Part shown: positions 1 to 26,374 of the stretch, in pieces | Layout of the letters: each line of letters begins with the position of its first letter | Position numbering within the stretch: the first letter of the stretch is position 1 | Virus record (IMG/VR): IMGVR_UViG_3300044614_000081 | Coordinates: 1 to 26,374 of that record | Reading direction: 5' to 3' (one strand) | Source of the DNA: a virus | DNA: 26,374 nt | Notes under the pieces: generated by a model | Seen by the model: only the letters and a program-made list of their open reading frames with translations | Databases searched by the model: none | What the model was told of the DNA's origin: nothing | Made by a program: the position numbers and the translations under genes

Positions 1-27
1 CAAAATTGCAAATGGTTTTTACGAATC

Positions 28-498
28 ATGACTACCGACACCTATGCAATCGAACGCCTGATGAAACAGCAGCTAGACGGCAACTTCTGGAGCTTTGATG
101 TAGAAGGCCGCATCGTCTGGAATGATGTCGCGGTTGACTTCATCCCGCAGTTCAAACGCTACACATGGACGGATGGCGAGGAAGATCGGCCCAAGGCGCA
201 AATCGTTCGCCGCGATTGGTCGATGGAGGACTTTCAGCGTATGGAGAAGCTGAGGATCAAGGGCAGATCATGGAAGGACATTGCCAGGAACTTTGGAGCA
301 AGCGACACGGCCACGAGCGATTATTACAAGCGCGTCATTGCCCAGCAAGATGCGAACATGACTAAGGAAGTCACGATCAGGCGGATGAAGATCGTCAAGT
401 GGCTGCATGATCAAGCCACACCAGTGAAAACCATTTGCCTGTTGATGGGCTACGAGCGAAGGTTGGTTGAGAGCGTGACAGGGAGGGAAGGGGAATGA
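28..498 (+). CDS. Hypothetical protein with helix-turn-helix-like segment
   Basis: I do not recognise the family of this 156-residue protein. The N-terminal 50 residues are aromatic-rich and of mixed charge. From about residue 63 there is a basic helical stretch (RRDWSMEDFQRMEKLRIKG) followed by RSWKDIARNFGAS, which reads like the recognition part of a helix-turn-helix. A second short helical unit at the C-terminus (TPVKTICLLMGYERRLVESV) looks similar, so a small DNA-binding role is possible. This is inference from pattern only. Its stop overlaps the start of the downstream nuclease gene by four bases (ATGA), so the two are probably co-translated. The 27 bases before the start are all that is visible upstream, so no promoter can be judged. 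Confidence 0.7.
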   Translation: MTTDTYAIERLMKQQLDGNFWSFDVEGRIVWNDVAVDFIPQFKRYTWTDGEEDRPKAQIVRRDWSMEDFQRMEKLRIKGRSWKDIARNFGASDTATSDYYKRVIAQQDANMTKEVTIRRMKIVKWLHDQATPVKTICLLMGYERRLVESVTGREGE

Positions 499-1424
499 AA
501 CTAGACATGACATCGCCAATCGTAAAGGCGATCTATCAGCGATACGAAGAGAACCGCCGCAACGCACACAGGCCGCATCTTGGCGGGTCGCAGATCGGGA
601 ACATCTGTTCTCGCGCGCTTTGGTATCAATTCCGGTGGACCTATACCGAGAAGCAAGAAGGCCGCATCTTGCGCCTCTTCGAGACGGGCGAACGCGAGGA
701 AGGACGGGTGATCCAGAACTTGCGCGCCGCCGGTTGCACCGTCTGGGATCGCGATCCGGCAACAGGCCAGCAGTTCCGATATACGGCGGTTGGCGGGCAT
801 TTTGCCTTGAGCCTGGACGGAGTGGTCGAGGGCTTGCCGGAAAGTTCCAAGGTCCACACGCTCGAAGTGAAGACCATGAGCGAGAAGTATTTCAAGGTGC
901 TTTGCAACCTCGGCGTCGAAAAGGCGAAGCCGGTCTATTATGCACAGTGCCAGATCGGAATGCACTTGAGTGGGCTGGATCGCTGCCTGTTCATTTCTGT
1001 CAACAAGAACACCGATGAGATTTATGCCGAGCGGTTGAAGGTCGATCATGCCTTTGCAGAGTCGCTTATTGAGAAGGCCAGGAAGATCATATCGACCGAA
1101 CGGCCCCCGCTTGGAATCAGCAACGATCCGGCGTGGTTTGAGTGCAAGTTCTGCCCTTATCATTCGATCTGCCACGGAGATGGCGCTGCGGAACTGAACT
1201 GCCGCACATGCGCCTTTTCGACGGCAGAGACTCAAGGCTGGTCCTGCGCCAGGCACAAGAAGGCACTCGATGAGATCGACCAGCGCAGCGGCTGCGGTGA
1301 TCACATCTACAATCCGGCACTGGTCAAGCTGCCGGTGCATGACACCGGCGAGGATTGGATCGACTACATCAACGAAGACGGCGAGATCGTGCGGAACAAG
1401 GGCAGGGAGTTTAGCACATGCTAG
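495..1424 (+). CDS. PD-(D/E)XK nuclease, Cas4/RecB-like, with Fe-S-type and zinc-type cysteine sets
   Basis: Likely a DNA exonuclease of the PD-(D/E)XK superfamily acting in phage DNA replication or recombination. Visible core: D108 in SLDG, then E124-V-K126, then Q151/Q153 in YYAQCQIGM. Cys38 in the NICSRALWY segment plus Cys217, Cys220 and Cys226 (CKFCPYHSIC) match the one-plus-three arrangement that binds a 4Fe-4S cluster in Cas4 and AddB. A second set follows, Cys236, Cys239, Cys251 and Cys267, likely a small zinc module. No CRISPR array or other cas gene is present, so a CRISPR role is not supported. The gene overlaps the helicase start by seven bases, suggesting a nuclease-helicase pair. 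The exact substrate polarity cannot be read from the sequence. Confidence 0.88.
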   Translation: MKLDMTSPIVKAIYQRYEENRRNAHRPHLGGSQIGNICSRALWYQFRWTYTEKQEGRILRLFETGEREEGRVIQNLRAAGCTVWDRDPATGQQFRYTAVGGHFALSLDGVVEGLPESSKVHTLEVKTMSEKYFKVLCNLGVEKAKPVYYAQCQIGMHLSGLDRCLFISVNKNTDEIYAERLKVDHAFAESLIEKARKIISTERPPLGISNDPAWFECKFCPYHSICHGDGAAELNCRTCAFSTAETQGWSCARHKKALDEIDQRSGCGDHIYNPALVKLPVHDTGEDWIDYINEDGEIVRNKGREFSTC

Positions 1425-3043
1425 AACTCCGCCCCTATCAACGCGCCGCGATTGATGGCCTATACAATTATTGGTCAGACAAGAAGGGTGACAACCCGAT
1501 CATCGTCGCACCGACTGGCTCGGGAAAGAGCCTCATCATCGCGCACCTGATCAAGGATGCGATGAGTTATCCCGGCACGCGCGTTTTGATTTTGACGCAT
1601 GTCAAAGAGTTGCTGGAGCAGAACGCCAGTGAATTGGTTGCGCTTTATCCAGAAGCAGATGTCGGCTTCTACAGCGCCAGCCTCAAGAAGAAAGTGCTGC
1701 GGAAGCCGATCACGTTCGCGGGCATCCAGTCGATCCACAAGAAGGCTTATGACATGGTGCCAGCGCCTGATCTGGTGATCGTAGACGAGGCGCACCTGAT
1801 CCCGAAGACAGACGGCACACGCTACAATAAGTTCCTCTCCGATCTTCGCATATGCAATCGCGGTGTTAAGGTGGTTGGCCTCACGGCTACGCCCTACCGA
1901 CTCGATAGCGGATGGCTGCACGAAGGCGACAACGCGATCTTTGACGGCATTGCATACGATATTCCGGTTGCTGATCTCATGGATCAAGGCTTCCTGGCCC
2001 CGGTGATTAGCAAGAGCGGCGTCAAGACCATCGACCTATCGAACGTCGGCAAACGCGGCGGGGAATATATCGAGAGCGAACTAGCCAAGGCCGCATCAGA
2101 CCCGGAATTGGTAACAGAAACGGTTGCAGAAATCGTGCGCTATGGTGCGGAGCGCAAGGCGTGGCTAGTCTTCGCTTGCGGTGTCAATCACGCCGAGTTG
2201 CTCCGTGCCGAGTTCGAGACGCACGGCATCGAGGCGGATGTCGTGACTGGTGCCGATGGCATGAGCGCACGCGCCGACAAGATCGAGCGGTTCCGGCGTG
2301 GCGGAAGCAAGTGCTTGATCAATGTGAACGTCTTGACCACGGGCTTCAATGTCCCGCATGTCGATCTTGTGGCAATCGTGAGGGCCACCGAAAGCACCGG
2401 CCTTTACATCCAGATCGTCGGACGCGGCACACGCATTGCGCCGGGGAAAGAGAACTGCCTGGTGCTGGACTACGGCGACAACGTGATGCGCCACGGGTTC
2501 ATCGACAAGATCAAGCCGAAGATCAAAGGCCGCACGGAGGACGGTCAAGCGCCGGTTAAGAAATGCCCAGAATGTTTGACTGTCAATCATGCCGCCGTTA
2601 GAGTGTGCATCGAGTGCGGCCATGAATTCCCGCCTCCGCAGTTCAACCACGGAACGAAGGCATATTCTGGCGCGATGATCTCCACACAGGTACAGGCCGA
2701 ATGGGTTGACGTTGACGATGTGGGCTATTCCCGCTGGCGCAAGGAAGGCAAGCCAGATAGCATCCGCGTCACCTATTATTGCGGCCTGATCAAGGTCTCT
2801 GAGTGGCTATGCCCTGACCACGGAGGCTATGCTGCGGAGCGATACCAGAAGCGGATGCCATCGCTAGGAGCGTCTGCCATGACCACCGAAGACGCCATGC
2901 AAGAGTGCGACCACTGGATCAAGCCGCGCAGGATAAAGGTGAAGCCGAATGACAAGTTCCACGACATTGTACAACTCGACTATAGCCAGCCCAAGCGCCT
3001 CACCGCCGAAGAGTTGGCAGAACTACAAGAGCCGCTGTTCTGA
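1418..3043 (+). CDS. Superfamily 2 DEAD/DEAH-box helicase
   Basis: ATP-dependent nucleic-acid helicase of 541 residues. Motifs in order: an N-terminal LRPYQRAAI Q-motif-like segment, Walker A APTGSGKS at 31-38, DEAH at 123-126, motif III GLTATPYR at 154-161, and motif VI QIVGRGTR at 332-339. A four-cysteine zinc finger follows (Cys383, Cys386, Cys397, Cys400). The last 140 residues form an extra domain rich in aromatic residues (VTYYCGLIKVSEWLCPDHGG) that I see only as an accessory region. The gene lies directly behind the Cas4-like nuclease with overlapping codons and ahead of a VRR-NUC nuclease, which fits a replication or recombination module. Its 3' end is overlapped in another frame by a probable small gene. 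Confidence 0.93.
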   Translation: MLELRPYQRAAIDGLYNYWSDKKGDNPIIVAPTGSGKSLIIAHLIKDAMSYPGTRVLILTHVKELLEQNASELVALYPEADVGFYSASLKKKVLRKPITFAGIQSIHKKAYDMVPAPDLVIVDEAHLIPKTDGTRYNKFLSDLRICNRGVKVVGLTATPYRLDSGWLHEGDNAIFDGIAYDIPVADLMDQGFLAPVISKSGVKTIDLSNVGKRGGEYIESELAKAASDPELVTETVAEIVRYGAERKAWLVFACGVNHAELLRAEFETHGIEADVVTGADGMSARADKIERFRRGGSKCLINVNVLTTGFNVPHVDLVAIVRATESTGLYIQIVGRGTRIAPGKENCLVLDYGDNVMRHGFIDKIKPKIKGRTEDGQAPVKKCPECLTVNHAAVRVCIECGHEFPPPQFNHGTKAYSGAMISTQVQAEWVDVDDVGYSRWRKEGKPDSIRVTYYCGLIKVSEWLCPDHGGYAAERYQKRMPSLGASAMTTEDAMQECDHWIKPRRIKVKPNDKFHDIVQLDYSQPKRLTAEELAELQEPLF

Positions 3044-3152
3044 TTGCGTGAGCCTGTACGATGCTCGATATTGCACTCATTGGCGTGACGTTGTACCTGA
3101 TGATGTACAGAAAGAAGGCTGCGATGCGTTCAACGGTTTCCCTCCCTTCTGA
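2949..3152 (+). CDS. Probable small four-cysteine zinc-motif protein overlapping the helicase end
   Basis: A 67-residue reading frame that covers the last 95 bases of the helicase gene and runs past its stop. The half beyond the helicase overlap carries CSDC, then eight residues to CTHW, then exactly 15 residues to a final cysteine in QKEGCDAF. The Cas4-like nuclease upstream ends with the same plan: CRTC, then CARH, then 15 residues to the cysteine in QRSGC. The shared 15-residue spacing, the Q four before the cysteine and the G just before it are hard to explain by chance. AAAGGTG lies just ahead of the ATG, though the true start could be further in. The N-terminal third is Ser/Thr-rich and may not be translated. 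The function is unknown; a zinc-binding partner for a nuclease or helicase is a guess. Confidence 0.55.
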   Translation: MTSSTTLYNSTIASPSASPPKSWQNYKSRCSDCVSLYDARYCTHWRDVVPDDVQKEGCDAFNGFPPF

Positions 3153-3495
3153 GCATGACGAGCAAGCCGGATTCGTTCAATGGTTCCGCGCCAAGTGGCC
3201 TCGTGTATTGATCTTTGCAATACCGAACGGCGGCAAGCGCAACATCTCGACGGCAAAGAAGCTGAAGGCCGAAGGCGTTGTTCCTGGCGTTCCAGACCTG
3301 TTCATTCCGGCATGGGGAATCTGGATCGAGATGAAGCGCCAGAAAGGCGGGCGAACTTCATCGGATCAAGACGGCATGATTTCATACTTGGAAAGCATCG
3401 GCCATCACGTTATTGTTGGCTATGGCGCAACCGATGCCAGCGACAAGCTGCTGTCTTTGTTGAATGTGAGCGGGGCGGCGACTAAAGGAGGATAG
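3124..3495 (+). CDS. VRR-NUC domain nuclease
   Basis: A 123-residue single-domain nuclease of the VRR-NUC branch of the PD-(D/E)XK superfamily, a family linked to Holliday-junction or replication-fork cleavage in phages. Visible motifs: HDEQAGFVQWFRAKWP near the N-terminus, the IPNGGKRN turn, GVVPGVPDLF with the metal-binding Asp58, and WIEMKRQKGG with Glu69 and Lys71. The length is typical of the standalone phage form. The frame is open from ATG 3061, but that start has no ribosome-binding site and adds an unrelated hydrophobic leader. ATG 3124 has AGAAGG five bases upstream and is preferred. The first bases overlap the probable zinc-motif gene. Confidence 0.88.
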   Translation: MRSTVSLPSEHDEQAGFVQWFRAKWPRVLIFAIPNGGKRNISTAKKLKAEGVVPGVPDLFIPAWGIWIEMKRQKGGRTSSDQDGMISYLESIGHHVIVGYGATDASDKLLSLLNVSGAATKGG

Positions 3496-3507
3496 CCACC
3501 GCCCCTC

Positions 3508-3532
3508 GCATCCGGGGGAGCAAACCGGATGC
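3508..3532 (+). terminator. Stem-loop after the nuclease/helicase cluster, terminator-like
   Basis: A perfect 8-base stem (GCATCCGG with CCGGATGC) around a 9-base loop sits 12 bases after the VRR-NUC stop, in the only real gap of the plus-strand cluster (3496-3594). It is followed by TTACATT and not by a clear T run. It could be a weak or factor-assisted terminator, or an RNA processing or stability element. The rest of the gap holds the strong ribosome-binding site of the next gene and no convincing promoter. Confidence 0.4.
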
Positions 3533-3594
3533 TTACATTAACGATTGATTGAGAATTCTAGTCTAGGCTTGCCATAGTTTCAAGGAGGAACATC

Positions 3595-3807
3595 ATGGCG
3601 AAATATGAATACGATGCCACACAAGACCAGTGGCTTCATGGTGATCCGGGCGTGCTGTCCGGTTCAGTGGCCGCTGCTGATCAGCGGTATGCCAAGTCTA
3701 CCCAGGTCAGGGAGAGCTGTGCCCCTCGGCTCTCCCTGACAGACTGGCTGATCTGCGGCCCGATAATGGTCGGACTTGGCTTCCTCATGGGAGTTTACTG
3801 GCCGTGA
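3595..3807 (+). CDS. Small protein with one C-terminal membrane segment
   Basis: An unrecognised 70-residue protein. The first 45 residues are polar (MAKYEYDATQDQWLHGDPG), and residues 46-70 (LTDWLICGPIMVGLGFLMGV) form one probable membrane helix at the very C-terminus, so it may be tail-anchored in the inner membrane. AAGGAGG lies seven bases before the ATG, one of the strongest ribosome-binding sites in the window. Its stop overlaps the start of the secreted transglycosylase gene, which suggests the two products act together at the cell envelope. Two strong RNA hairpins lie inside the coding region (3671-3687 and 3706-3740). A holin-like or spanin-like role is possible but not shown. Confidence 0.72.
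   Translation: MAKYEYDATQDQWLHGDPGVLSGSVAAADQRYAKSTQVRESCAPRLSLTDWLICGPIMVGLGFLMGVYWP
3671..3740. repeat. Two adjacent perfect inverted repeats inside a coding region
   Basis: CCGCTG/CAGCGG (3671-3676 and 3682-3687, five-base loop) is followed 18 bases later by GTCAGGGAGAGC/GCTCTCCCTGAC (3706-3717 and 3729-3740, eleven-base loop). The second is a perfect 12-base GC-rich stem. It can be lengthened by CCAG (3702-3705) pairing with CTGG (3744-3747) across a three-base bulge. Both lie within the 70-residue membrane-protein gene. There is no T run after either, so intrinsic termination is unlikely. An RNA structure affecting translation or processing, or a protein-binding site, is possible. Confidence 0.6.
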
Positions 3808-4199
3808 TGAGGTATCTTGTTTTGATCGCCGCGATGACGGCTGGAAGTGTCTTGGCACATGCTTCGGATGCGACTCGATTGGTTACATCGGAGGCAAGAC
3901 GGCAAGGCGTGCCGGTCGGGTTCGCCTTGAAGATGGCAAAGATCGAGAGTGGTGTTCGATGCCACAACCACAACAAGCGAAGCAGTGCGTCCGGCCCCTT
4001 GCAGGTTCTACGCGGCACAGCGCGAGCTATGGGCTACCGAGGCGACATCCGGCGTGCTTCATGCGCTACGCAGACGCATTACGGCATGAAGCACTTGGCT
4101 ATGTGCTGGCGCGGAGCGCGAGGCAATGCGGCGTTGGCAAAACGATGCCACCAGGTTGGCGTGTCTGTGTTGTACGGCAAAAAGAAGAGGAGGCGTTGA
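3804..4199 (+). CDS. Secreted lytic transglycosylase (SLT-like)
   Basis: A small peptidoglycan-cleaving enzyme of the soluble lytic transglycosylase family. Residues 1-20 (MMRYLVLIAAMTAGSVLAHA) look like a Sec signal peptide ending in an AHA-type cleavage site. The catalytic core follows: LKMAKIESG with Glu48 as the presumed acid, then the SGPLQVLRGTARAMGY block, which matches the family's GxxQ region. At 131 residues it is short, with a basic tail (KKKRRR). The GTG at 3804 overlaps the previous stop as GTGA; an ATG at 3807 is an equally good start. It lies on the plus strand, apart from the late-operon endolysin, so it may act in wall penetration or early lysis. The context does not settle which. 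Confidence 0.82.
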   Translation: MMRYLVLIAAMTAGSVLAHASDATRLVTSEARRQGVPVGFALKMAKIESGVRCHNHNKRSSASGPLQVLRGTARAMGYRGDIRRASCATQTHYGMKHLAMCWRGARGNAALAKRCHQVGVSVLYGKKKRRR

Positions 4200-4363
4200 T
4201 GACCAGAGAACCTGATCTTGAAACCGTCAATCGCGCATTGGGCGAAACGGTGAGGAAATTGCAGAAAGACTTGGCCGATGCTGACAGAAGAATCCGGCGG
4301 CTTCGAGAAGAGTTGGCAGAGGCTCATAGAGCAGCTGCACTAGCATCTGGGAGGGATTGGTGA
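4199..4363 (+). CDS. Short coiled-coil protein
   Basis: A 54-residue protein (MTREPDLETVNRALGETVRK and onward) that is almost entirely one charged amphipathic helix, with heptad-like spacing through KLQKDLADADRRIRRLREEL. I do not recognise the family. The ATG overlaps the transglycosylase stop as TGATG, and AGGAGG lies just upstream, so it is very probably translated. The stop overlaps the next start by four bases. It could be a small scaffolding or regulatory partner of the neighbouring proteins. No membrane segment or cysteine pattern is present. Confidence 0.7.
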   Translation: MTREPDLETVNRALGETVRKLQKDLADADRRIRRLREELAEAHRAAALASGRDW

Positions 4364-4608
4364 GTGAAGGAATGGATGATGATCGATTCGCCCACATGCT
4401 CAAGCTCTCTGCTGTTTACATCCCGATCCTCAAGAGCAGATGTCTTTTTGATGATCTGCAAGATATGGACAGATCAGAGGAGCACAACGCTTTAAACTGT
4501 CTGGAGATCGTGGCTGACACCTTCGTGGAGATGCAGCGCAGGCTGGGTGTGAAACCGAAGTTTAGAGTCAAAGCCAGTGCGGCATTCTCAGGAGACAAGC
4601 ATGAGTGA
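4360..4608 (+). CDS. Hypothetical acidic helical protein
   Basis: An 82-residue protein of unknown function, with a GTG start that overlaps the previous stop (GTGA) and GGGAGG a few bases upstream. A TTG at 4357 and an ATG at 4372 are alternative starts. The sequence is helical and acidic in the middle (LFDDLQDMDRSEEHNALNCL) with a basic end (RRLGVKPKFRVKAS). No motif is recognised. It belongs to the run of small overlapping genes from 3595 to 5557. Confidence 0.65.
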   Translation: MSEGMDDDRFAHMLKLSAVYIPILKSRCLFDDLQDMDRSEEHNALNCLEIVADTFVEMQRRLGVKPKFRVKASAAFSGDKHE

Positions 4609-4870
4609 TATTGTAGAGAGATTACGATTGCTAGTGCCGAGCGATAGTAGTGGCGCAGCTTTTGATGGTGTTAACGAGATCACCCGCCTCACCGCAGAGA
4701 ACGAGAAGCTGCGTGCGGCGCTGCGCGTGTGGTGCGAGGCGGAACTGAACGCCTACTACCGAATGAAATATCCGGGCGGTCACCCACACAGCCAGAAGGA
4801 ACTGGCGCAGGCTATGGCGTCAAACCCAGCCACCGTTGCACTGAAGGAGAACAACAATGATCAAGGCTGA
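4601..4870 (+). CDS. Small MSDIVERLR-type phage protein
   Basis: An 89-residue protein beginning MSDIVERLRLLVPSDSSG, an opening I recognise from many small accessory proteins of alphaproteobacterial phages. A leucine-zipper-like helix follows (EITRLTAENEKLRAALRVWC). Function unknown. AGGAGA lies before ATG 4601, which is preferred over the upstream in-frame ATG at 4577, and it overlaps the end of the previous gene by eight bases. Its last residues, LKENNNDQG, are encoded by the same DNA that carries the ribosome-binding site and start of the next gene. That junction recurs twice more downstream. Confidence 0.72.
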   Translation: MSDIVERLRLLVPSDSSGAAFDGVNEITRLTAENEKLRAALRVWCEAELNAYYRMKYPGGHPHSQKELAQAMASNPATVALKENNNDQG

Positions 4871-5280
4871 ACAGATATCGGATGAGGTGGTGGAGGCGGC
4901 TGCGAGAAAACAGGCAGAACTGGATAACGTCGAGTGGCACACCTTGAATGATGTTGCGATCACGTTGCGTTGCAACCACGCCCGCTCCACTCTCGCAGCA
5001 GGGCTGGCAGCGTGGCCGGGGGCTTGGCATGTTGACGCCGCTGACTTCGAGGAGAAACTCATCCTCCCACTGACACAGGAGAACAATGATGATCAAGCCT
5101 GAACAGATACCTGATGAGGCGGTAGATGCTATGTTGGAAAGCATAGGTTCTTTCTTCTGTCGCGCCCAAGCCCGTGCCGCCTGTGCCGCCATGCTGGCAG
5201 CGTGGCCGGGGATAGAAATCCACACTGACGGCACTGAGGACTGGATTGAACTGACCCTGACACAGAAGAACAACGATGAC
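4841..5280 (+). repeat. Three copies of a gene-junction repeat (4841-4890, 5070-5122, 5257-5280)
   Basis: The sequence around each gene junction repeats: CTGAAGGAGAACAACAATGA, CTGACACAGGAGAACAATGA and CTGACACAGAAGAACAACGA. Each copy encodes the C-terminus of one protein and the ribosome-binding site and start of the next. The first two copies stay similar for about 30 more bases (ATCAAGxCTGAACAGATA). A second shared block, CTGGCAGCGTGGCCGGGG, lies inside both duplicated genes. This supports tandem duplication, or assembly of the small genes by recombination at shared junctions. Confidence 0.8.
4857..5102 (+). CDS. Small protein, first of a tandem duplicated pair
   Basis: An 81-residue protein starting MIKAEQISDEVVEAAARKQA. 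It is a clear paralogue of the next gene: both share MIKxEQIxDE at the start, an LAAWPG block in the middle, and LTQxNNDD at the end. GAAGGAGA lies before the ATG. The start lies within the last codons of the previous gene, and its own end overlaps the start of its copy by 17 bases. The family is a common small phage accessory type of unknown function; no catalytic or metal-binding motif is visible. Confidence 0.72.
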   Translation: MIKAEQISDEVVEAAARKQAELDNVEWHTLNDVAITLRCNHARSTLAAGLAAWPGAWHVDAADFEEKLILPLTQENNDDQA

Positions 5281-5283
5281 TGA
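5086..5283 (+). CDS. Small protein, second of a tandem duplicated pair
   Basis: A 65-residue protein starting MMIKPEQIPDEAVDAMLESI. It is a shorter copy of the preceding gene, having lost about 15 residues between the opening and the LAAWPG block. CAGGAGA lies ahead of two consecutive ATGs (5086 and 5089), and either could be used. The end (LTLTQKNNDD) again overlaps the start of the following gene. Function unknown. Confidence 0.72.
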   Translation: MMIKPEQIPDEAVDAMLESIGSFFCRAQARAACAAMLAAWPGIEIHTDGTEDWIELTLTQKNNDD

Positions 5284-5557
5284 CATCATAGACGAACGCG
5301 AGAAGACACACGGCGATTATTATCAAGTGTCTATGATGGCACAGGAACTGAAGGACGCCATGCGGCGCGGCAAGAAATGGAGAATACTAGACGATATGCA
5401 GCGCGAGACGCTGGAGATGATCGCCAGCAAGATTAGCCGCATCCTGTCAGGTAATCCGCACGAGTCCGACCATTGGCGTGACATCGCTGGCTACGCCACG
5501 CTGATCGAGCGGTGGCTCACACCACCGGCTGACCTCGAAACCAAGCCTGACCGTTGA
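5276..5557 (+). CDS. DUF6378-like phage protein
   Basis: A 93-residue protein that matches the common phage family DUF6378, whose hallmark is REKTHGDY near the start (residues 8-15), a central QRETLEMIASKISRILSG, and PHESDHWRDIAGYA near the end. I know the family as widespread in phages, often with nucleotide-metabolism genes. Its biochemical role is not established, although its helical EExxDxxxHD-like pattern recalls MazG-type folds. The start lies in the third copy of the junction repeat. The gene's last 41 bases run into the convergent metallophosphoesterase gene, which marks the boundary between the two transcription units. Confidence 0.82.
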   Translation: MTDIIDEREKTHGDYYQVSMMAQELKDAMRRGKKWRILDDMQRETLEMIASKISRILSGNPHESDHWRDIAGYATLIERWLTPPADLETKPDR

Positions 5558-6473
5558 TCACGCGGCAGAACTCCGGCTCGAGCAACATGCCGCTAGGTGC
5601 AAAGTGCAACACCACAAAACCCTGCGACCAGTTCACGGGGTTATCCTCCGCATAGGCAAACTTGTCGTTCTCGGGTCCGTAATCCGACAACGTGCCGCAC
5701 TCTACGCCCCATCGAATGCCATTGTAATCCGCAAACATGGTAGCCTGGAGCCGATGCGTGTGGCCGGTCACAATAGACTTGCCGCTCTTCAATGTATTGT
5801 TATAGGCACCATGCACGCCTTGGTGAATGCGATGCTTTACAACCGTATGCTCATTCAACCATAGGCTTGTGCAGAATTGCCACGCAGAAAAGTGGTCTGC
5901 GATGTCGAATCCTTGAACCTGTACATATTCCGGCGCTGCTTGAGCCAGCCTCGCCATGAAACGGTTGTCGTGGTTTCCGTCTGTCCAGATCAGATAGCAA
6001 CCGGGAGGCGCATAGGCTTCGATCTCTGCATGACGTTCCTTGACGGCTTCTAGTTCTTCAGCCACGCTCGGCGTTTGTACACGAGCGCCAGGAGGATGAC
6101 GGCTGATCCGCGCGCCGTCAAAACTATCGCCATTCATGATGATCATTGACGGCTGCAAGTCCTTGATGATCTCGATCATGGCTGCGAAAGCCTTGCTTCG
6201 CTCACCCGGCCAGAAATGCCCATCGCTGCCGATGATGACGGGTCCGACAACATTCTCTTTTAGTGCACGAAAACCTTTTGTTGGCACCTCGATCTTGATC
6301 CGCTGGGCGGGCTGCGAGATCGTGTTCAAGACAATCCCGTGCTTGCGCTCGATGTTATCTCGCCGTGCGTTGACGCCCCGCAGGTTGAGGCCCAATTCTT
6401 TGGCTATGGCAGACGGTGAACCTAGACGCTTCCATGCGTCGATGAACTCTTGATCGGAGTACCTCTTGGTCAT
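5517..6473 (-). CDS. Calcineurin-like metallophosphoesterase with N-terminal helix-turn-helix
   Basis: A 318-residue two-metal phosphoesterase. The metal-binding motifs appear in family order: GSDGHFWPG with Asp84 and His86, NGDSFDG at 114-120, DGNHDNR at 165-171, and GHTH at 237-240. Residues 5-40 (YSDQEFIDAWKRLGSPSAIA) form a helix-turn-helix-like DNA-binding segment, so it may act on DNA, as do related phage nucleases. The substrate is not known. AGGAGTAG lies before the ATG, inside the end of the previous gene. It is the last gene of the late operon and overlaps the convergent DUF6378-like gene by 41 bases. No terminator is obvious at the meeting point. Confidence 0.88.
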   Translation of the reverse strand: MTKRYSDQEFIDAWKRLGSPSAIAKELGLNLRGVNARRDNIERKHGIVLNTISQPAQRIKIEVPTKGFRALKENVVGPVIIGSDGHFWPGERSKAFAAMIEIIKDLQPSMIIMNGDSFDGARISRHPPGARVQTPSVAEELEAVKERHAEIEAYAPPGCYLIWTDGNHDNRFMARLAQAAPEYVQVQGFDIADHFSAWQFCTSLWLNEHTVVKHRIHQGVHGAYNNTLKSGKSIVTGHTHRLQATMFADYNGIRWGVECGTLSDYGPENDKFAYAEDNPVNWSQGFVVLHFAPSGMLLEPEFCRVINGQAWFRGQPVV

Positions 6474-6476
6474 TCG

Positions 6477-6725
6477 CTACTCCTGCGCGCGGCGGAAGTT
6501 GAGCCGCCAGATCACATCTGCAACTTGCTTGCCGAACATATCGATCTGCTTTTCTTCTGCTTCTGGGAAGACAAGATGCGCCACCTCGTGTGCGGCGATC
6601 TCCAAGAGCAGTTTCGGCTTCTGGAGGAGACGCGGGTCTAGCTGAATGTGATCTTCGCCGATATAGGCCCAGCCCCAGGCACGCTCACAGGTCTTCCATT
6701 CGATGGTGATCTTGCGGCGTGCCAT
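6477..6725 (-). CDS. Small HExxH zinc metalloprotein (SprT/minigluzincin-like)
   Basis: An 82-residue protein with the zinc-peptidase signature HEVAH at residues 46-50 and a nearby acidic pair (Glu57, Glu58) that could supply the third ligand. This small size resembles phage proteins described as SprT-like or minimal gluzincins. The frame is open from 6788, but the start at 6725 (MARRKITIEWK) has AAGAGGT upstream and is preferred. It lies between a membrane protein and the metallophosphoesterase at the end of the lysis block. Possible roles are protein processing or wall-linked proteolysis; the target is unknown. Confidence 0.78.
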   Translation of the reverse strand: MARRKITIEWKTCERAWGWAYIGEDHIQLDPRLLQKPKLLLEIAAHEVAHLVFPEAEEKQIDMFGKQVADVIWRLNFRRAQE

Positions 6726-6729
6726 AGTG

Positions 6730-6960
6730 TTACCTCTTGCATCGCTTTCGGCGGTGATCCCATTCTCCGCCACGGCGGATGCAGTCACGCCATTCTTTCT
6801 CTTTCTCAGGAGGCATTCGTTTTAGCAAGAAAGGCAACGATGCCTTGAACATAACAATGCCAAGGCCGAACCAAAAGGATGGCCTTTGAGCGACGAGAAA
6901 GCCGCCAGCGCCAATGCCGATGAACAGCACGACGATGGCGGCAATCTCGATCCAGTTCAC
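6730..6960 (-). CDS. Membrane protein of the lysis cassette
   Basis: A 76-residue protein from a GTG start that overlaps the holin stop as GTGA. Residues 3-22 (WIEIAAIVVLFIGIGAGGFL) form one clear membrane helix. Residues 27-48 (SFWFGLGIVMFKASLPFLLK) form a second hydrophobic or amphipathic stretch, and the C-terminus is strongly charged (KEKEWRDCIRRGGEWDHRRK). The frame is open upstream to a TTG at 6981, but the coupled GTG fits better. Position and topology suggest a second holin or antiholin, or an inner-membrane spanin part. The family is not recognised. Confidence 0.7.
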   Translation of the reverse strand: MNWIEIAAIVVLFIGIGAGGFLVAQRPSFWFGLGIVMFKASLPFLLKRMPPEKEKEWRDCIRRGGEWDHRRKRCKR

Positions 6961-7118
6961 TTCTTGGCCCAGATAGACCAACCAGCGGCGAAGATAACTC
7001 CCAGTGCGCCGATGATCTCATTCATGGCGGTAGAGTCAATAACTCCGGTGCCGACAACATAGCCGCCACCAGCCGCGAGAACGGCGCGAACAACGCCCCA
7101 GACCATTTCTTTCGTCAT
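6957..7118 (-). CDS. Small holin, Pam3-gp28-like
   Basis: A 53-residue protein (MTKEMVWGVVRAVLAAGGGY, ending WSIWAKK). Two short hydrophobic segments (VVRAVLAAGGGYVVGTGVI and IIGALGVIFAAGWSIWA) are joined by a turn. The layout, and the GGYVVGxG and WSIWAKK blocks, match the small holins I know as the Pam3-gp28 family in alphaproteobacterial phages. It would form membrane lesions that release the endolysin. The ATG overlaps the endolysin stop as TGATG, and its own stop overlaps the next start, so expression is coupled. AAGGAAG lies upstream. Confidence 0.82.
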   Translation of the reverse strand: MTKEMVWGVVRAVLAAGGGYVVGTGVIDSTAMNEIIGALGVIFAAGWSIWAKK

Positions 7119-7540
7119 CACTTACTTCCTTTTGTTGTGCCGGGATACTGCTTCCACGGCAGTTGAAAATGTGGCCCGTCCTTGAACGAAACCCAGTCGC
7201 CGCCCCACTCTAGCAACACGTTCTCAGCCTTTGCCGCTGCCTTCATTCGCTTGGCTAGACTATCGTATAAAGGCCAGTCCCAGCGCACCTGGCCTTTGAT
7301 CGCGCAAGCCAAATCAACAGCGTGTGAAAAACCATTTGCCGCAGGAATATGGCGAGACCGTAACGTCTTTGATGCGCCCTTGGCCTTGAGGATCTTCTGC
7401 TCCTCAAGAGTGCGAACGCCGCAGGTGACTATGAAGCCTGTGTCGGCATCCTTCCAATCACCAGCGCATCGATTTACCACACGCACCAGATCGGGATGAA
7501 CGCCTTTCAGCTTGGCGAAGGATGCGCTGTTAAGCTTCAT
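7118..7540 (-). CDS. Endolysin, M15-family peptidoglycan peptidase
   Basis: A 140-residue zinc peptidase of the M15/VanY type (L-alanyl-D-glutamate or D-Ala-D-Ala peptidase), as in T5-like endolysins. Motifs: TCGVRTLEEQ at 39-48; a zinc-binding segment with His64 (SRH) and Asp76 (HAVDL), separated by a slightly long insert; and DGPHFQL with Asp121 and His124. No signal peptide is visible, so release through the adjacent holin is expected. It overlaps the upstream membrane protein (ATGA) and the downstream holin (TGATG). The order membrane protein, endolysin, holin makes a compact lysis cassette. Confidence 0.9.
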   Translation of the reverse strand: MKLNSASFAKLKGVHPDLVRVVNRCAGDWKDADTGFIVTCGVRTLEEQKILKAKGASKTLRSRHIPAANGFSHAVDLACAIKGQVRWDWPLYDSLAKRMKAAAKAENVLLEWGGDWVSFKDGPHFQLPWKQYPGTTKGSK

Positions 7541-7779
7541 TTGCGTAATGCCTCTTCGATGCTGTCGAGCTTCGCCATGATCGCGCGGCTCGTCTCGCGA
7601 ATCTCCTTAATCTCTCGATCATGCGCTGTACGCGATGTTTCGGTCTGCGCTTGCAGGACGGCGATGGCAGTCTCGTGCGCCTGTTGCTGGCGGTATATAA
7701 TCCAGACAAACGCGGCCACTGGAGCGATGATCCATTGCATGATGGCCCCGAGCACCTTGAAGGTCTGATCGTCAATCAT
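7537..7779 (-). CDS. Membrane-anchored coiled-coil protein of the lysis cassette
   Basis: An 80-residue protein starting MIDDQTFKVLGAIMQWIIAP. Residues 8-28 form one membrane helix and residues 30-80 a charged coiled coil (HETAIAVLQAQTETSRTAHD and on). This architecture is typical of small phage membrane proteins next to endolysins, which may be holin-like or i-spanin-like; the exact class is not certain. The frame is open to 7887, but the inner start is preferred because it begins just after the previous gene ends. It overlaps the endolysin start by four bases. Confidence 0.75.
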   Translation of the reverse strand: MIDDQTFKVLGAIMQWIIAPVAAFVWIIYRQQQAHETAIAVLQAQTETSRTAHDREIKEIRETSRAIMAKLDSIEEALRK

Positions 7780-7789
7780 GGAACACCAT

Positions 7790-7999
7790 TCATATCTTGA
7801 CTGCGTATTGGTTGAGCATGAAGTCAATCGCCAAGCCGCTGTCTCCAAATAAAAGCATCTCTGTTGGAGGCAATGGTTGCCGCGCAATGCTGACCGTTCC
7901 GCTTCCGATGATGAGAGAAAGCGATTGCGTAGGTTGCTCTTGGTTCATATCAAGGCTGATGGTCTGAGCCGGATTGTTGACGATTAGCGAAACAGTCAT
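7790..7999 (-). CDS. Hypothetical small protein
   Basis: A 69-residue protein with an alternating beta-type pattern (MTVSLIVNNPAQTISLDMNQ) and no recognised motif. The ATG overlaps the stop of the preceding gene as ATGA, and the stop lies 10 bases before the next start. Placed between presumed tail-tip proteins and the lysis genes, it is more likely virion-associated than enzymatic, but this rests on position only. Confidence 0.6.
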   Translation of the reverse strand: MTVSLIVNNPAQTISLDMNQEQPTQSLSLIIGSGTVSIARQPLPPTEMLLFGDSGLAIDFMLNQYAVKI

Positions 8000-8337
8000 G
8001 TCGTAATGTCCTCGCGCACATCAATCTTGAATGTTTCGGTGCTTTCAACGCCACCACTTGTGAACTGTATGTCGCAATACATGATGCTGTCGTTGTCTTC
8101 GTCAGACACCGGCCACAATGCAGTGTTCGCTGCCGTCTGCGAGAGCGTGAAACTGCCAGTTGCTGGTGCGCTGATTGTCACCGTCAAGGATTGGGAAAAG
8201 CCGCCATTCCGCACCATTGCCGCAACCGTGTAACCAATAAGGCTAAACGATGCCGGAACTGCGGTGAGACGTTGGCATGACAACGAAAGAGTATCGCCGC
8301 GCTTGAATGTTATCGTTTTGGTGATGGGCGTTGCCAT
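7996..8337 (-). CDS. Hypothetical beta-rich protein, possible tail-tip component
   Basis: A 113-residue protein with a beta-sandwich-like pattern: repeated short strands such as TITFKRGDTLSLSCQRL, SFSLIGYTVAAMV and SLTVTISAPATGSFTLSQT, then DIQFTSGGVESTETFKIDV. This resembles small tail or baseplate accessory proteins of phages, but I cannot name the family. AAAGGAATAAATCA precedes the ATG, a good ribosome-binding site. It lies just after the presumed tail hub and a larger unknown protein, so a receptor-binding or tip-accessory role is possible. Confidence 0.62.
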   Translation of the reverse strand: MATPITKTITFKRGDTLSLSCQRLTAVPASFSLIGYTVAAMVRNGGFSQSLTVTISAPATGSFTLSQTAANTALWPVSDEDNDSIMYCDIQFTSGGVESTETFKIDVREDITT

Positions 8338-8349
8338 TGATTTATTCCT

Positions 8350-8976
8350 TTATGGCAGTGAGGCATATTCGCGGCGGCGGAACATCCAGATTTTCCCGGC
8401 AGCTATGCTGTCGCCGGTGAACGATATGCGAGCGCGCAATATTTTCTGCGCTGGCGTGTCATACATGGCTGAATCTGCGTCAATCTGAGCGCTAAATGAG
8501 CTATTCCTGTAGGTCATTGTCATGACAAAATGAGAAGTACTCTCAAGTCTTGGAAAATAGAATTCTGCATGATAGCCAAAGTCTTGATTATTAACTCCAG
8601 TGTCTGACTGTCTGACTAATCGATATACTGCATCTGTTTGCTTGAATGCTTCCAACTGAAGCTTACGGTCAGTTCCGATTAAAGCAGCGTTATGCCTCAA
8701 TCCCAAAGCTAAAATTCGATATTCGTAGCCATCTACGAAATCAGGCGTCACAACACTAGGGACTGTTCCAGTCACTGCGTGATCATAGATCAACCCAGTC
8801 TTGCCATCGCCAATCGTCACCTTGTCATACGGATGCCAACCAGAAACCATGACAGGAGCGCCAGAAGATGCTTCTGCAATAGCCGAAGGATTGTCGCGCA
8901 ACGCCGTCACGGTCGTGCTTGACGGAATGCCGCCAACGGCAACCGCTGCGTTTGAGATGCTCGTCCATGTTGTCAT
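8350..8976 (-). CDS. Hypothetical tail-tip or fibre protein
   Basis: A 208-residue protein starting MTTWTSISNAAVAVGGIPSS. The N-terminal part (VTALRDNPSAIAEASSGAPV) resembles the leading segment seen in short phage tip proteins. The rest is beta-rich with aromatic residues (FGYHAEFYFPRLESTSHFVM) and no catalytic motif. The ATG overlaps the hub protein stop as TGATG, with AGGTGG ahead of it; the in-frame GTG at 8985 is less likely. As the last large beta-rich gene of the tail block it is a candidate receptor-binding protein, by position only. The DNA between about 8500 and 8720 looks more AT-rich than its neighbours. Confidence 0.65.
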   Translation of the reverse strand: MTTWTSISNAAVAVGGIPSSTTVTALRDNPSAIAEASSGAPVMVSGWHPYDKVTIGDGKTGLIYDHAVTGTVPSVVTPDFVDGYEYRILALGLRHNAALIGTDRKLQLEAFKQTDAVYRLVRQSDTGVNNQDFGYHAEFYFPRLESTSHFVMTMTYRNSSFSAQIDADSAMYDTPAQKILRARISFTGDSIAAGKIWMFRRREYASLP

Positions 8977-10775
8977 CAAAGCCACCTGTACGGTTGAGGA
9001 GTTCCGCTTCCATCATTACCACTATCATCGAGCCAGCGCCACGGCTGGGCTACGCCATTTGCGTCAAGCCCCGCATCGGTTAGCCATGTCCAGAGAACGC
9101 CGCCCTTCTCGTTGTCTTCCGCTGTAAAGCGGTATGTCAGGCCGTTGCGGGCTACCTCTGCCGAGGTGATAAGCCACTCGCCATCGCGCGGCGCACCTGT
9201 GAAATCGACATCCAGATAATGCCGTATCTGGACAACCGATCCGGTCCAGATATTCGCGGAATCCTTTGCCGATAGATCGAAGGTGATTTCCTTGCGGACA
9301 TCCGAGAAGCGGTCAAGATAGGTCTTGGCGAGGGAGTTGGCGATTGCCTGTGTGCTAATGAACCGGCAGAACAATTCCCTGATCTGCGGCTCGCCGCCAT
9401 ACTGCACTTGCTTCAGAACATCGATATAGACCGAGACGCGGGAATAGTTGCTCTTCTCGGTCACGCTTGGGATCGGCGTGCGTTGCAAATAGTAGACATG
9501 CGTCTGAGATGCACGCTCTTCCGGCTTCTCCTCGATTGAGAAGCTGCCAGCAACAATCGCATCGTCATCAGTCAAAATTGTAGGTGACGGTTGCGGCCTG
9601 ACAGGCTCCATGAGAATCTTCTGGACGCGCTCATCCCACCATAGATTCGAGACGGCCTGGAGGCACACCTCGGCTAGAAGTTCTTCGATCTTGTCGGGAT
9701 CGGTGATCCATGCCGTGAAATTGTAGTCTGGCCGATATGTGGTCTTTGCTGTCGCCCAATCCGCGAAGTTGATATATTTTGCAGGGATGCCGCCCCAGTT
9801 GACGAGAAGGTCATAAAGGATTTCGTGGAATGGCGTGGCGTTGTAATAGATCACACGCTGCACGCGGTCGTTTTGACTTTGAGCCGCTGCCGTTGTTCCG
9901 GCCAGACCGCGTGTCAGTCCGTCGAAATAGATGTTGCCGCCGGTCGTTTCATAACGCTGAGCATATTGGATTACTTCGCTATTGATCCTGACATAACCAG
10001 TTGTAGGATAGTCGCTCAAAGTTGCGCCAGCCACGGTCATGGCTGTTGCTACGTTCGTGATGTTGGAGGCCAATTCGCCACGGCTTAGATATGGTGCCGT
10101 CAGGTTGGTGTCGGTGATCTTTCGCAGGATGTCCTTGGCTGTGATCGAAACGCCATTGCGACCGGCGTCGATCTTCTCGATCACATATTCCCGCTGCGTC
10201 ATAGCTGAGAGTGGCTGACCGATTAGCCCCTCGTAGATGTTGAGCGTGTATCCGATGTGGTACGGATTGCGGGCAAGCCACTTGCTCCAGAAACTGCCGA
10301 TCTGGTCTGGATCATAAGCCCTCGTGGAGACATAGGGATCGGTGCCTATGTCATTCCAAGGGAAGTCCTTGATGCGGACATTGCTCACGGCGCGATAGCC
10401 TAGCGGGCTTTTATTGCGCGATCCAGAGGCCACGTTGAGGACGGTCGGAGCCGTCTGATAGTTCTGCATTGCCGGGATGGCGAGTGCGGGCTGGTAAATG
10501 TAATCGATCAAGAACGGATCGCCCGATTCGGTGACGAGCGTGTTGCCATTCTCTGTCAGCAGATTGGTGTTGTTATCTTGCCACTCGTAAACGTCATCGT
10601 TGACGAATCGCAGCGTCAACGACTTGCTCAGATCGAGAGCGGATAAGAACTTGCAGGTGCGGTCCGTATTCCAACAGGCATCGCCCGTTGCATTGCACGG
10701 CGAGACGCCGAAGGTGCGTGAGCATAGCGGCTGGATGATCTCGACAATCTCGACGGGGCGCGCTGCAAAGGTCAT
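8976..10775 (-). CDS. Probable tail hub / minor tail protein with N-terminal cysteine cluster
   Basis: At 599 residues this is the largest protein after the tape measure in the tail block. It opens with a cysteine set, Cys18, Cys27, Cys34 and Cys41 (CSRTFGVSPC then CWNTDRTC), of the kind seen in minor tail proteins that bind metal or an Fe-S cluster. Residues 50-540 are beta-rich with many aromatic residues, as in tail hub proteins. The C-terminus has two 17-residue Trp units (WTWLTDAGLDANGVAQP, WRWLDDSGNDGSGTPQP), then YRWL. It starts on the stop of the previous gene (TGATG). No larger hub-type gene is present in the block, so this is the best hub candidate. The assignment is from position and pattern. 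Confidence 0.68.
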   Translation of the reverse strand: MTFAARPVEIVEIIQPLCSRTFGVSPCNATGDACWNTDRTCKFLSALDLSKSLTLRFVNDDVYEWQDNNTNLLTENGNTLVTESGDPFLIDYIYQPALAIPAMQNYQTAPTVLNVASGSRNKSPLGYRAVSNVRIKDFPWNDIGTDPYVSTRAYDPDQIGSFWSKWLARNPYHIGYTLNIYEGLIGQPLSAMTQREYVIEKIDAGRNGVSITAKDILRKITDTNLTAPYLSRGELASNITNVATAMTVAGATLSDYPTTGYVRINSEVIQYAQRYETTGGNIYFDGLTRGLAGTTAAAQSQNDRVQRVIYYNATPFHEILYDLLVNWGGIPAKYINFADWATAKTTYRPDYNFTAWITDPDKIEELLAEVCLQAVSNLWWDERVQKILMEPVRPQPSPTILTDDDAIVAGSFSIEEKPEERASQTHVYYLQRTPIPSVTEKSNYSRVSVYIDVLKQVQYGGEPQIRELFCRFISTQAIANSLAKTYLDRFSDVRKEITFDLSAKDSANIWTGSVVQIRHYLDVDFTGAPRDGEWLITSAEVARNGLTYRFTAEDNEKGGVLWTWLTDAGLDANGVAQPWRWLDDSGNDGSGTPQPYRWL

Positions 10776-11557
10776 CAGTAATATCCCGTGACGCCGAGGC
10801 TGACAGAGCGATAAGCCTTGATGCCCATATTCACCGGTTCAACGTCTCGGTCGGTCCAGACGAAGCCGACATCGGTCGTGATCTTGGAGGGATTGCCAGC
10901 GATGCAGAACGGCTGCAATGGCAGCGTCTTCGCGAACGGCTCGAAGTATGTGTCGTACCAAGCCGTTGTCAGATATTCCCAATCGTAAGATGTAATGACG
11001 GCACGCCTCTTGATGATGCGCCCAAGCCATTGGCCGGTCTCAGAGAACTGTTGCTGTGCTTCGGTGACGCGGTTGAGGTTGAGCGGCCTATGCCCTCCGT
11101 AGATCGGTATTGGCATTTGCAAGGAAACGCCAGCGCGGATGATGCCGATTGCGATGTCCGTGCCATCGTTCACGTTCACCCGCACTTCGCGGACGGTGTA
11201 GAGCGCCCCAGCGTTATTGAAGAACACCGCGATGGTCGAGTTGTCGGTTGGCGAGATCGTCGCACGAGTTGTGTGACCACCTCCGACTGTTGCCGCCGTA
11301 GAGATTGTCACCACCTTGCCAGATAGGTTATGCGCTGCGATAAAAACGCAATCGATAGATACGTCTGCCGCTGCCACAAGAGTCCAGTTATTCGAGCCTG
11401 GCGCAAGCTCCCACCGCTGCGATGTGTAGTCATTGGCAGCATAAGCCGGATTGGTTCCATCACCAGAGACAGTGCCGGTTATCATGTCCCACAAGATGCG
11501 GGCATGGTTTAGCGGCTCATTCGTGGAGACGGTATATCCGGCTGTGCTTATGGTCAC
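10775..11557 (-). CDS. Probable distal tail / minor tail protein
   Basis: A 260-residue protein from a GTG start that overlaps the previous stop (GTGA). The first 130 residues look like a discoidin-type beta domain (YAANDYTSQRWELAPGSNNW, then a long strand-rich region). The second half contains GQWLGRIIKRRAVITSYDW and ends with a strand-rich stretch (KAYRSVSLGVTGYY). It lies directly before the presumed hub, the position where siphoviruses encode the distal tail protein that joins tube to hub. I cannot assign a named family with certainty. Confidence 0.66.
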   Translation of the reverse strand: MTISTAGYTVSTNEPLNHARILWDMITGTVSGDGTNPAYAANDYTSQRWELAPGSNNWTLVAAADVSIDCVFIAAHNLSGKVVTISTAATVGGGHTTRATISPTDNSTIAVFFNNAGALYTVREVRVNVNDGTDIAIGIIRAGVSLQMPIPIYGGHRPLNLNRVTEAQQQFSETGQWLGRIIKRRAVITSYDWEYLTTAWYDTYFEPFAKTLPLQPFCIAGNPSKITTDVGFVWTDRDVEPVNMGIKAYRSVSLGVTGYY

Positions 11558-12159
11558 GGCGTTCCTGCCATTTCAATCCAGTTGGTCCCGTCACAAACAA
11601 GCAATGCCCATGCGCCATCGGTGTTTGGCAAAATAGGAGTGCTAGCTCCTCCGCCTTCGCGCGGGACTACATTGCCAGATGCCGACACAACTGTCTGAGC
11701 CTGTGTGGTAGAAATCACGAGAATGCGGCCTGTATTGCTTGCAGGTGTCGGAAGCGTGAGCGTGTTTGATGACCCCGTGCGGTTGCTTATGATGAATGTC
11801 ACGCCAGCCGCAACCGTGTAATCTGTCGTGACAGTCACCGGAGCAGCAAGGGCAAACGATCCGTTGACTTGCAGCTTCGCCGTTGGCGTTGCCGTGCCGA
11901 TGCCCACGCGATCAGTGGATGCGTCTACGAAAACAAGGTTGGCGTCTGTGTCGCCTTCGATGCGTTGGTCTACATCAGCGCCAGCATCGTTGAAGACGTT
12001 TGCCCCTGCGAATGATGCAGCCGGAACATTCTGAAACAACTCCGCGCGCGTCTGCTTCTTGGTCTCGGGGACGCTTGTGTCCACCACCACATAAAGGTCA
12101 TCCGTGGCCGTGTTGGCCCCGGTCAGTGCTGATAGTGCTGAAATTTTGATGTCAGGCAC
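11554..12159 (-). CDS. Tail-fibre-like structural protein
   Basis: A 201-residue protein from a GTG start with AAGGAG seven bases upstream. It opens MPDIKISALSALTGANTATD, and the middle contains VGIGTATPTAKLQVNGS, a phrase that recurs in trimeric tail fibres and appendage proteins. The rest is beta-rich with many Thr, Val and Ser. It lies between the HNH gene and the distal tail gene. Its ribosome-binding site is inside the last codons of the HNH gene, so the endonuclease must have been inserted, or extended, right up to this start. The exact virion location is unknown. Confidence 0.7.
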   Translation of the reverse strand: MPDIKISALSALTGANTATDDLYVVVDTSVPETKKQTRAELFQNVPAASFAGANVFNDAGADVDQRIEGDTDANLVFVDASTDRVGIGTATPTAKLQVNGSFALAAPVTVTTDYTVAAGVTFIISNRTGSSNTLTLPTPASNTGRILVISTTQAQTVVSASGNVVPREGGGASTPILPNTDGAWALLVCDGTNWIEMAGTP

Positions 12160-12613
12160 AGGCTGTCTCCTTATTTATCTCAAGTGCAACATCAATAGGC
12201 CAGTTAAGGCCGTATATGCGCTGGCGTACCGTGCTTGACTTTAGGTTCTTATATGCGATCCATTTTTCAAGCGTGCGTGTTTCTCCATTTATAGTAATTA
12301 GTCGGCTTGAACGCCTGTTGTTTGCCTGTTCATTCTTGTCTGCCCATTTGCAATTTTCAGGGCTGTATCCGCGATTGTTATCAATTCTCTCTAACCCCAA
12401 TCCAGGCTGATAACTGCCTACCATATCCTGATAGAAATTCTCAAGAATGTTCCATCTTTCACAAAGCGTGATCCCGCGAGCACCATAGTTCTTAAAGTGA
12501 CAATGATCTGGGTTACTTGTGCGGTGCTTCACGCCATACCAAATGTTGCGAAGCCGCTGAAAGTGTGGCCTTTCCAACAACGATGTCGGCAATGCTTTAT
12601 GCGTCCGTCCCAT
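12152..12613 (-). CDS. HNH-type homing endonuclease with C-terminal DNA-binding repeat
   Basis: A 153-residue free-standing endonuclease of the phage/intron HNH type. Recognisable blocks: WYGVKHRTSNPDHCHFKNYG, GARGITLCERW at 44-54, and RIDNNRGYSPENCKWA at 76-91, the core carrying Asp78 and Asn87. After EQANNRR the C-terminus (LITINGETRTLEKWIAYKNL) matches the NUMOD-like DNA-binding repeat found in such enzymes. The gene lies between tape measure and tail-fibre genes. Its ATG overlaps the tape-measure stop by one base (TGATG) and its end overlaps the next start by eight. The coding DNA is clearly more AT-rich than its neighbours, a sign of separate origin. Confidence 0.88.
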   Translation of the reverse strand: MGRTHKALPTSLLERPHFQRLRNIWYGVKHRTSNPDHCHFKNYGARGITLCERWNILENFYQDMVGSYQPGLGLERIDNNRGYSPENCKWADKNEQANNRRSSRLITINGETRTLEKWIAYKNLKSSTVRQRIYGLNWPIDVALEINKETACA

Positions 12614-14421
12614 CAGGCTATCACTCCGCGAATTGTGCCGCCGTTGCGCTGCGTGCTGTTAAGCTGGTCGATGAACTGTCTGGCGAACTTCTCGCCAAAG
12701 CCCATTGGATCATTCATCATTGTAAACTGGAAAGTAGTCGTTGGCGATGCCGCTGCCGGGGCTGCGGATGCACCACCGCCACCGCCTCTACGTCCACCAC
12801 CGCCACCACTACTACCGCCGCCGCCGCCGCCTTCGGAGACTCCCTTAATAGCCGCCACGGCACTCATGCCCTTGGCAAAGACGGCGGCATAATTGGCGAA
12901 CTTCTGAATGGGCGTGATGGCGGTTGGATCATTCATCGCACTAACGGCTGCGCGGATGGTGTCAACGATTGCTTGTGCTGCGGCTGCGGCCTTCGCCACT
13001 TTAAGCAGACGCTTTCCGCCCGCTTGTGCGACTTGAGCCATAGAGCCAAAGAAGGAAGACGCGGCAGTCAGATCACCATCAAGACGTTGAGACTGAATGG
13101 ATGCAAGATCACTTGCGTGTTGCTCCGCACGTTGCAGCATAAGGTCTTTGAACTCTGCATCGAGTTCATCCTTGCCGGTCAAATGCCCGCGAAGCAATTC
13201 CATATCTGCTGCATATTCAGCCTCAAGAATTTCACGCTCAGACATAAAGCCATCGCGGATCGACTCAAGCCTAGCCATATAGAATTCGTCCACCTCTTGC
13301 GATGGTGCAACGCCTGGAACAGTAGAACCGGCACCTTCTCCACCAGCACTGGCGTCACCAGGAAGCCTTGGCGCTTTTGACTTAGACGAAAAGTTTCCAG
13401 CACTTTCGAGCAATGCGGCTGCATCTTCTGGCCTAGCTTGAAAGTTCTTTCGCATGTTTGCAAGGATTTGAGTATTGCGTTCCCACACCTTGCCTACTTG
13501 TTCAGATGATGCTGCCCAAGCATCCATTGCATTTGCGAACTGTCCTTGCTTGATGTATTCAAGCGCAACGCCAGCGGCATTCAACCTTATGGTAAATGCT
13601 TCCCACGCCGATGTCAGGAATTGTACTGTCTCGGCCAGCATGCCGAATGCACCATCAATTAGGTTCGCTATCTTTTCTACATAGTCACCTTCTTCTACGA
13701 ATTTGATGAACCTGTCAGTCAAGTCCTTCATTTTTGGCGCTGACTTTTGCGCGATTGTATTTGCTAAACCAGTGAATAGGCTGGTGATCCTCGTTAGGTT
13801 GTCGTTGAAACCTTCCGCCGCTTTTGAGGTGTTTGTCGAAATCTCAAGACCAAAACGACTAGCTTCTTCGGTCATCTGTGCGAGGCCATCGCGGCCCGCA
13901 TTGAGCATCGGAATCAGATCGGCACCGGAGCGGCCCAATATGGCCATCGCTAACGCTGTTTTGCCAGCGCCGTCTTCCATTCCTGCAAAGCGTTCCGCCA
14001 CATCGAGCAGCACTTCCTCTGTGCCGCGCAGATTGCCTTGTGCATCAGTGACCGAAATGCCAAGAGCCGTGAAGGCTTCGTTCCCGGCTTGCATGTTCTT
14101 GGAAAGCTGACCAAGACCGACTTGCAATTGGCCTAGAGACACATCCGAAAGTTTAGCGGCATACTCTAACCGTGAAAGGCTCTCGGAAGTCATGCCGATC
14201 TTCTGAGCAGTCTTTCCGATTTCATCGGCGAAGTTGATGGCCTGTTTGGTCAGCGCACCAATGGCGACTCCGCCAGCCGCCGCCGCTGTTGCAAAGCCAG
14301 CAAGACCAACGGCAGCAAGCTTCGAGAAGTTCTGTATCTTGCTGCCAGCACTGGCAATGCCCTTGTCGAAGTCATCCGTATTGGCGCTGATCTTGACTTC
14401 GATTCCGCTAACTTGAGCCAT
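12613..14421 (-). CDS. Tail tape measure protein
   Basis: This 602-residue protein sets tail length and passes through the tail tube lumen. The opening AQVSGIEVKISANTDDFDKG, a hydrophobic Ala/Gly segment at about 34-56, and long helical stretches with SLGQLQVGLGQLSKNMQAGN are typical of the phage tape-measure family. Near the end is a Gly-rich run (residues 531-550, bases 12772-12831) made of GGC/GGT codons with two Ser and two Arg, which is a flexible linker. The C-terminal 50 residues (FGEKFARQFIDQLNS) are helical. Its start overlaps the end of the tail-chaperone frame by 14 bases. It is short for the family, which implies a tail on the shorter side for a siphovirus. Confidence 0.93.
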   Translation of the reverse strand: MAQVSGIEVKISANTDDFDKGIASAGSKIQNFSKLAAVGLAGFATAAAAGGVAIGALTKQAINFADEIGKTAQKIGMTSESLSRLEYAAKLSDVSLGQLQVGLGQLSKNMQAGNEAFTALGISVTDAQGNLRGTEEVLLDVAERFAGMEDGAGKTALAMAILGRSGADLIPMLNAGRDGLAQMTEEASRFGLEISTNTSKAAEGFNDNLTRITSLFTGLANTIAQKSAPKMKDLTDRFIKFVEEGDYVEKIANLIDGAFGMLAETVQFLTSAWEAFTIRLNAAGVALEYIKQGQFANAMDAWAASSEQVGKVWERNTQILANMRKNFQARPEDAAALLESAGNFSSKSKAPRLPGDASAGGEGAGSTVPGVAPSQEVDEFYMARLESIRDGFMSEREILEAEYAADMELLRGHLTGKDELDAEFKDLMLQRAEQHASDLASIQSQRLDGDLTAASSFFGSMAQVAQAGGKRLLKVAKAAAAAQAIVDTIRAAVSAMNDPTAITPIQKFANYAAVFAKGMSAVAAIKGVSEGGGGGGSSGGGGGRRGGGGGASAAPAAASPTTTFQFTMMNDPMGFGEKFARQFIDQLNSTQRNGGTIRGVIA

Positions 14422-14665
14422 GCAACAGTTCCTTTAATTCCTCTACATCGGCCCTAGTCAGTTTCCCGGCGTATGTTTCGCCTGGCTCTTTCGGTTTCTT
14501 CAACTCGTATTCCAACCACCACTCGGGAATGGTCATCTCCCAGAACTCGCTAGGCTGAATTCCCCATTCCCTCGCCCATAGATACATCCCGTTCCAGTCT
14601 AGTTCTCCATACTCTCCATGATCTTCGCCCTCGCCTTCGACTGGCTTTCGGTCTGGGCGTCTGGA
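14408..14665 (-). CDS. Tail assembly chaperone, C-terminal part made by -1 frameshift
   Basis: From base 14665 the -1 frame stays open for 85 codons, through the upstream stop, to TAG at 14408-14410 inside the tape-measure start. It encodes LDWNGMYLWAREWGIQPSEF followed by WEMTIPEWWLEYEL, which matches the WxxxxGxxPxEFWxMTxxE pattern of phage tail chaperones of the gene-transfer-agent (rcc01693) type. Joined to residues 1-104 of the upstream frame this gives a 189-residue fusion, the same plan as G-T in lambda. The frame has no good start of its own: its first ATG (14587) lacks a ribosome-binding site. It lies exactly between the first chaperone protein and the tape measure. Confidence 0.8.
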   Translation of the reverse strand, partial: SRRPDRKPVEGEGEDHGEYGELDWNGMYLWAREWGIQPSEFWEMTIPEWWLEYELKKPKEPGETYAGKLTRADVEELKELLHGSS

Positions 14666-14976
14666 TTTTTTGCTTTGGTCTCGGACGGAGAGAAGGCCAG
14701 CATGACCAAGGAAATCAAATCGGCAACGTCTGTTGCGCTGCCATTGATCAACTCCTCATAGACCTGTTCGTCCGTGACCCTGCACCCTGCCGCCGTCAGC
14801 ATCTTTGCAAGCACGAAAGAGATGTGGCTGACAGGCGGATGACCTTGGCTTGTGCGAACGGCGATGTCCGTGAAGGATATGTCGCCCATCTCGATTGATC
14901 GCATCAGCTTCATGGAAGGGACGAAGCGATACTCTTCACCCTTCCACTTGATTGTTAGCTCCCGAAAGATTGCCAT
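14599..14976 (-). CDS. Tail assembly chaperone, upstream (G-like) protein
   Basis: A 125-residue protein that starts MAIFRELTIKWKGEEYRFVP and is helical through VSHISFVLAKMLTAAGCRV and EELINGSATDVADLISLVML. Size, position between tail tube and tape measure, and the frameshift site in its last quarter match the G-like tail assembly chaperone of siphoviruses. It would coat the tape measure during tail building and is not kept in the virion. The charged last 25 residues (KAKNPDAQTESQSKARAK) follow the folded part and hold the slippery sequence. Start spacing to the previous gene is two bases, with no strong ribosome-binding site, so coupling is likely. Confidence 0.85.
   Translation of the reverse strand: MAIFRELTIKWKGEEYRFVPSMKLMRSIEMGDISFTDIAVRTSQGHPPVSHISFVLAKMLTAAGCRVTDEQVYEELINGSATDVADLISLVMLAFSPSETKAKNPDAQTESQSKARAKIMESMEN
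14665..14671 (-). promoter_or_regulatory. Slippery heptamer A_AAA_AAT for programmed -1 frameshift
   Basis: In the frame of the upstream chaperone gene the codons read GCA AAA AAT CCA (residues 102-105), giving the heptamer A_AAA_AAT. A one-base back-slip leads straight into the 85-codon chaperone extension with no stop between. Zero-frame translation continues 21 more residues and ends at TAG 14599-14601. I did not identify a clear downstream stem-loop or pseudoknot. Confidence 0.72.
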
Positions 14977-14978
14977 GA

Positions 14979-15368
14979 TTACGATGCCGTGAACGTAATC
15001 GTTCCAGAGGACTGGATCGAGGCCGTGAAGGTCGTGGCGTCTGCCTGTTCGCCGGTCACAGCGAAGCTGGCAAGGAAGAAGTTGCCGGTGAACGATCCAA
15101 GGCCAAGCAGTTCGATGGTGTAGGCTTCGAGCAGCGCCGAGGCGGTGCCAACGGCAAGCGCCAGGAAGGTGGTGTCCTCAAGGATGCCTACGACTTCGGC
15201 ATCGATGGAGCGGACACCGACATCAGCCAGCATCTTGCGCCAGCCGTTGTCATCCTTTTCGGTGATGTCAATCGGCTCATTGTTGATGGTGAAGCTATCG
15301 GCACGAGCACCAGCCACGGCAGTCGAGCCACGCTTGATACGGACTTTGCGTCCAGCGATTGCGGGCAT
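14979..15368 (-). CDS. Tail tube protein, second copy
   Basis: A 129-residue beta-rich tail tube protein. The blocks GARADSFTINNEPIDITEKDD, GWRKMLADVGVRS and GEQADATTFTASIQSSG are shared with the larger protein encoded just before it. By eye about half the residues match, so the two are a tandem duplication. This copy lacks the C-terminal immunoglobulin-like domain of its partner. AAGAAAGGAAC precedes the ATG. Position just before the chaperones and tape measure fits a major tail protein that polymerises into the tail tube. Confidence 0.85.
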   Translation of the reverse strand: MPAIAGRKVRIKRGSTAVAGARADSFTINNEPIDITEKDDNGWRKMLADVGVRSIDAEVVGILEDTTFLALAVGTASALLEAYTIELLGLGSFTGNFFLASFAVTGEQADATTFTASIQSSGTITFTAS

Positions 15369-15383
15369 GTTTCAGTTCCTTTC

Positions 15384-16064
15384 TTAGGTCACGGGTCCAC
15401 GGATGTTAGAGAAGGCCACCGTAGACCCTACGCTATTGGTGGCGGTTACACGGCACCGGATATACTTTCCGGTGTCGGAGCCTGTGAGTGTGTATGTAAG
15501 GTTGGTTGCAGAAGCGATGTTGGCCCATGACGGGTCATTGGGATCGGCAACATTGCCACGCTGCCACTGACGGGCGAAGGTGATCGTAGCATCGCCAGCC
15601 CATGTGCCGTTGGTAGTGGTCTGGACGTTGGTTCCGGAGAGTGTGCCGGTGATCGCCGGGAGAACGGTGTTGTAGGGGCCGATGGTGGCCGTCATGTTCT
15701 CGCCGCTCTCAAGAGTGGCAGTGAAGGTTACAACATCAGCCTGTTCCGCGCCGATCTGAAGGCCCTGGAGCATGAAGTCGCCGGTCAAGGTGCCGATGCC
15801 GCTTATCGTGACCACGCACTCCTTGAGTAGCGCCGTGGTGGCCGTGCCGACGGAATCCGCCAAGAGGACGGTATCCTTGAGCACGCCTTCGATCTCGCAA
15901 GAGACAGAGCGCAAGCCGACATCGGTCAGCATGGTGCGCCAACCAGCATCATCCTTGTCAGTGATGTCGAGCGGCTCATTATTGATCGTCACGCTGTCAG
16001 CACGAGCGCCCACGATGTTGGAGCCGTTGCGGCTTATGCGAACTGATCGGCCAGAAATAGCCAT
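15384..16064 (-). CDS. Tail tube protein, first copy with C-terminal Ig-like domain
   Basis: A 226-residue protein. Residues 1-130 form a tail tube domain paralogous to the next gene (GARADSVTINNEPLDITDKD, GWRTMLTDVGLRS, GAEQADVVTFTAT). Residues 135-226 form a bacterial immunoglobulin-like domain: ITGTLSGTNVQTTTNGTW, FARQWQRG, then NLTYTLTGSDTGKYIRCRV and TATNSVGST, which is the usual strand order. Such Ig-like domains decorate the outside of tails and can bind cell-surface sugars. AGAGGTTCTTGC precedes the ATG. Whether one or both tube proteins form the tube cannot be told from sequence. Confidence 0.88.
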   Translation of the reverse strand: MAISGRSVRISRNGSNIVGARADSVTINNEPLDITDKDDAGWRTMLTDVGLRSVSCEIEGVLKDTVLLADSVGTATTALLKECVVTISGIGTLTGDFMLQGLQIGAEQADVVTFTATLESGENMTATIGPYNTVLPAITGTLSGTNVQTTTNGTWAGDATITFARQWQRGNVADPNDPSWANIASATNLTYTLTGSDTGKYIRCRVTATNSVGSTVAFSNIRGPVT

Positions 16065-16083
16065 GCAAGAACCTCTTCTTTGG

Positions 16084-16100
16084 CCGTGATTATATCACGG
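16084..16100. repeat. Short perfect hairpin between tail-terminator and tail-tube genes
   Basis: CCGTGAT and ATCACGG form a perfect 7-base stem with a 3-base loop, in the 39-base gap after the DUF3168-like gene and before the first tail tube gene. There is no T run on the transcribed strand. It may be an RNA processing or stability element that helps the highly needed tube protein to be made in excess. A terminator is unlikely. Confidence 0.45.
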
Positions 16101-16103
16101 AAA

Positions 16104-16532
16104 CTATGCAATCCACAATACACGGTACAAGATGAGGCCGCGCTTGGTCTTGCCATCAGGATCGCGCGAGAAATTGCAAGAGTCGAGTTCGGTGGTGATA
16201 TGCGTGACGCCCGCAATAGAAAGCGGCTGGCGGCGCATCCTGCCATCGACGGCATCAACTACGGTCTTCAGATCGAGCATGGATGCGGCACGGTCCCATA
16301 CGTCGATCTGAACGATGGCCGATCCGCCAAGATCATCCTTGCTGTCGAAAGGATTGATCGTGTCAGCCCCGATGGTGATGAACGGGAAGGCTGATTCCAA
16401 TTCACTGTCAGCCGCCTGTGGGACATCGGTAAAGATCGCCACGAGCGGGCTGTAGTAGGTGCTGAGAAGGCTGGTAACGGCGCTATCGTTAAGCCGGTTG
16501 TAGACTGCCGTCTGAAGATCATCAGATTTCAT
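16104..16532 (-). CDS. Tail terminator / tail completion protein, DUF3168-like
   Basis: A 142-residue protein starting MKSDDLQTAVYNRLNDSAVT. The blocks LLSTYYSPLVAIFTDVPQ, FPFITIGADT, SAIVQIDVWDRA and the ending RGLILYRVLWIA follow the DUF3168 pattern of siphovirus tail completion proteins, which cap the tail tube at the head side. The frame is open further upstream, but ATG 16532 overlaps the previous stop as ATGA and starts the family homology, so it is preferred. Position before the tail tube genes agrees. Confidence 0.85.
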   Translation of the reverse strand: MKSDDLQTAVYNRLNDSAVTSLLSTYYSPLVAIFTDVPQAADSELESAFPFITIGADTINPFDSKDDLGGSAIVQIDVWDRAASMLDLKTVVDAVDGRMRRQPLSIAGVTHITTELDSCNFSRDPDGKTKRGLILYRVLWIA

Positions 16533-16993
16533 TTCGTTGTCTTCTCCGCGCGTGCCTTGGCCTTGGCGATTGCAATCTCGACCCGTTTCAGCATCTTTGG
16601 AATTACCCGTTCGACGGCGGGAATCCAAGACGGACGTTTCGCCATCTTGAAGGTGCCGAACTCAAGGTAGTAGGCATAGTCAAGACGGCTTCCAATGGCT
16701 TTTGAATACTTGCCACGGCTTTCGTTGTAGATCGAAATGACAAGCCCGGCGGTATCGGTGGCCGGTGCTTCACCCGGAGCAGATGCTCGGTGAACCTTGT
16801 CCTTGTTCACGCCTCTGGCATATTCCCTGCCTGTCTTGGGTGGCCCCTGTATGGCCTTGCGGACGTCCGTGACGGCTTCCAAGGCGGTGGCATCGACAAT
16901 GAGAGCCAGAGATCTGCCAAGGTCCTTCCCATAGGCTTGCAAGGCCGCGTTGACCTCTTTCAAGCCCTTGATCTCGACCTTGACATCCGTCAC
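16529..16993 (-). CDS. HK97 gp10-like head-tail/tail protein
   Basis: A 154-residue protein of the HK97 gp10 type, which helps join tail to head. Typical features: opening VEIKGLKEVNAALQAYGK, basic middle (KAIQGPPKTGREYARGVNKD), the HRASAPGEAPATDTAGLV stretch, and YAYYLEFGTFKMAKRPSWIP near the end. The start is a GTG that overlaps the previous stop (GTGA). Its neighbours are the joining protein before it and the DUF3168-like terminator after it, the standard order. Confidence 0.9.
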   Translation of the reverse strand: MTDVKVEIKGLKEVNAALQAYGKDLGRSLALIVDATALEAVTDVRKAIQGPPKTGREYARGVNKDKVHRASAPGEAPATDTAGLVISIYNESRGKYSKAIGSRLDYAYYLEFGTFKMAKRPSWIPAVERVIPKMLKRVEIAIAKAKARAEKTTK

Positions 16994-17337
16994 GTTGCGA
17001 CCCCGCCATCAACGTCGATCTGAAGCCACTTGTTCGCGAACTCCATGTTATCGAGGAACCGGATGTTGTGAATCTTGTTTCTGATCTGCACCCGGTCGGA
17101 ATCCAGCAACGCCGAGGTGTATCGAACCACAAGGCGCAACCGAACGGTTGCCTCGGTGCGGTCATGGGCAAATCGCTCTGAGCCGCCAACCGGCACCACA
17201 TAGGCGCGGGTCGGTGCGCCGGAAACGGTAGCCCAGGATTCCGTCTGGCCTCCTGCACCATCACTGGTCAAGGTGCGGCGCTGGAACGTCACCGGCTCTT
17301 TCAGCTTGCCGGAATTCATGTCGCAACATTTCATCAT
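16990..17337 (-). CDS. Head-tail joining protein (phage_H_T_join-like)
   Basis: A 115-residue protein (MMKCCDMNSGKLKEPVTFQR). The pattern KLKEPVTFQRRTLTSDGAGG, then WATVSGAPTRAYVVPVGG and RFVV-type strands, matches the head-tail joining family that forms the closure ring on the connector. Two consecutive ATGs (17337 and 17334) overlap the previous stop, and either could be used. MNSGKL at 17319 is a third option but lacks a ribosome-binding site. The frame is open upstream to 17421, but that stretch is the end of the previous gene. Confidence 0.85.
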   Translation of the reverse strand: MMKCCDMNSGKLKEPVTFQRRTLTSDGAGGQTESWATVSGAPTRAYVVPVGGSERFAHDRTEATVRLRLVVRYTSALLDSDRVQIRNKIHNIRFLDNMEFANKWLQIDVDGGVAT

Positions 17338-18104
17338 CGGGTGGTAAACTCTATAATGTCCATGTTGACGGAGACATCGACGGTGCTGGCCGATACATTG
17401 GCGAGGAAGCCAAAGTCGCACAGCGGCGGGAAGTAGAGCGGCGGATCGAAAACAACGTCGAGAAGTCCGGCACTTTGCGGATACTCGGTCACGAGCAGCA
17501 TCGAGGTATATGGTGCTGCTACTTCCAAGATATTCTCTCGCTTGTAGAGAACGATGTTGGCCTTCTTGTCGGAATCGCTTGAGATGGTCACGTTGCGGAG
17601 TGCCGCACTCCGGTCACGCGGAGTAGTGTAGACAGCCATCTCTGTCTTTCCGCGTCCTAGCGTACCATCGACAATAACTGCCCAGTCCTCTCCTCCTGCG
17701 GCATTCTCAATGGTTATCGTCCCGGCGTGCGATCTAGCGGTCTGCGTGGAATATGTTCCAGACTTGGACACATAGACATCAAACAGGCGGATGAATGACT
17801 TCGATGTTTGCGCGCTTGCGGATGCACCTGCTGTTGCCAGCGCCTGGGTGGTATAGTCACCGAACTCATCAATGCCGATTAAAACAATTTCTCTCGCCCC
17901 GGAACCGTTGGCCGTGTCGTTGGCATTGCCACCGGCCTTGATGCGGAGATGAACATGGGCATTTGCTTGGGGCGTGCGATAGAAGCCAGAGCGAGATACA
18001 GGCACGAAGCTGGAACCGACAGATGTATTTCGGCCAAACTTGTTGAATGACCGACAACCAGAAGCCAGTCCGCGCGCAATGTCGAGACTGCTGGGATAGG
18101 TCAT
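17334..18104 (-). CDS. Putative virion protein in the connector block
   Basis: A 256-residue beta-rich protein placed between the gp6-like connector and the joining protein. The stretch FNKFGRNTSVGSSF, then NANDTANGSGAREIVLIGID and RLFDVYVSKSGTY, resembles a virion-associated protein I have seen across many phages, including marine podoviruses. The function of that protein is not clear. It is not a usual member of the HK97 head-tail connector set. The ATG overlaps the connector gene's stop (ATGA). A neck, head-fibre or capsid-surface role is inference. Confidence 0.6.
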   Translation of the reverse strand: MTYPSSLDIARGLASGCRSFNKFGRNTSVGSSFVPVSRSGFYRTPQANAHVHLRIKAGGNANDTANGSGAREIVLIGIDEFGDYTTQALATAGASASAQTSKSFIRLFDVYVSKSGTYSTQTARSHAGTITIENAAGGEDWAVIVDGTLGRGKTEMAVYTTPRDRSAALRNVTISSDSDKKANIVLYKRENILEVAAPYTSMLLVTEYPQSAGLLDVVFDPPLYFPPLCDFGFLANVSASTVDVSVNMDIIEFTTR

Positions 18105-18781
18105 ATCTTCATGGCCTTATATTGAGCCATAATGACCGAAGCGCCGGATGCGTCATAGGCATCACTTGCATCGCAGTCATCTCCACGGTTGCTATAGAGG
18201 AAAGCCGCAAGCTGCTTGACGGCACGTTTCATTGGAGACGGCACTGCTGCTGCATTGGCGAATCCAGACACATAGATGATCTGGATGGCGTCATTGGCGC
18301 GCAGAGCAACCGGCCAAGTCTGACCGCGCTTGAGTGTCAACCTTCCAGGCGTCTGATATGTGTCAACGTCGAAGACATTGGCAACCGTGATGGCCGTTGC
18401 ATTGCTGCCTTCATCATAGACAGTGACCGATGTAATCGACTGAAGAGGCCAACGCGGGATAGCAAGGCTTTGAATGGTGCTGGTGCGCGCCAGTTCTGTG
18501 ATCGACATCTCACGCACGCCATCCCACCACGCCTCGCCACCAGCGGGCCAGCGATCAAGTGAGAGCCGCCATGACTGCGTGATGAACGCAAGGCCGGTCA
18601 TGTTCTCGATCTCGGTTCGAGCATCCGTGATGAGCGTATTGGCCTCAGCGTCAGGAAGTTCCGTCGAATCAGTGCGAAGATGCGTGCGGAGTTCCGCAGC
18701 CGTCACCGGCTCGGATGCAGGGGCGGACGTAAGAACAGAACCTCGGAACTGATAAAGCGGAACGGCGGCGCGAAGGCTCAT
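18101..18781 (-). CDS. Head-tail connector protein, gp6-like
   Basis: A 226-residue protein. The middle and end (ASEPVTAAELRTHLRTDSTE, LITDARTEIENMTGLAFITQ, SWRLSLDRWP, then MKRAVKQLAAFLYSNRG) follow the pattern of HK97 gp6-like head-tail connectors, which form the adaptor ring below the portal. AAAGGTTAATCC precedes the ATG. A stretch rich in Asp and Ala near the C-terminus (CDASDAYDASGAS) is low-complexity. Its stop overlaps the next gene. Confidence 0.88.
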   Translation of the reverse strand: MSLRAAVPLYQFRGSVLTSAPASEPVTAAELRTHLRTDSTELPDAEANTLITDARTEIENMTGLAFITQSWRLSLDRWPAGGEAWWDGVREMSITELARTSTIQSLAIPRWPLQSITSVTVYDEGSNATAITVANVFDVDTYQTPGRLTLKRGQTWPVALRANDAIQIIYVSGFANAAAVPSPMKRAVKQLAAFLYSNRGDDCDASDAYDASGASVIMAQYKAMKI

Positions 18782-18784
18782 GGA

Positions 18785-18979
18785 TTAACCTTTCCTGGCT
18801 TTCTTCTTTGGCGTCTCGATTTTGGTTTCGAGCGGCGGCATCTCTGCCACTTCAATAGCAGCACCTTCGTCCATCGCCAAGACGGCAAGGTTGCCTTCGA
18901 GGATCGAGCCAGCATCGAATCGCACAACCGTGTGGCCTTCTGGCGCACAAGAGAACTGGCGGATGAGTTTAACCTTCAT
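18785..18979 (-). CDS. Hypothetical small protein
   Basis: A 64-residue protein starting MKVKLIRQFSCAPEGHTVVR, with a beta-rich first half and a basic tail (PKKKARKG). Small proteins of this shape occur beside the head-tail connector gene of other phages. I know no function. It overlaps the upstream gene by 11 bases and ends four bases before the connector start, so it belongs to the same translation unit. Confidence 0.65.
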   Translation of the reverse strand: MKVKLIRQFSCAPEGHTVVRFDAGSILEGNLAVLAMDEGAAIEVAEMPPLETKIETPKKKARKG

Positions 18980-19379
18980 TTGATTGCTCCGATGCGATTG
19001 GCATGTAGTAATTCATCCCGCCAGCCCAGATGCGGCACGGATGCTCGACAGTCGCCGGGTCAAGCCATTCAACGCCGGGGCCACCTTGAGCCAGCACAGC
19101 AGGATCATGGCCCTGCGGCACGTAGTCTTCTGGCAGCGGATCAGGACGCGGCCCTGCGATCTGTGTCAGGCGCACATTGACATGATAACGATCATCCATC
19201 ACGGCGGGCGTGATGATATCGCCATCGGGGTTAACAACAGCCGGAGTGACAACCACGGGGCCGATTTCATCAATATAGCAGCCGTTGGGGAGGTCATCAT
19301 AGGTTAGGCTGACGATAGCCGCCCATGCGTCCCATGTGGCTTCGTCTGCGGCGCGGTACATCAGGTCATTGCTCATCAT
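18969..19379 (-). CDS. Hypothetical protein following the head-spike gene
   Basis: A 136-residue protein (MMSNDLMYRAADEATWDAWA). The opening is helical, followed by two similar Pro/Val-rich lines (IGPVVVTPAVVNPDGDIITP, then VMDDRYHVNVRLTQIAGPRP) and a last part with CRIWAGGMNYYMP. This opening resembles the segment seen at the ends of some fibre or spike proteins, so it could be an assembly partner of the spike encoded just before it. The start overlaps that gene's stop; two ATGs (19379 and 19376) are possible. Confidence 0.65.
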   Translation of the reverse strand: MMSNDLMYRAADEATWDAWAAIVSLTYDDLPNGCYIDEIGPVVVTPAVVNPDGDIITPAVMDDRYHVNVRLTQIAGPRPDPLPEDYVPQGHDPAVLAQGGPGVEWLDPATVEHPCRIWAGGMNYYMPIASEQSNEG

Positions 19380-21550
19380 GCTGTCCTCGCTTGAAGTTCT
19401 GCGTTGGTCAGGCGGCGCGGGATGTAGGTGATCTGGCGGATGTGGCCGTTGATATCAGCAAATCTTGCGGTTTGACTTCCTATAGCCAATACATTGACAA
19501 TTGGAATTAAGGCGCTCGTGTCAGATGAAACAGAGCCACCGTTCAGGCACGCCGCAATGTCGTTAAGTTTGTATGCCAGTGCAGATTTTATAGCAGAACC
19601 ACTTGTAACAGACCCGATGGAAAGTGTCGCCTGACGAGAACCTACCGTGTCAATTATTGCTTCAGCCGTAGTTGACGCAGAGTAAATTCCCATTCGGTTA
19701 TTAAATGTTCCATCCCCGAGTTCAGCGTACATTTGGACGGTACTTTTAATGGCTATCAACGAGACGTTTGCCACCAACGTCCCCTCAGTCGCGCTATACG
19801 GAAACTGGCTCGTTGCCACGAACGCCACATCGGCGTTGCGGGTGACGGACGCAGCAGCCGTGGGGATGTAGGAGGTGGCGAAGGGACCTGCTTCAAGCTG
19901 TGCGCCCCAAAGAAAAATCCCATCTACCCCGTTACCCGCCACTACGGCAAAATTCGTATCGGAGAAATTAACATTACTAGGTACTGTTCCACTGTTATCA
20001 GTAGTGAACACCAGCACAACTCTGATCCAGCCATTTGGGAGAAGCTGGTATGATTTGCTAACAATCGTTCCACCAGTGGAAACGTCTCCAGAGAAACTTA
20101 GCGTGCTTAGGTTGAATGTCGTTGTTATAGGCTTGCCGTTACCGCGAGGTCCAAAGGCAAACGAAGACCGTTCCGCAGCCTTTGCAAATACAGACAAAGA
20201 ATACGTTGTGTTACTAGCAAACGTAACTGAAGGACCAATAGAATGCTGCACATTTGTTGCATCAGATATAATTTTGTCAGCAGTAGCTGTTCCATCAGGA
20301 GCTGTTGTTGCGTTTGCGGTTACAGTCGTTGCTACTTTTACATAAACGGCGTCATTAAACTGCTCGCTGTTTAACAGCAAATTTGTCCGCTGCTCCTCCA
20401 CCAGCAACCCCTTTGCCGCCAGCGTTGACGGGTCGTAGTCAAGGCGAGGACCGTGTGCAGCCGCCGCGCTCGGAGCCGCGCCAAAGTTAGGCGTGTAAGG
20501 GTCAAGTGACGCGCTGTCGGAGAGTTGCGCGCCCCAGAGATAGACGCCAGAGATGCCATCGCCAGTGAACGAAGAGCCTCGGGTAGCAGCGCCGCTATCA
20601 ACCAGATTGATGTTTGTATTACCAGCCGCCCCAGAAAGTGTGCTGGTAATCGCCAGGCGATACCAACCGTTTGCGGCGTCCGTGATGGAAGCCGATGTGT
20701 AATTGCCAGAGGTTACAGTCGCCAACGTAAGGTCAAAGTTAGCAAAATTAGTAGATATTCCTCCAGTCCACAAAAGTTGGACGAAACGTGCGCCAGATGC
20801 CTTCACATAAACGGAAAAGGTGTACGCTGCCGCAGTCGATGTGAACGCTTGGTTCGTAAATGTTGCAGTAGTTGAAGCCGCTGAAACCAACGTATCGGCA
20901 GACAATGAGCCATTTGGAGCCGCTATGGTATTTGCAGAAATGCTGGAGTTTCCTTTCGTCCACGCCGCATTATCAAACGCTTCCGTGAAACCCAACAGGT
21001 TCTTCGGCGTGCTGGGGTTGTACATCGGATACGCGGAGGCGTTGGCTTGCATCCCGCCGAGGTCGGAGCGGTAGAGGTGTGCGCCCCATGCGTAGACTTC
21101 ATCGCCGCTGGTGACAATGCGGATGCCCGCGCTCTTCGTGCCAGCCGTCGGGGTCTGCGTGACAGTGTAGAGCGCCCAATCGTTGGTGATTGTAACGGTC
21201 GTGTATGTGCCGTTGTCGGCAGCAATCTGAATGTTGCCCGCCCCGGTCTTGCGGCGCAGCCACACGCCAAAGACGTAGGGTACAGCAACAGCCGTGTAGG
21301 ACTGCAAAACCGTGCCATTCGCGCCCGAGGCGGCGATAGTGTCCGCCGTAACCGCATTATCAGGGGCTGCAATTGAATTTGCAGCTACCGTGGCGCTGCT
21401 CTTCGTCCAGCTTGTGGTGTCAAACTGCTCGCTTGCCAACAGCAGATTATGCTGAGCCCAATTGATGTAGCCGTCGCTGTCCGTCACGGTAGCAAGAGAA
21501 CCGCGCGAGAACGTGATGAGGTCAGTTGCGAAACCAGTTGTCGTCGGCAT
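19376..21550 (-). CDS. Head-spike fibre protein with three tandem repeats
   Basis: A 724-residue protein. Three carbohydrate-binding-like repeats are visible: they start at NLLLASEQF (35), NLLGFTEAF (184) and NLLLNSEQF (390), each followed by a WTK/YVK and AAPDNA/APNGS/APDGT block. They end in YAWGAHL (153), YLWGAQL (337) and FLWGAQL (546). Residues 573-724 look like a LamG-type jelly roll. The N-terminal FSRGSLATVTDSDGYINW and the inner GPRLDYDPSTLAAKGLLVEE match what annotators call phage head spike fibre domains. It is encoded between capsid and connector genes, so it probably projects from the head. Parts of repeats 2 and 3 look more AT-rich than repeat 1. Confidence 0.82.
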   Translation of the reverse strand: MPTTTGFATDLITFSRGSLATVTDSDGYINWAQHNLLLASEQFDTTSWTKSSATVAANSIAAPDNAVTADTIAASGANGTVLQSYTAVAVPYVFGVWLRRKTGAGNIQIAADNGTYTTVTITNDWALYTVTQTPTAGTKSAGIRIVTSGDEVYAWGAHLYRSDLGGMQANASAYPMYNPSTPKNLLGFTEAFDNAAWTKGNSSISANTIAAPNGSLSADTLVSAASTTATFTNQAFTSTAAAYTFSVYVKASGARFVQLLWTGGISTNFANFDLTLATVTSGNYTSASITDAANGWYRLAITSTLSGAAGNTNINLVDSGAATRGSSFTGDGISGVYLWGAQLSDSASLDPYTPNFGAAPSAAAAHGPRLDYDPSTLAAKGLLVEEQRTNLLLNSEQFNDAVYVKVATTVTANATTAPDGTATADKIISDATNVQHSIGPSVTFASNTTYSLSVFAKAAERSSFAFGPRGNGKPITTTFNLSTLSFSGDVSTGGTIVSKSYQLLPNGWIRVVLVFTTDNSGTVPSNVNFSDTNFAVVAGNGVDGIFLWGAQLEAGPFATSYIPTAAASVTRNADVAFVATSQFPYSATEGTLVANVSLIAIKSTVQMYAELGDGTFNNRMGIYSASTTAEAIIDTVGSRQATLSIGSVTSGSAIKSALAYKLNDIAACLNGGSVSSDTSALIPIVNVLAIGSQTARFADINGHIRQITYIPRRLTNAELQARTA

Positions 21551-21615
21551 CAGCCCTGCATCCTTACGGCGCGATCATTGTGAACAAATCAATTGCAGAT
21601 TTTACGATGAGAGAA

Positions 21616-21637
21616 GCGGCCCCATTGAAGGAGCCGC
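21616..21637 (-). terminator. Stem-loop before the head-spike gene, possible partial terminator
   Basis: In the 100-base gap 21551-21650, GCGGCTCC and GGGGCCGC (minus strand) form an 8-base stem with one U-G pair and a 6-base loop, followed by TTCTCTC. It may be a weak terminator or attenuator that lowers expression of the genes after the capsid. No other feature is visible in this gap besides the start region of the spike gene. Confidence 0.45.
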
Positions 21638-21650
21638 CCCTTAGTCAAGT

Positions 21651-22094
21651 TTAGGTAGCGGCCACGTTGCTGCCGACGAACGTGGTGGCAGCGCGATGCG
21701 GCTTGTTGAGGATGCCGTAGACCTTGACGGTCGCATCGGTGCCGGTGGTGCCAACGCCGTTCATGCGAACATAACGCTTGGAACCCTTGTAGCCAATGCC
21801 GCCGATGATCTTGTTGTCATCGCCATCGGCAGTGACAGACAGGGCAATCGTGCCATTAACCGAATCAGCAGCGACAATGGCCGCAGCGTCACCAGCAACG
21901 GTCGTGTCGGAGTGCTGGGCCGTGAATGTGAAGCCAGCAGCAGCGCCAGCATCGGTCACGGTGTCGGTAGCAAGCATGAGCGTCACGGCGTCGAAGCCAC
22001 GAGTATCAACCCACGAAGTAGCCCCGGCAGTAGTGCCAGAGAGGGTCACGGTGCCAAGCAGGACAACCTGCTTGTTTGAAAGCATATCACGCAT
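21651..22094 (-). CDS. Capsid-associated protein, possible decoration protein
   Basis: A 147-residue beta-rich protein (MRDMLSNKQVVLLGTVTLSG). It contains VDTRGFDAVTLMLATDTVTD, FTFTAQHSDTT and GYKGSKRYVRMNGVGTTGTD, a pattern common in a small protein that follows the major capsid gene in many phages. Its role is not known to me with certainty; stabilising or decorating the capsid is the usual guess. AAGGATTCTTGAG precedes the ATG. A stem-loop follows the gene, so it may be expressed together with capsid at a high level. Confidence 0.7.
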   Translation of the reverse strand: MRDMLSNKQVVLLGTVTLSGTTAGATSWVDTRGFDAVTLMLATDTVTDAGAAAGFTFTAQHSDTTVAGDAAAIVAADSVNGTIALSVTADGDDNKIIGGIGYKGSKRYVRMNGVGTTGTDATVKVYGILNKPHRAATTFVGSNVAAT

Positions 22095-22157
22095 CTCAAG
22101 AATCCTTCTTATCGGCGTGGTTGCGGAGCGGCGTTATTGCCGCCCCGCGTTAGTGCT

Positions 22158-23453
22158 TTAGGCAGTGAACTCGATCAGCTTGAGAGCCTCAAAGTTCACG
22201 ACATCGCCGCCCACACGCTTCGTGGTGTAGAACTCAACGTAGGGCTTGGCAGAGTAGGGATCGCGCAGAGTGCGGATGCCGAGGCGGTCCACGATCTGAT
22301 AGGCTTCGCGCATATCGCCAACGGCGATGGAGAGCGAATCCGTGGCCGGATCGGGCATGTCCTCAAAGGACGCGACCGGATAGCCGAGCAGCGAAGCGGG
22401 CTGACCGGCAGCGATGCCGGGAGACCACAGGTAAGCGCCGTCCGAGTCCTTGAGCTTGCGCGTCAGCTTGAGCGTGGCGCGGTTCATGAACCAAGTTGCG
22501 TTGGCGCGGTACTGCTGCTTGAGGCCATAGAGCGCGTTGATGAGAACATCGCCACCGTTGGGAGCGGCGGCAAATGCGCCGTTCACGCCGGTATCGAAAC
22601 GCTCGATGGTGCCGGGAAGCGTGGTGCCAGACGAATAGGTCAGGAAGCCACGGGGCTTGTTGACGCCGTTGCCGACAACGAAAGCGTTGGCTTCGTCACG
22701 GGCAAACTTCTCGGAAACCTTGGAGGCAAGCCATGCTTCCATGTTGATCGAGGCGTCATCGAGCAGCTTCTGCGTTGCCTTGGGCTTCGCATAGAGTTCG
22801 TGGGCAGGAATGCGCCACTTGCCAAGCTGCGGCGTGTTGGTCTCAGGACGGCTGTCCGTTTCTCCAACCCAGCCCGAAGAGGCTTCGTTGAGATCGAACA
22901 GGCCTTCGAGGGCATCCGAGGAGATGACCTGGATCGAGGCGTATGCACGCATCGGGCTGGTCTCGAAGACCTTCATCACGATACGGCCAGAGAGGTCGGG
23001 ATTGACCACATAGCCGCCATCTGGATCGGTGCCGACCGACAGAGCCTTGCGCTCATCCGGCCCCATGACTTCTTCGCCCTTGCGGAGGAAGGTGTCGAAC
23101 GCGGCTTTGTAGCCGTCCATGTCGGCAGCGCCGAAGGAACCAGCAACAGCGCCACGGCGGCGTGCGTTCATGGAGGCCCACTCCTGGGCCTTGCGGTCCA
23201 GATCGACCACTTCGCCACGCTCGTCGGTGACGATGCGGGACTGACGCTTGGAAGCCAGAACGGCCTCGTCAGCAATCTTCTGGGCCTTCTCAAGATCGGC
23301 TTCGATCTTCTGAAGCTTGGCCTCGGTCACGACATCGGCGCTGCCCTTCTTCTCGATCTGGGCAAGGCGTTCGTCGTTGGCCTTCTTGAACTCTTCGAAT
23401 CCGGCGTGCAGCGCCTCAACCGCGCCGACGGCCTTCTTGATTTCCTCTGACAT
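22158..23453 (-). CDS. Major capsid protein, HK97 fold
   Basis: A 431-residue HK97-type major capsid protein. Residues 1-100 are charged and coiled-coil (LHAGFEEFKKANDERLAQIE, then AKLQKIEADLEKAQKIADEA), the scaffold-like delta domain usually removed by the prohead protease. From about 130 the HK97 fold blocks appear: SVGTDPDGGYVVNPDLSGRI, the SSGWVGETDSRPETN segment, then YAKPKATQKLLDDASINMEA, AFVVGNGVNKPRGFLTY and GQPASLLGYPVASFEDMPD. AAAGGAATTCCTGC precedes the ATG. The start lies 38 bases inside the protease gene. Confidence 0.95.
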   Translation of the reverse strand: MSEEIKKAVGAVEALHAGFEEFKKANDERLAQIEKKGSADVVTEAKLQKIEADLEKAQKIADEAVLASKRQSRIVTDERGEVVDLDRKAQEWASMNARRRGAVAGSFGAADMDGYKAAFDTFLRKGEEVMGPDERKALSVGTDPDGGYVVNPDLSGRIVMKVFETSPMRAYASIQVISSDALEGLFDLNEASSGWVGETDSRPETNTPQLGKWRIPAHELYAKPKATQKLLDDASINMEAWLASKVSEKFARDEANAFVVGNGVNKPRGFLTYSSGTTLPGTIERFDTGVNGAFAAAPNGGDVLINALYGLKQQYRANATWFMNRATLKLTRKLKDSDGAYLWSPGIAAGQPASLLGYPVASFEDMPDPATDSLSIAVGDMREAYQIVDRLGIRTLRDPYSAKPYVEFYTTKRVGGDVVNFEALKLIEFTA

Positions 23454-24558
23454 GCAGGAATTCCTTTAGCTTTGACAGTGACTGTAAAAGGGCGTCTACG
23501 CCCTCGATTACGGCCTCTTCATCGCCAGCGTCCCGCTGTCTCTGTAGGGCTTTGAATCCGTGGAGAGTGAGAGCCACGGCCTCTTTGCGAGAGTATCCTG
23601 CATCACGCAGGAAACGCTCGAAATCTCTTTCGGTGGTGATCGACTTGACGTTTGTCACCTTTGCATCCGGCAGCATCGGGAACGTCACAAGACTGATCTC
23701 GAACAGGTCCAGTTCCATCAGTTTGCGAACACGACCATCGCCCTCAGGGATGGCTTCCATTGTTCGGTATCCGATAGACATGGAATCGATGGCCCCGGCG
23801 CGTAGAAGCGCCATTGCCTCGCGGCCTTTTTCTACTTCTTTGAGCAGACGGCCACGGACAAACAGGCCACGCTCGTCCTCGTAGATGTCGTCCCAGACGC
23901 CGATGGGCTGGCTCATATCGTGCTGCCATAGCATCTTGACTTTACGAGAGCCGAGCGATTTGCGGAATGCGCCGCGTTCGACCACATCCATTCCCTGATC
24001 GACAACGCCGAACACGGAGGCATAGCCCTCGAAGACGCCATCTTGATCCGGTTCGCGCTTGAGCGTCAGGGCAACGGATTTATGCTGGATCGGTTCGGAC
24101 ATGAACTTGTCGCCCTCTTCTCTGCGAACTATTGCGTTGGCCCATGAGCGGCCAGGATCACCGCCCCACAAGGCCCATGCGATGCGGCCAGCGGACGGAT
24201 AGCCATCCTCGCCGGGGGAGAATCCTTGGCCTTGCTTGTCCACCTCATGGCGGGCGAAGTATGAGACCATGCGCTTGACGGTATCGAGCGAAAGGTTGCG
24301 GCGGTTCTTGATGTCACGAGCGCGGGCAACGCCGATCTCGGTGCCACCACGGTTGAACTCATCACGCCATTCGAGGCCGCGTGTGGCTTCTCGTGCCATT
24401 GCCTCGTTCGGTGAATATCCATCGGCCTTGCCTTCCCACTTGGAAATGCAGACGGCATAACGCTGATCTTCATCAGGAAAATCAGACATCGCCTCCTCGT
24501 CGCTCATGCAACGGGAGAGAAATTCGTCTTCGCTTTCGGTCGGGCCGGGGCTAGGCAT
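23416..24558 (-). CDS. Prohead protease with N-terminal extension
   Basis: A 380-residue protein. Residues 155-300 are the HK97-type serine prohead protease: FEGYASVFGVVDQGMDVVER, WQHDMSQPIG with His213, and the SMSIGYR block with Ser261 as the probable nucleophile, then LFEISLVTFPMLPDAKV with Glu287. The first 150 residues form an added part: EDEFLSRCMSDEEAMSDFPD, DQRYAVCISKWEGKA and a helical VKRMVSYFARHEVDKQGQGF region ending GRIAWALWGGDPGRSWAN. I have seen this part fused to phage head proteins. An internal ATG (24102, MSEPIQHK) with GAGGG upstream could yield a shorter protease alone. Confidence 0.88.
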   Translation of the reverse strand: MPSPGPTESEDEFLSRCMSDEEAMSDFPDEDQRYAVCISKWEGKADGYSPNEAMAREATRGLEWRDEFNRGGTEIGVARARDIKNRRNLSLDTVKRMVSYFARHEVDKQGQGFSPGEDGYPSAGRIAWALWGGDPGRSWANAIVRREEGDKFMSEPIQHKSVALTLKREPDQDGVFEGYASVFGVVDQGMDVVERGAFRKSLGSRKVKMLWQHDMSQPIGVWDDIYEDERGLFVRGRLLKEVEKGREAMALLRAGAIDSMSIGYRTMEAIPEGDGRVRKLMELDLFEISLVTFPMLPDAKVTNVKSITTERDFERFLRDAGYSRKEAVALTLHGFKALQRQRDAGDEEAVIEGVDALLQSLSKLKEFLHVRGNQEGRRRG

Positions 24559-24587
24559 GAGGGGAATATATCATTGCTTGATTGAAA

Positions 24588-25376
24588 TCACAACATGGCC
24601 TCAAGGGCGGCTTCGTCCACGATGTAACCAACGGCGCAACGGCAGTTGATGACCTCATCGCCCGGGCCTTCTGGATCACCGGGAAACATGAGTTCGGCAT
24701 CGCCAACCTTGAATTTTTCGTCCATGCCCACCGGCGGTTGAGTAGCAGCGATTCGATGCGTATCTCTGGTGCGGTCATCAGCAGCAGCCAGCCACTCGCG
24801 GGACAATGGCAAGCCAGTCTGCTTTGCGGCCTCCTGGGAGCCGTAATTAGCAGCGCCGTGCGTCTCTGTGCGGGCAATCACGTTCGCCCGGGTCGAGGAC
24901 AGGGAAGGCACCAGATCGAGGATGGCATCGGCAACCCCGCGCTGTCCAAGGCCTTCGCGATAGCCGCGATCCACGGCATTGACAATCTGGCGGCGGGTTG
25001 TTTCCGTCACCTCGGTGATGCGGCGGCGGATCATCTCCTGCTGGACATAGCGCAGCGCCAGCCGCGTCATGATCTGGGCAAAGGATTCCTTCGTCTCCAG
25101 CGGCAGGCCGTGCGCCTTGCCTTGGTCGAGAATGCGAAGCCCGAATTGCGTGATCGACGCCATCGCCATCTGGCGATAGGTCGCCTCGATGCGGTCATGG
25201 AATCCGCGCGGTAAAGTCACCTGATTGGTCTGGAGCCACATCTCCACCATGTCTTTCATGGCGGTGGCGATCTCGCGTTGCAGGCGGGCGCGGAATTGAA
25301 CCGTCAGGCGGTCGAGCAAGGCGACCTGACGGCGATGCTCCCGGCGCTTGTTATTATCGATTAGGCGTCGTGCCAT
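24588..25376 (-). CDS. Minor head protein, Mu F / SPP1 gp7-like
   Basis: A 262-residue minor capsid protein of the Mu F/SPP1 gp7 type. The hallmark C-terminal half is present: ARTETHGAANYGSQEAAKQT at 168-187, the DDRTRDTH segment at 200-207, FPGDPEGPGDEVINCRC at 231-247. The first 140 residues are helical and basic. Such proteins go with the portal into the prohead and may be ejected with DNA. The start lies within the end of the portal gene (23-base overlap) and a 29-base gap separates its stop from the protease start. Confidence 0.9.
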   Translation of the reverse strand: MARRLIDNNKRREHRRQVALLDRLTVQFRARLQREIATAMKDMVEMWLQTNQVTLPRGFHDRIEATYRQMAMASITQFGLRILDQGKAHGLPLETKESFAQIMTRLALRYVQQEMIRRRITEVTETTRRQIVNAVDRGYREGLGQRGVADAILDLVPSLSSTRANVIARTETHGAANYGSQEAAKQTGLPLSREWLAAADDRTRDTHRIAATQPPVGMDEKFKVGDAELMFPGDPEGPGDEVINCRCAVGYIVDEAALEAML

Positions 25377-26374
25377 AGGCCACAGCTTTCATTTCCTCGA
25401 CTGTCATGTCAACTGAGGTGTCTCCTGCCACGCTCAAGGGGATTTCGGCGGAAGAAACGAACAGGACATCACCGCCATCGATTGGCCCATAGCCCTTCAA
25501 CGCGCGGCGCTCATTGATGGTGAGGTCTTGTGACTGGTCAGCCATCTGCCACATCGAAAGACGCTTCTCGGCAATCGCCGGTATGCTGTCGATGTCAGGC
25601 TTGATCTCGACACCGTAGATGGATCCGAGCCATGCGTTCCAATCGTTTACGATCATTTGAAGCAGTGGGAGCGCCGTGTCTTCCCAGAAGGCCAGACGGG
25701 CCTCGGCATAGTTGGAATAGGTGTTATCGCCAGGAATGCCGAGAAGCTGCGGCGGCACGCCGAAGGCCAAGGCAACGTCACGGGCCGAGGAGAACTTGGT
25801 CTCGATGATGGACATATCATCGGGTGACAAGCCCATCTGCTTCCAGTCAAGGCCACCTTCGAGGAGCATCGGGCGACCGGCATTGGAGGAGCCAGAGTAT
25901 TGTTCCTCGATCTGCGCCTTGAGACGGTTGAAGTTCTCGTCTGATAGCGTACCGGAATCCTTGACGGTCAATGCACCGGAAGGACGCGCCGAGTTCTGAA
26001 GCAAGGCTTGCATCCAGTTCATGGCTTCGTTGTTCTGGTCGATAGCGTATGAACCTGCCTCGATTGGACTCATGCCGTACCAATCGTTCAACGGGTTGAA
26101 CAGCTTCAAGTGCCGCACATCGCAGGTAAGCGTGCGCGGGTCCATCTCCCATCGCACCTTGTTCTGGCCGAGCGTGTACTCGTATGCAGACGGGATGCCA
26201 TTGGATGATGGAACAATCTTCATGCGGTCTGGTCGAAGCTGGTAAAGCTCCTTGACCTCGCGGCCCACCATGAACCGCTCTTCGTAGCCGTTGCCCGCGA
26301 TCATCAGGAACGACACCTTGGCGCGAACGTAATCGGAATAGGACTGAAGCGGATTCGGGCGCTCGAGCAGGGTG
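25354..26374 (-). CDS. Portal protein, HK97 family (5' end cut by window edge)
   Basis: At least 339 residues of an HK97-type portal, which forms the DNA gate ring of the head. The reading frame runs to the right edge of the window without a start: RPNPLQSYSDYVRAKVSFLM precedes the first in-window Met, and family members continue upstream there. Typical blocks follow: GNGYEERFMVGREVKELYQL, HLKLFNPLNDWYGMSPIEAG, KFSSARDVALAFGVPPQLLG, then DNTYSNYAEARLAFWEDTAL and RRALKGYGPIDGGDVLF. The terminase genes are expected beyond the edge. Confidence 0.93.
   Translation of the reverse strand, partial: TLLERPNPLQSYSDYVRAKVSFLMIAGNGYEERFMVGREVKELYQLRPDRMKIVPSSNGIPSAYEYTLGQNKVRWEMDPRTLTCDVRHLKLFNPLNDWYGMSPIEAGSYAIDQNNEAMNWMQALLQNSARPSGALTVKDSGTLSDENFNRLKAQIEEQYSGSSNAGRPMLLEGGLDWKQMGLSPDDMSIIETKFSSARDVALAFGVPPQLLGIPGDNTYSNYAEARLAFWEDTALPLLQMIVNDWNAWLGSIYGVEIKPDIDSIPAIAEKRLSMWQMADQSQDLTINERRALKGYGPIDGGDVLFVSSAEIPLSVAGDTSVDMTVEEMKAVAYGTTPNR

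Follow-up and report, generated by a model that had tools for sequence, protein, structure and literature searches.

In the window, the whole 26,374-nucleotide stretch of DNA from an IMG/VR virus record analyzed here, a Cas4-like exonuclease gene (phrog_1990; 495..1424, plus strand) is followed by a ResIII/SF2 helicase gene (phrog_16; 1418..3043, plus strand) and a VRR-NUC nuclease gene (phrog_824; 3124..3495, plus strand). A further open reading frame (ORF), which would encode a stand-alone four-cysteine protein of 67 codons, runs on the same strand from ATG 2949 to a TGA ending at 3152 (2949..3152). It shares 95 nucleotides with the helicase gene, in relative frame +1, and 29 nucleotides (3124..3152, plus strand) with the beginning of the VRR-NUC gene. 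The latter gene likely starts at ATG 3124, which has AGAAGG just 5′ of it, given that conservation of VRR-NUC in relatives begins at the matching position. A first-pass annotation of this DNA had already proposed the 67-codon frame as a hidden gene, and its coordinates, length and sequence for the frame proved exact, as did its 95-base overlap with the helicase gene. A Shine-Dalgarno-like AAGGTGA (2936..2942, plus strand) lies 6 nucleotides 5′ of ATG 2949. AAGG-like bases occur a few nucleotides 5′ of the ORF's ATG in most relatives, and the same bases are helicase codons.

The cysteines of the ORF are at residues 30, 33, 42 and 58, with gaps of 2, 8 and 15, and the module has the pattern C-x2-C-x8-C-x15-C...PPF-stop. 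Residues 30-67 (3036..3149, plus strand), comprising the four-cysteine module and the C-terminal PPF, stand out by invariant columns, dN/dS and profile matches. They are preceded by a leader of ~28 residues that overlaps the helicase gene (2949..3043, plus strand). A comparable module lies within the Cas4-like exonuclease (C236, C239, C251 and C267; 1200..1295, plus strand). The first-pass annotation had described the cysteine pattern of both proteins, correctly in each case. The helicase has its own CxxC...CxxC ribbon, at residues ~381-406.

The deep overlap has a practical consequence. Prodigal allows same-strand overlaps of at most 60 bp (PMC2848648), and a gene starting at ATG 2949 needs 95 nucleotides, so it cannot be called whole. 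The earlier suggestion that gene callers would miss it is thus borne out. More broadly, a conserved family is dropped by standard callers once its gene slides deep enough into the helicase gene.

A scan with the 67-amino-acid protein matched 39 viral contigs, and after a profile scan the total came to 49 IMG/VR contigs and one contig from a Sphingomonadaceae MAG, all with an intact ORF. Relatives were also picked by a separate helicase scan, which makes the sample unbiased towards the ORF. All helicase-picked relatives that reach the helicase 3′ end have an intact ORF, except for one outlier whose helicase is 29% identical and in which no ORF match was found. Eight divergent lineages (L064, L065, L068, L069, L072, L125, L130 and L040) keep C30, C33, C42 and C58 and also retain LYD, YC, WRD.VP, GC and PPF. 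The frame is unbroken in every relative found and its homologs keep all four cysteines, the reverse of the two outcomes that the first-pass annotation had named as evidence against a gene.

The ORF also persists where its surroundings differ. In L040, an unrelated gene lies 3′ of the ORF and the VRR-NUC start is ~380 nucleotides further on; the module and PPF are retained, and the stop is TAG. In L028, where the VRR-NUC gene contains a Cys-rich insert, the ORF is unchanged. This insert (L028 322-1239) is ribbon-like, spans ~150 residues and lies between the VRR-NUC start and the nuclease domain. A separate peculiarity of these relatives is that the L130 helicase (1-2460) has an apparent in-frame intein (C|LAEGQKVL... 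to LVSN|C). A 266-amino-acid HNH-like frame (L130 1067-1867) lies out of frame over this intein-bearing helicase and resembles hidden HNH insertions (PMC11855218).

The ORF is under purifying selection outside the overlaps. Over the 26 codons outside both neighboring genes (18 distinct sequences), dN/dS is 0.155 in the ORF frame, while the other two frames have values of 1.01 and 1.41 and contain 17 and 45 stops. Among the eight divergent lineages pN/pS is 0.24 (bootstrap 0.13-0.36), and the signal survives removal of the cysteine codons. The situation in the helicase overlap is different: changes there fall at helicase third positions, the ORF-frame dN/dS is 1.44, and the helicase dS is not lowered (0.83, versus 0.53 upstream). 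The leader's 28 residues are therefore not selected at the protein level, yet neither the ATG nor the open frame has been lost. This is the result of the third-position comparison that the first-pass annotation had suggested for the overlap; selection on the ORF appears only beyond it. Since the leader lacks protein-level selection, the functional part would be the last ~39 residues.

An unselected leader is also what would be expected if the frame were non-coding, i.e., if it stayed open as a by-product of constraints on the helicase and VRR-NUC. In addition, the PSEH of VRR-NUC favors PF-stop in the ORF frame, so that where the genes overlap this ending is partly dictated by the nuclease. 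The Roseobacter phage CRP-901, which has the closest annotated helicase, illustrates the effect: there is no room for the ORF between its helicase and VRR-NUC genes, and phrog_23504, a family discussed below, is unmatched throughout its genome. Nevertheless, the last residues of its helicase, in the overlap with VRR-NUC, are IPF, which urges caution with the PF-stop because VRR-NUC partly sets it. However, the PF-stop is also kept in phages without that overlap, the ORF is conserved and annotated as a gene in phages that have no adjacent VRR-NUC, and purifying selection acts in the ORF frame where no gene overlaps. We therefore give the non-coding explanation hardly any credence. Given the conserved cysteines and the selection outside the overlaps, the frame is almost certainly a real gene, as first proposed, and it is probably translated.

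As to where translation begins, synthesis would most likely start at ATG 2949 within the helicase gene, from a ribosome-binding site carried by the helicase mRNA. In two lineages (L068 and L072), the equivalent ATG is the sole usual start 5′ of the first cysteine. When helicase codons were resampled synonymously, the chance of having both this ATG and an open frame to Cys30 was 0.04-0.10 in seven lineages and 0.38 in L040; both features are retained in 8/8 lineages, which are not fully independent of one another. A different start is conceivable five bases 3′ of the helicase stop, at position 3048, where a GTG or ATG could give, by translational coupling, a 34-residue protein that lacks the CxxC. 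A start-like codon is present there in many relatives, and coupling often works through a translational restart near the preceding stop. However, L069 has an Ile codon at the corresponding position and L040 a Leu codon other than TTG, and the upstream frame is held open against the odds. Moreover, the CxxC is found in all relatives from other phages. It is conserved even where both of its cysteines lie downstream of the helicase stop (L065/L073 and L069/L070), outside the helicase gene. A start at 3048 is accordingly improbable.

Hypothetical proteins with the same module and an [IVP]PF end occur in phages of Alteromonas, Idiomarinaceae, Vibrio, Achromobacter, Escherichia, Xanthomonas and Aminobacter (phrog_23504, phrog_31018). 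Most of their genes are directly 3′ of a helicase gene and overlap it by 4-59 nucleotides, nearly always in relative frame +1. The helicase and VRR-NUC genes of Alteromonas phage PB15 and Idiomarinaceae phage 1N2-2 flank a gene annotated as encoding a hypothetical protein, of 121-123 amino acids, which has the module at its end. In the Vibrio phages CA8, VpKK5, K251 and 1.207.B, as well as in phiAxp-1, Halfdan and Pfeifenkraut, the helicase is followed by a shorter, stand-alone form. Several of the stand-alone proteins are assigned to phrog_23504. The gene is present but unannotated in XX1924, CGphi29 and MW202867.

The window ORF has the traits of this family, namely the four-cysteine module, PPF-stop in all relatives and a gene that is directly 3′ of an SF2 helicase gene and overlaps it. 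With phrog_23504 (73 residues; VpKK5, CA8, Halfdan, phiAxp-1) it shares C-x2-C...C...P...[GN]C, the [I/V/P]PF end, the size, and the position immediately after the helicase with an overlap that is usually in relative frame +1. The overlap differs in extent, as it is 95 nucleotides in the window and 4-38 in phrog_23504. Where phrog_23504 proteins have an N-terminal part of their own, the window ORF has its unconstrained leader. The phrog_31018 proteins (1N2-2 N22_046, PB15 APC46568) are like the window ORF in their slot between helicase and VRR-NUC, their C-terminal module and their overlap with the VRR-NUC start, but they have an additional N-terminal domain of ~80 residues (phrog_852-like) that the window ORF lacks.

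Profile comparisons support this kinship. With a profile of distant annotated members, from which relatives of the window ORF had been excluded, no other six-frame stretch of the window scored as well as the ORF (E 1.9e-5, compared with 0.06 for the runner-up). The hhalign comparison of near with distant members gave 95%, above 150/150 permutations that kept the cysteine columns. The phrog_23504 model did not match the 67-amino-acid window protein itself but did match its relatives (E 2.6e-4 to 4e-3); since this model matches 9/14 control genomes at E<=1, only stronger matches were used. Based on these comparisons, the window ORF very probably belongs, as a diverged member with an unusually deep overlap, to the known but uncharacterized phrog_23504/31018 family.

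Other searches returned little. Neither the ORF nor its relatives had a Pfam match above the cut-off, and matches to CARD_2, CFAP107 and herpes families fell below it and were taken as chance. A sequence search of the PDB gave chance matches only. Searching phages by tblastn with the 67-amino-acid protein gave three matches at chance level, one of which, to the Erebus exonuclease, hinted at the Cas4 module. Our literature search found no paper on the four-cysteine family.

In an alignment of Cas4-like proteins, eight cysteines of the exonuclease are invariant. The first set, C38, C217, C220 and C226, is of the Fe-S type and fits the arrangement in Cas4/AddB, where one Fe-S cysteine is N-terminal and the other three are C-terminal (PMC3466216). 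The second set, C236, C239, C251 and C267 (gaps of 2, 11 and 15), is separate and forms the module that resembles the ORF. When we scanned with a profile of this module (18 proteins, including that of the window), the window ORF (E 2.1e-5) was outscored only by the nuclease itself. Comparing the Cas4-like module by hhalign gave 88% against near and 91% against distant stand-alone members. The corresponding values, 27.7 and 29.2, exceed the permutation maxima of 19.0 and 17.6, and 0/150 cysteine-keeping permutations reached as high. Judged by these profiles, the likeness of the ORF to the exonuclease's C-terminus is genuine and goes beyond shared cysteine spacing.

The first-pass annotation had taken the matching 15-residue gap, with Q and G in register, as an argument that the frame is real. 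The gap and the Q are weak arguments by themselves, since the gap varies in both groups (the Cys3-Cys4 gap is ~7-10 in many Cas4-like proteins) and relatives of the ORF have R, L or M in place of the Q; it is the whole profile that supports the relation. The two modules share the four cysteines, an aromatic residue beside Cys3 and GC at Cys4. By contrast, the Cas4-like module is attached to a nuclease part, has [NST]CR[TS]C, extends beyond Cys4, has no PF-stop and varies in its Cys3-Cys4 gap. At 67 residues, the window ORF has no RecB-type core or Fe-S cysteines and has only the C-terminal module in common with phrog_1990, and would best be described as a stand-alone form of the neighboring exonuclease's C-terminal module. 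A homolog of this exonuclease in Roseobacter phage CRP-901 (L086 1709-2653) is annotated as an oxidoreductase.

The ORF had further been described as a copy of the nuclease motif. While the profiles bear out kinship, "copy" overstates it, as both forms occur together in many phages. The profile similarity could in principle reflect recent duplication of the window phage's own Cas4-like C-terminus. However, PB15, 1N2-2, CA8, Erebus and VpKK5 have stand-alone forms beside module-bearing Cas4-like proteins, and the PF-stop tail of the ORF is common to distant stand-alone forms and absent from Cas4-like proteins. Recent duplication is thus very improbable. Because both forms coexist in distant phages, the split between them looks old rather than the outcome of a recent local copy.

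It is likely, as far as the sequences indicate, that the ORF product binds metal. The cysteines, all four invariant, have a predicted hairpin between their two pairs, which points to a single structural zinc site. AlphaFold2 models were poor (pLDDT of 51 for the ORF and 50 for the Cas4-like protein) and lend no structural support to a fold or metal site.

The explanation that we favor, and consider somewhat probable overall, is a real small gene for a zinc-type module that is accessory to the helicase/exonuclease recombination module. An accessory role is suggested by the gene's position, its overlap and the module that it has in common with the Cas4-like exonuclease. The working part would be the ~39-residue four-cysteine module with the PF-stop tail of the family. 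The gene overlap might coordinate its synthesis with that of the helicase, and the product might serve as a small DNA-binding or docking accessory, with the helicase and exonuclease, in end-resection or recombination. That it works with these two enzymes is a plausible but tentative proposal in its own right. More speculatively, a free-standing version of the Cas4 module encoded in the helicase 3′ end could act in trans as a common docking or DNA-binding subunit for helicase and nuclease, the leader being a by-product of the helicase; we regard this as rather doubtful.

The idea of a helicase partner is weakened by family genes that lie away from the helicase, elsewhere in the replication block: in PBPA162 between queE and queC, in Erebus near RNase H and in MW202867 after sigma-70. 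These locations and the small size of the protein would also fit a small zinc module that is independent of the helicase, such as a counter-defense or transcription factor, that travels in the early replication block. However, most homologs are directly 3′ of the helicase gene and overlap it, and the module is common to the Cas4-like exonuclease. An independent factor is therefore a less likely alternative, though one to be taken seriously. The analysis also ties a small orphan family to the additional metal module found in phage exonucleases of the Cas4-like type, and this tie provides a testable starting point for studying the family's role in phage recombination.

Elsewhere in the window, a 153-amino-acid HNH-endonuclease-like frame (LERIDNNRGYSPENCKWA) lies among tail genes (12152-12613, minus strand). 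It is possibly a free-standing homing endonuclease.

Follow-up and report, generated by a model that had tools for sequence, protein, structure and literature searches.

An endonuclease gene that probably homes into the tape-measure/tail junction of uncultured phages

Organization of the locus

How has a small endonuclease gene come to lie between two phage tail genes with no spacing on either side, and is it a resident of that position or a visitor? We addressed this question for a single stretch of viral DNA, positions 1 to 26,374 of IMG/VR record IMGVR_UViG_3300044614_000081 (26,374 nucleotides, hereafter the window), which we compared with contigs that carry the gene at the same junction (filled alleles) or have the junction alone (empty alleles). 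The features discussed below are:

12152..12613 (-), probable free-standing homing endonuclease ORF, 153 aa, ATG start; phrog_3377, with a putative PacI-like core and a C-terminal tail of putative DNA-binding type
12613..14421 (-), tape-measure gene, upstream, 602 aa, from PHROG profiles
11554..12159 (-), gene downstream of the endonuclease, 201 aa, with a weak likeness to tail fibres; starts with GTG, where empty alleles have ATG
12154..12609 (-), 456 nt found in filled alleles, replacing 2 nt (CC) of empty alleles, from the empty-site comparison
12624..12627 (-), GGAG within the final tape-measure codons, which probably binds the ribosome for the endonuclease gene here and for the downstream gene in empty alleles
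12167..12172 (-), AAGGAG within the final endonuclease codons, a likely new ribosome-binding site serving the downstream gene
12317..12391 (-), stretch encoding residues 75-99, with the signature E75-R76 ... Y83 ... N87 ... Q96 ... N99
12599..12601 (-), codon of H5, the one conserved histidine column of the family (67/77 rows)
12128..12159 (-), candidate minimal co-converted tract, the opening 32 nt of the downstream gene, shared without change by 8 filled alleles and different from empty ones

The tape-measure stop TGA (12615-12613) lends its A to the endonuclease ATG, an overlap of one base, and the endonuclease stop ends at 12152 while the next ORF begins with GTG at 12159, an overlap of eight bases; both overlaps are exactly those that the original prediction had read from the sequence. 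The Shine-Dalgarno sequence that it had placed in the last endonuclease codons is present as AAGGAG at 12172-12167, separated from the GTG by a gap of 7 nt, and the likely ribosome-binding roles of this motif and of the upstream GGAG are read from sequence. Its description of the gene as AT-rich also stands: the GC content is 45.7%, lower than in any other of the 14 ORFs measured, and the window as a whole has 55.4%. The gene is free-standing: it is an ORF of its own, no intron or intein surrounds it, its neighbours are intact, and stop/start overlaps join it to both. A group I intron or an intein can be ruled out, as each neighbour has a stop and a start of its own and an Rfam scan of the window returned no match. 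Among 76 distant relatives surveyed mechanically, the gene was coupled to the downstream start in 37, to the upstream stop in 32 and to both in 21, and a tight two-sided fit is thus not unusual among them.

The identity of the upstream gene as a tape measure, also part of the original prediction, is borne out by its match to phrog_9483 (E = 5.8e-48), and several PHROG profiles agree, the top match, phrog_13338, being one without assigned function. The proposed tail-fibre identity of the downstream gene holds less well: the second match, to the tail fiber protein phrog_9942 (E = 5.8e-5, 59 residues), points that way, but the best match is phrog_5906 (E = 5.4e-8), for which PHROGs gives the function as unknown. 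A host search for tape-measure relatives in genome_contigs confirmed none. Over its final ~130 nt (window 12613-12750), the tape-measure gene has near-identical DNA in most relatives, silent sites included, despite tape-measure bodies that can share just about 30% identity; this conserved 3' end looks like a recombination hinge that would be independent of the endonuclease. The second half of the downstream gene (about 11560-11860) varies between relatives, with conserved DNA on both sides.

Filled and empty alleles at the junction

A search of viral contigs with the tape measure gave 44 loci, 40 of which reach the junction, and scanning for the conserved 3' end of the tape-measure gene yielded 40 stretches, from which three readable contigs (L162, L164, L168) were added. 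Four loci (L012, L020, L042, L043) stayed out of the junction count where the contig or locus ends early, and the contig of L020 was regained as L164. This gives 44 viral contigs, counting the window, of which 10 are filled and 34 keep the empty site intact; an eleventh filled contig (L053) ends inside the endonuclease gene. The original prediction had proposed looking for relatives without the gene, and these 34 are such relatives, with a junction that is otherwise intact. In all 34 the tape-measure stop overlaps the next ATG, as TGATGG (28 contigs), TGATGA (2) or TAATGG (4), and the empty junction sequence includes GGAGTGATAGCCTGATGGCCGACATC. The downstream start codon changes from this ATG in empty alleles to GTG in filled ones. 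The tight fit is not due to chance, since these 34 contigs have exactly this junction with no gene in it. No second copy of the endonuclease gene was found in the 12 empty contigs that were searched whole, most of which are fragments.

The edges of the 456-nt insert (12154..12609) were set against the empty sites and are ambiguous by a few bases. We also looked for a target-site duplication. A likeness to the empty site is seen at the right end of the insert (GACAGCCTGTG), and the anchored score of this end is reached by 12 of 3765 window 20-mers, by 1 of 435 within the gene and by 1 of 12 stretches resembling a Shine-Dalgarno sequence plus start. An unanchored direct repeat at the insert was not significant (529 of 5000 shuffles).

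These counts bear on whether the gene could be a resident with an accessory role, for example in packaging DNA, like the GVE2-type HNH proteins, or in excluding competing phages, rather than a selfish element. By its position the gene would be expressed together with the tail genes, and PMC12724721 places GVE2-like HNH proteins in packaging and describes two other HNH proteins that lower the plaque numbers of a related phage. Against this, the gene is missing from 34 of 44 relatives whose junction is otherwise intact, and it adjoins tail genes here; exclusion, moreover, is not exclusive to an accessory role, because homing also predicts the exclusion of relatives that lack the gene. We regard such a role as very improbable.

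Copy identity and flanking tracts

The eight complete copies of the gene differ from one another by at most one base in 462 nt, the sole variable site being T282G (N94K), and two partial copies (408 nt in L025, 62 nt in L022) match the window fully over their length. Filled alleles fall into three tape-measure types, which share only 27-34% mutual identity over residues 60-400; each of them also has empty members, and both T282G alleles are found in two of the three. With near-identical copies behind such different tape measures, the gene seems to copy itself from phage to phage.

Flanking identity was compared in pairs of contigs with different tape-measure types, the right flank being counted from after the start codon. 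The perfect right-flank run has a median of 676 nt in filled pairs and is at least 300 nt long in 11 of 19, pairs that are not independent of each other and rest on few independent comparisons. Among 416 empty-empty pairs the median is 5 nt, the maximum 116 nt, and none reaches 300 nt. The filled contigs are few, and their metagenome numbers differ, yet they may stem from a single sampling site. Measured against the window, the right tract ends after 30 nt in L021, 32 nt in L026, 676 nt in L023 and 916 nt in L024, and it extends for at least 754 nt in L033, where the contig ends; L022 and L025 have no right flank. Right end points that vary in this way, from 30 to 916 nt, are a probable co-conversion signature of homing. 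The first 32 nt of the downstream gene are common to all eight filled alleles that have a right flank, and 8 of the first 21 bases of this gene, 5 of them silent, differ between filled alleles and the common empty sequence.

The left flank gives a modest signal: the median run in filled pairs is 117 nt, which is also their maximum, and 10 of 19 have at least 100 nt, compared to a median of 51 nt, a maximum of 181 nt and at least 100 nt in 38 of 416 for empty pairs, so that the filled maximum stays within the empty one. It is here that passive hitch-hiking has to be weighed, in which the junction would be a conserved recombination hinge of mosaic phages and a recent, possibly dead gene would have been moved by ordinary module swapping. 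Two facts agree with such swapping: conservation of the final ~130 nt across otherwise different tape-measure genes extends to empty phages, and the longest left run of empty pairs exceeds that of filled ones. On the right flank, however, contigs of different types share no more than 116 nt when empty and up to 916 nt when filled, and a gene with at most one change in 462 nt and with its conserved residues intact does not look dead. We consider hitch-hiking unlikely, though less remote than an accessory role.

The tracts of four filled contigs (L023, L024, L033, L053) take in the region 300-600 nt downstream, where empty alleles are 52-91% identical to the window in 100-nt bins of DNA. Because a tract carried along in this way can reach into the variable part of the tail gene, the enzyme may spread tail variants. 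The same four contigs carry the window's version of the variable half of the downstream gene. To the right of the endonuclease gene, L024 and L053 are perfectly identical over 3078 nt, a longer run than either shares with the window.

Homing as the best explanation

We conclude that the gene very probably encodes a free-standing homing endonuclease, and that, inserted at the conserved tape-measure/tail junction, it is probably spreading by homing. In outline this is what the original prediction had proposed, and it was right to do so in that a near-identical gene stands behind diverged tape measures and has right ends that vary; the same population patterns point to the junction as the likely cleavage target. 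In a mixed infection, the enzyme would cut the conserved junction between tape-measure and tail gene of a phage that lacks the gene, and repair from the carrier would copy the gene together with a variable stretch of the downstream flank. The insertion would enter exactly at the stop/start overlap, where the endonuclease could use the ribosome-binding site in the last codons of the tape measure and would bring its own (AAGGAG) for the next gene. Entry at the exact overlap, use of the tape-measure site and supply of a new one would together explain why both tail genes are unbroken.

Homing endonucleases of the free-standing kind are already known in other viruses; what is added here is population evidence for homing and the correction of the canonical HNH histidine to arginine, described below. 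In this population of uncultured phages, homing can be read from sequence alone, through empty and filled sites, tract ends and two alleles of the enzyme.

The protein family and its conserved residues

The window protein belongs to phrog_3377, annotated 'HNH endonuclease' in PHROGs (E = 1.4e-44), and the match covers residues 19-147, most of the protein. Searches of Pfam (to E = 1) and NCBIfam with the window protein returned no match, and a Pfam scan of 13 family members gave weak, inconsistent lines, the best being HTH_psq at 0.0014. By tblastn, 964 phage records contain a match, which in 962 of them is less than 60% identical, and 12 phage homologues that we aligned have 37-46% identity to the window protein.

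Conservation was assessed in an alignment (A3) of the window protein with 76 of 79 distant loci, 77 rows in all, each row being a match range; L080 (internal stop), L082 and L125 (near-duplicates by table rows) and L067 (a copy of the window gene) were left out. Five residues, W54, F60, R76, Y83 and N87, are invariant in all 77 rows, and Q96 and N99 are kept in 73 and 76. The column that corresponds to the catalytic D74-H75 of I-HmuI reads D/E75-R76, with arginine at the histidine position in 77 of 77 rows. The name 'HNH' proposed for the gene is thus loose: PHROGs applies it to phrog_3377, but the canonical histidine is an arginine throughout, and the common label covers a family with arginine in the catalytic histidine's place. 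For the same reason, loss of the HNH active-site residues, which the original prediction had named as counter-evidence, does not apply as worded.

An initial statement that the family has no conserved histidine proved wrong. Most A3 rows start after the region of H5, so that A3 missed it; whole ORFs, aligned for all 77 rows, show one histidine column, H5, upstream of the domain, kept in 67 rows with gaps in 6, and the family is not histidine-free. The pattern count, by comparison, leaves out L124 and L139, which have no anchor. Cysteines are conserved at positions 32 (72/77), 51 (73/77) and 88 (76/77), the window protein having T32, and as a guess H5 could form a metal site with C32, C51 and C88.

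Predicted structure and likeness to PacI and I-HmuI

The predicted structure of the window protein is confident (pLDDT 92.3). A Foldseek search against the PDB returned no significant match, with a PacI-type fold at E = 1.5, and one against viral predicted structures returned 108 matches at E values up to 0.001, with Twort ORF076 first. Sequence searches of the PDB gave nothing credible beyond a weak line for I-HmuI.

In a second structural comparison (VIA), PacI (PDB codes 3LDY and 3M7K) ranked first of 111 aligned chains, with a Z-score of 6.1 that is below the safe level of the tool, and it aligned with residues 7-105 of the model (85 residues, r.m.s.d. = 3.5). The spacing of its arginine, tyrosine (+7) and asparagine (+11) is the same as that of R76, Y83 and N87. 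A PacI-type motif DR-x-D-x4-Y-x3-N is present in the family, the window protein having E for D at position 75, and an ungapped profile match of the motif (GLERIDNNRGYSPENCKWAD / GVDRSDSFEGYSPQNARLAC) has an E value of 7.4e-5 in a one-to-one comparison with a PacI fragment chosen by hand. PacI uses a tyrosine-based catalytic mechanism and has zinc-binding cysteine motifs. It differs from the window protein in the CxxC that follows its motif, which the window protein does not have, and in lacking the extra C-terminal tail of the latter.

The likeness to I-HmuI (PDB code 1U3E) consists of two weak signals, a profile alignment (E = 0.67) in the region of its DH...N motif and a fold match to the C-terminal tail of the window protein (Z = 2.1, 40 residues). 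According to PMC12724721, the catalytic residues of I-HmuI are D74-H75-N96; in the window family this D-H-N becomes D/E-R-N, without the canonical HNH histidine. By analogy with PacI, the core may use a metal- and tyrosine-dependent chemistry, and the C-terminal tail is predicted to bind DNA. The arginine in the place of histidine makes for a clear biochemical prediction, namely chemistry by Tyr83 and Arg76, along with the role, if any, of H5, and a tractable one, with a protein of 153 residues and a target of a few dozen bases.

A wider reading is tentative, and we would put it somewhat short of an even chance: that this large phage family without a Pfam entry is a class of homing enzymes in which the HNH histidine has become arginine, with PacI-like Arg/Tyr/Asn chemistry and an I-HmuI-like DNA-binding tail, and that it acts as an ongoing gene drive, exchanging the variable portion of the downstream tail protein among phages whose tape measures are strongly diverged.

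Comparison with other phage endonucleases

Phage members of the 'HNH endonuclease' groups phrog_3377 and phrog_374 include Twort ORF076, BcepMigl gp71 and Moonbeam 129, and several relatives have an N-terminal extension that the window protein lacks. A tape measure was named beside the homologue's gene in none of 11 annotated phage neighbourhoods. The Heg proteins of phage T5 were considered as kin and set aside: all eight read as [DE]H-x-[DN] and are without a match to the family profile.

PacI-like HNHE were reported as rare in Skunavirus phages (2 of 268) in PMC12724721, which also describes one PacI-like phage enzyme that showed no significant activity when assayed. As described in PMC3706429, the Cluster J mycobacteriophages contain a free-standing HNH gene, Courthouse 46, whose precise insertion can be seen against an empty site, and another nuclease gene that sits after the tape measure. 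The Skunavirus and Cluster J genes are phage genes with PacI among their best profile matches (PMC12724721, PMC3706429). Thibault gp31, which lies beside the tape measure, is on the opposite strand and annotated as endonuclease VII; it has no match to the profile of the window family and was set aside as kin.

Homing genes at exchange boundaries have been described, as has the IPA-HNH class of ICP1-like phages, whose members are often near essential genes and include ICP1 ORF59 (Gp59) as a named representative (PMC10448857). ICP1 ORF59 matches the A3 profile (E = 3.2e-8) and is a distant relative of the window family, its aligned motif having K in place of R and Y in place of N. An AP2 domain behind the nuclease domain, a trait of IPA-HNH, was not found in the window protein by Pfam up to E = 1.

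Two further observations concern distant homologues. At the locus L080 (2501-2863), an in-frame stop interrupts the conserved QxxN region, which perhaps marks a decaying copy. The C-terminal part of L054 weakly matches phrog_201, which PHROGs labels leukocidin; the label stems from an ORF-50 gene of the phage named PVL and is a naming error rather than the sign of a toxin.
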